The notes under the pieces were generated by a model, which saw nothing but the letters and a program-made list of their open reading frames with translations, was not told the origin of the DNA and searched no databases. From Pontiellaceae bacterium B12219 (lineage in GTDB: Bacteria; Verrucomicrobiota; Kiritimatiellia; Kiritimatiellales; Pontiellaceae): a DNA stretch of 64,000 nt. Positions within the stretch are counted from its first letter, which is position 1. The number at the start of each line of letters is the position of its first letter. The position numbers were made by a program, and so were the translations under genes. The DNA is taken from assembly GCA_029432795.1 (NCBI GenBank), contig JARNMJ010000021.1:1-64000 (forward strand), written 5' to 3'. This document shows, in pieces, positions 1-64,000 of the stretch.

Positions 1-109
1 AAGCTGTTGCATCAGCTGTGAAAAGATCGTTGTTCCGGAATACATGGATCGCCCTCCTGAAATTCGGGCGATTATATTCGGGAATCCGATTCAAGCCGGA
101 ACAATCTGA
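1..109 (+). CDS. C-terminal fragment of an unidentified protein
   Basis: A reading frame is open from the window edge (frame starting at base 2) to a TGA at 107-109. The 35 visible residues begin SCCISCEKIVVPEYM and end FGNPIQAGTI. They include three cysteines in a CCxxC arrangement, which could bind metal. I do not recognise the family. The fragment is short, so it could be chance, but its codon choice looks like the neighbouring genes. Confidence 0.35.
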   Translation, partial: SCCISCEKIVVPEYMDRPPEIRAIIFGNPIQAGTI

Positions 110-269
110 ATTATTGCGCAACGTCTTCATTTTATGTTACTTGCAAAATCCTGCATCCAAAACGTTGGGACAGTAGTGTTGGAAAGTTTCTCTTCGAATA
201 CCGGATATAGATATATAATCAGGTCTCTCCGAGAGGGATAAACCGGATGCAGGAAGGAAAATCAGACGG

Positions 270-701
270 ATGAAAATATGGAAGAAAAACAGCGGTCCTG
301 TGAGGCTGATTACGCTCATTTCGGTCGGCCTGTTATTTGCAGTTAACGGCTGCTCAAAGGAGCCCGCAGCGGAAGTGGATCCCTACCCCGAAATGTCGAA
401 ACCGCTCCGCAATCTGCAAGGCAACTGGACGAATGCCAGCACCAACAATACAGCCGAAAGTGCCGCCATCATTCAGGGATACACCATTCGGGTCCGGTTT
501 CAGGAGGCTCCCGACCAGATACTGCAAAAACAGAATGCCTCCATTGATCGGATTGATGAAAAGCTTCAAATGATTGTCCTGAACGGCGGCACGGGCGCAT
601 GGCCCTATGAATTGAAACAGGATGGAACCAACACCTTCCTGACACTCCGCTTCTTCGCCACGGATGGCTGGCATAAAATGGAGCTGTGCCGAAACGACTG
701 A
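270..701 (+). CDS. Small lipoprotein of unknown function
   Basis: This 143-residue protein has a basic N-terminus, a hydrophobic stretch and a lipobox (AVNGC, Cys28), so it should be a lipoprotein in the cell envelope. The mature part is polar. It contains LQGNW and ends in a beta-rich segment with TLRFFATDGWHKMEL, which suggests a small beta-barrel such as those in lipocalin-like domains, but I cannot name a family. An AGGAAGG ribosome-binding site lies at 251-257. Its stop codon directly abuts the stop of the convergent miaE gene, together forming TGATCA. Confidence 0.7.
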   Translation: MKIWKKNSGPVRLITLISVGLLFAVNGCSKEPAAEVDPYPEMSKPLRNLQGNWTNASTNNTAESAAIIQGYTIRVRFQEAPDQILQKQNASIDRIDEKLQMIVLNGGTGAWPYELKQDGTNTFLTLRFFATDGWHKMELCRND

Positions 702-1319
702 TCAGGCCGGAACCCCGCTGTGAAAACGAAACAGTTCATCCGGCGTTTCAATCGCATCGCGCTCAATGGCTCCGAAAAAGGCCACCCGCTCTTCAATCGG
801 CTCCTCTGAATACCGCTGGGCCAGCGCCAGATAATCCTTAAAATGGCGCGCTTCCGATTTCAGCAGCGACCGGAAAAAAGCCGAAATTTCTTCGTCCATG
901 TGCGGAGCCAACGAGGCAAACCGTTCGCATGAGCGTGCTTCAATATAGGCTCCGACAATCAGCGAATCCACCAGCTGCCCCGGTTCTTTTTTGCGGATTT
1001 CCGCATTCAGCAGGCCGGCATAGCGCGACGGCTTCAGAATTTTGTAGGTATAGCCCCGTTTCGTCAGCAGCTCATGCACCTTCTCAAAATGCCGCAATTC
1101 CTCGCGGGCAAGTTTCGACATTTTACTCAGCACATCGGCCTTGTCCGGGCAGCGAAACATCAGCTGCAGCGCATTGCGGGCCGCGCACTGTTCGAGATAG
1201 CAGTGATTCTGCAGCAGAATCTCCTCCTGTTTCAGCGCTTCCTGAATCCACGCCTCGGGCGTGCGACACGGCAGAAATTCAAACAAAGCATCCAGATCGG
1301 CCTGATTCACCAATTCCAT
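702..1319 (-). CDS. miaE: tRNA-(ms2io6A)-hydroxylase MiaE
   Basis: MiaE is a non-haem di-iron, O2-dependent monooxygenase that hydroxylates the isopentenyl group of ms2i6A37 in tRNAs reading UNN codons. The 205-residue length and the family motifs fit: AREELRHFE (residues 71-79, an ExxH ligand motif), GAYIEARSCERF (about 123-134) and a second ligand motif SEARHF (155-160). A four-helix ferritin-like fold is expected. The gene implies that MiaA and MiaB are encoded elsewhere and that the cell meets oxygen. The start is ATG at 1319, and a near-copy of the 15-bp palindrome (1327-1341) supplies a GGAG ribosome-binding site just upstream. Confidence 0.93.
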   Translation of the reverse strand: MELVNQADLDALFEFLPCRTPEAWIQEALKQEEILLQNHCYLEQCAARNALQLMFRCPDKADVLSKMSKLAREELRHFEKVHELLTKRGYTYKILKPSRYAGLLNAEIRKKEPGQLVDSLIVGAYIEARSCERFASLAPHMDEEISAFFRSLLKSEARHFKDYLALAQRYSEEPIEERVAFFGAIERDAIETPDELFRFHSGVPA

Positions 1320-1326
1320 AAAAAAT

Positions 1327-1341
1327 CTCCAAAGGTTGGAA
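1327..1341. repeat. 15-bp palindrome, near-copy
   Basis: CTCCAAAGGTTGGAA matches TTCCAR-N3-YTGGAA with one mismatch. Read on the minus strand, its right arm gives TTTGGAG, a plausible ribosome-binding site seven bases before the miaE start codon. Confidence 0.6.
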
Positions 1342-1457
1342 AATTTTTAGCATGCATTTCCCGGCAGATTCAATCATGCACAGGAGTTTTCAGCCGCTAT
1401 CCGCGTGTAAATTAGCTGGACGATCCCGAATAAAACATTAGCTTCCCTCCAATTCCC

Positions 1458-2120
1458 ATGCAGACATCTACCACAGATTTGATTGAGCAAACGCTGACGC
1501 GCCACGAGGAAATTTCTCCGGGCGTTTTTGTGATCGGCTTTTTGCGTCAACACGACTTTAAACCCGGACAGGCCATCAAACTGGGGATCGACGCCGAAAA
1601 CCCGCCGCGTATTTACAGCATCTGCAGCGGGAATCAGGACGACGAACTCTGCGTACTGTTCAACGTGAAAGAAGACGGTTTTCTCACCCCGCGCCTCGCT
1701 GCGCTCCAGGTGGGCGACTCCGTTTTTGCGTCCGCACCCTACGGAACCTTTATCGGAACCGATGACCCCGCCTGGTGGATTGCCACCGGAACCGGCATTG
1801 CGCCCTTCCGCAGTATGCTGCGCTCCGGACAGGGAAAACATAAACAGCTCGTGCACGGGGTACGGCACCTGAATCAGTTCTATTTCGAAGACGAACTTCG
1901 CGCAGGCCTCGGTTCAAACTACCATTGCTGCTGCTCGGCGGAATCGGCCGATGGCATTCATTCCGGACGCGTTACCGCCTTTCTGGAAGCGCAGGACAGC
2001 CTTTCCAAAGATTGGAAATATTACATCTGCGGGCAGGCCACCATGGCCGTTGAAACCCGCGATCTGCTCATCAGCAAAGGCATCCCCTTCGGAAACATTA
2101 TTACGGAAATCTATTTCTAA
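1458..2120 (+). CDS. Ferredoxin/flavodoxin-NADP+ reductase family protein
   Basis: This 220-residue FAD- and NAD(P)H-binding oxidoreductase is of the ferredoxin-NADP reductase type. The FAD domain carries the RxYS signature (PPRIYSI, residues 49-55). The nucleotide domain carries GTGIAPF (111-117) and a late CGQATMAVETRDLL segment, as in Fpr-like enzymes. It ends in an aromatic residue (EIYF), as plant-type and bacterial FNRs often do, where the residue stacks on the flavin. There is no iron-sulfur motif, so its electron partner must be a separate ferredoxin or flavodoxin. MiaE needs an electron supply and lies divergently next door, but a link is only inference. Confidence 0.82.
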   Translation: MQTSTTDLIEQTLTRHEEISPGVFVIGFLRQHDFKPGQAIKLGIDAENPPRIYSICSGNQDDELCVLFNVKEDGFLTPRLAALQVGDSVFASAPYGTFIGTDDPAWWIATGTGIAPFRSMLRSGQGKHKQLVHGVRHLNQFYFEDELRAGLGSNYHCCCSAESADGIHSGRVTAFLEAQDSLSKDWKYYICGQATMAVETRDLLISKGIPFGNIITEIYF

Positions 2121-2279
2121 AAACGACTGTCAGCAGAGAATCTAAGCAAAATGATTAAATGCAAAATGAGGATCAATCAATACACAAACTCGAGGCCAAC
2201 ATTTTGCATCAAATTATTTTGCAATTGCATGCCCGAAGAATCACTTGCTGAACAGAAGCTAAAACGGAAGTAACGAATC

Positions 2280-3314
2280 ATGGAAACAAAAACGCCACTC
2301 TTTGGAAAAACGCTGAGCGAGCTGCAGGAATTGGTCGCGGAATACAAACTGCCCAAATTCACGGCCAAGCAGATTGCCGATTGGCTGTATAAAAAGGACA
2401 TCACCTCCATCGACGAGATGAGCAACCTTTCCAAAAAGGCGCGAGAGCTCCTGAATGCCCATCACACCTTCGGGCTGATTGATCCAACCGAAACAAAAAT
2501 CAGCACCGACGGTACCAAAAAATATCTCTTCCCCACCGAACACGGAAAATTTATCGAAACCGCGATGATTCCCTTCAAGGACCGTAAAACCGTGTGTGTC
2601 TCCTCGCAGGTGGGCTGCAAAATGGGCTGCCTGTTCTGCATGACCGGGAAACAGGGATTTCAGGGCCAGCTCACCGCCGGCGAAATTGTGAATCAGATCC
2701 GTAATATTCCGGAGCGCGATGAGGTCACCAATATTGTCTATATGGGCATGGGCGAACCGTTCGACAACCTGGATCAGGTGCTGAAGTCCGTCGAGGTGCT
2801 CACCTCCGAATGGGGTTTTGCCATGAGCCCGCGACGCATCACGGTTTCCTCCATCGGCATTATTCCCGGCCTGATCCGTTTTCTGAATGAATGCGAAGCG
2901 CATCTGGCCATTTCGCTGCACACGCCCTTTCACGAAGAGCGGCAACAGCTTATGCCGGTGCAGATTGCCTATCCGCTGGAACAGATTATTGAACACATCA
3001 AGGAATGGGACTTCAGCGGGCAGCGCCGGGTCTCGTTCGAGTATATCGTCTTCGGCGGACTGAACGATACGCCGGAGCATGCAAAGGCCTTGATCAAAAT
3101 GCTCTCCGGCATCAAATGCCGCGTCAACCTGATCCGCTTTCATCCCATCCCCGGAACGCCGCTGCACGGCACCGACGAAAAAACGCTGCAGGAATTTAAG
3201 GACGGCCTGAACAACCGCGGCATCCTCACCACCATCCGCGCCTCGCGCGGCGTCGACATCTACGCCGCCTGCGGCCTGCTCTCCACCAAGGCTCTTCTGA
3301 ACCAGAAAAAATAG
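2280..3314 (+). CDS. rlmN: 23S rRNA (adenine2503-C2)/tRNA (A37-C2) methyltransferase RlmN
   Basis: RlmN is a radical-SAM enzyme that methylates C2 of A2503 in 23S rRNA and of A37 in some tRNAs. The 344-residue protein has the CxxxCxxC cluster motif (Cys113, Cys117, Cys120 in GCKMGCLFC). It also has the GMGEPF segment that follows and the late cysteine in RGVDIYAACGLL, which forms the methyl-carrying intermediate partner. The N-terminal helical accessory domain (residues about 1-80) is complete. The upstream 160 bases show no clear promoter. Confidence 0.96.
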   Translation: METKTPLFGKTLSELQELVAEYKLPKFTAKQIADWLYKKDITSIDEMSNLSKKARELLNAHHTFGLIDPTETKISTDGTKKYLFPTEHGKFIETAMIPFKDRKTVCVSSQVGCKMGCLFCMTGKQGFQGQLTAGEIVNQIRNIPERDEVTNIVYMGMGEPFDNLDQVLKSVEVLTSEWGFAMSPRRITVSSIGIIPGLIRFLNECEAHLAISLHTPFHEERQQLMPVQIAYPLEQIIEHIKEWDFSGQRRVSFEYIVFGGLNDTPEHAKALIKMLSGIKCRVNLIRFHPIPGTPLHGTDEKTLQEFKDGLNNRGILTTIRASRGVDIYAACGLLSTKALLNQKK

Positions 3315-3366
3315 GCAGAAACACTGTTGCTCAGGGAAGCAGACCGTGTGAGGTCTCATTTTCTAC

Positions 3367-3439
3367 TGGAGGGACCATGTCCTCATCGTCCGCCCCGGCA
3401 CCCACGGACGCCGGGGACGCCGGGAATGGCATCCCTCCA
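3367..3439. repeat. TGGAGGG-bounded hairpin element, copy 1
   Basis: The stretch starts TGGAGGGACC and ends with the inverse complement TCCCTCCA, with a GC-rich hairpin-forming middle (CCGGCACCC and GACGCCGGGGACGCCGGG). Similar ends occur at 47888-47954 and 62020-62053. It lies in the rlmN-arsR gap and is probably a REP-like interspersed element. Confidence 0.55.
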
Positions 3440-3528
3440 CCTAACACCTAACATCCAAATTAGTTCAACCTTCTGCTCGACAACATATCAACAAATCATA
3501 ATATTCGAATTCAAGTTTTGGAGAACGA

Positions 3529-3828
3529 ATGACGACTAAAGAACGAAATATGGCCGCAGAGGTCCTTAAAGCCATGGCCCATCCGATTCGGCTGGGTGTA
3601 ATTGAGGTCCTGGCCAAAGGCGAACGTACGGTTACGGAACTGTATGAAGAACTCGGGTGCAGTCAGTCCATGATGTCCCAGCAGCTCAAAATTCTATGTC
3701 AGCAAAAACTGATCACCATTCGAAAAGACGGCATCCAGAAATACTGTTCGCTGTGCAACCGCGATTTCCTGAAGGTCTTCACCTGCATGCATACCCATTT
3801 AAGAAAATACCTGAACTTCCAGGACTAG
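3529..3828 (+). CDS. ArsR-family transcriptional regulator, probably persulfide-responsive
   Basis: This 99-residue winged-helix repressor has the ArsR core: AMAHPIRLGVIEVLAKG, then VTELYEELGCSQSMMSQQLKIL as the recognition helix region, then a wing (ITIRKDGIQKYCSL). It has five cysteines (44, 57, 73, 76, 86). One lies by the recognition helix and one in the last helix, reminiscent of the dithiol pair in BigR/SqrR-type persulfide sensors, although I cannot align them exactly. It sits 72 bases before a persulfide-handling fusion enzyme, so regulation of that gene by sulfane sulfur is likely. The ATG at 3529 follows TTTTGGAG. An ATTCGAAT palindrome at 3503-3510 could be part of its operator. 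Confidence 0.85.
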   Translation: MTTKERNMAAEVLKAMAHPIRLGVIEVLAKGERTVTELYEELGCSQSMMSQQLKILCQQKLITIRKDGIQKYCSLCNRDFLKVFTCMHTHLRKYLNFQD

Positions 3829-3900
3829 GGTCCTGTTTTTACGATTACTACATTAAATTATAATGAACTGTTAATTATAGATGAGCTGAAAGGTCATATT

Positions 3901-6360
3901 ATGAAAAAGAAACTTCTGATTGTCGGCGGCGTTGCCGGTGGAGCGAGTGCAGCTGCGAGAGCACGGCGTCTGGATGAACATGCGGACATTATTCTGTTTG
4001 AACGCGGCCCCGACATTTCCTTTGCAAACTGCGGACTGCCCTACCATATCGGAGGAACGATTGAAGACCGCGACAATCTGTTGGTGACCACGCCGGCCCA
4101 AATGATCTCCAAATTTAATATCGATGTCCGGACTCTCAGCGAAGTGGTTGCGATCGATCGCGACACAAAAGAGGTCACGGTCAGAAATCTGAAGGCCGGC
4201 GAAGAATATACCGAGAGCTATGACAACCTCATCCTCAGCCCCGGCGCGGCTCCGATTCGCCCGCCGATTCCCGGCATTGATAATCCAAACGTACTGACCC
4301 TCCGTAATCTGGAAGACATGGACCGGATCATCCAGTCGCTGGAAAATAAAACCACGGCAGCCGTTATCGGCGGCGGCTACATCGGCCTCGAAATGGCGGA
4401 AGCGCTTCGCGAAAAGAAATACGATACCACCCTGATCGAGCTGGCTCCGCAGGTGATGGGCCCGGCGGACCCTGAAATGGCCACCGTACTGCATCAGGAA
4501 CTGCGCCTGTTCGGCGTAAAGCTGAAACTCGAAACCTCGGTGACGGCCTTTGAAGAAAGCGCCGAAGGCATCGACCTGATTCTAAGCACTGGCGAGCGCC
4601 TGCATGTGGATATTGCGGTGCTGGCCATTGGCGTGAAGCCGGAAGCCACACTGGCCATTAATGCCGGACTTGAATTGGGGACCACCGGCGGCATTAAAGT
4701 GAATGATCACATGGTCACATCCGACCCGGCCATTTATGCCGTCGGCGATGCCATTGAAATCACCGATTTCACCACCCATCAACCGGCGCTGATTCCGCTG
4801 GCCGGACCGGCCAATCGGCAGGGTCGTATTGCGGCCGATAATATTTTCGGGCGCGACAGTGCCTATAAAAACACGCAGGGCACCGCCATCTGCAAGGTCT
4901 TTAATCTGGCCATCGGCATGACGGGCCTCAGCGAAAAAATGGCAAAGCGCCAGGGCATTGCCTATGAAAAGGTTTATGTTCACCCGGCCAGTCACGCCTC
5001 CTATTATCCGGGCTCCCACCCGATCTCCCTCAAACTGCTGTTTGATCCAACCACTGGAAACGTGCTGGGCGCGCAGGCGGTGGGTGCGGACGGAGTGGAT
5101 AAACGCATCGATGTGATTGCAGTGGCAATCCGCGCCGGACTGACGGTTTACGATCTCGAAGAAATGGAACTGACGTATGCCCCGCCCTACGGCTCCGCAA
5201 AGGATGCGGTGAACTATGCCGGATTTGTGGCAGCCAATATCCTTCGTGGCGATGCCAGGATCTTCCATGTGGAAGAGGCCTGCCACCCGGCAGAACATCA
5301 AGTTCTCGTGGATGTGCGCAACCCGGAAGAAGTAGCCGGCGGCACCATTCCCGGCGCGAAGAACATTCCCCTTCCTGCGCTTCGTGAAAAACTGGCGGAC
5401 CTGGATCAGGATAAAGAATATCTGGTTTTCTGTCAGGTGGGGCTGCGCGGTTATCTGGCGTGTCGGATTCTCACACAAAATGGATTCAAGTGCAGCAATC
5501 TGACCGGCGGCTACAAAACCTACGGCATGGTGACCGCACACCAGCCAGATACCATTCCGGAGCTGGAAACCACCAGCGATGATGCCGGAGGCGAAACGGT
5601 TAACCTCTCAAAAAAAAAGAGCAGTGAAAGTGCCGGGATTGTAGAGGAAATTGATGCTCGCGGCCTCCAGTGCCCCGGCCCCATTATGCAGCTCTCGCAG
5701 GCCATGGACCGGATTCAGCATGGAGATGCCGTCAGCATCCTTTCGACAGATCCCGGATTTGCGGCGGACGTTCCGGCGTGGTGCCATTCCACGGGCAATC
5801 GTCTCCAATCCTTGGAACCCGCGGATCAAGGCTACCATGCAATCGTTGTAAAACAGGCTGTTTCCGGCTCGCTAACACAGACGGCAGTCGCGGAAAAACG
5901 CTTCACAAATGTGGTCTTCAGTAGCGATCTGGATAAAGCGCTGGCTGCATTTATCATCGCGAACGGTGCGGCGGCAATGGGTTATAAAGTCACCCTGTTC
6001 TTTACGTTCTGGGGATTGAATATCCTCCGGAAAGACGGGCCGGTCGTGGTGAAGAAAAATACGGTTGAAAAAATGTTCGGCTGGATGATGCCGAGAGGAC
6101 CGAATAAATTGAAGCTCTCGCAGATGCAGATGGGCGGTATGGGCGCGGCTATGATTAAGGGCATTATGAAACAGAAGAAGGTGCTGTCCCTTCCGGAGCT
6201 CATGGACGAAGCCATCAGAAACAACGTCAAGATTGTCGCCTGCACCATGTCGATGGATCTGATGGGCATTAAGAGCGAAGAGCTCATTGACGGCATCGAA
6301 GAAGGCGGCGTTGCAATGTATATTGACCAGATTGGAGGAAACGGCAGTCTGTTCATTTAG
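3901..6360 (+). CDS. CoA-disulfide reductase/rhodanese/TusA/DsrE fusion protein
   Basis: This 819-residue protein joins four sulfur-handling modules. Residues about 1-445 are a flavin-dependent CoA-disulfide (or CoA-persulfide) reductase, with the FAD motif VGGVAGGASAAAR and the single redox cysteine 44 in FANCGLPYH. Residues about 455-550 are a rhodanese with active-site loop CQVGLRGY (Cys511). Residues about 580-650 are a TusA/SirA domain with CPGP (Cys591). Residues about 668-819 are a DsrE2-like domain with a cysteine in ACTMSMDLMG (Cys781). The cysteines form a plausible relay for passing sulfane sulfur. The likely role is cytoplasmic persulfide or polysulfide reduction and sulfur trafficking. 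The preceding ArsR gene is its probable regulator. The TusA module contains a near-copy of the 15-bp palindrome (5803-5817). Confidence 0.9.
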   Translation: MKKKLLIVGGVAGGASAAARARRLDEHADIILFERGPDISFANCGLPYHIGGTIEDRDNLLVTTPAQMISKFNIDVRTLSEVVAIDRDTKEVTVRNLKAGEEYTESYDNLILSPGAAPIRPPIPGIDNPNVLTLRNLEDMDRIIQSLENKTTAAVIGGGYIGLEMAEALREKKYDTTLIELAPQVMGPADPEMATVLHQELRLFGVKLKLETSVTAFEESAEGIDLILSTGERLHVDIAVLAIGVKPEATLAINAGLELGTTGGIKVNDHMVTSDPAIYAVGDAIEITDFTTHQPALIPLAGPANRQGRIAADNIFGRDSAYKNTQGTAICKVFNLAIGMTGLSEKMAKRQGIAYEKVYVHPASHASYYPGSHPISLKLLFDPTTGNVLGAQAVGADGVDKRIDVIAVAIRAGLTVYDLEEMELTYAPPYGSAKDAVNYAGFVAANILRGDARIFHVEEACHPAEHQVLVDVRNPEEVAGGTIPGAKNIPLPALREKLADLDQDKEYLVFCQVGLRGYLACRILTQNGFKCSNLTGGYKTYGMVTAHQPDTIPELETTSDDAGGETVNLSKKKSSESAGIVEEIDARGLQCPGPIMQLSQAMDRIQHGDAVSILSTDPGFAADVPAWCHSTGNRLQSLEPADQGYHAIVVKQAVSGSLTQTAVAEKRFTNVVFSSDLDKALAAFIIANGAAAMGYKVTLFFTFWGLNILRKDGPVVVKKNTVEKMFGWMMPRGPNKLKLSQMQMGGMGAAMIKGIMKQKKVLSLPELMDEAIRNNVKIVACTMSMDLMGIKSEELIDGIEEGGVAMYIDQIGGNGSLFI

Positions 6361-6419
6361 AAAGTTGGCCCTGCCTCTGCTTGTTATTTCTCGCAGGAAG
6401 TAGTTTAAACGGAGGCATT

Positions 6420-7025
6420 ATGTCATTGAAAAAAACGGTTACCTTAACGGCGCTATTCTCATTCGCTGCGCTGATCATCAGCGCAGCGATTGCCTCCCTT
6501 TTCCATCTTTGGGCCTCCCTGACCGTGCTGCACATCAGTCTGAGCATCCTGTTCGGGATTTGCTACTGCACCCAGACGGCTCTGGAACTGAAGAAAGAGA
6601 AATCCAATAATCGCCTCTCCGGAAAAAAAATCGAGTGGCTCACGGTGAATTCCTACACCGCAATTCTGCTGACCGGCTGGGTGATTCTCGGGTCGCTCTT
6701 AAGCTGGCCGCCTTTCTCTTTTTTCCAGTCCCCGGAAGAAAAGCCGCTGACAGAAGCCCAAATTCAACAGTTGGTCGATACGGAAGATCCCGAAATACCG
6801 GCCGAAGAAACAAAGCCTGCGCTTCCGTCAAAACCGCCGATGTTCTACAGCGGCCGCTCGCTGAGCCGCCTCTCCGGAGCGTATGACCTGGACGTTCCGA
6901 AGATCATCCAATCCCTGAAAGAAGTCGGTATTGAAGCCACACCCGAATGGACGCTCAAGGAAATCGGAAAACGCAACGATATGGCAACCGAGTCGGTCTA
7001 CGAATCGATCCTGCAGGTTCAATAA
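6420..7025 (+). CDS. DUF4405-type membrane protein
   Basis: The start at 6420 (MSLKKTVTLTALFSF) is preferred over an upstream in-frame ATG because GGAGG lies at 6411-6415. The protein (201 residues) has three hydrophobic helices (about residues 8-30, 33-52 and 78-98). Histidines in the helical part (FHLWASLTVLHISLS) could ligate haem, as in DUF4405/cytochrome b-like membrane subunits. An acidic, proline-rich linker leads to a small soluble tail (TLKEIGKRNDMATESVYESIL) that looks like a helix-turn-helix-like fold. It lies just upstream of the NO reductase gene and may move quinol electrons, which is inference. Confidence 0.65.
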   Translation: MSLKKTVTLTALFSFAALIISAAIASLFHLWASLTVLHISLSILFGICYCTQTALELKKEKSNNRLSGKKIEWLTVNSYTAILLTGWVILGSLLSWPPFSFFQSPEEKPLTEAQIQQLVDTEDPEIPAEETKPALPSKPPMFYSGRSLSRLSGAYDLDVPKIIQSLKEVGIEATPEWTLKEIGKRNDMATESVYESILQVQ

Positions 7026-7139
7026 AAACGGCTCCCTTTCGGGGATCACCTCTTCGCCCGCAGCCCGGCCTTATTTTTCTGAAAAATATCCACCAGCACC
7101 CGCTTAAAGTATGCCGCCCATTTAAAGCTTCATTTTATT

Positions 7140-7196
7140 TGAATCTTTAAGTTGACGCCTGCCGCTTTTTAAATATTCTCCTCATCTGAATCTTTA
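7140..7196 (+). promoter_or_regulatory. Probable control region of norB with direct repeats
   Basis: TGAATCTTTA occurs twice (7140-7149 and 7187-7196). Between the copies lies TTGACG (7152-7157) with a weak TATTCT (7174-7179) at 16-base spacing. AAAGGAG precedes the norB ATG. The repeats may bind a regulator such as the NsrR-like protein encoded downstream, but they are not a clean palindrome. Confidence 0.35.
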
Positions 7197-7213
7197 CAAC
7201 TAAAGGAGAAAAA

Positions 7214-9508
7214 ATGAGTACGCGGAAGCATTGGATCGCTTTAACCTTATGCATCACGATCGCCTTTTCGATCTTGGGCTACTTCGGCATTGATATCTAT
7301 CGCGAGGCTCCGCCGCGCGCAGATCAGATTGTCACCGAATCGGGGGAGGTGCTCTATACCCTCGATGACCTGGAACAGGGTCAGCTGGTTTGGCAGTCGA
7401 CCGGCGGGCAGCAGATGGGGTCTATCTGGGGGCATGGCGCGTATCAGGCACCGGACTGGTCGGCCGATTGGTTGCACCGCGAAAGCATGGCATTGCTGAA
7501 TATCTGGAGCGAACGGGAGTATGGAAAACCGTATGCCGACGCGAATGTGGGCGAAAAGGCGGTGTTGGAAAGCCGCCTGAAAACGGAAATGAGGACCAAT
7601 GGATTTGATCCGGAAACCAAAATCCTGACAATTTCCGACGACCGCGCCGAAGCGGCCCGTCAAACGGCGGCACATTATATCTCCCTTTTCAGCGGTTCCC
7701 CCGAGCTGCATGCATTGCGCGAAGATTATGCCATGCACGAAAATGCCGTTAAAGAAGTGAAACACCGCGAACAGCTCGCCGGTTTCTTCTTCTGGTCCAG
7801 CTGGGCCTGTGCCGCAGAACGTCCCGGCAGCAAAACCAGTTTCACCAACAACTGGCCGCATGAACCGCTGGTCGGCAACGAACCGACCGGAGCCAATTTC
7901 ATGTGGTCGATGCTCAGCATCATCTCCCTGCTTGCCGCAGTCGGCGGACTGGTCTGGTATGAGGCCTTCCGCAAAAAACATAAACAGGATGAACTTCCGG
8001 TTCCGCCGGCAAAGGATCCGTTGAAAGGGCTGGTTCTGACGCCTTCCATGAAAGCCCTTTGGAAATACTGCCTTGTGGTTTTTCTGCTCTTTTTCGTACA
8101 GGTCAACCTGGGCGCACTGACGGCGCACTATACCGTGGAAGGGCAGGATTTCTTCGGCATTCCGGTTTCAAAGTTCCTTCCTTATGCCGTCAGCCGCACC
8201 TGGCACATTCAGGCCGGTATGTTCTGGATTGCCACGGCTTTCCTGACCGCCGGTTTATTCCTCGCTCCCATCATTGGAGGTCACGAACCGAAGTTTCAGC
8301 GTTTCGGCGTAAATGCCCTGTTCGGAGCACTGCTGCTGGTGGTAGCGGGCTCTTTTGCCGGCGAATGGCTGGGCGTGATGCAAACCCTCCCGCTGGAACA
8401 GAACTTCTGGATCGGTCATCAGGGGTATGAGTATGTCGACCTCGGCCGCTTCTGGCAGATTCTGCTCTTTGCCGGATTGCTGATCTGGCTGACCCTCGTG
8501 CTGCGCGGCATCTGGCCGGCGCTGAAACGCCGCGATGACACCCGGCAGATTGTACTGATCTTCGCCTTTGCGGCGGCAGCCATCGGCCTGTTCTACGGCT
8601 CCGGATTTTTCTACGGTGCCAAAACGCACATCTCCGTTATGGAATACTGGCGCTGGTGGGTGATTCACCTGTGGGTGGAAGGCTTCTTCGAAGTATTCGC
8701 CACCATTTCCATTGCCACCATCTTCTGCAAACTGGGCCTGGTGAAAGCCAACAGCGCCAGCCGCGCCGTCCTGTTTTCCAGCTGCATCTTTCTGGTCAGC
8801 GGAATTCCGGGAACGTTCCACCACCTCTACTTTTCCGGTTCGCCGTTCTCCGTGGTCGCCATTGGCGCCATGTTCTCGGCCCTGGAAGTGGTTCCGCTGA
8901 TTCTGCTCGGACTCGAAGCCCGCGAAACGCTGCACCACATCGAAAGTGCCGAATGGATGCAGCGCTATAAATGGCCGCTGACCTTCTTCATGGGGGTTGC
9001 ATTCTGGAACTTCCTCGGGGCCGGTGTGTTCGGGTTCATGATCAATCCGCCGATTGCGCTCTACTACATGCAGGGCCTCAATACCACCCCGGTGCATGCT
9101 CACGCCGCTCTGTTCGGTGTATATGGATTGCTCAGCCTCGGACTCGTCCTGCTTGTGCTGCGCTGCATTCAGCCGGATCGCGTCTGGAATGACCGGCTCC
9201 TGAAACTGGCGTTCTGGGGCATGAATGGCGGGCTCGCGCTGATGATTGCCCTCAGCCTGCTGCCGATCGGAATTGCCCAGACCGTGGCCAGTGTCGATAC
9301 CGGGCTGTGGTTTGCGCGCAGTGCTGACTTTCTGCAGCAGCCCTGGGTACAGAACCTGCGCTGGATGCGTATCATCGGCGATGTGGTCTTCCTGCTCGGC
9401 GTAGTCTGCCTGATGATCTTCGGTGCCGGACTGGTGGAATGGAAAGCACTCTTCCGTCCGAAAACCGTGCTCATTCCCTGCCCCGAAACGGTCACTGAAA
9501 AGGATTAA
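7214..9508 (+). CDS. norB: Quinol-dependent nitric oxide reductase (qNOR)
   Basis: This 764-residue enzyme reduces 2 NO to N2O in the cytoplasmic membrane. The length and N-terminal extension are typical of the single-subunit quinol type: a first membrane helix, then a large periplasmic domain with GQLVWQSTGGQQMGSIWGHG. The haem-copper-oxidase-like core of about 12 helices follows. Histidines expected to bind haem b, haem b3 and non-haem iron lie in SRTWHIQAGMFW, WVIHLWVEGFFEVF, GTFHHLYFSG and TPVHAHAALFG. No cytochrome c motif is present, which agrees with quinol as donor. It is followed by nsrR and ric, so the unit is for NO detoxification rather than full denitrification. Confidence 0.95.
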   Translation: MSTRKHWIALTLCITIAFSILGYFGIDIYREAPPRADQIVTESGEVLYTLDDLEQGQLVWQSTGGQQMGSIWGHGAYQAPDWSADWLHRESMALLNIWSEREYGKPYADANVGEKAVLESRLKTEMRTNGFDPETKILTISDDRAEAARQTAAHYISLFSGSPELHALREDYAMHENAVKEVKHREQLAGFFFWSSWACAAERPGSKTSFTNNWPHEPLVGNEPTGANFMWSMLSIISLLAAVGGLVWYEAFRKKHKQDELPVPPAKDPLKGLVLTPSMKALWKYCLVVFLLFFVQVNLGALTAHYTVEGQDFFGIPVSKFLPYAVSRTWHIQAGMFWIATAFLTAGLFLAPIIGGHEPKFQRFGVNALFGALLLVVAGSFAGEWLGVMQTLPLEQNFWIGHQGYEYVDLGRFWQILLFAGLLIWLTLVLRGIWPALKRRDDTRQIVLIFAFAAAAIGLFYGSGFFYGAKTHISVMEYWRWWVIHLWVEGFFEVFATISIATIFCKLGLVKANSASRAVLFSSCIFLVSGIPGTFHHLYFSGSPFSVVAIGAMFSALEVVPLILLGLEARETLHHIESAEWMQRYKWPLTFFMGVAFWNFLGAGVFGFMINPPIALYYMQGLNTTPVHAHAALFGVYGLLSLGLVLLVLRCIQPDRVWNDRLLKLAFWGMNGGLALMIALSLLPIGIAQTVASVDTGLWFARSADFLQQPWVQNLRWMRIIGDVVFLLGVVCLMIFGAGLVEWKALFRPKTVLIPCPETVTEKD

Positions 9509-9515
9509 AGTCCAC

Positions 9516-9549
9516 CCCGTCTGTTGCTATGTTTCAGCACAGACGGGAT
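9516..9549 (+). terminator. Hairpin after norB
   Basis: CCCGTCTGT (9517-9525) pairs with ACAGACGGG (9539-9547) around a 13-base loop. A T-rich stretch (TCTTTTTT) follows only about 10 bases later, so it may be a weak terminator or a stabilising hairpin between norB and nsrR. Confidence 0.5.
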
Positions 9550-9579
9550 TCTTAATTCTTTTTTACCGGAGTAGACCTG

Positions 9580-9990
9580 ATGCATTTAAAACAAAACACC
9601 GACTATTCGCTGCGCATCCTGATGTATGCCGCAACACACCGCGACGAAATGGTATCCGCCCGCGAAATCTGTGAGTTTTATGACATCTCCTACAGTCATA
9701 CCGTTAAAATTGTAAACAAGCTCGGTAAACTGGGCTATCTGGAACTCAAACGCGGACGCTATGGCGGCGGCATTGCCCTGGCCATAGAACCCGAAGCGAT
9801 TGACATCGGAACCGTTGTGCGGCAATTCGAAAGCAATATGGATGTCGTGGAATGTTTTGATCCGGATACCAACACCTGCTCCATTGCGGGCGGATGCCGG
9901 CTGAAGTTTTTTTTCCAGGAAGCGCTCGACTCTTTTTTCAATGCGCTCGACGGGAAAACCCTGGCGGAAGTACTCCCGCCGCAAAAATAG
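9580..9990 (+). CDS. nsrR: Rrf2-family NO-sensing repressor, NsrR type
   Basis: This 136-residue Rrf2 protein has an N-terminal winged helix (residues 1-65; MHLKQNTDYSLRILMYAA is the family's usual start) and a cysteine cluster at 92, 100 and 106 (ECF...CSIAGGCRL) suited to an Fe-S cluster. NsrR loses repression when NO attacks the cluster. The spacing between the first two cysteines is slightly longer than in the classic NsrR proteins I recall. Its place between the NO reductase and the Ric repair protein strongly supports NO sensing. Confidence 0.88.
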   Translation: MHLKQNTDYSLRILMYAATHRDEMVSAREICEFYDISYSHTVKIVNKLGKLGYLELKRGRYGGGIALAIEPEAIDIGTVVRQFESNMDVVECFDPDTNTCSIAGGCRLKFFFQEALDSFFNALDGKTLAEVLPPQK

Positions 9991-10000
9991 GAATTCCAAA

Positions 10001-10738
10001 ATGAATCATGAAATAAAACCCGAAATCACCGTAGCTGAACTCGTTATTCTTCATCCCCGTCTGCGTCTCCGTCTGGAACAGCTCGGCATCGATTATTGCT
10101 GCGGCGGGAAAAAGCCGGTAAAGCAGGCTGCGGAAGAAGCGGGCCTGCAATGGGCCGCTGTTGAAAGCGAACTTCTGGCCGTACTCGCAGCACAACCGGA
10201 TACCGTTTCCAAAGACTGGAACACCGCTTCGCTCAGCGCGCTGATCGATCACATCGTCGAAACGCACCACGCTTTCACGAAAGAACAGCTGCCGCGTCTC
10301 CACGGCTTGCTGTCCAACGTACAAAACGCACACGGAGCACAGCACGGCGAAATGCTCAGTCAGCTCGACCGCGCCTACAGCGCGATCCGCTCCGAACTGG
10401 AATCCCACCTGATGAAGGAAGAACAAATTCTGTTTCCGCTCATCAAAGCGACCGAAGTCTTTGTGACCGGCGGCGAAAAACGTCCTGTCTCGCATTGCGG
10501 CAGCGTGGCCAATCCCATCCAGCAGATGGAAGCCGAACACGACGATGCCGGTAATGAACTGGCTGTGATGCGGAAACTGACCGACGGCTACCAACTTCCC
10601 GCAGGAGCCTGTCCGACTTTTGCAGCTTTATACGAAGGGCTCGCCGCCTTGGAAGCCGACCTGCACGAACATATCCATCTGGAAAATAACATCCTGTTCC
10701 CCAAAGCCATTGAGCAGGAAAAAAGCATGAATGCATGA
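10001..10738 (+). CDS. ric: Iron-sulfur cluster repair di-iron protein (Ric/YtfE/ScdA)
   Basis: The ATG at 10001, shortly after the nsrR stop, gives a 245-residue protein. The N-terminal ScdA-type domain carries LEQLGIDYCCGG (Cys33, Cys34). The rest is a hemerythrin-like four-helix bundle with histidine/glutamate ligands in DHIVETHHAF, HLMKEEQILFPLI, MEAEHDDAG and HEHIHLENNILFPKA. Ric proteins restore Fe-S clusters damaged by NO or oxidants and can release NO. It is surely co-transcribed with nsrR and overlaps the next gene by four bases (ATGA). Confidence 0.93.
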   Translation: MNHEIKPEITVAELVILHPRLRLRLEQLGIDYCCGGKKPVKQAAEEAGLQWAAVESELLAVLAAQPDTVSKDWNTASLSALIDHIVETHHAFTKEQLPRLHGLLSNVQNAHGAQHGEMLSQLDRAYSAIRSELESHLMKEEQILFPLIKATEVFVTGGEKRPVSHCGSVANPIQQMEAEHDDAGNELAVMRKLTDGYQLPAGACPTFAALYEGLAALEADLHEHIHLENNILFPKAIEQEKSMNA

Positions 10739-11118
10739 TCCCGAAACAAATAGAGATTAAACGGATTTACGATCCCGTCTCCCCTTCAGATGGGTGGCGG
10801 GCGCTCGTGGATCGGCTCTGGCCGCGCGGCATCAGCAAAGCCGCCGCGGAAATTGATGAATGGAATAAAGACATTTCTCCGAGCACGGAACTGCGGAAAT
10901 GGTACGGGCACGATCCGGAAAAATGGGAGAGCTTCAGCGAGGCCTATCAAGCCGAACTGAAAACGAAAAAGATCGAGCTGACCCAACTGCTCACGCACTG
11001 CCCCGAAAGAACACTGACGTTGCTTTTTGCCGCTAAAGACGTACAGCACTGTCATGCTCTGGTGCTGAAAAAAGAACTGGAAAACATCAAAAGAACATGC
11101 ATACATTCGCCGAATTGA
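10735..11118 (+). CDS. DUF488 family protein (YeaO-like)
   Basis: This 127-residue protein is of the DUF488 family. It has the typical RIYDPVSPSDGWRALVDRLWPRGISK opening in two parts (RIYDP and RVLVDRLWPRG-like), LRKWYGHDPEKWESF in the middle and LLFAAKDVQHCHALVL near the end. The biochemical role of the family is not established. It overlaps ric by four bases (ATGA), so it is translationally coupled to the NO-stress operon, which suggests a role in nitrosative stress. Confidence 0.82.
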   Translation: MIPKQIEIKRIYDPVSPSDGWRALVDRLWPRGISKAAAEIDEWNKDISPSTELRKWYGHDPEKWESFSEAYQAELKTKKIELTQLLTHCPERTLTLLFAAKDVQHCHALVLKKELENIKRTCIHSPN

Positions 11119-11172
11119 ATGTATGGAGTCAGACAGCAGGCGACACACGGAAACATCAATAAAGGAGGCGGA

Positions 11173-11967
11173 ATGAAACGCATTGGATTAATCGGCGGCC
11201 TGAGCCCCGAATCAACCGTTCACTATTATCAGATCCTCTGTCGGGAATATAATCGCCGGGTCGGCGGTCTGAATTTTCCTGAAATCACCATTGAAAGTCT
11301 CAACCTTCAATCGCTCGTCACCCTGTTCGAAAAAAACAACTGGGAGGGTGTCGCAGCGATCCTGCTGACGGCATTGAGTCGGTTGCATGAGGCCGGCGCC
11401 GACTTTGCCGCCATTCTCGCGAACACCCCGCACAATGCTTACGACCAAATTCGTGATGCGGCCCCCCTGCCCATCCTGACGATCATGGATGCCACTGCGG
11501 CTGCATTAAAAAAAGACCACCGGCAAAAGGTTGCCCTGCTCGGAACCAAACCCACCATGGAATTCGGATTCTTCCAGAAAACCTTTGCGGCCATGGGCAT
11601 TGAAACGTGTGTGCCGGACGCGGCTCAACGAACAGAATTGGACCGCATTGTCTGGGAGGAACTTTCGTACGGCATCCTGGAACCCGCATCCCGCAATGCA
11701 ATGAAACAGATGATCGACGATTTGGAAAAACAGGGCGTTGAGGCCGTCATTCTCGGATGCACGGAACTCAGCCTGTTAATCCGGGAATCCGACACCCGCC
11801 TTCCCCTGTATGACACCACTCAAATCCATGCCGAGGCCATTCTGGAGTTTGCAATGCAGGAGCCAAGAGCAAAGGACTCCCCATCCGCCGAACTGTTCAG
11901 TCCCGTATGCTATATGCCGGATTTTTCGGAGGAACCGCAGAACTCCGGAAGCCAGGACCTTTCATGA
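11173..11967 (+). CDS. Aspartate/glutamate racemase family protein
   Basis: AAAGGAGG at 11161-11168 decides the ATG at 11173 (MKRIGLIGGLSPEST). The 264-residue protein has the two-domain amino-acid racemase layout. The second catalytic cysteine is present in ILGCTELSLLI. The first-half motif reads AAILANTPHNAY, where a cysteine is expected just before the A/T-N-T-x-H in YgeA-type enzymes. The two-base mechanism may therefore be altered, or the substrate may differ. The stop overlaps the next ATG. Confidence 0.8.
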   Translation: MKRIGLIGGLSPESTVHYYQILCREYNRRVGGLNFPEITIESLNLQSLVTLFEKNNWEGVAAILLTALSRLHEAGADFAAILANTPHNAYDQIRDAAPLPILTIMDATAAALKKDHRQKVALLGTKPTMEFGFFQKTFAAMGIETCVPDAAQRTELDRIVWEELSYGILEPASRNAMKQMIDDLEKQGVEAVILGCTELSLLIRESDTRLPLYDTTQIHAEAILEFAMQEPRAKDSPSAELFSPVCYMPDFSEEPQNSGSQDLS

Positions 11968-12317
11968 AAATCGAAACCGCAAACACCATTCTGTATTGCG
12001 ACAACTGGGAAGAGACCGCGGCATTTTATCGCGATAAACTGGCGCTTCCGATACTGACAGCAAACGACTGGTTCATCGAATTTCAACTGACCCCGGCGAG
12101 CTGCCTGAGCATTGCCGATGTCCGGCGGACCACCCAGCACTCCGCGCGGGGCGCCGGCATCACCCTCACCTTCAAAGTCAATAATCTTGAACAAATCTGG
12201 AAGAACCTTGCCGAAAAAAATGTCGAACCGGATCCCATTCGTACCTGTAAAATGGGCGGACAGGCGTTCTTCTTTTACGATCCGGAAGGCAATCGACTCG
12301 AATGCTGGACCACCTAA
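11964..12317 (+). CDS. VOC (glyoxalase/bleomycin-resistance) family protein
   Basis: The 117-residue single VOC module starts at the ATG in ATGA, overlapping the racemase stop. The paired beta-alpha-beta-beta-beta pattern is visible: MKIETANTILYCDNWEETAAFYRDKLALP, then a late QAFFFYDPEGNRLECW strand carrying the usual metal-site glutamate. Members include glyoxalases, dioxygenases and drug-binding proteins, and the substrate cannot be told from sequence. It is translationally coupled to the racemase. Confidence 0.82.
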   Translation: MKIETANTILYCDNWEETAAFYRDKLALPILTANDWFIEFQLTPASCLSIADVRRTTQHSARGAGITLTFKVNNLEQIWKNLAEKNVEPDPIRTCKMGGQAFFFYDPEGNRLECWTT

Positions 12318-12393
12318 ATGTGTCTCATGAAACGTTCCCGCAAACGCCTGAACGCCACCACTCTCGCTACTGATTTCAACCCAAGGAAACCTT

Positions 12394-13047
12394 ATGTCTA
12401 TGCCCTGGAACACCCCCGAAGTTGTTGCCCGCTTTTCCGTTTCATCCGGTAATACGGTGCTGCAGGCCTTTGCTGAAAAAGAATTTAAAAACCGGCAAAG
12501 CCATCAGGCTCTCGATATCGGTTGCGGCGCAGGCAGCAATGCCATTCCGCTGGCCCGGATCGGTTGGAATGTTACCGGCTTAGACCTTGCCCCGCGCATG
12601 GTGGAGGCCGCAACGCAGCGGGCAAAGGCCGAAGCACTCGCCGACAAAACATCCTTCCGGCTTGCACCGATGGACCTTCTGCCGATTGAAGACCAATCGC
12701 AGGATATGGTTATTGCACACGGCATTTGGAATTTAGCCGCTTCCGGAAAAGAGTTCCGGGCAGGCGTTCAGGAAGCCGCCCGCGTGGCCCGACCGGGGGC
12801 AGCGCTTTTCGTTTTCACCTTTTCCAGAAAAACCATTCCCGAAACCTGTATCCCCGTGGATGGAGAAACCTTCGTCTTCACCGAGTTTGCCGACCGCCCC
12901 CAATGTTTCCTCACTCAGGAACAACTCATTGAAGAAATGGCCGCCGCCGGCTTTGAGCAGGAGCCGGGCTGCCCCATCACCGAATATCCGCAGATTCCCG
13001 GTATGCCGAAACCGGCTCTGCTGGAAGGTATTTTCCGCAGGCGATGA
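12394..13047 (+). CDS. Class I SAM-dependent methyltransferase
   Basis: This 217-residue Rossmann-fold methyltransferase shows motif I LDIGCGAGSNAIPLA (residues about 40-54), the acidic GLDLAPRMVEAA loop, APMDLLPIEDQSQDMV (motif III area) and a post-motif RPGAALFVFTFSR. The substrate is unknown. It starts 77 bases after the VOC gene with AAGGAAA before the ATG, and may belong to the same transcript. Confidence 0.85.
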   Translation: MSMPWNTPEVVARFSVSSGNTVLQAFAEKEFKNRQSHQALDIGCGAGSNAIPLARIGWNVTGLDLAPRMVEAATQRAKAEALADKTSFRLAPMDLLPIEDQSQDMVIAHGIWNLAASGKEFRAGVQEAARVARPGAALFVFTFSRKTIPETCIPVDGETFVFTEFADRPQCFLTQEQLIEEMAAAGFEQEPGCPITEYPQIPGMPKPALLEGIFRRR

Positions 13048-13058
13048 TCAACCGGAAC

Positions 13059-13697
13059 TCAGGGGGCTAAACGTTCAATTTTCCAGCCGCTTTCGGTGCG
13101 GGTATATTGGAAACGGTCGTGCAGACGGTTCCCGCCGCCCTGCCAGAATTCAATCGTCTTCGGCTCCACACGATAGCCTCCCCAAAAGGCCGGCAAAGGA
13201 ATCTGGCCCTGTTTGAACTTTTCCTTCATGGCATTGAATTGCTGCATCAGGAGTTGGCGCGATGAAATCGGCCGGCTCTGGGCCGAAGCCCAGGCCGCCA
13301 GCTGACTCTCCTGCGGGCGGGATGCAAAATACTTCAGCGATTCAGTGCTGCTCACCTTGCCGGCCACCCCGCAGACTTTCACCTGCCGTTCCAGTACATG
13401 CCAGGGGAAGTGGAGACTTATTCTGGGATTGACGGCAAGATCCTGCGCTTTATGGCTTTCATAGTTGGTGTAAAAAACAAAGCCCCGCTCATCCAGATGC
13501 TTGAGCAGCACGATGCGCTGACTCGGCTGCCCGTCGGCATCCACCGTGGCCACCGTCATCGCGGTCGGATCCTGAATCCCCGCATCAACCGACTGCTTGA
13601 GCCAACGCTCAAACTGGACGAGCGGATCCTCCGACAGATCCTCACGATGCAGGCCACCCTGTAAATATTCCCGACGCATTGCTTCTAATTCGACCAT
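13059..13697 (-). CDS. pdxH: Pyridoxamine/pyridoxine 5'-phosphate oxidase
   Basis: This 212-residue FMN enzyme oxidises pyridoxine or pyridoxamine phosphate with O2 to pyridoxal phosphate. Family landmarks are [37 protein letters not shown] split across the FMN-binding barrel, [16 protein letters not shown], and the C-terminal [13 protein letters not shown](Q)YTR with the substrate-contacting arginine and histidine. Length is normal and the start ATG at 13697 matches the family. The gene again implies some oxygen use. Confidence 0.96.
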
Positions 13698-13778
13698 AAC
13701 TACATCCTATTCTCTCTACCGTACTGACGCGTTCATTTTCGTTATCCGCGCGAAACAATGCACGAATGCGTTCCTCAC

Positions 13779-13793
13779 TTCCAGCCTTTGGAA
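13779..13793. repeat. 15-bp palindrome, exact
   Basis: TTCCAGCCTTTGGAA in the pdxH-yeiH gap fits TTCCAR-N3-YTGGAA exactly. Confidence 0.85.
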
Positions 13794-13805
13794 CAACGTC
13801 TGTAT

Positions 13806-13834
13806 TCAAAAAACGGGCAGAACAGCCTGTTCTG
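13806..13834 (-). terminator. Intrinsic terminator of yeiH
   Basis: On the minus strand CAGAACA-GGC-TGTTCTG (13834-13818) is followed by CCCG and a run of six T (13811-13806). It lies about 70 bases after the yeiH stop. Confidence 0.5.
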
Positions 13835-13900
13835 AAAAAGCAGCATTAATCCGGCCTGCCCATCACCGCATTTTCCAGTCTAAAAATGAAAGCGGCGGAT

Positions 13901-14875
13901 TTATTTTCCGGTAAAACAGACCGAGAGCAGCAGCACGACACTCACCAGAACCAGACTGGAACAAAACGTAATGATAAGGGCTTTGGAACCTTGCCGAAGC
14001 AAGGTTTTAAACTGAATTTTGCTGCCGATCGCCACCATCGCCATCACCATTAATCCGCCCCCAAGCGTACGCAGCTGCAGGAGCACAACCTGCTCGGTGC
14101 GGAAGAGACTGCCGAGCAGCGCGCAAACAGCAAACCCGATAATGTAACCGGGTACCGGACTCCGCGGACGGCCCTCGGAACGCGCTTTGCTGCCGAGCAT
14201 GACGGAAAGCATCAGTATGATCGGACCGATCATTAAAACGCGCAGCATTTTGATCACCACCGCCTGATTGCCGATCCAATCGGAAACCGAAAGCCCCGCC
14301 GCCGCCACCTGACCGACCGCCTGCAGACTGCCTCCGAGCAGATAAGCCGTGCGGATGTCGCCCAGCTCCAGCATCAGTGCCAGATGCGGTAGCACAAACA
14401 AGCCGATTGTTCCCATCAGATTCACGGCTGCAATCGCCACTGCGCAATCGTGTTTTTCCGGCTTAATCGTCGGAGCCGCCGCCAGTATGGCGGAAGAACC
14501 GCAGACCGAATTCCCCACCCCCAGCAGCAGGGCGGTGCGGGCCGGCAGCTTCAGCAAACGGCCGATCACTACCGCCGATAAAATGGAAGCCGCCATGGCA
14601 GGAATCACAATCAGCACCGCCGTCCATCCCAGATCGTGCAGAGTTGCGAAATTAAGTTCCAGTCCCATCAACGCAATCGCCACCGGTAAAATATGGCGTT
14701 CCGTAAAATCCAGCCCGTTCCGGGCCGGAACCGCTCGTTCGAACAGGTTGCCCCATACCATCCCGATGAGGATGGCCGTGCACACCGTGTTTAATGCGTG
14801 AACATGACGCGATACCGCAAAGGCGACGATACCGAGAGCGATGGCCAATAGAATTCCGGGAAGTTTCGTTTTCAT
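13901..14875 (-). CDS. yeiH: YeiH-family putative sulfate/sulfite exporter
   Basis: This 324-residue membrane protein of the YeiH (UPF0324) family has about ten hydrophobic helices and the conserved GVGNSVCGSSAILAAAPTIK segment in its middle. Start choice: ATG at 14875, preceded by GGTGGG, rather than the GTG nine bases upstream. It is divergent from a LysR-type gene only 86 bases away, the same arrangement as E. coli yeiH/yeiE. There the regulator is linked to sulfite response. Transport of sulfate or sulfite is the family's proposed but not firmly proven role. Confidence 0.88.
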   Translation of the reverse strand: MKTKLPGILLAIALGIVAFAVSRHVHALNTVCTAILIGMVWGNLFERAVPARNGLDFTERHILPVAIALMGLELNFATLHDLGWTAVLIVIPAMAASILSAVVIGRLLKLPARTALLLGVGNSVCGSSAILAAAPTIKPEKHDCAVAIAAVNLMGTIGLFVLPHLALMLELGDIRTAYLLGGSLQAVGQVAAAGLSVSDWIGNQAVVIKMLRVLMIGPIILMLSVMLGSKARSEGRPRSPVPGYIIGFAVCALLGSLFRTEQVVLLQLRTLGGGLMVMAMVAIGSKIQFKTLLRQGSKALIITFCSSLVLVSVVLLLSVCFTGK

Positions 14876-14961
14876 AAAGCCCACCGTAGTGCGCTTTACT
14901 TAAATCAGTCCAATGCATATAATTTATGGTATTCATCTATAATATTGATATAAGAGTTTTT

Positions 14962-15840
14962 ATGAACCTGACCTTTCGACAACTGGAAGTCTTCTGTGCC
15001 ATTGCCCGACAGGGAAATGTGAGCCGCGCGGCGGAGGATGCCGGGTTAACGCAATCTGCCGCCAGCATGGCACTTGGAGAACTGGAGCGCCAACTCGGAG
15101 AACTGCTGTTTGACCGAATGGGACGACGAATTATTCTCAATGGAAACGGAAAAAGACTGCTTCCGATCGCCACCGAACTGCTGGCACGGGCAGAGGAACT
15201 GGAACAGGAATTTTCTGCCGAAGACCGTGCACTGCGAGGAGAACTGGTGATTGGCGCAAGCTCCACCATCGGCAACTATCTGATGCCGCGTTTAATTGCC
15301 GGGTTCTGCGCCGAACATCCGGAGGTCAAGGTTCGGCTGAAGGTCGCCAATACAAAACAGATTATTACGGACGCCTTGAATTTTGAACTCGATATCGGTT
15401 TTGTTGAGGGCTCCTGTAACCAGCCGGAAATCGATGTTTCCATTTGGCGAGAAGAGTCGTTAGTGGTTTTTGCCAACCCGCGCGATCCATTGGCAAGCCG
15501 CAGACCGCTTCGCCTCCGGGACCTCGCCAAGGCACAGTGGATCTTACGGGAAAAGGGCTCCGGAACGCGCGAAATTTTTGAGAAGGCCTTCCTGAAAAAA
15601 AACAGCACGCTCAACATTCGCGTCGAATTCGGGCAAACCGAAGCCATCAAGCAGGCGGTTCAGAGCGGAATGGGCATCAGTTGCCTATCCCGACTGGCCC
15701 TGCGGGAAAAATTGGAAAATAAGACGCTCGTTGAACTTCCCACCCCGGAACTGGACCTTCAGCGGAACCTGCTTCAGATTACACATAAAAATAAATACCG
15801 TACCCGATGCATTGATGAATTCATCAAGTTCGTGCACTAG
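14962..15840 (+). CDS. LysR-family regulator, YeiE-like
   Basis: This 292-residue LysR regulator starts at the ATG at 14962 (MNLTFRQLEVFCAIARQGN), which matches the family. Residues 1-60 are the winged helix (SRAAEDAGLTQSAASMALGELERQLG). The rest is the periplasmic-binding-like effector domain with LVIGASSTIGNYLMPRLIAGF. It is divergent from yeiH and probably controls it from the shared AT-rich 86-bp gap. Its stop overlaps that of the convergent gene within one CTAG, which is TAG on both strands. Confidence 0.88.
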   Translation: MNLTFRQLEVFCAIARQGNVSRAAEDAGLTQSAASMALGELERQLGELLFDRMGRRIILNGNGKRLLPIATELLARAEELEQEFSAEDRALRGELVIGASSTIGNYLMPRLIAGFCAEHPEVKVRLKVANTKQIITDALNFELDIGFVEGSCNQPEIDVSIWREESLVVFANPRDPLASRRPLRLRDLAKAQWILREKGSGTREIFEKAFLKKNSTLNIRVEFGQTEAIKQAVQSGMGISCLSRLALREKLENKTLVELPTPELDLQRNLLQITHKNKYRTRCIDEFIKFVH

Positions 15841-16904
15841 TCGCCCATCGGTCGCCGAGTTTCCGCGGACGGCACCCTGCCTCGATCGTGATCAACCCGA
15901 TCGAGTATATGGATATACCGGCGGTAGTTACTCAGCGGAATATCGTTCTGCCAGACCCCCGCCATGCGGGCAACCCATGCGCTTCCCGAAAAGAGGCCGA
16001 CGATGAGCACGGCATATACCCAGGGACGAATCACCAGACGCTGTTTTCGCGCGCTCAATTGAAGCGTCTCTTTCACTGGACAGGCCGCCACGCATTGCAG
16101 GCAGGCGTGGCATTCATCGGATCGCACTGTCCCCGCACGATGAACCTCAATATTCACGGGACAGACCTTAGTGCATTTTTGACAGTCAATGCAGGTTTCG
16201 GCATTGCGGCGGATTTTCCAGGGACTCACCCAGCTGGCCAGGCCCAATAGAGCGCCAAAGGGACAGCAATAGCGACACCAGGCATTGCGAATCAATATGG
16301 ACAGCAGCACGAGAATAGACAGCACCACGATCGTGGTCGTCGAAGGATCCAGAAAAAAGACCAGCATTTTCAGATCGGCAATCTGATTGTAGGGACTGTA
16401 GATGAAGGCCTTCAATGCAGACTCCGGCATATTCAGCAAAATGGCCCAGCAGAAAAAACCGAGCAGCAGATATTTGATACTGCGCAGCAGATAATCAAAC
16501 CAGCGTCTCACACGCAGCGACTGCCGGAACAGCAGTTTCTGCAACCCGTTCATCATTTCATTCATCAGCCCGAAAGGACAGACCCAGCTGCAGAATCCCC
16601 GTTTGAGCAACAGCCCGGTCACCAGCGTAACCAGAAAGATCACCAGCCCCGCCGGATGAATGCGATTGAAGTCGCCGGAAAGAATCCAGTATTTCAGGCT
16701 GATCAGGGAACTGATCGGCAAAAATGCTTCCACCTCCGGCGGTCGAACCGCCACCTGCTCCGCCCCTTCCGCCAGATCCCGATAGAAGGCATAGAACCGA
16801 AAGCCGATCCAAACCGTCGTTGCTGCAAAGATCAGCTGCACCAACCTCCGCAGGAAATTTGCATTATTCAGCTTTTTCAACAGGCCGGCATTCTTCAACA
16901 TCAT
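15837..16904 (-). CDS. 4Fe-4S polyferredoxin-type membrane protein (NapH/YccM/CcoG-like)
   Basis: This 355-residue protein has about five membrane helices and cysteine motifs of the NapH/NosR-C family. Two CxxxCP pairs lie in the membrane part (GFCSWVCPFGL and WCRYCCPFGAL). Two classical 4Fe-4S motifs follow (CIDCQKCTKVCP and CHACLQCVAACP). Such proteins pass electrons across the membrane to periplasmic enzymes or help oxidase copper assembly. The exact partner is unknown because no reductase gene adjoins it. AGGAG lies upstream of the ATG at 16904. It converges on the LysR gene with a four-base overlap. Confidence 0.85.
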   Translation of the reverse strand: MMLKNAGLLKKLNNANFLRRLVQLIFAATTVWIGFRFYAFYRDLAEGAEQVAVRPPEVEAFLPISSLISLKYWILSGDFNRIHPAGLVIFLVTLVTGLLLKRGFCSWVCPFGLMNEMMNGLQKLLFRQSLRVRRWFDYLLRSIKYLLLGFFCWAILLNMPESALKAFIYSPYNQIADLKMLVFFLDPSTTTIVVLSILVLLSILIRNAWCRYCCPFGALLGLASWVSPWKIRRNAETCIDCQKCTKVCPVNIEVHRAGTVRSDECHACLQCVAACPVKETLQLSARKQRLVIRPWVYAVLIVGLFSGSAWVARMAGVWQNDIPLSNYRRYIHILDRVDHDRGRVPSAETRRPMGD

Positions 16905-16982
16905 TCCCTTTCATCTCCTGAAAACTGAAAAGAATAACCTCCCCCCGAAAGAACACCTTGACCCGGGTCAATAAATGGATAT

Positions 16983-17756
16983 TCAGCAACAAAGGCCGGC
17001 GTGCTTCGTCCCCGTATAAATCGCGATGGGATAGGTGTAGTACATCGAGTCCTCCTCCCATCGGGCATTCACCCCCATTCGATTTTGTCCCAGATCTTCC
17101 CGGAACAATTTCCGGATTTTTTCCGCATCTCCAGCCTTTGGAAACGAGGCCATCAATTGCGCTTCCAATTTCATATCCACGGTATAGCGGCTGTGCTGCA
17201 GATCGCTCAACCCCGAACCGGCCAACAGTTCGGCCCAGGCGGAATCCGACAAGGCGGCGGTATGCGACGGATCGCGCAGCCGCTCCATCTGATTAAACGC
17301 CTCCACCTTATCCTCCGGCATCGAAACATCGGCCACCAGCACCGTGCCGCCCGGACGGCAAACCCGGATCATTTCCGACAGCACTGCCTGCGGATTTAAA
17401 AAGTGATGAAAGCTGTACCGGGTGATGACGATGGAAAATGCGTCGTCGGCATACGGCAATGCGTCCACGCTTCCCGTTTTCCACGCAACATTTTCCAGCC
17501 CCTCCTGCGCCTGACGCAACCGGGCCTGTTCAATCATCTTTTCAACGAGGTCAATGCCTTCCACCAGCCGGGCCTGCTTTGCAAATTCGCAGGCCACCAT
17601 GCCCGGGCCGCAGGCCACATCCAACACGCTGTCCGTTTTCGAAACACCGCTCAGTTCAATCAACTGCTGCATGGCATCCAAATGCCCCGGCACCTGCGTG
17701 AAGGGAATCGCCTGCTTCGAAAACTGATCAATAATTTCCTGCTCATGGTTGTTCAT
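16983..17756 (-). CDS. Class I SAM-dependent methyltransferase
   Basis: This 257-residue protein starts at the ATG at 17756 (MNNHEQEIIDQFSKQA), preceded by GGTGAG; an upstream in-frame start lacks such a site. Motif I is VLDVACGPGMVACEFA. The rest (TRYSFHHFLNPQAVLSEMIRVCRPGGTVLVADVS) is typical of UbiE/COQ5-type and arsenite-methyltransferase-like proteins, without the conserved cysteines of the latter. It ends in Cys-Cys. The substrate is unknown. The gene contains a near-copy of the 15-bp palindrome at 17129-17143. Confidence 0.82.
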   Translation of the reverse strand: MNNHEQEIIDQFSKQAIPFTQVPGHLDAMQQLIELSGVSKTDSVLDVACGPGMVACEFAKQARLVEGIDLVEKMIEQARLRQAQEGLENVAWKTGSVDALPYADDAFSIVITRYSFHHFLNPQAVLSEMIRVCRPGGTVLVADVSMPEDKVEAFNQMERLRDPSHTAALSDSAWAELLAGSGLSDLQHSRYTVDMKLEAQLMASFPKAGDAEKIRKLFREDLGQNRMGVNARWEEDSMYYTYPIAIYTGTKHAGLCC

Positions 17757-17855
17757 ACGTCTCACCTTTTCCTTTCTGTTGTTCCGTGATGGGTTTACTG
17801 ACTGATTCACCCGTTCTATCACGACGTGGAAAAGTGCGATTGTATGAGACTGATC

Positions 17856-18590
17856 TTATTCCCGAAGTTGAGCCCGATACGCTTCCGGCGTCAGCTGAAA
17901 CAAACCCTTGAAAATTCGGGTCATATGACTTTGGTCATAAAACCCCGCCTCCAGCGCCACCTCGCTCAGCGGCCGATCCGACTTCAGCAAAACCCGCGCC
18001 CGCTCCGCCTTTTGCGCCAGCTGATAGGATTGAATCGTGGTGCCATACGCCGCCTTGAACAGCCGGTTACAATGTTCTTTGGTATGCGGCAAGGTGGTTT
18101 CAATAAACGACGAGGCATCCGCCGCTTCCAAATCCGAATCCAGAAAAGCCTTAATGCGTTCGGCCGTCCAATGTCTGGAAGAGGCTCCCTCCTGAATGGC
18201 CGGCATGGAACCATAGAGACAAATCTCCGACAGAAAATCTTCCACGGAATGCGCTCCATCCAGTTGAATAAATGCAGCACATACCGCCTCATCCTGAATC
18301 AGAATTTCCCGGTGCGGCAGGCGATCCATCATCTGTTTCAAATTTTCCGGAAGCTTCAGAATGGAAAGGGTATGCACCCCGCTGAATGAGGCCGAAAAAG
18401 AAACCACATGATGCAGGGTATCCGGCGGAATCAGGCAGAGGATGCCCGGACTCAGCGAAACCGACACGCCCCGCACATTCAGTTCAATCCGCCCGCCGGT
18501 CACTGTCGAAAGCACGGCATAGTCGTGCCGATGCGGCCGCTCGCAGCCCGTATCTTTATCTGAAAACCGATGTTCGACTTCTACGTTCAT
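17856..18590 (-). CDS. AraC-family transcriptional regulator with cupin sensor
   Basis: This 244-residue regulator has an N-terminal cupin-like half (HRHDYAVLSTVTGGRIELNV, GILCLIPPDTLHHV). Its C-terminal half is a double helix-turn-helix (SYQLAQKAERARVLLKSDRPLSEVALEAGFYDQSHMTRIFKGLFQLTPEAYR, seen in pieces). The ligand is unknown. It is followed by the methyltransferase gene on the same strand, about 100 bases downstream, which might be a target. An exact copy of the 15-bp palindrome (18596-18610) sits directly before its AAAGG-ATG start. Confidence 0.87.
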   Translation of the reverse strand: MNVEVEHRFSDKDTGCERPHRHDYAVLSTVTGGRIELNVRGVSVSLSPGILCLIPPDTLHHVVSFSASFSGVHTLSILKLPENLKQMMDRLPHREILIQDEAVCAAFIQLDGAHSVEDFLSEICLYGSMPAIQEGASSRHWTAERIKAFLDSDLEAADASSFIETTLPHTKEHCNRLFKAAYGTTIQSYQLAQKAERARVLLKSDRPLSEVALEAGFYDQSHMTRIFKGLFQLTPEAYRAQLRE

Positions 18591-18595
18591 CCTTT

Positions 18596-18610
18596 TTCCA
18601 ATCCCTGGAA
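18596..18610. repeat. 15-bp palindrome, exact, at the AraC start
   Basis: TTCCAATCCCTGGAA ends five bases before the AraC start codon. On the coding strand it reads TTGGAA-AAAGG-ATG. Confidence 0.85.
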
Positions 18611-18692
18611 AATATTGTATATCATCAGCAATTCAGCGAAGGCATCCCTTTCTCCGGTCAATACCTTCACACAGGAGCATCCCGCCGGGTGC

Positions 18693-18724
18693 AAAAAAAA
18701 ACCGCCCCCGGTAAAGGAGCGGCT
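18693..18724 (-). terminator. Intrinsic terminator of rpsD
   Basis: On the minus strand GCCGCTCC-TTTACC-GGGGGCGG is followed by a run of nine T. It begins about 25 bases after the rpsD stop. Confidence 0.85.
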
Positions 18725-18749
18725 TTTCGAATCAATCGGAAAGAACCGA

Positions 18750-19352
18750 TTAACGCGCGTAGAACTCGACAACCAGCGAGATTTCGCAGGTAACCGGAAC
18801 TTCTTCGCGAGCAGGCAGGCGATTCAGTTCTGCAGTCAGTTCTTTATCATTCGCAGTGATGTACTCAGGGGTCTTGGCAACCTGCTGAGCCAGTACGAAT
18901 GCGTCCAGATCTTTGGATTTTTCACGCACACTCACCTTATCGCCGATGCGCAGGGAGTAAGATGGAATGTTCACTTTCTTTCCGTTTACACGGAAGTGAG
19001 CGTGGGAAACCATCTGACGGGCCTGATAGATCGAACGGGCCATACCGGCACGCAGAACAACCGCGTCCAGACGGCTTTCGAGCATCTGAATCATCACTTC
19101 ACCGGCATTGCCCGGCTTACGGGATGCCTTCGCATAGTACGAACGCAGCTGCTTTTCGCTCAGGTTGTACTGGTAGCGCAGACGCTGTTTTTCGGTCAGC
19201 TGACGACCGTAGTCGGACTGCTTGCCCCGACGACGAGTCGGGCCATGCTGACCCGGAGGATTCGGGCGGCGTTCGAGAAACTTCTCGGATTTTGGGGAAA
19301 GCGCGATGCCGAGGCGACGTGCTTTCTTAATTTTCGGTCCGTTATACTTCAT
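18750..19352 (-). CDS. rpsD: 30S ribosomal protein S4
   Basis: S4 is a primary 16S rRNA-binding protein that nucleates 30S assembly. The 200-residue protein has the N-terminal S4 domain (ARRLGIALSPKSEKF, PGQHGPTRRRGKQSDYGRQL, EKQRLRYQYNLSEKQL) and the S4 RNA-binding fold (LESRLDAVVLRAGMARSIYQARQMVSHAHFRVNGKKV in pieces). It lacks the CxxC zinc knuckle. The gene stands alone with its own promoter and terminator, away from the S13-S11-rpoA group. Confidence 0.97.
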   Translation of the reverse strand: MKYNGPKIKKARRLGIALSPKSEKFLERRPNPPGQHGPTRRRGKQSDYGRQLTEKQRLRYQYNLSEKQLRSYYAKASRKPGNAGEVMIQMLESRLDAVVLRAGMARSIYQARQMVSHAHFRVNGKKVNIPSYSLRIGDKVSVREKSKDLDAFVLAQQVAKTPEYITANDKELTAELNRLPAREEVPVTCEISLVVEFYAR

Positions 19353-19523
19353 ATATTTGGTTCCTTTCTTTTCCCCATGTGCATCCCTGCAAATTAAGCT
19401 GGTTGTTCCAGCCGCCCGTTCGAATGAAATGAATCCGGGCGCTCGCCCCGCACCACGCGGTATTTGTTCTTTTGGCGAAGATCCTTCGGTCAGGATTCCG
19501 TTTTACGGGAAAACAAGCGGGCA

Positions 19524-19551
19524 TTTATATAGAATCGGCGAAGCGAGTCAA
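19524..19551 (-). promoter_or_regulatory. Sigma-70 promoter of rpsD
   Basis: On the minus strand TTGACT (19551-19546) and TATAAA (19529-19524) are separated by 16 bases. This predicts a leader of about 160 nt before the rpsD ATG, long enough for S4 autoregulation, although I cannot identify a known leader fold. Confidence 0.75.
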
Positions 19552-19645
19552 CCCCCTTCCTTGGCAAAGTTTTACCCCGGTTTCATTAACCGCGGATCAA
19601 ACTCAAAGGACTGCGGTGCACCGATTTTCAGCTTTCCAAGGTTTG

Positions 19646-19663
19646 GATGCAACAGGTTGCATC
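19646..19663. promoter_or_regulatory. 18-bp palindrome, possible operator
   Basis: GATGCAAC-AG-GTTGCATC is a perfect inverted repeat. It is about 95 bases upstream of the rpsD -35 box and about 270 bases upstream of the MFS gene, and overlaps the end of a 15-bp palindrome near-copy. Confidence 0.4.
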
Positions 19664-19930
19664 AGATAATTGCTCTCCCCGGAAATCAGAATACCGGGAA
19701 CCAGTAAAACCGCCGCCCGCCGCAAAGACATCGGCAGCGCAGTGTGCCGGCACAATGCCTAGGTTTTCTTTTCAAGTCTGCTTTTACTGCTCACACGGTC
19801 ACCTCCATCAATTGGCGCTATACACACTGCCATTTGGCTCAAAATCTTTTTCAGCAATTTTCCCCTGCAATTTCCAGCGCATGGAAGATTTGCATTATAA
19901 GAACATCGCTCTATCTTCCTTGGACTGCCC

Positions 19931-21232
19931 ATGAAAAAACCGTTTGAACAGATTCCATTTAATCCTGCCCGCTGGCCCTTCTTCTACGGATGGATGGTGC
20001 TGTTCTGGGGCATTATCGGCGTATTACTGAGCGTTCCGGGTCAAACCACCGGCGTCTCCGCCTTCATTGAGCCGCTCATCCGTGATCTTGGAATCGGCCG
20101 GCTGGAAATCAGCATCGCATACGGAATCGGCACCTTTTGCAGTTCATTTTTCATTACGCCCTCGGGAAAACTGTTCGACCGCATTGGGGCACGCTGGATG
20201 GGTTTTTCATCCTGCATTGCACTCGGGCTGGTGCTTTTTATGCTGAGTCAAACACATCGGATGGCCGATGCCATTGCACCGATTCTTCCCGAACAGCTCG
20301 GCATCGTCAGCCTGCTTTCTTTTCTCTTCTTCGCACTCCGTCTGAGCGGACAAGGCGTGCTGACCATGTCGTCGCGCAACATGATCATGAAATGGTTCGA
20401 TCATCACCGCGGTCTTGCCAGCGGCATCAGCGGAGCAGCCGTCTCGTTCGGTTTTTCCTACACGCCGACCGTTTTCAGCGGAATGATCGGCGAGCACGGC
20501 TGGTCCGGCACCTGGTTGCTGCTAGGCATTTTCCTCGTCATCCTATTCGCCCCGCTGCTCCTGATTTTCTTCCGCGACAACCCCGAAACATCCGGCCTGA
20601 TCCCCGATGGGACGGCCCATGATGTCTCAATCGCCAAAGAAAAAAACCGCCGGCAATTCACCCTCTCCGAGGCACGGCACAGCTTTCCGTTCTGGGCCTT
20701 CACCCTGACCATGGCCCTGCAGGCACTGGTCATGACTGCAACCACCTTTCACATTGAATCCATCTTTACGCTCGCGGGAATGGACGGCACCCGCGGCTTT
20801 GCGCTGTTTCCTCCGATTGCATTTCTTTCTATTGCCATCACCCTCATCGGTGGATGGCTGAGCGACCGGGTGGAACTGAAATGGCTGTTGATCACCATGC
20901 TGGCTGCGATGAGCCTCAATCTGATCGGGCTCACAGTACTCGCTCCGGGCTGGCCGATTGCCTGCCTCATTATCGGCGGAGGAATTGCCAACGGTCTGTT
21001 CGGCGTTTTGATGAGCGTAACCTGGCCGCATTTTTACGGACGCAAACATCTCGGAGCCATCAGCGGGCAGTGTATGACCTTTATGGTGATCTTCAGCGCC
21101 ATCGGCCCCGCCTTTTACAGCGGAATCCTGGCGCTCACCGGCAATTATACAGGCGGGAATCTGGTCAGTCTGGCTACCGCCCTCGCGCTGTTTGCCTGTG
21201 CTTTCCGCATCAGAAACCCCCAGCACAGCTAA
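19931..21232 (+). CDS. MFS transporter
   Basis: This 433-residue carrier has about 12 membrane helices. The inter-helix loop signature GKLFDRIGARWMG after helix 2 is the major-facilitator A-motif, and a second-half version reads GGWLSDRVELKW. The N-terminal helix region (FYGWMVLFWGIIGVLLSVPGQTTGVSAFIEPLI) resembles the oxalate:formate antiporter/monocarboxylate branch. The substrate cannot be told. It stands alone. Confidence 0.85.
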   Translation: MKKPFEQIPFNPARWPFFYGWMVLFWGIIGVLLSVPGQTTGVSAFIEPLIRDLGIGRLEISIAYGIGTFCSSFFITPSGKLFDRIGARWMGFSSCIALGLVLFMLSQTHRMADAIAPILPEQLGIVSLLSFLFFALRLSGQGVLTMSSRNMIMKWFDHHRGLASGISGAAVSFGFSYTPTVFSGMIGEHGWSGTWLLLGIFLVILFAPLLLIFFRDNPETSGLIPDGTAHDVSIAKEKNRRQFTLSEARHSFPFWAFTLTMALQALVMTATTFHIESIFTLAGMDGTRGFALFPPIAFLSIAITLIGGWLSDRVELKWLLITMLAAMSLNLIGLTVLAPGWPIACLIIGGGIANGLFGVLMSVTWPHFYGRKHLGAISGQCMTFMVIFSAIGPAFYSGILALTGNYTGGNLVSLATALALFACAFRIRNPQHS

Positions 21233-21247
21233 GCCCGCCCCGCCAGC

Positions 21248-21262
21248 TTCCAAACATTGGAA
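21248..21262. repeat. 15-bp palindrome, exact
   Basis: TTCCAAACATTGGAA, 15 bases after the MFS stop. A six-base stem with a three-base loop is possible, without a T-run. Confidence 0.85.
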
Positions 21263-21333
21263 AAGTTCAAAGCTGTACAATGCGTACTGAGCCGATATGA
21301 TTTTACGCACTTTTAAACAACGAAAGGAACACC

Positions 21334-21906
21334 ATGAAAAAATTCGGATGTATCATTATGGCGACGGCTTTTATCTGCAGCAGTGGCTTTTTTAAGAAGA
21401 GTGAAGACGGCAGTTATTCCGTTGATACCTCAGCAGTCGAAAAAAAGGCGGCGGATGCTGCCGCTTCGGCTTCAGCACAAGCTGACAAACTGACCGCCGC
21501 CGCGAGCGACATGACTGCCGGTGCCACCGAGCAGATCAAAGAAGCCGCCGCGAAATACAAGGTGTCTAAAGAGGAAATCATGGCCGATTTGGAAAAACCG
21601 CTGGAGCAGATCAAAACCAAAATCGCTTCGATGGATGCGGCTAAACTGACCTCCTATCTCGGCGAATACGGCTCTGTTTTATCGGAAACCAAGCAGAAAG
21701 TGGCCGATTATACCCAACAGATAAAAGATTTGAGCTTTACTCAGAAATTCGGCAGCAAAGCCAAAGAGCTGAAATCGCAACTGGCTCAATACAGCGATCA
21801 GTACAGCGGCTTGAAGGAACAGTGCTCCCTTTATATGGATAAACTGAAATCGTTCGGCTTCGATCCCTCTTCTCTGGGTATCGACCTCTCCGCATACGGT
21901 CTGTAA
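21334..21906 (+). CDS. Exported Ala-rich helical protein of unknown function
   Basis: This 190-residue protein has a short export signal (MKKFGCIIMATAFICSSGFF), then an Ala/Lys/Glu-rich, coiled-coil-like stretch (VEKKAADAAASASAQADKL, TAGATEQIKEAAAKYK). A helical C-terminal half follows (KPLEQIKTKIASMDAAKLTSYL, ELKSQLAQYSDQYSGLKEQ). It resembles stress-related periplasmic helical proteins, but no family is recognised. It has its own AAAGGA ribosome-binding site and a terminator made from the 15-bp palindrome, so it is probably a well-expressed single gene. Confidence 0.7.
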   Translation: MKKFGCIIMATAFICSSGFFKKSEDGSYSVDTSAVEKKAADAAASASAQADKLTAAASDMTAGATEQIKEAAAKYKVSKEEIMADLEKPLEQIKTKIASMDAAKLTSYLGEYGSVLSETKQKVADYTQQIKDLSFTQKFGSKAKELKSQLAQYSDQYSGLKEQCSLYMDKLKSFGFDPSSLGIDLSAYGL

Positions 21907-21930
21907 ACCGGCGCGTTTCAGAACCGGCGA

Positions 21931-21960
21931 AGGCGTTCCAATGTTTGGAACGCCTTTTTT
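21931..21960 (+). terminator. Intrinsic terminator built on the 15-bp palindrome
   Basis: AGGCG plus the exact palindrome TTCCAATGTTTGGAA (21936-21950) plus CGCCT makes an 11-bp stem with a three-base loop, followed by six T. Confidence 0.85.
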
Positions 21961-21964
21961 AATA

Positions 21965-23401
21965 TCAGATTCGCGTGGCGAGATCTTCCGAGGTTTCCGG
22001 GTCGGTAATCACAGAAACCCGTTTCTCAAGCAGGTCTATATTTTTCCAGCGTCCGGAGCGGAAACGAAGGAAAAAGCCAACCCCCAGAATAACAATATAA
22101 ACAACCGTCCAGGCCCAGCTGACATAGATATTCAGCTTCAGCCAAAGCACAATCACCAGTTGGCCGAGCACCAGCACACCCCAGGCAACAGCGGCCTGAA
22201 AATACAGTACAAAGTGCGTATCGCCGGCTCCTTTTAATGCGCCGGAAAGAATCAGCGCCGTTGCATCAGCTGTGCCCCAAATCGCCAACATCACCAGCAG
22301 AATACGAACGGTTTTAAGCAGCTCATCAAACGGAACCGTTGCTCCGGCATTGCTTTCAAAAACATTCGTATAAAATCCCGGAAAAAGAAGAAAGGTAATG
22401 CCGATCAGCACAATATAACCGATGCCGATTTTCATCGCCAGCCAGCCGATCCGCTCGGCGTAGTCCGGCTGATTCCGCCCCAGATACTGTCCCACCAGAA
22501 TCGAGGCGCCAATTCCCATCCCGATCATCGGCATAAAAGCCACCAGATTAATACTCAGGGCAATATTGCTGGCAATATGCGCCACCGGCCCCATCCGGCC
22601 GACAAGCAGGACAAAAACGGTGAAAGCCGCCACATCCAGAAACCAGTGCACCCCCGACGGAAATCCGAAACGCAGCATCCGTTTGAATAACCACGGTTCA
22701 AAGCGCAGATTTTTAAACGTTTTAAACTCCGCATTCACCGGTTTTGAAAAATAGAGCAGCGCAAAGATCGCCGGGCTCAGCCAGGAACCGATCACCGTCG
22801 CCCAGCCGGCACCTGCAATTCCAAGCTCTGGAAAAATTCCGATCCCGAAAATCAGCAGGTAGTTAAGCAGCACGTTAATGCCGTTCGCAAAGATATTGCA
22901 GACCATGATTACGGAGGTTTTTCCGCGGCCGGAAAAGAAACTGCTCAAGGCCGAACTCATCGTCATTCCGCCGCCGCACCACATCAGAATTCTAAAATAG
23001 TCCTCTTCCAACGCCAGGATCTCGGGGCCGTGTCCGCTGAGCCGTAAAAACCAAAGCCCCAAGGGCGTAATGAGCATGATGAGCGGAATGGAAATCAGGG
23101 AAAAAATAATGCCCTGCGCCGTTGCTCTTGCACACCCTTCTTTATCGCCCGAACCCCACATCTGGGCCACAAACGTATTCACAAAGCCGGCCAGTGCCAT
23201 AAATCCGCAGACCAGCGTAAAAAAAAGAATGCCCGCCGGCAGCGAGGCTCGGAACTCGGCCTCGCCATAATTCGAAAGAAAAAGCCGGTCGCTGAAATTG
23301 AGCACGGCAAACGTCCCGGAATTGATAATCAACGGCCAGGCAATCTTCAGCAATTCACGCCAGCCACCATATGGCCGGATATCTATTTCGGAAGCATTCA
23401 T
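21965..23401 (-). CDS. MATE-family efflux transporter
   Basis: This 478-residue protein has 12 expected membrane helices in two homologous halves, of the NorM/DinF-like MATE fold (WPLIINSGTFAVLNFSDRLFLSNYGEAEF near the N-terminus). MATE pumps exchange drugs or metabolites for Na+ or H+. It is only distantly similar to the two MATE genes in the efflux operons further on, so it is not a third copy of them. It converges with the Ala-rich gene across the terminator. An exact 15-bp palindrome lies inside it at 22819-22833. Confidence 0.88.
   Translation of the reverse strand: MNASEIDIRPYGGWRELLKIAWPLIINSGTFAVLNFSDRLFLSNYGEAEFRASLPAGILFFTLVCGFMALAGFVNTFVAQMWGSGDKEGCARATAQGIIFSLISIPLIMLITPLGLWFLRLSGHGPEILALEEDYFRILMWCGGGMTMSSALSSFFSGRGKTSVIMVCNIFANGINVLLNYLLIFGIGIFPELGIAGAGWATVIGSWLSPAIFALLYFSKPVNAEFKTFKNLRFEPWLFKRMLRFGFPSGVHWFLDVAAFTVFVLLVGRMGPVAHIASNIALSINLVAFMPMIGMGIGASILVGQYLGRNQPDYAERIGWLAMKIGIGYIVLIGITFLLFPGFYTNVFESNAGATVPFDELLKTVRILLVMLAIWGTADATALILSGALKGAGDTHFVLYFQAAVAWGVLVLGQLVIVLWLKLNIYVSWAWTVVYIVILGVGFFLRFRSGRWKNIDLLEKRVSVITDPETSEDLATRI
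22819..22833. repeat. 15-bp palindrome, exact, inside a MATE gene
   Basis: TTCCAAGCTCTGGAA; on the coding strand it is read as part of FPELGIAG (frame P-x-L-G). Confidence 0.8.
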
Positions 23402-23734
23402 GAAGCGCGGAATCTACGCCGCCCCCTACATGATTTAAACCCTTTATTGATTAAAACCAATGAGCCCTCTCCCGCAAATTTGAATTCCATCTCAATAACC
23501 TCAGATACAGCCGAAATGTTAGCGCCATTTCCAAGTTTCTTCGGGTTTATAAATCCGAATTAACATACGCATTCAGCCCGAAATACAGCACTAGCCTTTC
23601 CGTCATAACACTAACCATTCACCCACAATCTATACACGTATTTCTTACACGTATTTAACAGAGCCCACCCATCTTTCGGGCTTTCAAGGCAAGAGTACGT
23701 TTTGCCGAATCAAACATTCAAATAAGGAACTAAA
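23402..23734. other. Gene-free AT-rich stretch
   Basis: No reading frame is convincing. TACACGTATTT occurs twice, 13 bases apart (23633-23643 and 23646-23656), about 80 bases before the PEP-CTERM gene, and may mark its control region. AATAAGGA precedes the next ATG. I see nothing else. Confidence 0.5.
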
Positions 23735-24448
23735 ATGAAAAAATACATATTGATTACAGCATTTTTTGCTGCGGGACTCACCACACACGCCGGCCCCTTT
23801 GACCCCTCCTGGGCGGGCGACGACGGAACAGCTTATGCTGAATGGAACAGCTGGTCACATTTCAGCCAGGGTAGCGCCTCACTGGCAGACGATTTTTATG
23901 CCATCGATCAAAACGGTTCCTTCTATGATTTTACCGGAGAGACCCGTCCGGACCTTCTCTCCTACTCCGCCGCGAAAGATTCCGACTTCGCTGGAAATAG
24001 CTGGCTTCAGCTGGGAGCAACAGATGATCTTTCTTTCTGGATGCCGACCTTCAACGGCTTTGAAACAACCGAAGTGGTCATCCAATTAAGCTATTGGGAT
24101 GATTATCCGAATACAGGATGGGAAGACTGGCGGGCCGAATTCAGTCTGCTTCCGCAGCTTTCCGATGCATCCGCGGGGAACATTGTCGTCTCCGAATCGC
24201 TCGGCATTGACCATAACACCGATTCCGGGCTGATCACCGAAGCCTGGGGAATCACCGTCAGCGGGAGCACCGACGGCTTCTTCGCCGATTTCACAGTGGA
24301 CCAGAACAGCGTCGACAACTGGACCTTAGTTGAAGCCGTTACCATTGACACCCTTTCCTACGACGCGATTCCGGAACCGGCATCCGTCATTTCCCTGATT
24401 TTCGGCGGGGTGATCCTGACCTTCACGCGCAGAAGACTCCGGAGATAA
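23735..24448 (+). CDS. PEP-CTERM sorting-domain protein
   Basis: This 237-residue exported protein has a signal peptide (MKKYILITAFFAAGLTTHAG), a beta-rich, Trp/Asp-rich middle that I do not recognise and a C-terminal PEP-CTERM tail. The tail consists of the motif IPEPAS, a hydrophobic helix (VISLIFGGVILTF) and an arginine cluster (TRRRLRR). Such tails are cut by exosortase, so the protein should reach the outer surface or exopolysaccharide. An exosortase gene must lie outside this window. An alkaline phosphatase gene follows 58 bases downstream. Confidence 0.88.
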   Translation: MKKYILITAFFAAGLTTHAGPFDPSWAGDDGTAYAEWNSWSHFSQGSASLADDFYAIDQNGSFYDFTGETRPDLLSYSAAKDSDFAGNSWLQLGATDDLSFWMPTFNGFETTEVVIQLSYWDDYPNTGWEDWRAEFSLLPQLSDASAGNIVVSESLGIDHNTDSGLITEAWGITVSGSTDGFFADFTVDQNSVDNWTLVEAVTIDTLSYDAIPEPASVISLIFGGVILTFTRRRLRR

Positions 24449-24506
24449 TCCGATTCTGCTGTTTAGTTAGCTCAAAAATATAACCAACCACATAAGGAGT
24501 AAGAAA

Positions 24507-26063
24507 ATGAAAGTAACACTCACGAAAACTGCAGTCATGGGCTGTGCCCTTGCCTCCCTGTTTACAACACACACAGCAAACGCACGTCCAACCCGCGCAA
24601 CCAGCGGAGCAAAATATGTCTTTTTCTTTCTGGGCGACGGCATGGCCAGTGTTCAAATGCAGGCGGCCGAAGCGTATAAAGCCAGCCGAATGGAAGGCGG
24701 AGAGGACCGCCCGGTCAATCTGAAAGCCAGCGTCCTGAACATGAATCTGCTGCCGATTTCCGGCATGTCCACCACTTATTCGGATACGCGCTTAATCACA
24801 GACTCCGCTGCAGCCGGCACGGCATTCGCCTGCGGCGTAAAGACCGGCACCGGAATAATCGGGCTGAATACAGACAAAAACATGGCCTACAAAAGTATCG
24901 CCGAACTGGCCCATGAACAGGGCAAATCCGTTGGCATCATCTCCAGCGTATCGCTGCCGCACGCCACACCGGCTGCTTATTACGCCAACGTTAACAGCCG
25001 CAACAACTACACCGAAATCGGCTATCAGGCCGCATTAAGCGGATTCGAATTTTTCGGCGGCGGTCAGTTCCGTTATCTGAACAGTTCCGACAACGCGGGG
25101 GGCATTGCTGTAAGTGAGGCATTCGAAAACAACGGCTATACGTTCGTCAACAGTATCGACGATCTGGAAAATGTTTCCGGAAAAGTGGTCTGCTCGGTTG
25201 CAACCTCCTACGACTCCAATGCTATGCCCTACGATATGGACACACCGGAGGGCAACTTCACCCTGGCCGAGGTCACCGAAGCGGCCATCAATCGCCTGCA
25301 GAATGATGCGGACGGTTTCTTCATTATGGTTGAGGGCGGAAAAATCGACTGGGCCGGGCATGCCAATGATGCCAAAGCAACGATCACCGACACCATCGCT
25401 TTTGACGAAGCCGTTGGCGAGGCACTCGAATTCTACTATGCCCACCCCAACGAAACGCTTATCGTGGTAACCGGCGACCATGAAACCGGCGGTATGAGCA
25501 TCGGCTACAAAGGCACCAAATACGAAACCGCCTTCGAAACCCTTGAAGGTCAGACCATCTCCTACGACCTGTTCAATCGCCAGGTCATCACGGAGTATAA
25601 AAACAATCATACCTGGATTGATGCGGAAACCAGTAATATCGATGCGGATATGATTGATGCCATCTCCAACTGTTTCGGGCTCGTCTGGACCGACCTTTCG
25701 GAATACCAACAGGAACAGCTCGAAGCGGCTTATGACCGGGAACTTGGCAACGTGAAAGCGGACAGCCGACCCAGCGGATATGATCTCGATGGTTACACCG
25801 ACGTAGACTACACCATCTACGGCGGCTACAAAGCCATCGCCGTCACCTGCTCCCACATCCTGAATCAGGAATCCGGCCTGTTCTGGGCCTCCACTTCGCA
25901 TACCGCCGTTCCGGTTCCGGTCATGGCCGCCGGCTTCGATGCCTACCGCTTCGGTGGATTCTACGACAACACCGACATCGCGAAATTCCTGGGCCAGGCC
26001 ATGCGTACCCCGGCTCTCCCGGTTGAAGATCCGGACTACTCCGGCGGAGGACTGCCTTACTAA
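24507..26063 (+). CDS. Secreted alkaline phosphatase
   Basis: This 518-residue PF00245-type phosphomonoesterase has a signal peptide ending near THTANA. The first metal aspartate is in FFLGDGMAS (Asp44). The nucleophilic serine is in ITDSAAAGTAFACG (Ser100). Later zinc ligands are in EGGKIDWAGHAND, VTGDHETGG and TSHTAVPVPV. It should release phosphate from organic esters in the periplasm or outside. It has no PEP-CTERM tail. AAGGAG precedes the ATG and a strong hairpin follows the stop. Confidence 0.94.
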   Translation: MKVTLTKTAVMGCALASLFTTHTANARPTRATSGAKYVFFFLGDGMASVQMQAAEAYKASRMEGGEDRPVNLKASVLNMNLLPISGMSTTYSDTRLITDSAAAGTAFACGVKTGTGIIGLNTDKNMAYKSIAELAHEQGKSVGIISSVSLPHATPAAYYANVNSRNNYTEIGYQAALSGFEFFGGGQFRYLNSSDNAGGIAVSEAFENNGYTFVNSIDDLENVSGKVVCSVATSYDSNAMPYDMDTPEGNFTLAEVTEAAINRLQNDADGFFIMVEGGKIDWAGHANDAKATITDTIAFDEAVGEALEFYYAHPNETLIVVTGDHETGGMSIGYKGTKYETAFETLEGQTISYDLFNRQVITEYKNNHTWIDAETSNIDADMIDAISNCFGLVWTDLSEYQQEQLEAAYDRELGNVKADSRPSGYDLDGYTDVDYTIYGGYKAIAVTCSHILNQESGLFWASTSHTAVPVPVMAAGFDAYRFGGFYDNTDIAKFLGQAMRTPALPVEDPDYSGGGLPY

Positions 26064-26092
26064 GCCGCAATTCCTAACGCACTTATAAACCA

Positions 26093-26120
26093 GGCAGGGT
26101 GCCCCGGCACCCTGCCCTTT
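26093..26120 (+). terminator. Terminator of the alkaline phosphatase gene
   Basis: GGCAGGGTGCC pairs with GGCACCCTGCC across only two bases (effectively a shorter stem with a small loop), followed by CTTT. The stem is strong but the T-tract is short. Confidence 0.65.
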
Positions 26121-26126
26121 ATGTAT

Positions 26127-26141
26127 TTCCAACCGTTGGAA
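26127..26141. repeat. 15-bp palindrome, exact, at the YibE/F start
   Basis: TTCCAACCGTTGGAA ends four bases before the ATG at 26146, where a ribosome-binding site would be expected; its GGAA is the only candidate. Confidence 0.85.
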
Positions 26142-26145
26142 ACCT

Positions 26146-27291
26146 ATGAAATTCAAGAATCCATCCACACAGAAAGATCTAATCATCATCCTCATTTTCT
26201 CGCTGCTGTGCCTGACCCTTTCCCTGATCAGAACCGGGTTTGAATATAAGGGGAAAAAGGAACGGGATATTTACCGCCACCGCGGTGTTGTGTTATCCAC
26301 CGATAACTCAGACATCCAGGTTTTCGGCGTGGTTCATACCGGATTCCAACAGATGGAAGTCAAGCTCCTCGCCGGGCCTTTCAAGGGCCGGACCCTTACA
26401 GTGCAAAATCAATTAATCGGGGTTCTCGAACGCGATGAAGTCTACACTGAAGGAGAGACATTGCTGGTACAGTATTTTCTGACCGGTGAAGGCTTCCCGG
26501 ATCAGGGAACGGCGCGCGGCCACTATCGCATTAATCTGGAAATTGCGCTGATCTCCCTCTTTGCCATCGCATTAATTGCCGTGGCGGGCCTCACTGGATT
26601 CAAGGCCATCCTCTCTTTTGCTTTCGCCACACTGATGATCTGGAAAATCATGCTGCCGATGTTTCTCAAAGGCCATGATCCCATCTGGGTTACGCTCGTC
26701 GTTGTCGCCTGCCTTACCGCCTCCATCAGCTTTCTGGTCGGAGGAATTACACGAAAAGGATTTGTCACCTTTGCCGGCGCTTTTCTCGGGTTGGCCCTGA
26801 CCGCCATTTTAGCCGTTGTTTTCGGAAAACTTTTCCACATTCACGGTGCGGTTCGTCCATATGCCGAAAACCTGCTTCACGGGGGATTTGCCCATCTCCG
26901 GCTGACCCCCATATTTATTGCCGGCATTTTTCTCGCAGCGTCCGGAGCGGTGATGGATCTGGCGATGGATATCGCCGCATCGATGGAGGAAGTAAAACTG
27001 AAACATCCGGAAATTCATTTTACAGAACACATCCGCTCCGGCCTGCGCGTCGGGCGCTCGGTGATCGGCACCATGACCACCACACTCCTGCTGGCCTATT
27101 CCAGCTCCTACATTTTTATGTTCATGCTCTTCATTAGTCAGGACATTCCGCCCATCCAGATTTTCAACCTTAACTATGTTGCCGCAGAAGTGCTCAACAC
27201 CATGGTTGGAAGTTTTGGCCTCGTCACCGTCGCCCCCTTCACTGCTGTCATCGGCGGACTGGTCATGCGCGGAAATAAGCTCCATCATTAA
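26146..27291 (+). CDS. YibE/F-like membrane protein
   Basis: This 381-residue protein has one N-terminal membrane helix, an extracytoplasmic beta-rich domain (residues about 45-125) and about seven further helices (from NLEIALISLFAIALIAVAGL onward), the layout of the YibE/F family. The conserved GAVMDLAMDIAASMEE segment of the family is present. Function is unproven; the family is sometimes predicted to be a transporter. Its start codon directly follows an exact 15-bp palindrome, and a near-copy (26344-26358) lies in the coding part. Confidence 0.85.
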   Translation: MKFKNPSTQKDLIIILIFSLLCLTLSLIRTGFEYKGKKERDIYRHRGVVLSTDNSDIQVFGVVHTGFQQMEVKLLAGPFKGRTLTVQNQLIGVLERDEVYTEGETLLVQYFLTGEGFPDQGTARGHYRINLEIALISLFAIALIAVAGLTGFKAILSFAFATLMIWKIMLPMFLKGHDPIWVTLVVVACLTASISFLVGGITRKGFVTFAGAFLGLALTAILAVVFGKLFHIHGAVRPYAENLLHGGFAHLRLTPIFIAGIFLAASGAVMDLAMDIAASMEEVKLKHPEIHFTEHIRSGLRVGRSVIGTMTTTLLLAYSSSYIFMFMLFISQDIPPIQIFNLNYVAAEVLNTMVGSFGLVTVAPFTAVIGGLVMRGNKLHH

Positions 27292-27362
27292 ACCGACCAT
27301 CCGGTACAGGCTTCCTGGCATTCGAAAACGCCAAACCGTTCCGTGTGTCCGGAATGCTGAAT

Positions 27363-27381
27363 AATGATGGCGGCCATCATT
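27363..27381. other. 19-bp palindrome between genes
   Basis: AATGATGGC-G-GCCATCATT is a perfect inverted repeat about 70 bases after the yibE/F stop. It has no T-run, so it is a possible protein-binding site or weak terminator. Confidence 0.4.
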
Positions 27382-27461
27382 TGCGGGATTCAGAGGCAGT
27401 CAAAATTTATAAAAATAAATTTGAACCAAATCTGGCAATCGTGTGTCTTCTATTTCAATTA

Positions 27462-27479
27462 GTACGATGAGCGTACGAT
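27462..27479 (+). promoter_or_regulatory. Helically phased direct repeats before the Cys/Lys-rich gene
   Basis: GTACGAT occurs twice with starts 11 bases apart (27462 and 27473), about 30-45 bases before the ATG at 27507. A TTTAATAG stretch that could be a -10 region follows directly. Confidence 0.4.
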
Positions 27480-27506
27480 TTAATAGATAACAAAAGGAAA
27501 AACACC

Positions 27507-27692
27507 ATGAAGAAATTGATGAGTATTGCCGCTGTTGCGTTGTTTGTTGCTGGATCCTCTGCGTTTGCCGGCTCTGCCTGCTGTGGCGCAGAAAAAAAAG
27601 CTGAAGCTAAAAAAGAATGCAAAAAAGCAGACGATGCATCCTGCAAAAAAGCATGTGATTCTGCAAAAACTGAATGCTCTGCAAAAAAATAA
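27507..27692 (+). CDS. Tiny exported Cys/Lys-rich protein
   Basis: This 61-residue protein has a signal peptide (MKKLMSIAAVALFVAGSSAFA) and a mature part of about 39 residues. Lysine makes up roughly a third of the mature part, and it has six cysteines (SACCGAEKK, KKECKK, ASCKKACDS, TECSAKK). Spaced cysteines in a basic helix could bind metal ions or form disulfides. I know no family. It has an AAAGGA ribosome-binding site, phased repeats upstream and a clean terminator, which indicate a real, separately expressed gene. Confidence 0.78.
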   Translation: MKKLMSIAAVALFVAGSSAFAGSACCGAEKKAEAKKECKKADDASCKKACDSAKTECSAKK

Positions 27693-27721
27693 GACGCTAA
27701 ACGCTCTATTTTGTTAGATAT

Positions 27722-27749
27722 AAGCCCCTTTTAACCGAGGGGCTTTTTT
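27722..27749 (+). terminator. Intrinsic terminator of the Cys/Lys-rich gene
   Basis: AAGCCCC pairs with GGGGCTT around a 10-base loop, followed by T. Confidence 0.85.
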
Positions 27750-27764
27750 AGTACCTCCACTCAA

Positions 27765-27858
27765 TTCAAATGCCCATTTGAATATTTTTCAAACTTCGTT
27801 GACAATAATTCCGCACCGACCTACGTTTTAAAACTCATGATTCAAATGGGCTTTTAAA
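27765..27858 (+). promoter_or_regulatory. Promoter and TetR operators of efflux operon A
   Basis: TTGACA (27799-27804) and TACGTT (27822-27827), 17 bases apart, form the likely promoter. A perfect inverted repeat, TTCAAATG-CC-CATTTGAA (27765-27782), lies upstream. A related imperfect one, TTCAAATGGGCTTTTAAA (27841-27858), lies just before the ATG. Both fit a TetR dimer site and suggest autoregulation. Confidence 0.65.
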
Positions 27859-28509
27859 ATGGAAATTCGAACTACAAAAAAACGGTTGATTTATGCGGCG
27901 AGTAAGATCTTTGCGGAAAAAGGATTTCACGATGCCACGATTGCTGAAATCTGCGAGGCGGCCGAGGCTAATATTGCGGCCGTGAACTATCATTTCGGCG
28001 ACAAAGAAAATCTCTATCGCGAAGTCTGGGCCTTTCTGTTTGAAAAATCGGCGCTCGAACATCCGCTCCCGACCGCCCTTCCCGAAACAGAACCTGAACG
28101 ATGGCTGCGAAACTTCATCCGCTCCCGGATCGAAGAAATTTTTGACACCGGCATCTGCAGCCGCCTGCCGCAACTGCTCCATCGCGTCATGGGTGAGCAC
28201 ACCGAAATACACGACATCATTTTCGAAACCTACCTCAGGCCGGGTCACGAGCTGGTGTCACGGGCGATCGAAGCGCTGCTCGGCCCGGGCGCCACAGACA
28301 ACCAGCTGAAGTTGGCACACATCAACTTTATGGGCCTGCACATCTTCCTCAACGTCAGACACCAGAAAGACAAAGAGAAAAAGAACAAACGCCGGCGCCT
28401 TCCCTCCATTGACGATCCCGACCAACTGGCCCGACAGGTCGAAGAATTTGCTCTTGGCGGTCTGCTTGCCACCCGTAATTTGATTCAACACACAGGAACT
28501 TTATCATGA
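27859..28509 (+). CDS. TetR-family repressor of efflux operon A
   Basis: This 216-residue regulator has a TetR helix-turn-helix in residues 5-55 (YAASKIFAEKGFHDATIAEICEAAEANIAAVNYHFGDKENLY in pieces). Its ligand domain is of the CecR (DUF1956) sort. The recognition region is nearly identical to that of the second TetR at 35828-36490, so the two may bind each other's sites. It is the first gene of the five-gene efflux operon and overlaps the next gene by four bases (ATGA). Confidence 0.9.
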   Translation: MEIRTTKKRLIYAASKIFAEKGFHDATIAEICEAAEANIAAVNYHFGDKENLYREVWAFLFEKSALEHPLPTALPETEPERWLRNFIRSRIEEIFDTGICSRLPQLLHRVMGEHTEIHDIIFETYLRPGHELVSRAIEALLGPGATDNQLKLAHINFMGLHIFLNVRHQKDKEKKNKRRRLPSIDDPDQLARQVEEFALGGLLATRNLIQHTGTLS

Positions 28510-29906
28510 AAAACTCCCCTCCCCTCATGGGTGCATTTGCTGTGGGCTCCGCTGTATTGTGGCTGACCTCCTGCACCACACTGGAACCCAAACACGAAAA
28601 TGTCGTGGCCGGGCAGATTCCGGAACACTTCAGCAAAACCTCCGGAAATATCCCGCTGAAAACCGCATGGTGGGAAGCCTTCAATTCCGAAACCCTCAAC
28701 CGGCTGATGAACGAAGCGTTCTCCGGAAACCTGACGTTGCAGGAAGCAGCCGCCCGGCTGGAACAGGCCGAAGCCACGGCCACGATCAGCGGTGCGGCCG
28801 GAAAACTGCAGCTCAATGCCCAGGCATCCACCTCCTCAAAATACAATGCCTACGCCAACGCCCCAAACTCCACCACACCCGCAAAGACACTCGGCCTCTA
28901 TGCCAGTTACGAAGTTGATTTATGGGGGCGGCTTAAATCATCCGAACAAGCCGCACTGGCTAATTGGGAAGCCACCAAGTTCGACCTGCAAACCGTCGCC
29001 ATCTCCCTCTCCGCCGAACTGGCCAACAGCTATTTCACGTGGCTGACCCAAACCGAAGCCCTCTCCATTTACGAGAGCCAGCTGCAATCGAGCCTGAATA
29101 AACTTTCCGCCATGGAACTGCGCTATGCAACCGGCCAGGCCACCACCCTGGACCTGCTGCAGCAACGCCAGCAGGTTGCTTCCGCCGAAGCCAAACTCCC
29201 TCCTGTCCGCGCCGCCATCAGCACAGCTGAAAATCAGATTGCGGTTCTGACCGGAAAAATTCCGGGAACCGATCTGCAATTAACCCCGGAACCGCTGCCC
29301 TCCCTTCCACCCCAGCCTGCCGCCGGCCTGCCGGTTGCTCTTCTGGAAAACCGCCCCGATCTTCAGGCCGCCCGTCTGGCACTGGAATCTGCCGACTGGT
29401 CGGTCGGTGCAGCCCGTGCAGCCCGCCTGCCGACACTCTCCCTGAGCGGTAATGCCTACACCACCGCTGAAAATGTCGATGACCTGTTCGACGACTGGGT
29501 CTCCAACCTCGCCGCGAGTATACTCGCGCCGCTGCTCGACGGCGGCGCACGTAAAGGAGAAGTAGATCGCACCATGGCGGTCTCCCGCGAAAAAATTGCG
29601 GCTTATCGTCAGGCCGTATTGGAAGCCGTTCAGGAAACCGAGAATGCCCTCAGCGATGAAGCGCATCAGGCGGACTATGTGCAGGCCCTGGCCAAACAAT
29701 ATGCAGCGGCACAAAAAAGTGAGGCCGAATCCATCCTTCGCTACCAACGCGGAATTCTTTCCTACTTCGACACTCTCGCCGCCATCGTTCTGCGAGAATC
29801 GTTACAGATTACCTACCTGCAGGCTCAGGCCGATTTATTAGCTGACCGTATTCAACTTTACCGCTCTCTCGGGGGCGATTGGACATTCATCCTGGAGAAC
29901 AAATAA
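28506..29906 (+). CDS. RND efflux outer-membrane lipoprotein (NodT/OprM family), operon A
   Basis: This 466-residue TolC-like channel has a signal peptide and lipobox LTSC (Cys24), so it should be anchored in the outer membrane by lipid. Two outer-membrane-efflux repeats are visible, each with the long periplasmic helices. LYASYEVDLWGRL in the first and VGAARAARLPTLSLSG/SILAPLLDGGARKGEV in the second are family landmarks. It forms the exit duct for the adaptor and pump encoded next. The stop overlaps the following ATG (TAATG). Confidence 0.92.
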   Translation: MKNSPPLMGAFAVGSAVLWLTSCTTLEPKHENVVAGQIPEHFSKTSGNIPLKTAWWEAFNSETLNRLMNEAFSGNLTLQEAAARLEQAEATATISGAAGKLQLNAQASTSSKYNAYANAPNSTTPAKTLGLYASYEVDLWGRLKSSEQAALANWEATKFDLQTVAISLSAELANSYFTWLTQTEALSIYESQLQSSLNKLSAMELRYATGQATTLDLLQQRQQVASAEAKLPPVRAAISTAENQIAVLTGKIPGTDLQLTPEPLPSLPPQPAAGLPVALLENRPDLQAARLALESADWSVGAARAARLPTLSLSGNAYTTAENVDDLFDDWVSNLAASILAPLLDGGARKGEVDRTMAVSREKIAAYRQAVLEAVQETENALSDEAHQADYVQALAKQYAAAQKSEAESILRYQRGILSYFDTLAAIVLRESLQITYLQAQADLLADRIQLYRSLGGDWTFILENK

Positions 29907-31096
29907 TGAACCACAACACCCAACGTCTCATCTCTATTCTGGTCGGGATCCTTCTGCTGGCCGGCAGCATCATCGGTGCGATCCTTTTTGTTAAAACCAA
30001 ACCCGAAGCCGAACGCCGGCGCGGCATGTCTTCCATGATTCCCGTTGTGGAAACCCTGCCGTTGTCCATTGCCGACCAACCGCTTCGAATCAGCTGCCTC
30101 GGCACGGTGATTCCCGATAAATTCGCAGCCCTTCAGGCGGAAGTCTCCGGCCGGATTGTGTCGGTTGCCGATAATCTTGTGGAAGGCAACCGGGTTCAGA
30201 AAGGCGATGTGCTGATTGAAATTGAGTCCGCCGATTACGAACTGGCGCTCGCCCAGGCGGAAGCAAACCTGCTCACCGCTCAAAGCAATCTGCGGATTGA
30301 AGAAGGCCAGCAGGACGTGGTCCGGAACGAACTCGACCTGATGGATTCCGCACAAACCGAAGATTACCGCGACCTCCTGCTGCGCGAGCCGCAACTCAAA
30401 TCCGCCCAGGCCGCCGTTAAAAGTGCCGAACTGGCTGTGGAAAGTGCGCAGCTCAACCTCGAGCGCACGAAGATCCGTGCGCCGTTTGATGCAGTGATCG
30501 TTTCCGCCGATGCCGACATCGGTGACTATGCTCAATCCGCCAAAACACTGATCGAACTCGCCGCAACCGATCGCTACTTCATTCGCGCCTCCGTACCGCT
30601 CAGTGCACTGGATTCGCTTCCAATGCTTGGAACACAGCCCTATTCCGCCGAAATCGCCCTATCCGATGAAAGCACCCGCCCCGCACAGACCCATCGTCTG
30701 CTGCCCGACCTCAGCGATACCGGCCGCATGGCCCGCATCCTTCTGGCGGTAAATTCCCCCTATGCCGATGCCGAGAGCCGGCCGCTGCTGCTGAACGAAG
30801 TGGTCCGGGTGAATATCACCGGTGAAACCGCCCGAAACGCCGCGCTGATTCCCCGCAAATATCTGCGCGACGGCAATGTGGTATGGACCATCGATTCCGA
30901 AAATAAACTCCGCATTCTACCGGTCGAACTCCTGCAGGGCTATGCCGATGAAGTGCTCATTCGGATCGATCCCCCAACCGGAACAGAACTGGTGATTACC
31001 GATCTGGTCTCTTCCATCGACGGCATGCAGCTGCGCCGCGCCGGTGAACGGGCTCCCGCTCCGGAAGGCAAACGCCAACACAAACAGGACGCATAA
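29906..31096 (+). CDS. RND periplasmic adaptor (HlyD/MFP family), operon A
   Basis: The start at 29906 (MNHNTQRLISILVGILL) follows GGAG and overlaps the OMF stop. The 396-residue protein has an N-terminal membrane anchor and a biotinyl-lipoyl half-motif (QAEVSGRIVSVADNLVEGNRVQKGDVLIEIE). A helical hairpin (DYELALAQAEANLLTAQSNL to ESAQLNLERTKIRAPFDA) and beta-barrel domains follow. It bridges the pump and the channel. An exact 15-bp palindrome sits in its coding sequence (30618-30632, read as LPMLG). Confidence 0.92.
   Translation: MNHNTQRLISILVGILLLAGSIIGAILFVKTKPEAERRRGMSSMIPVVETLPLSIADQPLRISCLGTVIPDKFAALQAEVSGRIVSVADNLVEGNRVQKGDVLIEIESADYELALAQAEANLLTAQSNLRIEEGQQDVVRNELDLMDSAQTEDYRDLLLREPQLKSAQAAVKSAELAVESAQLNLERTKIRAPFDAVIVSADADIGDYAQSAKTLIELAATDRYFIRASVPLSALDSLPMLGTQPYSAEIALSDESTRPAQTHRLLPDLSDTGRMARILLAVNSPYADAESRPLLLNEVVRVNITGETARNAALIPRKYLRDGNVVWTIDSENKLRILPVELLQGYADEVLIRIDPPTGTELVITDLVSSIDGMQLRRAGERAPAPEGKRQHKQDA
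30618..30632. repeat. 15-bp palindrome, exact, inside adaptor A
   Basis: TTCCAATGCTTGGAA, read as L-P-M-L-G-T. Confidence 0.8.
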
Positions 31097-31099
31097 ACC

Positions 31100-34000
31100 A
31101 TGAACGATTTTATGAATAAATCCAAAGGGCCCATCGCCTGGATGGTCAAAAATCCGGTTGCAGCCAATCTGCTGATGCTGCTCTGCCTGATTGGCGGCTT
31201 TGCCACCTTCACCACACTGAAGCAGGAAGTGATGCCCGACATCAGCACCGATATGGTAACAATCAGCATCACGTATCCCGGCGGAACGCCCGAAGAGATG
31301 GAGCAAAGCGTCTGTCTGGCGGCGGAAGAAGTCGTGCGCGGCCTGGAAGGAATCGAAGAGGTCACCTCCACAGCAAAAGAAGGTTCGGCCACCATTCAGG
31401 CCGAACTGATGGAAGGTGTGGACCGCGTTAAAGTCTATCAGGACATCAAAAGTGAAATCGACCGAATCACCACCTTCCCGGAAGGTGCGGAAGAGCCGGT
31501 CGTTTCGCTGGCATCGCGCAAGCGCGATGCCATGGCATTGGTGCTGTATGGCGACACATCGGAAATGAATCTCCGCACCCTGGCCGAACAGGTGCGCACC
31601 CGCCTGCTGCAGAACGAGTTTATTACCCAGGTCGATCTCACCGGAACCCGCGATCTGGAAATCAGCATTGAGGTTTCGCAGGAAGAACTGCGCCGTTACA
31701 ATCTGGACCATCAGACGCTGGCCGCAACGATCAAAACCCAGTCGCGCGAAATTTCCGGGGGCGGCATCAAAACCGAAAGCGGCGAAACCCTGCTGCGCAT
31801 GCAGGAACGACGCGACTACGGAACTGAATTTTCCGTAGCTCCGGTACTCGCCTCCGAAGACGGCACCCCGCTCCAGCTCGGCGATATCAGCACCGTAATC
31901 GATGGATTCGAAGATTCCGACCGCTCCGCCACCTACAACGGCAAACCGGCCATCATGCTCGACATCTACCGCGTCGGAGACCAAACCCCCGCTCAAATTG
32001 CAGGGGCTGTTTCCGAACTGCTGCCCCAGTTCACCGAGCAATTGCCCGACGGTATCGGGATTGCAGTGCTCAGCGATAAAACCGAGGTTTTCTCCCAACG
32101 CGCCAATCTCTTGCTGCGCAACGGCGCCATGGGCCTCGCACTCGTGCTGCTGGTGCTCGGTTTTTTCCTCGAAATGCGTCTGGCCTTCTGGGTGATGATG
32201 GGCATTCCGATCTCGTTTCTCGGATGCATGCTGCTGATGCCCGCCACCGGTCTTTCGATCAATATGATCACGATGTTCGCTTTCATTGTGGCCCTCGGCA
32301 TTGTGGTGGACGACGCCATCGTGGTCGGCGAAAATGTCTACCACTACCAACAGGATGGCATGGACCCGCTGGAAGCAGCGGTGGTCGGAGCACGCGAAGT
32401 CGGCACCCCGGTCGGCTTCAGTATTCTCACCAACATTGTGGCCTTCATTCCATTGCTGGTTTTGCCCGGCATGCTGGGCCGGGTGATCGGAATGCTGCCG
32501 ATCGTCGTCATCGCGGTATTCACAATCTCCTGGGTGGAGAGTCTTTACATTCTGCCCGCCCACCTCAGCCATGTCCGGAAAAAAGAACCGCGTGGGCTTT
32601 TCGGCATCCTGCACCGTGCGCAACAGCGTTTCAGTCACATTTTCCGCAACTGGATAAAAAATACATACGGTCCCTTTCTCGACCGCTGCCTGAGACACCG
32701 CTATGTCGTTGTGGCCGCCGCCTTTGGTCTGTTGATTCTGGTTGGGGGCTTCTGGGCCAGCGGCCGTATGGGCTTCTCCATGTTTACCACCGTGGAGTCC
32801 GACTTTGCCAAAGCCTCCGCCACGCTCCCCTTCGGCGCACCGGTTGAAAAAACCGAAGCTGTGGCCGAACGTCTGGTGAAAGGAGCCGAAGAAGTGCTCA
32901 AAGAAAGCGGCCATCCCGAGCTCGTGGAAGGTATTTTTGCCGATACCGGCAGAAACGGCAGCCATACAACACAGGTTCAGGTCTTCCTGGCCGATGCCGA
33001 AATCCGCGATAAAATTATGGGAACTGAAGCCTTTGTTCAGGCCTGGCGCGAAAAAGTCGGCGACATTCCCGGCGTGCGTTTTATCCGCTATGCCTCCGAT
33101 GAAGGCGGTCCCGGCAGCGGAGCCGCGCTTACAATCGAACTGCGCCACGACGATGTCGACACGCTGGAAACCGCGGCGCGGACACTTGCAGCGGAGCTCG
33201 ATACCTATGCCCTCGTTCAGGATATCAACGACGGCGTGGAAGAGGGGAAAAACCAATTCGACTTTACGCTGAAGCCGGAAGCCATCAGCCTCGGCCTCTC
33301 CGCCAACGATATCGGTCAGCAAGTGCGTTCGGCCTTCGAAGGCACCGAAGTCCTGCGCCAGCAGCGCGGCCGAAACGAAGTCAAAGTCAAGGTGCGCCTG
33401 CCGGAAGCGGAACGCACCCGCATGAATAACTTTGAAAACTTTATTCTGCGCACCCCGGACGGAGGCGAAGTGATGCTCTCGGATGTCGTCGATACCGAAA
33501 TCGGCAAATCCTACACCACCATCAATCGTCGCAACGGAATGCGTACACTCACCCTGACCGCCGACGTCCGCCCGAAATCCAAAGCGGGCGAAGTAATGGC
33601 CAAACTCGATGCCGAATATTTCCCGCAATTGCTCAGCCAATATCCGGGGCTCGACTACAGCTATGAAGGCCGCACCGCCGATCAACGCGACAGTTTCAAA
33701 AGCATGGCCATCACTATTCCGCTGGTGCTGCTCGCCATCTATGCCCTGCTCGCCATTCCGTTCCGCAGCTATTCCCAGCCGCTCATCGTGATGATCTCCA
33801 TTCCCTTCGGCGTCATCGGTGCCATTGTCGGCCACCTCCTGCTGGGGTATGAAATGACGATGATGGGCATCATCGGTATGCTGGCGCTCAGCGGCGTGGT
33901 GGTGAACGATGCGCTGGTGCTGATCAGCTTTGCGAATGAACGTCGTGCTCACCATGCCAATGCGCACGATGCGGTGGTTTCCGCCGGCATCCAGCGTTTC

Positions 34001-34219
34001 CGCCCGATTCTGCTGACCACGCTCACCACCTTCGGCGGGCTGGCCCCGATGATATTGGAAACATCCCGTCAGGCGAAATTTATGATTCCAATGGCGATCT
34101 CACTCGGTTTCGGGATTCTCTTCGCCACCGCCATCGCGCTCATTCTCGTTCCCTCGCTCTATATGGTGATCGACGACTGTGCCCGCCTTAAAAAACATCT
34201 GCAGGCCCTGCACCAATAG
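31100..34219 (+). CDS. RND multidrug efflux permease, operon A
   Basis: This 1039-residue proton-driven pump of the AcrB/MdtB-like HAE family has 12 membrane helices in two halves, each followed by a large periplasmic domain. The paired aspartates that relay protons are in [17 protein letters not shown] (helix 4). The N-terminus (KNPVAANLLMLLCLIGGFATF) and [17 protein letters not shown] in the second half are typical. It exports drugs or envelope-active compounds through the adaptor and channel. A long open frame on the other strand (30917-33967) is a shadow of this gene. Confidence 0.95.
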   Translation: MNDFMNKSKGPIAWMVKNPVAANLLMLLCLIGGFATFTTLKQEVMPDISTDMVTISITYPGGTPEEMEQSVCLAAEEVVRGLEGIEEVTSTAKEGSATIQAELMEGVDRVKVYQDIKSEIDRITTFPEGAEEPVVSLASRKRDAMALVLYGDTSEMNLRTLAEQVRTRLLQNEFITQVDLTGTRDLEISIEVSQEELRRYNLDHQTLAATIKTQSREISGGGIKTESGETLLRMQERRDYGTEFSVAPVLASEDGTPLQLGDISTVIDGFEDSDRSATYNGKPAIMLDIYRVGDQTPAQIAGAVSELLPQFTEQLPDGIGIAVLSDKTEVFSQRANLLLRNGAMGLALVLLVLGFFLEMRLAFWVMMGIPISFLGCMLLMPATGLSINMITMFAFIVALGIVVDDAIVVGENVYHYQQDGMDPLEAAVVGAREVGTPVGFSILTNIVAFIPLLVLPGMLGRVIGMLPIVVIAVFTISWVESLYILPAHLSHVRKKEPRGLFGILHRAQQRFSHIFRNWIKNTYGPFLDRCLRHRYVVVAAAFGLLILVGGFWASGRMGFSMFTTVESDFAKASATLPFGAPVEKTEAVAERLVKGAEEVLKESGHPELVEGIFADTGRNGSHTTQVQVFLADAEIRDKIMGTEAFVQAWREKVGDIPGVRFIRYASDEGGPGSGAALTIELRHDDVDTLETAARTLAAELDTYALVQDINDGVEEGKNQFDFTLKPEAISLGLSANDIGQQVRSAFEGTEVLRQQRGRNEVKVKVRLPEAERTRMNNFENFILRTPDGGEVMLSDVVDTEIGKSYTTINRRNGMRTLTLTADVRPKSKAGEVMAKLDAEYFPQLLSQYPGLDYSYEGRTADQRDSFKSMAITIPLVLLAIYALLAIPFRSYSQPLIVMISIPFGVIGAIVGHLLLGYEMTMMGIIGMLALSGVVVNDALVLISFANERRAHHANAHDAVVSAGIQRFRPILLTTLTTFGGLAPMILETSRQAKFMIPMAISLGFGILFATAIALILVPSLYMVIDDCARLKKHLQALHQ

Positions 34220-34234
34220 GAATGACGATGGATT

Positions 34235-34268
34235 CGAGAGGCGTGACTCCAGAAAGTCACGCCTCTCG
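34235..34268 (+). terminator. Strong hairpin between RND and MATE genes of operon A
   Basis: CGAGAGGCGTGACT pairs perfectly with AGTCACGCCTCTCG around CCAGAA. Only GTTTCATTC follows, so it may stabilise or process the messenger rather than end it. The equivalent gap in operon B has only a weak TGAAGC...GCTTCA pair. Confidence 0.6.
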
Positions 34269-34288
34269 TTTCATTCATCACGCAACTC

Positions 34289-35614
34289 ATGAGCACGCTA
34301 CTCGAAGGCAATATTAAAAAACACCTCTTGCAATTAACGCTGCCGAGCATTGCCGGAACGTTCGCCATGATGGTGTTCAATCTGACCGATACCCTGTTTG
34401 TTTCGCGACTGGGCACGGAAGAGCTTGCAGCCATGGGCTTCACCTTCGCGGTCGTTATGATCGTCGGAGCCCTGGCCATCGGCTTTTCAACCGGCGCGGC
34501 ATCCATCACATCCCGTGCACTCGGCGCTGGAAACCGAGCTTTGGCCAGTCGCACCATTTCCGATGGATTAATACTCACAATCATCGGAACGGGAGTCGTC
34601 AGCCTGCTCGGCTATTTCACAATCACCCCGATATTTTCCATGCTCGGTGCCGAAGGTTCTGTGCTCGAACTGGTCCGTGGATATATGCAGCTTTGGTACA
34701 TCGGAGCAATTTTCGCCATTCTTCCGCCGGTCAGCGACGGCTGTCTGCGCGCCGCCGGCGATATGGTCCGGCCGGTCATTGTCATGATTTCCTGCGCCCT
34801 GCTGAATGTGGTACTCGATCCCATTCTGATTTTTGGATGGGGACCGGTTCCAGCCTTTGGAATCCGGGGCGCGGCCATCGCCACAATCCTTTCCCGTGCA
34901 CTCGGCGCCACGGCTTCGCTCATCATTCTGCATTATAAACATCGTCTAATCGACTGGACCCGCCCGCATATTCGCCACCTGCTGCACTCCTGGAAAAATA
35001 TTATCGCGCTGGGCATTCCCGCCGCACTCACCCAGGCCTTAACTCCGGTTGCACAGGGGTTTTATATCCGGCTCGCGGCCGGCGTCGGCGGAGTGCAGGC
35101 CGTCGCCGCCATGGCCACCGGAACCCGGATTGAATCGATTGTTTTTATGATTTCCATGGCGTATTCCATGGCCATCGTCCCGTTTGTCGGCCACAACTAT
35201 GGCGCCAATGCATTTGAACGGGTCCAGGAAACCCGACGCATCAGCACGCGCTTTGCCCTTCTCTATGCCGGCGTTACCTTCCTGTTGCTATTGTCAACCG
35301 CCCACTGGATTTCCAGTTGGTTCAGCTCCGACCCTCTCGTGGTCAAATGGAGCGTCACTTATCTGCTTATCGCTGCACTCGGCCATTCCGGCCTTCACGT
35401 CAGCACCTGGTTGAGCCAGCTGCTTAACGTCATCGGCACACCGAAACCCGTCCTGCTCATCAACCTCAGCCGCGTCTTTCTCTTCATCATGCCGCTCAGT
35501 TTTCTGGGCAGCCGTCTCTTCGGGTTCACCGGACTTGTTCTGGGCCTCGCCCTCGCCAACCTGCTCGCCGGCGCTCTGGCCTACCGCGTCACCCGCCGCC
35601 AACTCGCCTGCTGA
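34289..35614 (+). CDS. MATE efflux transporter, operon A
   Basis: This 441-residue MATE pump has 12 expected helices, starting MSTLLEGNIKKHLLQLTLPSIAG. Its paralogue at 42290-43612 is very similar over its whole length (for example DTLFVSRLGTEELAAMGFTF against DTWFVSRLGTDELAAMGFTF). A MATE pump in the same operon as an RND system could bring substrates into the periplasm for the tripartite pump to expel, which is inference. It carries an exact 15-bp palindrome (34848-34862) that its paralogue lacks at that place. Confidence 0.92.
   Translation: MSTLLEGNIKKHLLQLTLPSIAGTFAMMVFNLTDTLFVSRLGTEELAAMGFTFAVVMIVGALAIGFSTGAASITSRALGAGNRALASRTISDGLILTIIGTGVVSLLGYFTITPIFSMLGAEGSVLELVRGYMQLWYIGAIFAILPPVSDGCLRAAGDMVRPVIVMISCALLNVVLDPILIFGWGPVPAFGIRGAAIATILSRALGATASLIILHYKHRLIDWTRPHIRHLLHSWKNIIALGIPAALTQALTPVAQGFYIRLAAGVGGVQAVAAMATGTRIESIVFMISMAYSMAIVPFVGHNYGANAFERVQETRRISTRFALLYAGVTFLLLLSTAHWISSWFSSDPLVVKWSVTYLLIAALGHSGLHVSTWLSQLLNVIGTPKPVLLINLSRVFLFIMPLSFLGSRLFGFTGLVLGLALANLLAGALAYRVTRRQLAC
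34848..34862. repeat. 15-bp palindrome, exact, inside MATE A
   Basis: TTCCAGCCTTTGGAA, read as V-P-A-F-G-I. The aligned part of MATE B codes for LPGLGM without the palindrome. Confidence 0.8.
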
Positions 35615-35615
35615 C

Positions 35616-35630
35616 TTCCAGCGTTTGGAA
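35616..35630. repeat. 15-bp palindrome, exact, after MATE A
   Basis: TTCCAGCGTTTGGAA begins one base after the MATE A stop codon. Confidence 0.85.
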
Positions 35631-35762
35631 AAATCGAAAGAAAACCTGCTCTATCTGTGTGAAGCTCAACGCTTCCATCCACTCCTCCTGCCTTTCGACA
35701 AATCTTTGCGGCTCATAAAACCGGCCCGATTTTCGGCCTCATAAAACCATACTGCGGAAAAG

Positions 35763-35822
35763 TTGACTTCCGCCGATGCTAATTCTAGTTTCCCGAACAA
35801 ATAATTAAAATTGGCGTTTAAA
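35763..35822 (+). promoter_or_regulatory. Promoter and operator of efflux operon B
   Basis: TTGACT (35763-35768) and TAGTTT (35786-35791) are 17 bases apart. TTAAAATTGGCGTTTAAA (35805-35822) lies 42 bases after the start of the -35 box, exactly the spacing of the related element in operon A (TTCAAATGGGCTTTTAAA). No upstream second operator is seen. CTCATAAAACC occurs twice upstream (35712 and 35738). Confidence 0.55.
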
Positions 35823-35827
35823 AAATT

Positions 35828-36490
35828 ATGGGCAAAAAATCAAAAACAAGAATTCGACTCATCAGCGCTGCGAGTGAAATCTTTGCCGAAAAAGGGTACC
35901 GCGAAGCCACTGTGGCGGAAATCTGCGAAGCGGCGGATGCGAATATTGCCGCTGTGAACTATCACTTTGGCGACAAAGCCAATCTCTATCGTGAAGTCTG
36001 GGCCTATCTTTTTGCGGAGGAAGCGGTCCGCCAGCCTCTCTCGGAAGATTTCAGTGAAATCGGAGCCGAAGCCTGGCTGCGCCTTTTTATCCGATCCCGA
36101 ATTGAAAATATCTTCGATACCGGCTTTGCCGGTCGCCTTCCCCGTCTGCTGCATCGGGAGATGGGCGAACCCACCGAAATGCACGAAAGCCTTTTTCAAA
36201 CCCATCTGAAACCGACGCGTGAAATCGTTAAGCGGGCAATCAAAAGTCTGATCGGCCCTGAAATTACGGAAGATCAGCTCAAACTGGCGCTGCGCAATTT
36301 TATGGGATTACACATATTCCTGAATGTCGGCCACCAGAAAGCCCAGAAAGGTGAACTTCCCGATGGCCCGCAACATCGCCTGCCCTCTTTCGACGATCCT
36401 GCCGAACTGGCAAATCAGGTGGAAACTTTTGCCATTGGCGGCCTGCTTGCCGTCCGCGATTTGATAAAGAACACTGGAACGACCTCATGA
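35828..36490 (+). CDS. TetR-family repressor of efflux operon B
   Basis: This 220-residue paralogue of the TetR at 27859 shares an almost identical DNA-binding domain (ATVAEICEAADANIAAVNYHFGDKANLYREVW, in pieces, against the A copy) and a clearly related ligand domain. It heads the second efflux operon and overlaps the next gene by four bases, as in operon A. Divergence is greatest in the ligand domain and the C-terminal linker (HQKAQKGELPDGPQHRLPSF), which may mean a different inducer. Confidence 0.9.
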   Translation: MGKKSKTRIRLISAASEIFAEKGYREATVAEICEAADANIAAVNYHFGDKANLYREVWAYLFAEEAVRQPLSEDFSEIGAEAWLRLFIRSRIENIFDTGFAGRLPRLLHREMGEPTEMHESLFQTHLKPTREIVKRAIKSLIGPEITEDQLKLALRNFMGLHIFLNVGHQKAQKGELPDGPQHRLPSFDDPAELANQVETFAIGGLLAVRDLIKNTGTTS

Positions 36491-37893
36491 ACAAAGCCCG
36501 CCCGATTGGCCAGATTCTACTGCTCACCACAACCGCTTCCCTGCTTTTCTCCTGCGCTATCTATGCACCGGACGAACGGGACACGCTGGATGCCGGGCTT
36601 CCGGAACAGTTTTCCCTCTATTCGGACAATCCATACGACACCACCAACCGCTGGTGGACCACCTTCCAATCCCCGGAACTCGACGGATTGATTGAAGAAG
36701 CGCTGACCAACAGTCCGACCATTCATATGGCGTGGGCGCGGCTGGCTCAGGCCGATGCCGCCTATGCCCAGGCCCGATCGTCGCTTGTTCCCACGCTGAA
36801 CTACGACGGCCGTGCGGGAACCACATGGACTCAGGGCGACAGCAATCCGGTTGAAAATTACAATGCGGGACTGAATGCGGCCTATGAAGTTGATCTGTGG
36901 GGCCGGATTAAATCTGAAAACCAGGCCAGAGCACTCGACCGTGAAGCAACCCGCGAACAACTGAATACAGCGGCCATCACGCTTTCCGCACGGGTGGCCC
37001 AAACCTGGACGGCCCTGCTGGCCCAGCGGTTGCAAACAGAAGTCATTCGGCTTCAGATCGAAGCCAATAAAAATGCCCTCGAATTAATTGAACTCCGTTT
37101 TAAAACTGCCAGTTCCAGTGCATTGGATGTTTTCCAGCAGCGCCAGACGCTGGCCGGAACCGAATCCCTGATTCCGCTTGCGGAGCGCAACGAAGAATTG
37201 CAGCAGAACGAACTCGCGGTGCTGCTCGGACAACCCGACTTCCAGGCCTTGGAAGTCACCCAGAAAGAACTGCCAACCCTTGGAAAACTTCCAGCCCTTG
37301 GAATTCCCGCTGATGTGTTGGCCAACCGCCCCGATGTACGCACAGCCGGCCTCAACCTCTATGCGGCGGACTGGCAGGTCAGCGCCGCCCGGGCCGACCG
37401 CCTGCCGGCCCTTCGGCTGACGGGAACGCTCGATTATAACAGCAGCGATATCAGCGACCTTTTTGATGATTGGGCCGCTAATCTGGCCGCCAGCCTCACC
37501 GGTCCCGTTTTTGACGGCGGCCGACGCAAAGCCGAAGTGGAAAAACAACGGGCCATTGCCGCCGAGCGACTCGCCATCTATCGCGAAACCGTTTTAAATG
37601 CCATTAAAGAGGTGGAGAATGCCCTCGTCTCAGAACAAAAACAGCATGAATACATTGAGCGGCTCGATGCCCGGCTGACCGCGGCAACACGATCCTATGA
37701 AGAATCCGTCAATCGCTACCGCAACGGTATAATCGAATACACCACCGTGCTCATTCAGCTCAATACCCTCCAGGGGCTGGAACGCGACCGGGTGCAGGCC
37801 CAGTTCGACCTGCTGAATTATCGCATCAATTTATACAAATCTCTGGGCGGTTCCTGGCCCAATAAACTTTCAGCCCCTTCAACCGGAGAATAA
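36487..37893 (+). CDS. RND efflux outer-membrane lipoprotein (NodT/OprM family), operon B
   Basis: This 468-residue TolC-like lipoprotein has lipobox LLFSC (Cys23), as in the operon A channel. Both efflux repeats are visible: LNAAYEVDLWGRI in the first and SAARADRLPALRLTG with LTGPVFDGGRRKAEV in the second. Three copies of the 15-bp palindrome fall within 64 bases (37240-37303) and code for QALEVTQKELPTLGKLPALGIP in the linker between the repeats. The A copy has different sequence there. The stop is one base from the next ATG. Confidence 0.92.
   Translation: MNKARPIGQILLLTTTASLLFSCAIYAPDERDTLDAGLPEQFSLYSDNPYDTTNRWWTTFQSPELDGLIEEALTNSPTIHMAWARLAQADAAYAQARSSLVPTLNYDGRAGTTWTQGDSNPVENYNAGLNAAYEVDLWGRIKSENQARALDREATREQLNTAAITLSARVAQTWTALLAQRLQTEVIRLQIEANKNALELIELRFKTASSSALDVFQQRQTLAGTESLIPLAERNEELQQNELAVLLGQPDFQALEVTQKELPTLGKLPALGIPADVLANRPDVRTAGLNLYAADWQVSAARADRLPALRLTGTLDYNSSDISDLFDDWAANLAASLTGPVFDGGRRKAEVEKQRAIAAERLAIYRETVLNAIKEVENALVSEQKQHEYIERLDARLTAATRSYEESVNRYRNGIIEYTTVLIQLNTLQGLERDRVQAQFDLLNYRINLYKSLGGSWPNKLSAPSTGE
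37240..37254. repeat. 15-bp palindrome, exact, inside OMF B
   Basis: TTCCAGGCCTTGGAA, read as F-Q-A-L-E. It is the first of three clustered copies; a near-copy (TGCCAACCCTTGGAA) is at 37271-37285. Confidence 0.8.
37289..37303. repeat. 15-bp palindrome, exact, inside OMF B
   Basis: TTCCAGCCCTTGGAA, read as L-P-A-L-G-I, the third of the cluster. Confidence 0.8.
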
Positions 37894-37894
37894 A

Positions 37895-39073
37895 ATGCCC
37901 AAATTTCTTAAAGCCATCATTTGCATCATACTGATTATCGGCGGTGTGATCGTCGCGAAAGTCCTCATTGCCACCGCGCCTAAAGCAGAGAAAAAGATGC
38001 CGCCGAAAATGGCTCCGCTGGTGGAGATTCAGCCGTTGGCGGCCACCACCGAAATTGTGCGGCTGCACCTCATGGGAACCGTTACCCCGGCAGAAACTAT
38101 TTTTTTACAATCCCGGATCTCCGGCGAAGTGACGGCCCTTTCGCCGAACTTTATCGATGGCGGAATTTTGAAAAAGGGAGAACCGATTCTGACCATCGAT
38201 CCGGTGGACTATGAACTGGCACTGGCCGATGCGGAATCGAAGCTGGAAGCCGCCCGGTTTTCCTATAAACAGGAACTCGGTCGCCAGGAAGTGGCCAAGC
38301 GGGAATGGGAACTGCTGAAATCCGATGATGCAACCGAACTTGAAATGGAGCTCGCCCTGCGCGTGCCGCATCTGGCCGCCGACGAAGCGGCGCTGAAAGC
38401 CGCCGAGGCTGCATTGAAAAAAGCACAGATCAACCTGGAGCGAACCAGACTCACCGCCCCGTTCAACGCATTGGTATTGGACCGCAACGTCCATGTCGGC
38501 TCCCAGGCCAACCTCCAGGTTCAGCTTGGCGAACTCGTCGGAACCGATGCATACTGGGTTACACTTTCCATTCCGGTTGACCGGCTGAACTGGGTTTCCA
38601 TTCCCGGCAGTGCGGTTGAAATTCAATCCACAAGCGGCGCCATTCGCAACGGACGCGTTATTAAGCTCATGGGCAGTCTTGAAGAAAAAGGACGCATGGC
38701 GCGTCTGCTGGTGGAAGTAAAAGACCCGCTCTGCCTCAAACCTGAAAATGCAGGCAAACAGCCCCTGCTGCTCGGCGAATTTGTAAAGGTGGTCATCGAC
38801 GGAAAAGAATTGGAGGATGTTTTCTCTGTTCCGCGCAATGCCCTGCGCGAAGGGTCGGTGGTCTGGATTGCAACCCCGGAAAACAAACTCGATATCCGAC
38901 CTGTTGACGTGCTCTGGCGCGATGCCGAAAAGGTGATCTTCCGCGACGGGCTGAAAAACGGCGAACAGATCATCATATCCGACATCAATACCCCGATTAA
39001 CGAAATGGATGTGAACACCGGACAGAACAAAAAGACACCGCACACGGATGTCTCTGCCGAAACCACCCCCTAA
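37895..39073 (+). CDS. RND periplasmic adaptor (HlyD/MFP family), operon B
   Basis: This 392-residue adaptor has an N-terminal membrane anchor (AIICIILIIGGVIVAKVLI) and a lipoyl half-motif (QSRISGEVTALSPNFIDGGILKKGEPILTID). It also has a helical hairpin (YELALADAESKLEAARFSY, AALKKAQINLERTRLTAPFNA) and beta domains ending with NALREGSVVWIATPENKLDIRPV. It shows the same architecture as adaptor A with lower identity, and provides the link between pump B and channel B. Confidence 0.92.
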   Translation: MPKFLKAIICIILIIGGVIVAKVLIATAPKAEKKMPPKMAPLVEIQPLAATTEIVRLHLMGTVTPAETIFLQSRISGEVTALSPNFIDGGILKKGEPILTIDPVDYELALADAESKLEAARFSYKQELGRQEVAKREWELLKSDDATELEMELALRVPHLAADEAALKAAEAALKKAQINLERTRLTAPFNALVLDRNVHVGSQANLQVQLGELVGTDAYWVTLSIPVDRLNWVSIPGSAVEIQSTSGAIRNGRVIKLMGSLEEKGRMARLLVEVKDPLCLKPENAGKQPLLLGEFVKVVIDGKELEDVFSVPRNALREGSVVWIATPENKLDIRPVDVLWRDAEKVIFRDGLKNGEQIIISDINTPINEMDVNTGQNKKTPHTDVSAETTP

Positions 39074-39090
39074 TTTTCACCGTTCACGAT

Positions 39091-39105
39091 TTCCGAGGAT
39101 TGGAA
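39091..39105. repeat. 15-bp palindrome, near-copy, at the RND B start
   Basis: TTCCGAGGATTGGAA has one mismatch and ends one base before the ATG at 39107; its GGA elements are the only ribosome-binding candidates. Confidence 0.6.
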
Positions 39106-39106
39106 A

Positions 39107-42100
39107 ATGAGTATTGATTTAGAACAGAAACGCGGGCCGATTGCCTGGATGGCCAATAATATCGTCGCGGCGAATATCCTGATGATCGTTTTATTAGGCG
39201 GCGGCATATTTTCGGCAACCAAGATTAAACAGGAGTTTCTGCCGCAGGCCGAATTGGATGTTGTATCCGTCAGCGTTCCTTATCCCGGAGCCAGCCCGGA
39301 CGAAGTGGAACAGGGCATCCTTTTGGCAATTGAGGAAAGTGTGCGCGGAATTGACGGCGTTAAAAAGGTCACCTCAACAGCCAGTGAAGGAAGCGGAAGC
39401 GTTCAGGTGGAAGTGATTGAAGGGTATGATGTGAATATCATCACCGACGAAATCCGCAACGAAGTCGACCGAATCCGCACCTTCCCGCTCGATGCCGAGG
39501 AGCCGGTCATCAGTGCCGCATCCGTGAAGCGTTCCGTTATGGACGTCATTGTATCGGCCGATGTTTCCGAGACCGTTCTTCGGGAACTGACAGAACAGAC
39601 ACGCGACAAACTGCTCCAGTCCGGCGGGGTTACCCAGCTTGAACTTTCCAATATCCGGAGCTACGAAATTGCCATTGAAATTCCGCAGGCCAAACTGCGC
39701 GAACTCAATTTATCGCTGCAGGACGTTTCCGATATTATTTCGCGCAGTTCCGTGGAGCTGCCGGGCGGCGGGATGAAAACCACTTCCGGCGAAATTCTGG
39801 TTCGCGTGAAAGACCGCCGCGATCTCGGCCGCGAATTTGCCAGCATTCCCATCGTCACCGCCACCGACGGCACCCGGGTTCTGCTGGAGGATATTGCAGA
39901 AATCCGGGACAGCTTCGACGAATCGGATAAATTCACCTTCTTTAACGGAAAACCGGCCATGACGATGACCGTTTACCGCGTGGGCAAAGAGACCCCGCTT
40001 TCGGTTGAAAAAGCCGTGCTTGATGTACTCGAAGAGCTCGAAGCCACCATGCCCGACGGCGTGGATTTCACCCTCTGGAACAACCGGGCGGATTCGTTTC
40101 GCGGCCGTATGGGGCTGCTGCTGAAAAACGGGGCAATGGGGCTTGTGCTCGTGTTTGTTCTTCTCGGCCTGTTTCTTGAAATGCGGCTCGCCTTCTGGGT
40201 GATGCTCGGCATTCCGATTTCATTCCTCGGCACCTTCCTTTTTATGGGGCCGATGGATGTGAGTCTGAACATGATCACCATGTTTGCCTTTCTGATTGCA
40301 CTCGGCATTGTGGTGGACGACGCCATTGTGGTGGGTGAAAATATTTATCATAAACACCAGGAAGGCATGCCCTTTTTACAGGCGGCCATTGCGGGAGCCC
40401 GCCAGATTGCCGTGCCCGTCACCTTCAGTATTCTAACCAACATTGTCGCCTTTATGCCGCTCTATTTTGTGCCGGGCGTGATGGGAAAGTTCTTCCGGAA
40501 CATCCCGTTAATCGTCTGCACAACCTTCCTCATTTCGCTGGTGGAAGCCCTCTATATTCTGCCCGCTCACCTGGCGCATCAGAAGGATCTTAAAAACCCG
40601 CATATGCTGCACCGAATACAGCAGCGCTTCAGTCAGAAATTCACGCACTTTGTCCGCGATATTTACGGTCCGTTTCTGGATCGGGTACTGAACTTCCGCT
40701 ACATCACCGTCAGTATCGGTATGGTGGTTCTGATCGTGACAATCGGTTATATTAAAAGCGGCCGCATGGGTTTTGAACTGTTCCCCAGTGTGGAGTCAGA
40801 CATCGCCATGAGCAGCTTCACGCTGCCTTACGGTGCTCCCGTCGAAAACACACGTATGGTGCACGACCGCGTGCTCGCGGCCGGCAACAAGGTGATTGCC
40901 GAAATTGAAAAGGAATATGGCAAGCCCATCGTGAAAGGCGTCATATCAAATATTGGGGCCGGGGGCCGGGGCGGACCGTCCGGCGGTCATGTGGCCAGCA
41001 TTTCCTATGAACTGCTCGATGCCGACAGCCGGCCGGTTTCAACGCAGGTTTTTGCCGACCGCTGGCGAGAAGCCACGGGCCCGATCAGCGGGTTGAAAAA
41101 CATCCGCTTCCGCGCGGATTCCGGCGGACCCGGTGGCGGGTCCGATGCATTGACGGTGGATCTGTCGCATCGCGATATGAATGTGCTCGAAGTCGCCAGC
41201 AAAGAACTGGCAGCAGCACTGAGTGCGTATCCGATGGTACTGGATATTGACGACGGCTTCACTCCGGGGAAACCGCAAATCGACTTTTCCATTAATGCCG
41301 AAGGCCGCAGTCTGGGGCTGACCTCCACCGAAATTGCCCGTCAGGTGCGGAACTCGTACTACGGATCGGAAGCCATCCGCCAGCAGCGCGGACGGAATGA
41401 AATCAAGGTCAAGGTGCGTTTGCCGGAGGCCGAACGCGATACCGAATTCAGCCTGGAGGAAATGATTGTCCGCACTCCGGCCGGCACAGAAGTTCCACTG
41501 CGCGAAGTGGTGAATGTGGAACGGGGACGGGCCTATACCTCCATCACCCGAAACAATGGCCGACGGGTTGTCACGGTTTCCTCGGACGTCAAACCACGCG
41601 ATCAGGTGCCGCAGATGCTGGCCGTGTTAACCGGCGAAATTCTACCGGATCTGATGCAGCGGCATAGCGGACTTTCCTACTCCTTTGAAGGACGCCAGGC
41701 CGATCAGCGCGAGAGTGTCGGCGGGCTGATTACCGGATTGTTTCTCGCCCTTATCATGATTTATGTATTACTCGCCATTCCCTTTAAAAGCTATTGGCAG
41801 CCAATGATCATTATGGTTTCAATCCCGTTCGGGGTCGTTGGCGCCGTGGTCGGCCACCTGATGCTGGGCTATACGCTCAGCCTGATGAGCCTGTTCGGCG
41901 TCGTGGCCCTCTCCGGCGTGGTAGTGAACGATTCCCTGGTCTTCATCGATTTCGCCAACCAGAAACGGCGTGAAGGAATGAATATGCACGATGCGGTACT
42001 CTCTTCGGGCATTCAGCGCTTCCGGCCGATCATTCTGACCACACTCACCACCTTCTTCGGACTGATGCCGATGATTCTGGAAACATCCCGTCAGGCCCGC

Positions 42101-42229
42101 TTTCTGATTCCGATGGCGATCTCGCTCGGTTTCGGCATCCTCTTTGCCACCGGCATTACCCTCATCCTGATTCCTTCGCTGATTATGATCCTCGAAGATA
42201 TCGGCCGACTCTTTAAAGGACAAAAGTGA
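39107..42229 (+). CDS. RND multidrug efflux permease, operon B
   Basis: This 1040-residue paralogue of the pump at 31100 keeps the helix-4 aspartate pair ([21 protein letters not shown]), the [19 protein letters not shown] segment (shared almost word for word with pump A) and [17 protein letters not shown] in the second half. The periplasmic substrate-pocket regions differ more, and a Gly-rich loop ([16 protein letters not shown]) is found only here. Probable result: similar machine, different substrate range. Confidence 0.95.
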
Positions 42230-42289
42230 CCGGTCAAAAATGAAGCCTGATGTTCAGTCACGCTTCACGACCCACTTTTCATATACACG

Positions 42290-43612
42290 ATGAGCACTCT
42301 TCTTAAAGGCAGTGTAATTTCACACCTCACCCGGCTGACGCTTCCAAGCATTGGAGGCATGTTTGCCATTATGGTCTTCAACCTGACCGACACCTGGTTT
42401 GTCTCCCGATTGGGGACCGATGAGCTGGCGGCAATGGGATTTACATTTTCCGTGGTGATGATCGTCGGGGCCCTCGCTCTAGGTTTTTCTTCGGGGGCGG
42501 CCTCCATCATCACCCGTGCATTGGGGGCGGGAAACAAAGCCCGGGCCCGCCGGACCGTTTCCGATGGAATTATTCTGACGATTACCGGAACCATTCTTGT
42601 CAGTGTTCTCGGTTTACTGACGATTTCGCCGCTGTTCAGTCTGCTCGGTGCCGAAGGGCATATTCTGAGTTTGGTCCGTGAATACATGTCCATCTGGTTC
42701 CTCGGAGCAGTTGCCGCCATTATGCCGTCCGTAAGCGATGGCTGCCTGCGCGCCGCTGGAGATGTTAAACGCCCGGTGATCGTGATGTGTGTTGCCGCCC
42801 TGCTCAATGTCATTCTCGACCCGATTCTGATTTTCGGTTGGGGCCCTCTTCCCGGCCTGGGTATGCAAGGGGCCGCGCTGGCGACCATCATCGCACGCAT
42901 TGTCGCAACAACTGCTTCGCTGAGCTTTCTTCATTTTAAACACCAGCTGATCGACTGGTCCCGGCCGCACCTCAAAGAAATGCTGCTTTCATGGAAGGAA
43001 ATTATCCGTCTTGGTATCCCCGCAGCACTGACTCAGGCCCTTAACCCTATCGCTCAGGGATTTTACATTCGTCTGGCGGCAGGCACCGGTGGTGTACAGG
43101 CCGTTGCCGCCATGGCAACCGGCACCCGCATTGAGGCGTTTCTGCTGCTGATTGCCATGGCCTACGGCATTGCGCTGGTTCCCTTTGTGGGCCACAACTA
43201 TGGAGCAAATGCCAATCACCGCGTGCAGGAAACCCGGCGGTTCAGCAACCGGCTGGCACTGATTTATACCGGGATTACCCTGCTCATCCTGATCCCTGCG
43301 GCACGCCCTCTTTCCAGCTTATTCAGTAAAGACCCCGAAGTGATCCGCTTAAGTACGGCCTATCTGCTCATCGCCACCCTCGGCATGGCCGGACTGCTCG
43401 TGAGCATGTGGATGAGCCAGATGCTGAACGTCATCGGCAGACCCCGCCCGGTTATGAAGATCAACCTGTTCCGGGTGTTCCTTTTCATTATTCCGCTCAG
43501 CCTGCTGGGCAGTCATTTCTTCGGATTCTTCGGGTTGGCGGCCGGCATCACCGGAGGAAATCTGCTTTCCGGAATTAATGCTTATTTCACCACCCGCCGG
43601 CAGCTTCGATAA
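42290..43612 (+). CDS. MATE efflux transporter, operon B
   Basis: This 440-residue close paralogue of the MATE pump at 34289 has the same start (MSTLLKGSVISHLTRLTLPSIGG), the same length and matching motifs throughout (DGCLRAAGDVKRPVIVM, QGFYIRLAAGTGGVQAVAAMATGTRIEAF in pieces). It closes the second five-gene unit. A near-copy of the 15-bp palindrome (42342-42356) codes for LPSIGG; in copy A the same place reads LPSIAG without the palindrome. Confidence 0.92.
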   Translation: MSTLLKGSVISHLTRLTLPSIGGMFAIMVFNLTDTWFVSRLGTDELAAMGFTFSVVMIVGALALGFSSGAASIITRALGAGNKARARRTVSDGIILTITGTILVSVLGLLTISPLFSLLGAEGHILSLVREYMSIWFLGAVAAIMPSVSDGCLRAAGDVKRPVIVMCVAALLNVILDPILIFGWGPLPGLGMQGAALATIIARIVATTASLSFLHFKHQLIDWSRPHLKEMLLSWKEIIRLGIPAALTQALNPIAQGFYIRLAAGTGGVQAVAAMATGTRIEAFLLLIAMAYGIALVPFVGHNYGANANHRVQETRRFSNRLALIYTGITLLILIPAARPLSSLFSKDPEVIRLSTAYLLIATLGMAGLLVSMWMSQMLNVIGRPRPVMKINLFRVFLFIIPLSLLGSHFFGFFGLAAGITGGNLLSGINAYFTTRRQLR

Positions 43613-43625
43613 TTCTTCCCTTTTA

Positions 43626-43640
43626 TTCCAAGGTCTGGAA
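43626..43640. repeat. 15-bp palindrome, exact, before the SLC12-like gene
   Basis: TTCCAAGGTCTGGAA lies in the 66-base gap; a half-site (GAGATTGGAAAAATT) directly precedes the next ATG. Confidence 0.85.
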
Positions 43641-43678
43641 CCATCCGCAGAAATTCAGATCCTGAGATTGGAAAAATT

Positions 43679-45907
43679 ATGGGCGAACAAATAGAAAAAC
43701 AAGGTTACGCGTTCGGAACGTTTAAAGGGGTCTTCACCCCCAGCATTCTGACCATCTTCGGGGTCATCATGTACCTGCGCTTCGGCTGGGTTCTGGGTAA
43801 TGTCGGGCTTCCGGCCACCCTCTTGATTGTCACCATTGCCACTTCCATCACCTTTTTCACAGCACTTTCCATCTCGGCCATGGCAACCAATATGAAAGTC
43901 GGCACCGGTGGAGCATATTATATTATTTCCCGATCGCTCGGCCTGGAAGCCGGCGTGGCGATCGGTCTCCCGCTGTTTTTTGCGCGCGCTTTCGGCGTCG
44001 CCTTCTATGTGGCCGGCTTCACCGAAGCCCTGATGGCCGTGGTTAATCCGCTGCCGATGCTCGACCCGGCCATTACCGCCAAAGTTCTTTCCGCCGCCAC
44101 CCTGATTGCCTTAACCGCACTGGCTTATATTTCCGCCGACCTCGCTCTGAAAGTTCAGTTCCTGATTTTTATAGCCATCGGCGCATCGCTGGTTTCCCTC
44201 TTCTTGGGCAATCCTGCAGTCGCCGATGTTGCCGTTCCGGCCGGCACCCTCATCCCGCCCAAAGCCAGTTTCTGGGTTGTCTTTGCGGTATTTTTTCCAG
44301 CAGTAACAGGAATTGAGGCCGGGCTCGGTTTATCCGGCGATCTTAAAAATCCGGCCAAATCGCTGCCGCTCGGCACACTCGCGGCGGTAGTGGTGGGCTA
44401 TGTCGTTTATATGATCCTGCCGGTCTTTATTTCCTCCAGAGTACACAATTCCGATATCCTGCTGGTGGATCTCAATATCATGAATTCCATCGCCCGCTGG
44501 GGCTCGCTGATCATCGTGGGTGTCTTCGCGGCATCACTATCCAGTGCCCTCGGTTCGCTGCTCGGCGCACCGCGTATGCTGCAGGCTCTTGCCCACGACC
44601 GAATCATCCCGCGCTTCATCGGCCGGGGATACGGCAAAGACAAAGCCGATCCGCGCATTGCCACCGCCATTTCGTTTGCCGTGGCCATGGCAGCGGTTCT
44701 TCTCGGCGATCTCAACCTGATTGCCCCGATTCTTTCCATGTTTTTCCTGACCTCCTACGGACTTCTCAACCTCTCCGCCGGATTAGAAGGCCTGATTGAA
44801 AGCCCGTCGTGGCGTCCGAAATTCAAGGTCCATTACGGTATTTCTCTGCTCGGAGCTCTTGGCTGTTTCACGGTCATGCTCATGATCGATGCCGGGGCCA
44901 CCCTCATCGCCATCACCACCATCAGCATTGTTTACTATCTGGTCAAACGGCGGCGGCTGAATTCCCATTGGGCCGATATGCGCTACGGCATTCTCACTCA
45001 GCTCGTTCGCTTCGCCATCCAGCGCCTGAATAAACTGAAACCCGATGAGCGCACCTGGCGACCGAATATTATGGCGCTGAGCGGCTCACCGAAATCGCGT
45101 TGGCATCTGGTGGAAATGGCTCATTCGCTGACCCAGCACAGCAGTGCGTTGACGGTGGCGAGTATCCTGCCGGTGGAAGACTGGTCGGCTGAAAAGGTCC
45201 AGAGTATGGAAACATCCATGCGCGATTATCTCGAAAAGCGGGAAGTCGAAGCCATGGTCAAAATCTTTCCCTCCCCCGATATGCTGTCCGGCGCCAAGGC
45301 ACTGGTTCGCGCCTATGGTTATGGCCCGCTGGTTCCGAATACCATTCTGCTGGGCGATAGCGAGGACCAGTCCAGCTTCAAGGATTTTGCAGAACTGATT
45401 CAATTGGTCTACCGCACGCAGCGCAACCTGATCATGCTGCGGGAAGGCGATATGGAACCGGCAGAAGAAGCCGTTGAAATTCATGTCTGGTGGGGCGGCA
45501 ACAAAAACAACATCGGTTTGATCCTCACTCTGGCCTATCAAATCCAGAAGAGTCCCATTTGGAAACAATCCAAACTGATTCTGAAAACCATTGTTGATAC
45601 GCCGGAAGAACACGCTGCAGCAAAAGAACGACTTAACAGTTTTATTGAAGAACAACGCATTCCGGCCGAAGCGGATGTTCTCATTAAAGATCAACCCAGC
45701 TTTTACGATATTATCCGGAAATCATCGCCCAACGCCGGCCTGGTCTTTATGGGAATGCGCCCGCCGCGAGCGGAAGAAACCTACGAGGAATACGCACAGT
45801 ATTACGGCGACTTAATGGATGCCACCAAAGGAATGCCTCCGCTGGCCTTTGTACTCGCAGCTGAAAAGATCGAGTTCCGTGAGGTCATCGGAATCAGCGG
45901 GAATTAA
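43679..45907 (+). CDS. Cation-chloride cotransporter-like (SLC12/APC) membrane carrier
   Basis: This 742-residue protein has about 12 membrane helices of the APC fold (residues about 15-425), opening with GTFKGVFTPSILTIFGVIMYLRFGW, which closely resembles eukaryotic Na-K-Cl cotransporters. A cytoplasmic C-terminal domain of about 290 residues (starting near RTWRPNIMALSGSPKSRWHLVE) is of the SLC12 type. It may move cations, chloride or amino acids; bacterial members are little studied. It converges on gmk with a four-base overlap of stops (TTAA). Confidence 0.85.
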   Translation: MGEQIEKQGYAFGTFKGVFTPSILTIFGVIMYLRFGWVLGNVGLPATLLIVTIATSITFFTALSISAMATNMKVGTGGAYYIISRSLGLEAGVAIGLPLFFARAFGVAFYVAGFTEALMAVVNPLPMLDPAITAKVLSAATLIALTALAYISADLALKVQFLIFIAIGASLVSLFLGNPAVADVAVPAGTLIPPKASFWVVFAVFFPAVTGIEAGLGLSGDLKNPAKSLPLGTLAAVVVGYVVYMILPVFISSRVHNSDILLVDLNIMNSIARWGSLIIVGVFAASLSSALGSLLGAPRMLQALAHDRIIPRFIGRGYGKDKADPRIATAISFAVAMAAVLLGDLNLIAPILSMFFLTSYGLLNLSAGLEGLIESPSWRPKFKVHYGISLLGALGCFTVMLMIDAGATLIAITTISIVYYLVKRRRLNSHWADMRYGILTQLVRFAIQRLNKLKPDERTWRPNIMALSGSPKSRWHLVEMAHSLTQHSSALTVASILPVEDWSAEKVQSMETSMRDYLEKREVEAMVKIFPSPDMLSGAKALVRAYGYGPLVPNTILLGDSEDQSSFKDFAELIQLVYRTQRNLIMLREGDMEPAEEAVEIHVWWGGNKNNIGLILTLAYQIQKSPIWKQSKLILKTIVDTPEEHAAAKERLNSFIEEQRIPAEADVLIKDQPSFYDIIRKSSPNAGLVFMGMRPPRAEETYEEYAQYYGDLMDATKGMPPLAFVLAAEKIEFREVIGISGN

Positions 45908-46551
45908 ATCATACCAAGGCTGGAGAGAATCACCGTCTTCAGTTCCTGGTAGGCCGTTTCCAGATCGTCGTTGACGATCTGAAACGTGTATTCCTTTGCC
46001 GAGGCCAGCTCATCCGAGGCATTCGCCAGACGCTTCTGAATCACCTTTTCTTCATCCGTACCGCGTCCGCGCAACCGTTTTTCAAGTTCCTCCATCGACG
46101 GCGGTGAAATAAAGATATCAGTGAATCCACGACGTACCGGATTCCGCGGATCCATACTGACCAAAGATTTGCGCAGTTGATTCACACCCTGCACATCAAT
46201 ATCCAACAGTACATGATTCCCCTCTTCCATGGCATAGACCACTGTATCCTCAAGGGTCCCGTAAAAGTTACCGTGCACTTTGGCATATTCCAGAAATTCG
46301 CCGTTTTTTATGCGCTCTTTGAATTCTTTTTTCGAAAGGAAGTAATAGTGCTGCCCGTCTTTCTCTTCGCCGCGCGGGGCACGGGTTGTGCACGAAACCG
46401 AATAGGTGATCCGGGGAAATTCATCCACTAAACGATCGCAAAGCGTGCTCTTCCCGCATCCGGATGGCGCAGAAACCACAATTAACAGCGGGCGCGACGG
46501 GCGCGGTCCCGGGGGTTCTCTTTCAATTAAATGATGTTTCGCTTCTTCCAC
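45904..46551 (-). CDS. gmk: Guanylate kinase
   Basis: Guanylate kinase converts GMP plus ATP to GDP plus ADP. The P-loop is SAPSGCGKST. The GMP-binding part follows (SVSCTTRAPRGEEKDGQHYYFLSKKEF and GEFLEYAKVHGNFYGT in pieces), then LLDIDVQGVNQLR. No ATG exists near the expected start. I chose GTG at 46551 because AGGAG (46562-46558) lies six bases before it, giving 215 residues with a short leader before the P-loop domain. A longer frame reaches into yicC but without support. It is translated right after yicC, a common pairing. Confidence 0.93.
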   Translation of the reverse strand: MEEAKHHLIEREPPGPRPSRPLLIVVSAPSGCGKSTLCDRLVDEFPRITYSVSCTTRAPRGEEKDGQHYYFLSKKEFKERIKNGEFLEYAKVHGNFYGTLEDTVVYAMEEGNHVLLDIDVQGVNQLRKSLVSMDPRNPVRRGFTDIFISPPSMEELEKRLRGRGTDEEKVIQKRLANASDELASAKEYTFQIVNDDLETAYQELKTVILSSLGMI

Positions 46552-46570
46552 GTCCAACTCCTGCACTTCG

Positions 46571-47452
46571 TTATTCAATATTCTGAACCTGCTCACGAAT
46601 TCGTTCGAGCTCGGTTTTAAACGCCACAACCGTCCGGGTGATTTCCACTTCGTTGGCTTTGGAACCAACCGTATTGATTTCCCGGAACAATTCCTGACAG
46701 AGGAAATCCAGCGTACGCCCAACCGGCTCAGTCGAACGCAACAGCTTCCGCGTCTGCGCCAGATGGCTCTTCAAACGGGTCAGCTCTTCGCTGATGTCGC
46801 AGCGATCTGCAAAAATTGCAATTTCCTTCACGATCCGTTCATCGGAAGCCAGATCGGTCAGTCCGGCGTCTTCCAAGCGTTGGAAAAGTTTTTCCCGGTA
46901 ACTGGAAACCACCCCCGGCGCCTGGGCACGAATAGATTTTGTGTACTCATCCAGCAAGCTGATGCGATCCCGTAAATCCTTTTCCAACGCTTTGCCTTCG
47001 GTGGCACGCATTTTTGCGAGTCCCTTCAGGGCCTTGGACAGCGCTTCGTCCAGCACAGAGGAAACAAGATCGAAATCCAGATCATGCTGCTCAATGCTGG
47101 TGACGCCGGAAAGCCGCGTGAGGCAATCGGCTCCGAGATCGTCAGGCAGATTCAGCTTCTGCGCGGTTGAACGAAGGTGCACCACATACTGTGCTGCCAG
47201 ATCGGCATTCAAAACCACCTGACCGAGCGAACCGTCCGCAGCTTCAACCCGCACCACTCCGGAAACGCGCCCGCGGGAAAACTGTTTGCGCACTTCGCTC
47301 TGAACCTGTGCATCCAATGTGATGAGGTTCCGTGGAAGCGTTACATTGATGTCCAGCTGCTTGCGATTAACGGAGCTGAGCTCAACCGTCACCCGAATAC
47401 CCGAAGCGGAGGCTGCGCCCTCGCCGAAACCTGTCATGCTTTTCAGTGCCAT
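46571..47452 (-). CDS. yicC: YicC-family endoribonuclease-like protein
   Basis: This 293-residue protein has the family's N-terminal signature MALKSMTGFGEG and C-terminal EPVGRTLDFLCQELFREINTVGSKANEVEI (seen in pieces). YicC proteins act on RNA, and E. coli YicC is implicated in small-RNA turnover. The pairing with gmk, 19 bases downstream, is widespread. An exact 15-bp palindrome is embedded (46871-46885; coding strand reads LFQRLED). Confidence 0.93.
   Translation of the reverse strand: MALKSMTGFGEGAASASGIRVTVELSSVNRKQLDINVTLPRNLITLDAQVQSEVRKQFSRGRVSGVVRVEAADGSLGQVVLNADLAAQYVVHLRSTAQKLNLPDDLGADCLTRLSGVTSIEQHDLDFDLVSSVLDEALSKALKGLAKMRATEGKALEKDLRDRISLLDEYTKSIRAQAPGVVSSYREKLFQRLEDAGLTDLASDERIVKEIAIFADRCDISEELTRLKSHLAQTRKLLRSTEPVGRTLDFLCQELFREINTVGSKANEVEITRTVVAFKTELERIREQVQNIE
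46871..46885. repeat. 15-bp palindrome, exact, inside yicC
   Basis: TTCCAAGCGTTGGAA; the coding strand reads F-Q-R-L-E. Confidence 0.8.
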
Positions 47453-47461
47453 AATTGTCCT

Positions 47462-47489
47462 TGAAACCTGAAACGTGAAACGTGAAACT
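47462..47489. repeat. Four-unit heptamer tandem repeat
   Basis: TGAAACC, TGAAACG, TGAAACG and TGAAACT follow one another in the divergent gap between yicC and the DUF192 gene. Confidence 0.7.
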
Positions 47490-47531
47490 TAAATTCGAAA
47501 TCGGGAAGCAGGATTTAGGATTTGGGGGAAT

Positions 47532-47876
47532 ATGTCACGCATTTTGATGAAAAGCGAAAACCGGCCCGTGCTCATCGAAACCGTACTTTTTGCGGAAAGC
47601 ACGGCTCAGCGCATGAAAGGACTGCTCGGTCGGTCGGGTCTGCCTGCAAGCTCCGGCATGCTGATACGCCCCTGCCGCAGCATTCACATGTGGTTCATGC
47701 GCTTTCCCATCGATGCCGCCTTTCTGGATGCCAACCTGAATGTGCTGAAACTGTCCCGCGGACTCAAACCCTGGCAGCTTGCCTTTGCCCCGCCCCGCAC
47801 CCACGCCGTGCTGGAAACGGCGGCCGGTGTGCTCGATCCAGTTCAGGTCGGCGATACGTTGAGACTGGACGAATAA
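47532..47876 (+). CDS. DUF192 family protein
   Basis: This 114-residue protein has the DUF192 signature: RMKGLLGRSGLPASSGMLIRPCRSIHMWFMRFPIDAAFLDANLNVL (in pieces), then LKPWQL and a late VLETAAGVLDPVQVGD. It lacks the usual signal peptide, so this version may be cytoplasmic. The fold is a small beta-barrel of unknown function. It is divergent from yicC. Confidence 0.85.
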   Translation: MSRILMKSENRPVLIETVLFAESTAQRMKGLLGRSGLPASSGMLIRPCRSIHMWFMRFPIDAAFLDANLNVLKLSRGLKPWQLAFAPPRTHAVLETAAGVLDPVQVGDTLRLDE

Positions 47877-47887
47877 CGACGCAGCCC

Positions 47888-47954
47888 TGGAGGGTCGAGT
47901 CCACCTCGACTGAACCCGCCCGAATGGAAGACCGAGAAGGAACCGGTCCCTCCA
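47888..47954. repeat. TGGAGGG-bounded hairpin element, copy 2
   Basis: It begins TGGAGGGTCGAG and ends GGTCCCTCCA, with an inner hairpin GTCGAG-TCCAC-CTCGAC. It lies between the convergent DUF192 and PEGA genes. Confidence 0.55.
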
Positions 47955-47977
47955 AAAAAAATCCAACCCCTGTAAAT

Positions 47978-48015
47978 TTCCAAGGATTGGATATTCAGCA
48001 TTCCGGAGATTGGAA
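47978..48015. repeat. Two near-copies of the 15-bp palindrome
   Basis: TTCCAAGGATTGGAT (47978-47992) and TTCCGGAGATTGGAA (48001-48015) each have one mismatch and lie directly after the PEGA gene's stop. Confidence 0.6.
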
Positions 48016-49425
48016 CTAATCCGGCACGGCCTCGCGGCTCATTTCAATCAGCCGCCGGGCTTCGCGGTTGCTTTCGTCGTCCATTGAAATGGGCTGCACA
48101 TCCCGAATATCAGCGGCCTTCGCGGTGTCATACACCCCGGGATAGCGCTCATAATAAATGTTCCCGTTTGGAAGTCTGTATTCCATCCGGCATTTAATGA
48201 TGTCGTTATCCGTAATGATTTTGGTGTCGTACACGAAGATGCGTTTCAGAATTTCGTGCCGCGTAACAATCTGATCCACCTCAATCTGAACCGAAGTCGT
48301 CAGCGAAACAAAACCTTCGCGAACCAGCTGAATCATATGATCCTGCCCGGACTTCAAGGTAATCCGTACGGGTTGCGACAACGAATCCGATCCCCCTTTA
48401 GGCTGTGTGGTGGTCAGCAATTTTCCATTCACATAAATCTGAACACTGGCCGGCTCGGTATCGATGACCAGCGTGCCGCTGTTCTTTTCCATATTGAACT
48501 CGACGCTGTCGTTAATATCGGGTTCGAGGTAAATACTTTTGGTCAGGCTTGCGTACCCATCGAGCGTGGCGGAAACCTCGTGCGGTCCCTCTTTCAGGTT
48601 CGATAAAGTGATCGGCGTTTCCCCCACCACTTTATTGTCGATTGTAATCCGGGCTCCTTCCGGTGTGGAAAGCACCGTCAGTCCAGATGGAAGCGCCACC
48701 AGCGAAGCGTCCACTTTATACGGTTTTGTGGCCTCAAACTGCATACGGATCTGATACGGCGTGTACCCGCGTTTCGAGACTTTCACATCCGCTTCACCCG
48801 CCTGTACTTCCTCAATGCGCAGCGGCGTTTGGCCGGCCAGAATACCGTTGATCCGAACCTCAGCCCCATCCGGAACAGACGTGACGTCAAGTTGTGCTGT
48901 ATTTGAAACCAGTTCCGCATACACCCGTACCGGTGTGCGGTCAGCCAGCTCCGCCTTCATCGTGCGGGGCAGCAGCTTCGGCGATTTGAATTCCAGGTTA
49001 TATTCCCCCAGCGGAAGGTCGGTCAGCAACAGCGGCGTGCTGCCTTTTGAAATTCCCTCAATCACCACATCGGCACCCTGCGGATTGGAATCCACCAGCA
49101 GCAGGCCGGTAATCGGCTTCATATTCAAGGCCACTTCCATTTCCTGCCCTTCGAGCAGACTTACGCTCTTATAGGCCCGCTCGAATCCGCTTTTGCGGAG
49201 TTCAACAATGTAGTCGCCTGCAACCAACCCGGCAATGGTCACCGGAGCCGTTCCCTGCACGGTACCGTTCACCAGCACCTCGGCCCGCTCCGGAGTGGAC
49301 TTGATGACAATGGATCCTTTTCCGGCCTGCATTTCCATGTCGCACCCGGGAAGAAAGGCCAGCGAAAGCAGTGCCAGAAGAAGAAATGCCGCGGTTCGTA
49401 TCAGTTTAAATCTTTTTCCAATCAT
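48016..49425 (-). CDS. PEGA-domain lipoprotein at the end of the pilus locus
   Basis: This 469-residue protein has a signal peptide and lipobox LPGC (Cys28). About five PEGA-type repeats of roughly 70 residues follow, each with a V-x-(I/V)-(N/D)-G-x-x-x-G-x-(A/T)-P core: VLVNGTVQGTAP, VVIEGISKGSTP, VRINGILAGQTP, ITIDNKVVGETP and a weaker IYVNGKLL. PEGA repeats are extracellular beta modules found in surface and cell-wall-binding proteins. The C-terminal 100 residues are unassigned. It is the last gene of the minus-strand pilus/FHA group. Its ATG lies inside an exact 15-bp palindrome. Confidence 0.88.
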   Translation of the reverse strand: MIGKRFKLIRTAAFLLLALLSLAFLPGCDMEMQAGKGSIVIKSTPERAEVLVNGTVQGTAPVTIAGLVAGDYIVELRKSGFERAYKSVSLLEGQEMEVALNMKPITGLLLVDSNPQGADVVIEGISKGSTPLLLTDLPLGEYNLEFKSPKLLPRTMKAELADRTPVRVYAELVSNTAQLDVTSVPDGAEVRINGILAGQTPLRIEEVQAGEADVKVSKRGYTPYQIRMQFEATKPYKVDASLVALPSGLTVLSTPEGARITIDNKVVGETPITLSNLKEGPHEVSATLDGYASLTKSIYLEPDINDSVEFNMEKNSGTLVIDTEPASVQIYVNGKLLTTTQPKGGSDSLSQPVRITLKSGQDHMIQLVREGFVSLTTSVQIEVDQIVTRHEILKRIFVYDTKIITDNDIIKCRMEYRLPNGNIYYERYPGVYDTAKAADIRDVQPISMDDESNREARRLIEMSREAVPD

Positions 49426-49430
49426 TGGAA
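49416..49430. repeat. 15-bp palindrome, exact, containing a start codon
   Basis: TTCCAATCATTGGAA; on the minus strand TTCCA-ATG-ATTGGAA holds the PEGA gene's ATG (49425-49423). Confidence 0.85.
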
Positions 49431-49431
49431 C

Positions 49432-50775
49432 TTACCTCAAATGCTGTTCAACGTTCAGGAGCTTGGCATTAATTTTTTCATACCGCGGATCGGATCGATC
49501 CGGAATCAGCTCGCTTAAAATTCGGAGATACTTCGCCGCTTCATCCCAGTTTTTCAATCGGATGGCACGGTCGGAACGGAAGAGATAATCATCATAACGC
49601 ACCGTCTGCTCAATCTGCGCCGCTTCCAGCAGTCCGCTCGCCCGATGGAATATGGCCGGTTTGGGTTCAATGGTTTCCAGATAGAGTATCGCTTCCTTAA
49701 ACTGCGTGATCGCGGTTGCCAGGTTTCCGTAGCGCACATCCCGTTCCGCATAACGCGCTTCTCCAACTTCGAAGGCATGTTCGGCCAGTTGCATCAACTC
49801 CTCCGGGTCCAGCTTCCACGTGAACGAAATTCCGAGTTCACTCACCACAAAATCTTCAATCAGCTGCGTCGTCCGCTGAATGGCGCTCGGCGGCGTCCAG
49901 TTCAATACCTGGATATGATGAAACCGATGATTCCGCTGAACCGCAATATTGTAGAGGTCGTATTGGTTGTCCGAAGTCCCGGCATAGTCTGAATCCACAT
50001 CAAAGAAACCGGCGGCTGCAATTCCGTGCGACAGCTGCTCAATGACACTCTGCGGAATTTCTTTACTTTCGATCTGATGACGATTGGTTTTCAGATCGTC
50101 GATCCGAACCGAGAAGATTCCCTTGTCATCAAGATCCACCCGATAGCGGAAAATGTTTTTCGTGGTTCCCATTACGCGCTCATAAGCAAGCGTGAGGCGT
50201 TCCTCCTGCTGCACATTGCTCACATCCGCCTTCGACAGTTCCATCAGCGAAGGGCCGACAATCATGAGCACAATCAGAAACAGCAGAATCACCGAAACCT
50301 GCATCAGACGGGCTGTCAACGAAGCCGGTTTATGCTCGGTCTTCTTATCCGGTGCACGGCGGGATTTTTTCTCACGTTTAAATCCGAGATCAATCTCTTC
50401 GGAATGTTCTTCAGCTTCCGGTTCTTTACGCTCGTGTTTTTGCGGAGCGGCCACCGGCGCAGCTGCGGGCTCCTCCTGTTCGAGCGCAATATTGATGATC
50501 CGGAATGCCGTGGCTCCCACCTCCACCAGGTCGCCTACTTTGAGCTGATATTCGTCCACGGGTTCTCCGCCTACCGTCGTTTTTTCGCCGGCACCGAAGT
50601 CGGTCACCCAGAGGAAGCCGTCGGACTTAAAGAAAAAGCGTCCGTGAAAAAGCATCACAGCCGGATCGTCTAAAACGAGATCGTTTGCGGGAGAGCGGCC
50701 GAATTTCATGCCGGCGGCAGGAACATCAACCTCTTTCCCGACTTCGCTTCCTTGTTCTATAATTAAATGAGACAT
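49432..50775 (-). CDS. Membrane-anchored FHA-domain protein
   Basis: This 447-residue protein has an N-terminal FHA domain (residues 1-95; MKFGRSPANDLVLDDPAVMLFHGRFFF), which binds phosphothreonine peptides. A charged linker rich in Lys/Glu follows, then one membrane helix (about 160-180; VILLFLIVLMIVG) and an extracytoplasmic half with tetratricopeptide-like helical segments (AEHAFEVGEARYAERDVRYGNLATAITQFKEAILYLETI in pieces). It lies between TadC and the PEGA protein and six bases before the latter, so it probably works with the pilus machine. No kinase gene is in the window. Confidence 0.82.
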   Translation of the reverse strand: MSHLIIEQGSEVGKEVDVPAAGMKFGRSPANDLVLDDPAVMLFHGRFFFKSDGFLWVTDFGAGEKTTVGGEPVDEYQLKVGDLVEVGATAFRIINIALEQEEPAAAPVAAPQKHERKEPEAEEHSEEIDLGFKREKKSRRAPDKKTEHKPASLTARLMQVSVILLFLIVLMIVGPSLMELSKADVSNVQQEERLTLAYERVMGTTKNIFRYRVDLDDKGIFSVRIDDLKTNRHQIESKEIPQSVIEQLSHGIAAAGFFDVDSDYAGTSDNQYDLYNIAVQRNHRFHHIQVLNWTPPSAIQRTTQLIEDFVVSELGISFTWKLDPEELMQLAEHAFEVGEARYAERDVRYGNLATAITQFKEAILYLETIEPKPAIFHRASGLLEAAQIEQTVRYDDYLFRSDRAIRLKNWDEAAKYLRILSELIPDRSDPRYEKINAKLLNVEQHLR

Positions 50776-50787
50776 GTGTTACTTTCC

Positions 50788-50856
50788 GTTATTAGTTATC
50801 TGTTATTCGTTATCCGGGCCTTTTTGCCTGATAACCAATAACCCTTAACGATTAAC
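50788..50856. repeat. Heptamer array folding into a long hairpin
   Basis: Four direct heptamers (GTTATTA, GTTATCT, GTTATTC, GTTATCC; 50788-50815) face three related inverse units (GATAACC, AATAACC, CTTAACG; 50830-50850) and a partial fourth. GTTATTCGTTATC pairs with GATAACCAATAAC around a CCGGGCCTTTTTGCCT-type loop. It fills nearly all of the tadC-FHA gap. Confidence 0.65.
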
Positions 50857-50864
50857 TCCAAATT

Positions 50865-51794
50865 CTAAAATCCCCCGCGAATGGCCATCTGCAGAATCAC
50901 CGGCCCGAGCAGAATTAAAAAGACCGACGGGAAAATGAAGGCAATCAGCGGGAACAGCATTTTAACCGGTGCTTCATTGCCCAGTTTTTCCGCTCGTTGG
51001 AACCGTTTCACCCGAATCTGATCCGACTGAATCCGCAGTGCGGTTCCAATGCCGGTGCCCAGCTCATCGGCCTGCACCAATGCATTGGTAACCGAACGAA
51101 TATCTGAATGGTCGATACGATCAGCAAAGTTCTGCAATGCCACCTTTCTGGAACGGCCCACCTGAATTTCACGGAAAACCCGGATCAGCTCTTCGCTCAA
51201 CGGATCAATTTTACGATATTGAATGATACGACTGATTCCGGTCATGAAATCGAGGCCGGATTCAACGGAGAGTGTCAGCAGATCGAGTACAAACGGGAGC
51301 GCACGCTCGATGCTTTTGTGCCGTTTTGCAACCGAGGCCTTCAACCAGACATCCGGATAAAATCCCAATAGAATCAACAGCAGCAGATACAGCATATACT
51401 GCCGGGCTTCGAGCGCAGCGCCAATGCCCGACGGCATGCTGTCGAACGAAAAGCGCAACAGTAAACACAGCGCAAGCCCCAGTCCCAACGGCATCATCGC
51501 ACGCAATGCAATCACTTCATGGGCTTCGATCAGCCCTTCATATCCCCCCGAAACCAGCTTTTTGGAAATTCGCTGACGGCTCTCCTCCAGCGATTTATTT
51601 TCTGTAATAAAAGCCGGAACCACACTGCAGAACGGAAGAACTAAACGGATAAGCAGCGGCAGACTTCGTTCCTGCCGGCGGCCATCGGCCAGCGTGATAT
51701 AGGTTACATGCTGCGCCGTGCGGACAATCTGCCAGGCAATCGCCAAGGCCGCCACGAGGAACATTAAACTAATGATGTAGATTTCTTTAGTCAT
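50865..51794 (-). CDS. tadC: Tad pilus inner-membrane protein TadC
   Basis: This 309-residue protein carries the type II secretion F domain in its second half (residues about 165-295; LPFVLDLLTLSVESGLDFMTGISRI, EIQVGRSRKVALQNFADR, LVQADELGTGIGTALRIQSDQIR). Membrane helices lie near both ends. With TadB it forms the inner-membrane platform on which the ATPase drives Flp pilus assembly. It starts five bases after tadB ends. Confidence 0.92.
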   Translation of the reverse strand: MTKEIYIISLMFLVAALAIAWQIVRTAQHVTYITLADGRRQERSLPLLIRLVLPFCSVVPAFITENKSLEESRQRISKKLVSGGYEGLIEAHEVIALRAMMPLGLGLALCLLLRFSFDSMPSGIGAALEARQYMLYLLLLILLGFYPDVWLKASVAKRHKSIERALPFVLDLLTLSVESGLDFMTGISRIIQYRKIDPLSEELIRVFREIQVGRSRKVALQNFADRIDHSDIRSVTNALVQADELGTGIGTALRIQSDQIRVKRFQRAEKLGNEAPVKMLFPLIAFIFPSVFLILLGPVILQMAIRGGF

Positions 51795-51799
51795 ACCGC

Positions 51800-52675
51800 C
51801 TACACATCAATGTTTACAATTTTACGAATAACAACCATGCCGAGGGCCACCATAACAATCACCATTCCGATAATGATCATTCCGATATATGACTGAAAAA
51901 AGGCGGTCATCATGCCCGGATCCAGCAGATAAATGGCAAAGCCGAGCACAAACGGCATGGCTCCCACCACATTACCCTGAATTTTTCCCTGCGCGGTCAT
52001 CGATTTAATTTTGCCTTCGATGCGCCGCCGTTCCCGAATTGTTTCCGCAATGCGGTCGAACACTTCGGTCAGATTACCGCCGGTCTGCCGCGCAATCTCA
52101 ACCGACTGAATCATCAGCGTAAGATCTTCGCTGCCAACCCGGCGGTCCATATCCGCCATCGCATCTTCAAATGTCATCCCGACCCGGATCTGCTGCTGGA
52201 ACATGCCGAATTCCTGTGAGATGGGGTTTTCGCGTTCCATCACAATGGCTTCGATGGCCTGCTGAATGCTGAATCCCGCTTTAAGCGCATTGCTCATTCC
52301 GGTCAGAGCATTCACGAGCTGCGAATTAAACCGTTCCAGTCTTCGGATACGCAGCACTTTGAGAATCAGACGCGGGAAGAAAAGGGCCAGCATACCGCCG
52401 ATGCCGCCAACCAGCGCACCACTCAGCATGGTGATCGGCGAATCAAAACTGCCGGCAGAGAAAAAGAGCAGAAAGAACACAATCACGGCGATCAACCGGG
52501 AAATATTGAGCATCTGCTTCGGCGAAATGAACAGGAACAGATCCTCGAACTGGCGGGCGGTGTCCGAAGTGTACTCGCTCGCGTAGCTCTCTTCTGCTTC
52601 GCGCAGCGCACGCAGGACCACATAGCCCATAAGCATAGCGCACAACGCAAACAGAGATGGAACCAGCCAGAACAT
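51800..52675 (-). CDS. tadB: Tad pilus inner-membrane protein TadB
   Basis: This 291-residue paralogue of TadC has a type II secretion F domain (residues about 115-245; LVNALTGMSNALKAGFSIQQAIEAI, MDRRVGSEDLTLMIQSVEIARQTGGNLTEVFDRIA). Helices lie at the N-terminus and after the domain. I chose ATG 52675 (MFWLVPSLFALCAML) because GGAG lies just upstream and it follows the tadA stop; a GTG at 52687 would overlap tadA. Confidence 0.92.
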   Translation of the reverse strand: MFWLVPSLFALCAMLMGYVVLRALREAEESYASEYTSDTARQFEDLFLFISPKQMLNISRLIAVIVFFLLFFSAGSFDSPITMLSGALVGGIGGMLALFFPRLILKVLRIRRLERFNSQLVNALTGMSNALKAGFSIQQAIEAIVMERENPISQEFGMFQQQIRVGMTFEDAMADMDRRVGSEDLTLMIQSVEIARQTGGNLTEVFDRIAETIRERRRIEGKIKSMTAQGKIQGNVVGAMPFVLGFAIYLLDPGMMTAFFQSYIGMIIIGMVIVMVALGMVVIRKIVNIDV

Positions 52676-52677
52676 AC

Positions 52678-54360
52678 TTATCTCCACTTCCCGGCAACGT
52701 GCTGGGTTTCAAAAATCGAACGATCAAACGGAATGCCCCGAACCGTAATTTCCTCAATAAAGGTCGGTACCGCTCCGGTGGGCAGCGTTTCGCCCAACAC
52801 CTTGCCGGTGTCATCCAGGCCGGTTTGCTTAAATTCAAAAATATCCTGCAGTGTGAGGCGGTCGCCTTCCATCCCCGAAACCTCAGTGATCTTGCTCACC
52901 TTGCGTGAGCCGTCGGAAAAACGCGAAATCTGACAGATTATATGAACCGCCGAACCGACCTGTTCCCGAATGGCCTTCACCGGCAGTTCCATCCCGGCCA
53001 TCAGCACCATGGTTTCCAAACGGGCCAATGCATCGCGCGGGGTATTGGCGTGAATGGTGGTCAGCGAACCTTCATGACCGGTGTTCATGGCCTGCAGCAT
53101 ATCGAGTGCTTCTGAACCGCGGCACTCCCCGACCACAATGCGGTCCGGGCGCATACGCAACGCATTCTTCACGAGATCGCGAATCGTGACGGCACCGCGG
53201 CCTTCAATATTGGCCGGACGCGCTTCCAGACGAATAATATGCTCCTGGGTCAACCGAAGTTCGGCTGCGTCTTCAATCGTCAGAATCCGTTCATCAGAGG
53301 GCAGGTAGCTGGACAGCACATTCAACAGTGTGGTTTTACCGGAACCGGTTCCTCCCGAAACAATGATGTTCTTTTTAAGCGCCACGCAGATTCGAAGAAA
53401 TTCAGCCACGTCGGGCGTCAGTGTTCCGAAATTAATCAGGTCCTGTACTTTAAAGGGATCTTTCGAAAATTTACGAATGGTGATGCACGGTCCGATCAGC
53501 GAAAGCGGATGAATGATAGCATTCACACGGGAACCGTCGGCCAGGCGCGCATCCACATAGGGCTGACTTTCATCAATACGCCGCCCGATCGGGGAAACGA
53601 TTCGCTCAATAACCGAATGCACAGAGGTGTCGTTAATGAAACTGCAGTCGGTCAGAATCAGTTTACCGGAGCGTTCCACATAAACCTGCGACGGCCCGTT
53701 CACCATAATTTCCGTCACGGAATCATCGGCCAGCAAATCTTCCAGCGGCCCGAGACCGACCGATTCATCAAAAATTTCCTTCGCGAGGCGTTCCGGATCC
53801 AGCCCCGCAGGAAGACGGCCCTGGATTTCACTGATGATCTCTTTCAGCGTCGTCTTAATTTTAGTCTGCAGTTCTCCTTCCTGAAGTTTGCTCATGCTCA
53901 GGCGTTTCAGATCCAGACGTTCCACCAGCTCGCTGTGAATCTGCTGTTTCACGGCCTGGCTTGCTGTAATTTTCCGCGAAATCGACTTGGGTTTAAACGG
54001 CTCCGGCGCAGCGGGCGGAGGCGCAGCAGCAACTGCAGGTTCCGGCTTCTTCTCCGGAGCAAGTTCTTCCTCAGTTCCAAACAGAATGGTGTAATTTCCC
54101 AGCTGAATCGGAGCGCCATGAAAAACGCGGCGGCGATTCTGCACACGATCCCCGGCCACAAAAATACCCGCTCCCATCAGATCTTCGATATACGATTCAT
54201 CCTCCATCAGCGTCAGCACCGCATGCGCTTCTTCCACACTGCCGTCGTTCAATACAATGCGGTTGGACGCATCCGAACCGATCATATAAACCCCGAATGG
54301 AGCTTCCAGAGTTTGGATGTCACGAGTCGGGTGTGAAATCTGTATTTTTAGAGCGCTCAT
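52678..54360 (-). CDS. tadA: FHA-domain fusion of the Tad/CpaF secretion ATPase
   Basis: This 560-residue protein has an N-terminal FHA domain (residues about 1-95; GVYMIGSDASNRIVLNDGSVEEAHAVL), a Pro/Ala linker (EKKPEPAVAAAPPPAAPEPFKP) and a full CpaF-type ATPase. The ATPase has Walker A GGTGSGKTTLLN (about 335-347), an Asp-box-like ILTIEDAAELRL, RMRPDRIVVGECRGSEALDMLQAMNTGHEGS (Walker B and His boxes). It powers pilin polymerisation. The FHA fusion suggests that phosphopeptide binding controls the motor, perhaps with the second FHA protein. A near-copy of the palindrome (54304-54318) codes for IQTLEAPFG. Confidence 0.93.
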   Translation of the reverse strand: MSALKIQISHPTRDIQTLEAPFGVYMIGSDASNRIVLNDGSVEEAHAVLTLMEDESYIEDLMGAGIFVAGDRVQNRRRVFHGAPIQLGNYTILFGTEEELAPEKKPEPAVAAAPPPAAPEPFKPKSISRKITASQAVKQQIHSELVERLDLKRLSMSKLQEGELQTKIKTTLKEIISEIQGRLPAGLDPERLAKEIFDESVGLGPLEDLLADDSVTEIMVNGPSQVYVERSGKLILTDCSFINDTSVHSVIERIVSPIGRRIDESQPYVDARLADGSRVNAIIHPLSLIGPCITIRKFSKDPFKVQDLINFGTLTPDVAEFLRICVALKKNIIVSGGTGSGKTTLLNVLSSYLPSDERILTIEDAAELRLTQEHIIRLEARPANIEGRGAVTIRDLVKNALRMRPDRIVVGECRGSEALDMLQAMNTGHEGSLTTIHANTPRDALARLETMVLMAGMELPVKAIREQVGSAVHIICQISRFSDGSRKVSKITEVSGMEGDRLTLQDIFEFKQTGLDDTGKVLGETLPTGAVPTFIEEITVRGIPFDRSIFETQHVAGKWR

Positions 54361-54372
54361 AAAAAATGGGTC

Positions 54373-55164
54373 CTACATCGAAGTTCGATTGTCCAACTGG
54401 CGCTGTTCATTAATAGACGGTAACATTGATTCCAGATACTCAAAGTTCACAGATGGATACTCCGCTTTATAATCGACATCACTGGGGTTTCGCAACGAAA
54501 GGTACAATTGCCCCCGCGTCTGTTGAGCAAAGACCAAAAGTTCGGCTTCCGCAGGAAACACTTCAAAGGTGACCATACTGTAGCCGGCACTCTGGCCATT
54601 CCCGCTCTCGGTATTCTGGCGGGCCAATTGACTTCCGGTTGCGAGTACAGTAACACCTTCCAACAGGGTAAACGTGACTGATTCCACCTGATTCGGGTTG
54701 GTGCGGGACGGAAAAGTGAAAGTTCCGTATACATCCACGCGATCATTCGGCTTAACCAATCCGCTCACCGCCGCTGCTCCGGAAATGGCAATCGAGAGCG
54801 CGCGCTTTCCTTTCTGAATAACCGGTGCCAACCCCGTTTCAATATCGCGCGGCATGTCCACATGGGTCCACCAGAGCGGTTCATTCTTTTTGAGGGGATA
54901 TTTCAGGCGCTTTCCGATGACGCGATCCGCATCTTCAGGAAGAAATACATTGTCGCCCACCGCGCTTTTGTAAACGGACTTAATCCCCAGATCGTCACGC
55001 GTCAATTCCGTCATCGCAGCAATATCCTTGTCCGCAGCAATGATCTTAATTTTGACGGCACCTTCATACAGCTTCGCCCGTTCCGAGGCCAGATAGCGCG
55101 CACTCATCCAGAATGCGAGAATCCCCACCAATAGAGCTACCACCAAAACCAGTTTATTCTTCAT
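54373..55164 (-). CDS. cpaB: Flp pilus assembly protein CpaB/RcpC
   Basis: This 263-residue periplasmic/membrane-anchored protein has one N-terminal helix (VLVVALLVGILAFWMSARYL), a SAF domain (IIAADKDIAAMTELTRDDLGIKSVY) and the RcpC-type region (RALSIAISGAAAVSGLVKPNDRVDVYGTF). CpaB usually works with the outer-membrane secretin CpaC/RcpA, yet the secretin gene that normally follows is missing here; the next gene is the ATPase, 12 bases on. Confidence 0.92.
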   Translation of the reverse strand: MKNKLVLVVALLVGILAFWMSARYLASERAKLYEGAVKIKIIAADKDIAAMTELTRDDLGIKSVYKSAVGDNVFLPEDADRVIGKRLKYPLKKNEPLWWTHVDMPRDIETGLAPVIQKGKRALSIAISGAAAVSGLVKPNDRVDVYGTFTFPSRTNPNQVESVTFTLLEGVTVLATGSQLARQNTESGNGQSAGYSMVTFEVFPAEAELLVFAQQTRGQLYLSLRNPSDVDYKAEYPSVNFEYLESMLPSINEQRQLDNRTSM

Positions 55165-55194
55165 AATGCATATCTCCAGTAACCGCAGAAACTA

Positions 55195-55896
55195 TCAAAG
55201 CGTTCCACCCTTCACAAGTAATGTAATCATGTTCGGACCATCCCCCCGATCAACAGCCTGTACATAACATATCTTTTTTTTCTTCTGGTAAATTGCCACC
55301 CCACTAACCGAACCACTATGAACTCGTGCCGGCAGAACCATTTCCCAACCGTTACTTTTAAGTTGTGTTGCATAATATGAATGTACCTCTGTTGAGGTGT
55401 CATACGTTTTGTAGGTTGCGACAATCGTTGATGTATCAAGATCCTCAACAATACTCAAACGCTCGCCATTGCCATATGACGGAACCGGCAGCTTCGGGAC
55501 TTTAATTTCCATGCCTTTATCGGGGTACGTAAAAAACATAAAATGAGTCGGCATTTGCGGAGAGGATATAATCAGAAATTTAGCAACAGCATCCTCCCAT
55601 TTTGCAATTCCTATTGCCCCTTCAAGAGTAGACCTGACATTTACAGTTGCTCCTTGCATTTCAAATTGCCGGCGGATTTGTTCAATAACGGGCTCAGTAT
55701 ATCGAGCCGTATACATTACCAAATCTGATTGACGTCCATTGACAGACATCCGTGTTTGGTACGCCTTTGTCCAGGGGAGTCCCGTCGGGTTAATCCTTCC
55801 GTGATACTCACCAACCACCCGCCAAACTTTTGCATTACAAAGTAAGGGCGCCGCACATAATGCTATCGAGATAGTCAGAATTCCTTTCCAATGCAT
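55195..55896 (-). CDS. Exported protein of unknown function in the pilus locus
   Basis: The start ATG at 55896 (MHWKGILTISIALCAAPLLCNAK) overlaps the preceding stop in ATGA and opens a signal peptide, giving 233 residues. The mature part is mixed alpha/beta with KVWRVVGEYHGRINPTGLPWTKAYQT and a C-terminal YYATQLKSNGWEMVLPARVHSGS segment. The latter resembles the small domains in which periplasmic proteins extract a two-variable residual, but I do not recognise a family. Its place between the pseudopilins and CpaB argues for a part in the pilus. Confidence 0.7.
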   Translation of the reverse strand: MHWKGILTISIALCAAPLLCNAKVWRVVGEYHGRINPTGLPWTKAYQTRMSVNGRQSDLVMYTARYTEPVIEQIRRQFEMQGATVNVRSTLEGAIGIAKWEDAVAKFLIISSPQMPTHFMFFTYPDKGMEIKVPKLPVPSYGNGERLSIVEDLDTSTIVATYKTYDTSTEVHSYYATQLKSNGWEMVLPARVHSGSVSGVAIYQKKKKICYVQAVDRGDGPNMITLLVKGGTL

Positions 55897-56480
55897 CAGG
55901 GTGTACCCATAAGATTGCCAAGTTCCGGCATCCACACTTCTGTTTCGATATCAATTCTACCTTTCCCTATTAACGGAGATATAAATGGTAGAACGAAAAT
56001 ATCATCTGACCCCGGTTGATAAAGCATATCAAATGGCTCTGCCAGATTCGCTGAAACAGAATCTAAAGCCATATACGGATCGTGGAGGTTATAATCAGAT
56101 AAATATTCCTTTGTGCTAAGTCCTCCCTGCGAACTGGGAGTAGAATACCCCGAATGATCCATAAAATTCCCTAAAAAACTGGAGATTGAACCCGTCATCA
56201 TTTTATCGTCGGAAGTATACATTCTATTGTCCGCACCTCGCGTGTGCCCTTCTGAATAATTCAAAACTCCGCTTTGTAGCGAGCCTGATCCCGTCATTTG
56301 GTCCGCAATATTTTCTCGAATATCTAGGCTCATCTGAGTACTCGTCCAGGACAATTCCCGCACTTGAAGCAACCCAATCAAAAGAAACATGATTCCAACT
56401 AAGCCGAGGATAAATTCAATCATCGCCTGACCCGACTTTGCTTCAGCGATTCTGTATTTTCTAGGAGCCCCCGGATGCAC
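55896..56480 (-). CDS. TadE-like pseudopilin
   Basis: I chose GTG at 56480 because GGAGG (56490-56486) lies five bases before it; it overlaps the previous gene by 20 bases and yields 194 residues. The prepilin-like N-terminus is AEAKSGQAMIEFILGLVGIMFLLIGLLQVRELSW (in pieces): a Gly followed by QAMIE with the glutamate at +5, then a hydrophobic helix. This is the TadE form. The outer part is unlike known proteins. It probably needs a prepilin peptidase that is not encoded here. Confidence 0.8.
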   Translation of the reverse strand: MHPGAPRKYRIAEAKSGQAMIEFILGLVGIMFLLIGLLQVRELSWTSTQMSLDIRENIADQMTGSGSLQSGVLNYSEGHTRGADNRMYTSDDKMMTGSISSFLGNFMDHSGYSTPSSQGGLSTKEYLSDYNLHDPYMALDSVSANLAEPFDMLYQPGSDDIFVLPFISPLIGKGRIDIETEVWMPELGNLMGTP

Positions 56481-57975
56481 CAGAACCTCCTCCGCCGCCG
56501 TTACCTCCAGCAGAATTATCAACACATGGATTCTGACTATCCGGCAAAGCATACATTTTTTCCAACCACTCAAGACCTGCCTGCCGATCTAATGTCTCCC
56601 AGGTTTCAAGAAGTCGACAATATTTACAGTTACCTGACAACCCGGGGAGCCCCTCTGCTAAATAGGGCTGAAGATGATATTTAACGTGCTGGTAAAAGTC
56701 TTTATCTAAAAGGGGGTCACCTATATCAGAATGCACCAAGCGAACGTCATGGAAAGCGGGCAAAACAAATCCAAAATAATTGGGCGTCACTTTGCTATCT
56801 GGAAATCTTGTTTTCAGATCCGTATCCGTTGGATCAAATTCCAAATACCCGAATGCTTTAGCCTTCGATTTATAATTTAAGTCAACCGTGTCATCATCAC
56901 TCGAAGACAGAATTCCGCGCTCGATGGAAGTCGCCATGCTGACCCCTGCCTCGGCTCCCATGTAGTCAAACTCCGGCTTAATATCCGCGTAAAACGGAAA
57001 CTCTCCCGCACTCGCCATCCCCGAAATACTGGCCTCCGGCCACTGCCCCTTCCAGTTGCTGTCATACGCGTGCCACGATACATCCGTTAAAATATATGTA
57101 GCCCCCAGATTTCCGGGATCTCCTCTGTCTTCAACAACATCATTCGGCTCATTCGCTAAATAATCATAATACTCAGTTAAATAGTCACTTGCTTTAGGAA
57201 GCGCCGATGCCGGCATACGTCCGCCTTGCAACCCAGACATGACATTGGTAAACGACTGCAACTTCAGCCCAAAAAAATCGGTTTCCCCACGATAATCCTT
57301 AATCGTCACATTCCATGATTCATATCCATCGTATGACTCTAAGTAAGATTTATATGGGTACATCAAACACCACCATCCCGTTGCCGCCTGAGCTATGGCA
57401 GCATAAAATGAGGTCGACTCTAGCGGAGATCCCCCAAGAGGCAGGGAATAGGACCCAACCGCAACATTTCCCGAAACACCGCGTAGTATATCAACATACT
57501 GCTGCAAAGCGTCTTGGTAAGGCCCGGGGTAGCCCGAATAAACTAATTCCTCCACATCGTCCGCAATATTATTGATTTCATCCTCAAGATCGTAATCGTG
57601 ATAGGCCCCATTATGAAATGCAGCCTGCTGGGCAACAACAAATGAAGACAGTGGGCCTAATAATTCCAAGCGCGACCGAAGTTCTTCTAATGCCGGAACA
57701 TCAGCCGGAATTTCTGAAAACTCATCCACGACTTGGTCTGTCATTATCGCAACCTGAATTAAATTCAGCTCCCCGATCATGTTCAGTGTATATCCCTGCC
57801 ATCGAGCGGCTGCCAGAGCCGCAGCATCGCCCTGGTTTCTAACCTTAAATTTTGCAGAAATTACCCGGCTCAGATCAAAATTCCAAATAACAACAAACAG
57901 ACCAACAACCATCACCATAATCAAAAAGATAATCGCTTGGCCTGATTTACTGTTGTCTGCCTTGGTATTTTTCAT
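56461..57975 (-). CDS. TadG-like pilus-associated protein
   Basis: This 504-residue protein has an N-terminal KSGQAIIFLIMVMVVGLFVVIWN helix followed by RVISAKFKVRNQGDAAALAAARWQGYTLNMI, the Tad_N/TadG arrangement. Instead of a von Willebrand domain, a long Tyr/Asp-rich region of unknown fold follows, with a GGNGGGGGSGASGGS tail. It should be inner-membrane anchored with a large periplasmic part. It reads as more AT-rich than the flanking genes. Confidence 0.75.
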   Translation of the reverse strand: MKNTKADNSKSGQAIIFLIMVMVVGLFVVIWNFDLSRVISAKFKVRNQGDAAALAAARWQGYTLNMIGELNLIQVAIMTDQVVDEFSEIPADVPALEELRSRLELLGPLSSFVVAQQAAFHNGAYHDYDLEDEINNIADDVEELVYSGYPGPYQDALQQYVDILRGVSGNVAVGSYSLPLGGSPLESTSFYAAIAQAATGWWCLMYPYKSYLESYDGYESWNVTIKDYRGETDFFGLKLQSFTNVMSGLQGGRMPASALPKASDYLTEYYDYLANEPNDVVEDRGDPGNLGATYILTDVSWHAYDSNWKGQWPEASISGMASAGEFPFYADIKPEFDYMGAEAGVSMATSIERGILSSSDDDTVDLNYKSKAKAFGYLEFDPTDTDLKTRFPDSKVTPNYFGFVLPAFHDVRLVHSDIGDPLLDKDFYQHVKYHLQPYLAEGLPGLSGNCKYCRLLETWETLDRQAGLEWLEKMYALPDSQNPCVDNSAGGNGGGGGSGASGGS

Positions 57976-57977
57976 AA

Positions 57978-58619
57978 TCAGTTCTGGAGGTAGTATGCCC
58001 CGTGATCCTCAAGTGAAGCCGAAAATCGCATCTCAAATGCAGGATATGTTCTCCCATTTAGGACAACACTGTTTCCTAGATGGCCTGTAAAAACGGAAGC
58101 AAAGGGAAAGGTCAGGGGCAGATCCTGTTGCAGTGTTGAGGTAATTACTCCGCCGCTTGATTGAGTTGAACCTTGAACTCTGGTCCTCCCCGTTTCCCAA
58201 TTTTCAAAATTCAAAACCGTACGATATTCATTATCGGCAGCAGTGTGAAATGCCTCTTTAACAAACACCTCATAGGAGCCGGGATAATCGATGGGCGTAT
58301 TTTTTCGACTTACTGCATAGTCCATCTGTTCACCAATCGAGTGATTATCAAAGAGATTCCCACTTCCAGTCGTTGGATTAGCATTCGCTCCTGCAGTTGG
58401 GATGCTTGCATATAAACTTACCCGCTCCTGCATCTCCGGGTTCAAACCAACTGATGCTGCTCTGGCCGTCGCGAACGCTGTATACCGCAGAACATTCCCA
58501 GACATAATTACATGGGATAACTGCAGAAATCCGAAAAGGATCAGGCACAGCATGATCATGACAAGACATGCCTCCACCATTGCCGCACCTTCCTTGGCCT
58601 CCTGCTTAAAGCGGAACAT
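57978..58619 (-). CDS. TadE-like pseudopilin
   Basis: This 213-residue protein has a prepilin-like start: MFRFKQEAKEGAAMVEACLVMIMLCLILFGFLQLS (in pieces), with Gly before AAMVE and Glu at +5, then a hydrophobic helix and RYTAFATARAASVG, the TadE-family continuation. The remainder is a periplasmic beta-rich domain. It lies five bases after the Flp pilin gene and two before the TadG-like gene. Confidence 0.85.
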   Translation of the reverse strand: MFRFKQEAKEGAAMVEACLVMIMLCLILFGFLQLSHVIMSGNVLRYTAFATARAASVGLNPEMQERVSLYASIPTAGANANPTTGSGNLFDNHSIGEQMDYAVSRKNTPIDYPGSYEVFVKEAFHTAADNEYRTVLNFENWETGRTRVQGSTQSSGGVITSTLQQDLPLTFPFASVFTGHLGNSVVLNGRTYPAFEMRFSASLEDHGAYYLQN

Positions 58620-58624
58620 TAGAG

Positions 58625-58849
58625 CTATCTCGCATCCAAATCCTTAAGGCCCTGAAGAGACTCCCCATCCTCAACAGTCACATTTGTGGTAGAGTCCAGC
58701 TCATTAATCGCACCACCAAGTTTTTGCTTAATCGTGTCCCCAAACATGCCGAACAACACTAATGCCGCAATTGCAACCACCGCTACAATGATAATGTATT
58801 CAACCATGGCCTGGCCTTCTTTACGTTTCACCCTTGATTTCATCTTCAT
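58625..58849 (-). CDS. flp: Flp-family type IVb pilin
   Basis: This is the probable major pilin. KRKEGQAMVEYIIIVAVVAIAALVLFGMFGDTIKQKL (in pieces) gives a positively charged leader, the cleavage Gly, QAMVEY with Glu at +5 and Tyr at +6, and a hydrophobic helix, which is the classic Flp pattern. I prefer ATG 58849 (GGAG six bases upstream) to the ATG at 58861, giving 74 residues. The acidic C-terminus (TVEDGESLQGLKDLDAR) is longer than usual. Confidence 0.92.
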   Translation of the reverse strand: MKMKSRVKRKEGQAMVEYIIIVAVVAIAALVLFGMFGDTIKQKLGGAINELDSTTNVTVEDGESLQGLKDLDAR

Positions 58850-58878
58850 TTCATTCTCCATTTAAGGTTTTTGCACAA

Positions 58879-59040
58879 TTAAGCTGCAGACATAATAGTA
58901 ATAATTCTACCGCCATATACTTTGAATGAATAAAGCAACAAGGCACTCAATCCGATCAATGTAAGAAAAATTCCAAACGCGATGACGTATTCCAGCATCA
59001 CCTGCCCGCTTTTCCGTTTATTCCGCTGAGTCGTCTTCAT
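58879..59040 (-). CDS. 53-residue pilin-like protein
   Basis: A short gene with ATG at 59040 and TAA at 58879-58881 encodes 53 residues. It has a basic leader (MKTTQRNKRKSG), then QVMLEYVIAFGIFLTLIGLSALLLYSFK (in pieces) and a short tail. The Gly, then Glu at +5 and Tyr at +6, and the hydrophobic helix match the neighbouring Flp pilin, so it is a second, minimal type IVb pilin or pseudopilin. AGGTG lies about six bases upstream of the ATG and the gene precedes flp by 29 bases. Confidence 0.8.
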   Translation of the reverse strand: MKTTQRNKRKSGQVMLEYVIAFGIFLTLIGLSALLLYSFKVYGGRIITIMSAA

Positions 59041-59063
59041 CGTGTGCACCTGTACATAACGGT

Positions 59064-59078
59064 TTCCAATAACTGGAA
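59064..59078. repeat. 15-bp palindrome, exact, before the pilin locus
   Basis: TTCCAATAACTGGAA lies 23 bases upstream of the first pilin-like gene, in its probable leader. Confidence 0.85.
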
Positions 59079-59171
59079 ATTGTACGCATTATACCGCCAT
59101 TTGGAATATAAAATATGTTCTAAAGCTCAATCATTACAGCCGCAGGCTTCAGATCATGAATCTTTTGTCAT

Positions 59172-59199
59172 AATAAAAAAAGGACGCCTTTCAGCGCCC
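59172..59199 (-). terminator. Intrinsic terminator of trpB
   Basis: On the minus strand GGGCGC-TGAAAG-GCGTCC (one G-U pair in RNA) is followed by seven T, about 95 bases after the trpB stop. Confidence 0.8.
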
Positions 59200-59291
59200 C
59201 TTTCTGAGTAAATAATTACTTAAAATTCTGTTCAGGCAGAATGATTTCCGCCCGTCGCACAGCAGGTATTCCGCAAAAACTTCCGGCGGAT

Positions 59292-60488
59292 TTACTGATT
59301 CTTGGCTTTCCACTCGGCGAGCTGCATCACATCTTTATCTCCGCGACCGGATACATTGACGATAATTACGTCATCTTTAGTAAATTGATCCGCATTTTTC
59401 ACGGTCCAGGCAATGGCATGAGAACTTTCCAATGCCGGGAGAATACCTTCCCACTGCGACAGTTTATCGAATCCTTCAACGGCTTCCGTATCGGTTACAT
59501 AGGAATATTCCGCCCGCCCCAGATCCCGCAGCAGACTGTGTTCCGGCCCAACGGCGGCATAGTCCAATCCCGCACTGATCGAATGTGTCAGCGCAATCTG
59601 CCCGTCATCGTCCTGCAGCACATAGGTTTTTGTGCCCTGAAGAATGCCGATTTTATCCTCCGCAAAGCGCGCAGCATGCATGCCGCCCTCAACGCCGAAA
59701 CCGCCGGCTTCCACCCCGATCATCCGAACGCCGTCATCTTTAATGAACGGATGAAACAGACCGATTGCATTGCTTCCGCCGCCGACACAGGCGATGATGG
59801 CATTGGGCAGCCGCCCTTCCGCCTTTAGAATCTGCTTGCGCGCCTCAACCCCGATCACGCTCTGGAAGTCGCGAACCATCATAGGATACGGGTGTGCACC
59901 CAGTGCAGAACCCAGGATGTAGTGCGTGGTTCGAATATTGGTAACCCAGTCGCGCATGGCTTCGTTCACCGCCTCCTTGAGCGTCTGCTGCCCGACTGTA
60001 ACCGGAACCACTTTTGCACCCAGACTTTCCATCCGGAATACGTTCAGCGACTGCCGTTCCATATCCACCGCCCCCATATACACAATGCATTCCAGGCCGA
60101 ACATCGCACAGACCGTCGCCGTGGCCACGCCGTGCTGCCCTGCTCCGGTTTCAGCAATAATGCGTTTTTTACCCATGCGTTTGGCCAAAAGAATCTGACC
60201 CATGGAATTATTAATCTTGTGCGCGCCCGTGTGGCACAGGTCTTCACGCTTCAGATAAATCTTTGCCGTACCCAGCTTTTCGCTCATCCGTTCCGCAAAA
60301 TAGAGCGGCGTCGGACGGCCCACATATTCGCGCAGATAATACTGCAGCTCTTTTTTGAACTCCGGATCCTTACGGACTTCCTTATAAACACGGGTCAATT
60401 CATTCAACGGTTCCATCAGTGTTTCCGGCACAAACATGCCGCCGTAAGCACCGAAATGGCCATGACTGTCAGGTTGAGTAGGTTTCAT
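59292..60488 (-). CDS. trpB: Tryptophan synthase beta subunit
   Basis: TrpB condenses indole with L-serine to make tryptophan, using pyridoxal phosphate. The 398-residue protein has the PLP lysine in HTGAHKINN (Lys91), the phosphate loop [10 protein letters not shown], and [10 protein letters not shown] of the TrpB1 class that pairs with TrpA. No trpA is in the window; the next gene downstream is the pilus locus. A terminator-like hairpin sits in its leader. The start ATG at 60488 follows AGAGGA. Confidence 0.97.
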
Positions 60489-60503
60489 TTTAAAGTCCTC
60501 TGT

Positions 60504-60539
60504 AAAAAAGTAGGGTTCGGATAATGTGTCCCGAACCCT
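60504..60539 (-). promoter_or_regulatory. Terminator-like attenuator hairpin in the trpB leader
   Basis: On the minus strand AGGGTTCGG (60539-60531) pairs with CCGAACCCT (60520-60512) around a 10-base loop, followed by AC and six T. It ends 16 bases before the trpB start. TTCAAGGCCC occurs twice just upstream (60545-60554 and 60564-60573). A short leader frame here has no tryptophan codons. Confidence 0.6.
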
Positions 60540-60600
60540 GCCAATTCAAGGCCCTTTTCTCTTTTCAAGGCCCGTAAATACCATTCCCCGGAATCCGGAT

Positions 60601-60640
60601 AACAAATAAGTTCACGATCGTGAACTTATTTGTTATTTAT
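60601..60640. promoter_or_regulatory. 34-bp perfect palindrome, copy 1 (upstream of the PaaX-like gene)
   Basis: Positions 60601-60634 are a perfect inverted repeat with core GTTCACGATCGTGAAC flanked by AACAAATAA and TTATTTGTT. With six further bases it is identical to 61462-61501. It lies six bases before the ATG at 60646, where an autorepressor would bind. Confidence 0.75.
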
Positions 60641-60645
60641 TTTCC

Positions 60646-61470
60646 ATGAAATGGCAACAGTTTCACCACCCGGACTGGTCGCTTCCCGTTGTGAAAAGAC
60701 GGTTGAGCGAAGAGTGGATTGATGTGATGAAGGATGTGGGCGATATCCTGCTCACCAACGGCCGATCTCTCACATGGAATCACTCCTACCCCAGCCGGAC
60801 GGCATTCAACATGGCGATGTCCAGATTGCGAAAACAGGGATTGATGGTTCAATACACAGATGAAGTCCATCTGCCCAGGCTCAAACTGACAAACGAAGGC
60901 CTCAACAGCCTCCCGATTTACCATACGCCCCACAAGCGCTGGGATTCGAAATGGAACGGCATCTGGTACCTGCTCATTTTTGATGTGCCGGAATCCGAGC
61001 GCCCCTACCGGGACAACCTTCGCCGATTTCTGAAGAAACTGAATATGGGCTGCCTCCAAAAGAGTGTTTGGATCACACCGCGCGATATCCGCCCGGAATA
61101 CGATGATCTGGATCAGGCTGCGAATGTTCATGCCGTCTCCTACCTGCTGGAATCCCGGACAGTTCTGCATCGGGAAACTTCGGAAATTGTGGAGTCCGCC
61201 TGGAATTTTGACCGCCTGCATGAATTGCACGACCGATATGTACGCATCTACCGGAATAACCTGAATGCACTCCGCGCCGCACAGCACGAAACCACCGAAC
61301 TTATGGAATTACTTTATCAGGAAGCCGAAGCCTATATCCAATGCATGCATCAGGATCCCCTTCTTCCCAGCACCCTGCTGCCGGAAACATATCAGGGGAA
61401 ACAGGTCTTTGCCCTGCATACCCGCTTCCGAAAGGCTCTGGCAGAAGCACTGCTCGCCGACAACAAATAA
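60646..61470 (+). CDS. PaaX-like transcriptional regulator
   Basis: This 274-residue protein has the three-part PaaX layout: an N-terminal winged helix (SRTAFNMAMSRLRKQGLMVQY, residues about 45-65), a central Cas2-like ferredoxin fold starting WDSKWNGIWYLLIFDVPESERPYRDNLRRFLKKLNMGCLQKSVWI (in pieces), and the PaaX_C-type tail (QDPLLPSTLLPETYQGKQVFALHTRF). PaaX represses phenylacetate catabolism in E. coli, but no such genes are here and the ligand is unknown. The gene is bracketed by identical palindromes, one before its start and one covering its last codons and stop. It runs against the surrounding trp genes. Confidence 0.85.
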   Translation: MKWQQFHHPDWSLPVVKRRLSEEWIDVMKDVGDILLTNGRSLTWNHSYPSRTAFNMAMSRLRKQGLMVQYTDEVHLPRLKLTNEGLNSLPIYHTPHKRWDSKWNGIWYLLIFDVPESERPYRDNLRRFLKKLNMGCLQKSVWITPRDIRPEYDDLDQAANVHAVSYLLESRTVLHRETSEIVESAWNFDRLHELHDRYVRIYRNNLNALRAAQHETTELMELLYQEAEAYIQCMHQDPLLPSTLLPETYQGKQVFALHTRFRKALAEALLADNK

Positions 61471-61501
61471 GTTCACGATCGTGAACTTATTTGTTATTTA
61501 T
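61462..61501. repeat. 34-bp perfect palindrome, copy 2 (end of the PaaX-like gene)
   Basis: This 40-base stretch is identical to 60601-60640. It encodes the last two PaaX codons and the TAA (61468-61470), and its far edge overlaps the gluQ stop (61494-61496). It could be an operator, a bidirectional terminator or a duplication scar. Confidence 0.75.
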
Positions 61502-62405
61502 CGAACAGCAGTAGTGCCTCCGAGCAGGTTAAAGATTGCTCGGTTTCGGTCAATCCTCCGAGAAAGGCGGCTTTACCGATAAGCTCTGACGCAGAGGCGC
61601 CCTGCTCACGGAGTTGTGTAATACTTTCCGACCGCTGGCGTTTGCTGAGTTTATTTCCGGTGGAATCCAAAATAAGTGGATGGTGAAAATAACCCGGAAC
61701 CGGAGCTTCCAGCGTTTTGAAAAGCTGGATCTGCCGGGCGGTGCTGAAAAGAATGTCCTCTCCGCGAATCACGAGATCAACACCATGTCGAATATCGTCG
61801 CAAACGCAGGCAAATTGATAGGTCCACTGTCCGTTGCGGTCGCGCAGCGAAAAATCGCCGCATTGGAGGCGCGGGTTCTGCCGCTGTTCCCCCAGTTTCA
61901 AATCCTGAAAAACAGTTTCACCTTCCAGAGTTCGGAAACGAACGGTGTTGCCCTCTAGCGGCAGTCCCTTTTCAGAGCAGGTTCCGGAGTAGCACAATTC
62001 TCGAGAGATACCCTCTTCGGCGTCCGCAGACCGTGAGGACACGGTCCCTCCAGACATTACCTGCTGAATTTCTTTCCGGCTGCACGTACACCCATAGACC
62101 AAACCGCGTTTTTCCAGCGTTTGGAGAACAGCTTGATAATGATTCGTGCAATCGCTTTGCCGAAAGTCGGAGGAGCCTGTTGCCGATGCAATGCTCATTC
62201 CAAGGTCTGGAACAAAGCCGAGCCATTCCATGGTTTCCAGAATGGCGGATTCATATTCCGGACGGGCACGGGAAAGGTCGTGATCCTCGATCCGGCAGAG
62301 GACGTTGGAGCCCATTTTCCGGGCCATACCCCAGACATAGAGCATGTGCAACACATGACCGAGATGAAGGTAACCGGTCAGGCTGGGCGCAAACCGCGTA
62401 ATCAT
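61494..62405 (-). CDS. gluQ: Glutamyl-Q tRNA(Asp) synthetase
   Basis: This is a truncated glutamyl-tRNA-synthetase paralogue that attaches glutamate to queuosine in tRNA-Asp. The 303-residue protein has the HIGH-like GYLHLGH (residues 11-17), a zinc site suggested by CTCSRKEI and CYSGTC, and the KMSKS counterpart NKLSKRQRS. It lacks the anticodon-binding domain, as GluQRS does. Between the two zinc halves an insert (SGGTVSSRSADAEEG) is encoded by a TGGAGGG-type repeat. Three 15-bp palindromes (one exact, two near) are also in the gene. It overlaps trpF (TAATG). Confidence 0.9.
   Translation of the reverse strand: MITRFAPSLTGYLHLGHVLHMLYVWGMARKMGSNVLCRIEDHDLSRARPEYESAILETMEWLGFVPDLGMSIASATGSSDFRQSDCTNHYQAVLQTLEKRGLVYGCTCSRKEIQQVMSGGTVSSRSADAEEGISRELCYSGTCSEKGLPLEGNTVRFRTLEGETVFQDLKLGEQRQNPRLQCGDFSLRDRNGQWTYQFACVCDDIRHGVDLVIRGEDILFSTARQIQLFKTLEAPVPGYFHHPLILDSTGNKLSKRQRSESITQLREQGASASELIGKAAFLGGLTETEQSLTCSEALLLFDK
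62020..62053. repeat. TGGAGGG-type element, copy 3, inside gluQ
   Basis: On the minus strand CTGGAGGGACCGTGTCCTC-ACGGTCTGCGG matches the left end of the elements at 3367 and 47888. It contains a self-pairing ACCGTG/CACGGT-type core. It is read in frame as SGGTVSSRSAD. Confidence 0.6.
62198..62212. repeat. 15-bp palindrome, exact, inside gluQ
   Basis: TTCCAAGGTCTGGAA; the coding strand reads V-P-D-L-G-M. Near-copies in the same gene are at 61707-61721 and 62112-62126. Confidence 0.8.
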
Positions 62406-63022
62406 TATGCCCCCCGCGCGGCAGCGATGAAGGCCTTTACCTTTTCAATATCTTTGACGCCGGGTTCGATTTCAACGCCCGAGCTGACATCCACACCTGA
62501 CGGTTTAACTTCAGCAATCGCTTCCGCCACATTTTCCGGAGTCAGTCCGCCTGCCAGCACAATAGGTTTTCCCACCGCCCGGACTAACGTCCTGGCCATG
62601 CTCCAATCGCAGATTTTTCCGGTTCCGCCTACCGTTTTCGGATCGTAGGAATCGAGCAGATAGCGATCGTACTCAAACCACGCTTCGGAATGATAGAGCT
62701 CGGACGGACCCAGAGCACGCCAGACTTCCAGGCCCTGGAACAGTTCGCGATCCATTTTCCAATGGTCCGGAGCTTGATGCACCTGCAAAACATCGAACCG
62801 CCCGTATTGCGCGGCGTGGGCCAGTTCGGCCTCGGACGGGCAGACAAAAACGCCGACGCGCTTCATCCCTTCAGGAGTTTCCCACAGCCCGACCGTTTCC
62901 GGCTCGATATACCGCTTCGACTTCGGCCATTGAACGAAGCCGAGCGCATCAGGCCCTAACGCAGAAATCTGCTCAAGGTCGCCCTCTGAGCAGATTCCGC
63001 AAATCTTGATGAAAGTATCCAT
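62405..63022 (-). CDS. trpF: Phosphoribosylanthranilate isomerase
   Basis: TrpF converts N-(5-phosphoribosyl)anthranilate to the deoxyribulose form, third step from chorismate to tryptophan. The 205-residue TIM barrel has KICGI near the N-terminus (catalytic Cys), GVFVCPSEAELAHAA, a VLQVHQ strand (usually QLHG), LAGGLTPENVAEAI and SGVDVSSGVEIEPGVKD for phosphate binding. I use ATG 63022 rather than a TTG three bases upstream. It lies four bases after the reductase gene and overlaps gluQ. Confidence 0.95.
   Translation of the reverse strand: MDTFIKICGICSEGDLEQISALGPDALGFVQWPKSKRYIEPETVGLWETPEGMKRVGVFVCPSEAELAHAAQYGRFDVLQVHQAPDHWKMDRELFQGLEVWRALGPSELYHSEAWFEYDRYLLDSYDPKTVGGTGKICDWSMARTLVRAVGKPIVLAGGLTPENVAEAIAEVKPSGVDVSSGVEIEPGVKDIEKVKAFIAAARGA
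62726..62740. repeat. 15-bp palindrome, exact, inside trpF
   Basis: TTCCAGGCCCTGGAA; the coding strand reads F-Q-G-L-E. Confidence 0.8.
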
Positions 63023-63026
63023 CAAC

Positions 63027-63701
63027 TTAGTCGACCGAAACCTCTTCAGCAGCAGGACTCAGATCGAGTTCTGCAACGTCTTCAGCAATTTCAGTCGCCG
63101 CTTCAAGCGCCATGGCTTTGCGATCTTCGCCATCGATGAAGAACAACGGATTCTGGCCATCGGCCCAGACAATTTCGATATCATTAATTCCGATCAGACC
63201 AAAGGAGTGGCGAACCTGACGGGTCAGCGCATCGCGCGGATCGTCTTCCATATAAACGCCACCGGAAGCCACGAGCAGCACCACACTCTTGATTTGGTGC
63301 AGTCCTTTAACGCCTTCTTCCTTACTGATGTCGAAGGTCAGTCCGGGGCAGAGAATCTGATCCATCCAGGCTTTCATGATGGCCGGAACGGAGTAGTTCC
63401 ACATCGGCATGGTCAGCACCAGCACGTCGGCATCGTTGAACAGTTCTGCCTGCTTGGAGGCATAGTTCATGGACATTTCTTCCACTTTCGAAAGCTCGTA
63501 GCCTTCCTGATAAACCGGATACCAGGCCGCACGGTACAGCTCGTAGGAATAAAACGGCGGTTTTTCGTCGTAGAGGTCGACATTAACCAGTTCAACTTCA
63601 GGTTTAAGTTCGATCAGCTTACCGAAAAATGCGGCGGCCAACTGCTTGGAAACCGACTCTTCGGTCGGTTTCGGATTAGCGCATACATGCAAAACATTCA
63701 T
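63027..63701 (-). CDS. Flavodoxin-fold NAD(P)H dehydrogenase/azoreductase (AzoR-like)
   Basis: This 224-residue protein has the AzoR/NQO fold: MNVLHVCANPKPTEESVSKQLAAAF binds FMN phosphate, ADVLVLTMPMWNYSVPAIMKAWMDQI is the classic central segment, and LVASGGVYM follows. Such enzymes reduce quinones and azo dyes with NAD(P)H, in two-electron steps. The C-terminal 20 residues are acidic. The gene starts an operon with trpF and gluQ. Confidence 0.88.
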   Translation of the reverse strand: MNVLHVCANPKPTEESVSKQLAAAFFGKLIELKPEVELVNVDLYDEKPPFYSYELYRAAWYPVYQEGYELSKVEEMSMNYASKQAELFNDADVLVLTMPMWNYSVPAIMKAWMDQILCPGLTFDISKEEGVKGLHQIKSVVLLVASGGVYMEDDPRDALTRQVRHSFGLIGINDIEIVWADGQNPLFFIDGEDRKAMALEAATEIAEDVAELDLSPAAEEVSVD

Positions 63702-63885
63702 TGTTGGGGACTCCTTCTCTATTCTCTTTTGTCAGAGGGTTTTCAAAATTGAAGTGAGGGTTATAGCCTAAAACAAAAGCGGGATACAACCAATAACCCC
63801 TAAAAGCGGTCGCATTTCAGGCCCTTTATCAAAAAACCTCCGCGCGATGCAGAGGCTGCAGATTTACAAGTCTTGTTAAATTTCG

Positions 63886-64000
63886 TTAAAAGGAGGTTAT
63901 TTCATCATAAAATCCGACATAATCCTCTTTCCGGTCGCTATCACGCAGGGCAATAGCCGTGCGGGGATGCTCGTTCTGATGCCCGGTAATCATGTACGGA
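63886..64000 (-). CDS. C-terminal fragment of an unidentified protein
   Basis: The frame is open from the window edge to TAA at 63886-63888. The 37 visible residues begin PYMITGHQNEHPRTA and end YVGFYDEITSF. I do not recognise them. The frame is cut by the window, so this could be chance, but the codons look like the region's genes. Confidence 0.35.
   Translation of the reverse strand, partial: PYMITGHQNEHPRTAIALRDSDRKEDYVGFYDEITSF

Follow-up and report, generated by a model that had tools for sequence, protein, structure and literature searches.

Cognate palindromes at the ends of a PaaX- and Cas2-related gene, and their dispersed copies, in Pontiella relatives and other bacteria

Introduction

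To our knowledge, bacterial palindromes that are dispersed in a genome and kept by a cognate protein are well known only from REPs and their RAYT proteins. The hallmarks of a RAYT gene are two flanking REPs, coevolution with them, evolution at a faster rate than that of the neighbouring genes, and a correlation with the abundance of the cognate REP (Nunvar et al. 2010, PMC2817692). Two further kinds of protein are relevant to what follows: the PaaX repressors (TIGR02277), whose genes stand in a context of aromatic degradation, and the Cas2 and VapD proteins, which are built on a ferredoxin-like domain with an aspartate in its first strand. The gene described here, from a Pontiella relative (Kiritimatiellota), has points of likeness to all three and differs from each.

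The locus and its palindromes

The window, a stretch of 64,000 nucleotides, comes from a 4.75-Mb genome (G000). The features that concern us are:

59292..60488, minus strand: trpB, the left neighbour, which adjoins gluQ in relatives with an empty site
60599..60636, no strand: left palindrome, 38 bp, perfect, zero loop, centre CGATCG
60601..60640, no strand: direct repeat copy 1, 40 bp, identical to copy 2
60646..61470, plus strand: gene of 274 amino acids, with a winged-helix-like N-terminus, the PaaX_M Cas2-like domain and PaaX_C
60982..60984, plus strand: codon of D113, the Cas2-type aspartate of an FDVPE motif
61462..61495, no strand: right palindrome, 34 bp, perfect, zero loop, centre CGATCG
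61462..61501, no strand: direct repeat copy 2, which holds the gene's last codons and stop as well as the gluQ stop
61494..62405, minus strand: gluQ, its stop codon inside the right palindrome

The preliminary description of this DNA had reported identical 40-bp repeats at 60601-60640 and 61462-61501. Their identity is confirmed, and the match extends to 43 bp with one mismatch. It is also correct that copy 2 contains the end of the gene (stop at 61468-61470) together with the gluQ stop (61494-61496, minus strand), and that the gene lies on the strand opposite to trpB, gluQ and trpF. The perfect 34-bp palindrome ascribed to the repeat is an accurate account of the right copy, the left one being longer at 38 bp, and copy 1 ends five bases, rather than six, before the ATG at 60646.

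A search of G000 with the 34-mer, allowing at most three mismatches, finds four places in the 4.75 Mb; the reversed control finds none. The two extra copies are solo, that is, without a gene: one (C222:8004) is identical and the other (C11:31216) differs by two symmetrical changes that preserve pairing. A chance origin of the palindrome is rejected by this control (0 against 4) and by the end palindromes of homologous genes, which lie far above control windows. As RNA, the palindrome would form a strong hairpin (z -8.5), and a side role in transcription termination is possible; an intrinsic terminator is rejected as the full explanation, since it accounts neither for the link to the protein nor for the copy at the 5' end. 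A known RNA family is likewise rejected (a chance match of 26 bits against a gathering score of 100), as is a phage origin, for which viral contigs, phage records and PHROGs were searched and gave no match.

Recurrence of end palindromes in homologous genes

Homologs of the gene occur in 19 of 58 relatives, with up to nine in one genome. When both gene ends were scanned with a criterion of at least 14 of 22 pairs, palindromes were found at both ends in 38 of 45 homologous loci (14-22 pairs); nearly all control windows give 10-13 of 22 pairs, with a maximum of 15. The end palindromes measure about 44 bp (range 40-48), have no loop, and are nearly always centred on CGATCG or CGGCCG. Of the other seven loci, three are truncated by the end of a contig, one has a weak copy on the right, one is devoid of palindromes and two hold broken genes. 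Three loci, L066, L067 and L068, hold broken gene copies (frameshift, fragment, in-frame stop); L068 keeps both end palindromes, and only the left one was found at L066 and L067.

Eleven control loci from E. coli and Actinobacteria, picked by annotation or by their match to PaaX-family regulators, yield 11-16 pairs, a background-like value. Bracketing by palindromes extends to distant homologs (23-44% identity) in Verrucomicrobia, Spartobacteria, Lentisphaerae, Omnitrophota and Patescibacteria, among them small forms of 159-205 amino acids that are devoid of PaaX_C.

The protein

In the window protein, Pfam recognises PaaX_M (the Cas2-like domain, PF20803) at residues 101-182 (3e-23) and PaaX_C (PF08223) at residues 186-267. 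The N-terminal PaaX domain, PF07848, is not matched; E. coli PaaX matches all three Pfam domains. The score against the PaaX equivalog model TIGR02277, 59.7 bits, is below the cut-off of 264.55. The earlier label "PaaX-like" is apt in that PaaX_M and PaaX_C are present, and misleading in that the protein scores far below the PaaX threshold and retains an aspartate of Cas2 type. Its predicted structure (pLDDT 83.7, with the N-terminal part modelled less surely) has E. coli PaaX as its closest fold (PDB 8a39; TM 0.60, E 1e-8) and Rv0674 as the next, and Cas2 proteins match its middle domain. Cas2 sequence models match weakly over residues 107-144, under their cut-offs (17.7 of 24.5 for TIGR01573 and 15.8 of 23.8 for PF09827); a small patescibacterial relative, L233, scores above the Cas2 cut-off. 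No Y1/HUH or other known transposase domain or motif was matched in Pfam or NCBIfam by the window protein or its homologs.

D113 is the last residue of beta-1, the first strand of the Cas2-like domain (residues 107-113), and is invariant in 56 palindrome-linked homologs. The FDVPE-type aspartate motif is absent from E. coli PaaX, and in true PaaX regulators other residues replace the aspartate at 10 of the 10 loci with a readable motif. Cas2 can act structurally in CRISPR adaptation, and for this reason an aspartate of Cas2 type is no proof of nuclease activity. The equivalent residue is the proposed catalytic aspartate of Cas2 and VapD (PMC10491678).

Empty and filled trpB/gluQ sites

The preliminary description proposed searching relatives for a trp region that lacks the cassette. 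Five were found (G004, G010, G015, G017 and G018); trpB and gluQ are adjacent in them, and the gene and the palindromes are missing together. In nine genomes, the window's included, the site is filled by the gene with its two palindromes, and for most of them the last codons or the stop of gluQ come from the right palindrome. The gene has no paa genes beside it, and the interval between trpB and gluQ contains neither cas1 nor a CRISPR array. The gluQ ortholog at one locus (L240, G001:C150) has an in-frame TAG shortly before its palindrome-encoded C-terminus.

The site is filled in G003 and empty in G017, its sister by host genes, and either state may be the ancestral one. Identity of the gene to its relatives is 57-68%, compared with 88-97% for trpB, which is to say that the gene evolves faster than its neighbours. 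Host-gene trees place G000 beside G001 (93/93), and the gene tree places it beside G021 and G023 (93/93). This disagreement, at moderate tree support, suggests that the gene was replaced at a fixed locus in G000. Gene copies within one genome are diverged paralogs, many of which keep their place between species. One host locus is occupied in three species (L015, L055 and L056) by proteins that do not group as sisters in the tree, a hint that one element was replaced by another at a fixed place.

Dispersed solo copies

Solo palindromes were found by pattern searches and by a covariance model built from the end palindromes; the counts are lower bounds. The covariance model finds palindromes in 16 of the 19 genomes with the gene and in 5 of the 39 without it (p 2e-7). 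The gene went undetected in G034, G012, G037, G031 and G053, mostly draft assemblies, all of which have palindromes; in them it is either absent from the assembly or lost. Among the three gene-bearing genomes with no palindrome above threshold, G024 and G027 hold lower-scoring ones. A deep search of G005 yields about 52 solo sites, to which the pattern search added more of the family matching the window's; this counterpart family has about 17 solos in G005, against two of the window's family in G000. The solos group into families, several of which coexist in one genome, and 42 of 55 G005 solos are matched best by a G005 element. A patescibacterial genome of about 0.8 Mb has roughly a dozen sites.

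Statistics of gene context were taken from G005, the gene calls of G000 being unreliable. Element ends included, 78 of 83 G005 palindromes lie between genes. Their spacers divide into convergent, tandem and divergent as 13:45:20 (n=78), with a background of 29:137:51 (n=217), and there is no promoter bias; in tandem spacers, 27 of 34 palindromes are nearer to the upstream stop codon than to the downstream start (p 8e-4). The G005 solos are near-perfectly symmetrical (mean 20.35 of 22 pairs; 26 of 69 perfect), and the positions flanking these 69 show no conserved bases. No target-site duplication is visible at solos, and no precise solo insertion junction was found between close strains.

Some individual arrangements deserve mention. 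The palindrome at L289:2886 (G024:C1:3241865) is exactly centred in another inverted repeat, cccgcgaata/tattcgcggg. Three cognate palindromes occur inside about 900 bp in G021 (L163:2352, 2909 and 3267), and two in G001:C154 (L286:2357 and 2983) stand 626 bp apart, each followed by nearly the same sequence, a local duplication.

Correspondence of palindromes with protein and with genome

Changes in the palindrome arms are paired: two-sided changes are seen in 17 of 18 pairs, with a covariation of 0.93 against 0.215 for shuffled sequence. Within an element, the palindromes at its two ends agree on average at 25.5 of 32 arm letters, compared with 11.6 for ends taken from different elements, and palindrome distance tracks protein distance (Mantel r 0.57, 0 of 5000 permutations). 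By association, the outer palindrome arms are, as far as such comparisons of sequence tell, specific to their own protein. The idea that the direct repeats arose by tandem duplication of one palindrome gains nothing from orientation, which is uninformative: upstream and downstream palindromes are more similar in direct orientation at 17 loci and in inverted orientation at 11, with 10 ties.

A palindrome at tatD is present in G000, G001 and G005. The site is half-decayed in both G024 and G027; it is decayed in G016, a genome that yielded no gene of the trpB/gluQ type, and the palindrome is absent from G002, G003, G008, G011, G021 and G023. Other solo sites are also orthologous between species, namely one at bcp (G000 and G005) and five more. 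The G000 palindromes at tatD and bcp have 10-13 of 48 letters in common with their G001 and G005 orthologs, versus 39-41 of 48 with other G000 copies. Copies in G005 are alike at 44-48 of 48 letters, and this includes positions at which the end palindromes of G005's own element differ from each other. Copies are few in G013 and G024, and there the similarity between orthologs equals or exceeds that among copies of one genome. Palindrome sequences at the orthologous sites of G000 and G005 follow the genome and not the site, and such within-genome homogenisation points to copying or conversion rather than to selection for binding alone.

Alternative explanations

The preliminary description offered two readings, a regulator cassette carrying its own operators and a mobile unit. 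The locus does behave as a single unit, with both palindromes recurring in homologs and neither at empty sites; neither reading fits fully. If the protein were a transcription factor of PaaX type and the palindromes its long operators, it would repress itself through the upstream copy and govern a regulon through the solos. The protein matches the known repressor PaaX in fold and domains, one palindrome directly precedes the start codon, and the solos at orthologous junctions (tatD, bcp) track the specificity of the local protein; conserved solo positions are what a regulon would show. We nevertheless consider it unlikely that the system is such a regulator. The second palindrome is at the 3' end of the gene in nearly all homologs, convergent spacers hold their share of sites (13 of 78, compared with 29 of 217 in the background), there is no bias to promoters, tandem sites are nearer to stops, copies are identical at positions where the two ends of the element differ, and true PaaX regulators have neither such palindromes nor the aspartate. 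A plain pair of operators for a local regulator is disfavoured by the many solo sites and by the near-invariance of the second palindrome.

It is improbable that the unit is an autonomous insertion sequence, in which a transposase would move the gene with both palindromes and the solos would be minimal non-autonomous copies or scars. Such an element would be compact and end at the palindromes, as this one does, and would leave empty sites that lack both; the broken copies L066-L068, the patchy distribution and the disagreement of host and gene trees for G000 would also fit. Its gene, however, is not multiplied: there are no recently duplicated copies, and the paralogs are diverged, and many of them keep to one locus. 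Target duplication is not seen, no known transposase domain is matched, and it is the palindrome alone that disperses. More improbable still is a system for organising the chromosome or marking self from non-self, in which the protein would bind dispersed palindromes as fixed landmarks and copy nothing. The persistence of sites at the same junctions and their location between genes would suit it, and unmarked DNA could be a target of the Cas2-like domain, but homogenised copies and a copy number that varies from two in G000 to about 17 in G005 suggest copying, and several palindrome families coexist in one genome.

Proposed mechanism

The sequences themselves show that the gene is bracketed, that this recurs across phyla, that palindrome and protein co-vary, that cognate solos exist and depend on the gene, that some sites are empty, and that copies are homogenised within genomes. 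The explanation that we favour as the probable one is a resident palindrome system that works in the manner of REP/RAYT around an unrelated protein, probably a DNA enzyme of Cas2 type. A dimer of the protein would bind the palindrome, and the Cas2-type aspartate would cut it, in a metal-dependent reaction, at the CG(AT/GC)CG centre or close by. Old palindromes would then be renewed and made symmetrical, and new sites sometimes seeded, either by repair that uses another copy or by copying of one arm through a hairpin; the near-perfect symmetry of the G005 solos would fit copying from arm to arm. The palindrome upstream of the start codon probably also serves self-regulation by the protein.

A more specific form of this proposal is put forward tentatively, at somewhat less than even expectation: that the protein represents a new DNA-mobilising class, in which an enzyme combining a Cas2 fold with a winged helix cuts zero-loop palindromes at their centre and rewrites or copies them at dispersed sites. 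The palindromes of a genome might then be converted, again and again, to the form preferred by its current protein, in PVC bacteria, Omnitrophota and Patescibacteria alike, an extension that we offer with the same reserve.

Comparison with known systems and significance

All four RAYT hallmarks of Nunvar et al. (2010) have counterparts here. As in REP/RAYT systems and REPINs, the gene lies between two cognate palindromes (here at 38 of 45 loci) and palindrome and protein coevolve; cognate copies are dispersed between genes and their presence tracks that of the gene; and there is one gene per family, largely vertical in its descent (PMC2817692, PMC8049555). In contrast with RAYTs, the protein combines a winged helix with a Cas2/PaaX fold and has no Y1/HUH transposase match, its palindromes are 40-48 bp long, have no loop and spread singly, and they have nothing beside them like the conserved tetranucleotide tag (GTAG/CGTC) of REPs. 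Because the Y1/HUH domain and the tag are lacking, the system falls outside REP/RAYT. With PaaX repressors the protein shares PaaX_M, PaaX_C and its best fold match; it differs in its score (59.7 against 264.55), the lack of PF07848, the retained aspartate, the palindromes at both ends and a setting between trpB and gluQ rather than among genes of aromatic degradation. On account of score, N-terminal domain and context it is not a PaaX. The Cas2-like ferredoxin domain, the beta-1 aspartate and an R..L...G..Q.SVW pattern are held in common with Cas2 and VapD, but here the domain is fused to a winged helix and mostly to PaaX_C, and the gene is tied to palindromes at its own ends, not, as Cas2 is, to a CRISPR array. 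With neither target duplications nor multiple near-identical gene copies, the element does not qualify as an insertion sequence. On this comparison, the system works like REP/RAYT and is probably of a separate kind, belonging to neither REP/RAYT nor PaaX.

No description of palindrome-bracketed PaaX/Cas2 genes was found in the searchable literature (a scope that leaves out preprints and subscription journals). Pontiella sulfatireligans is a cultured host, and the existence of such hosts makes the system testable. If the protein does cut and copy palindromes, it would be an enzyme of a new type, and REP-like repeats would have had an independent origin; it would also offer a clue to the roles of Cas2-like proteins outside CRISPR. 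In PVC bacteria and Patescibacteria, many genes that are annotated as PaaX regulators or as stray Cas2 may carry the wrong name.
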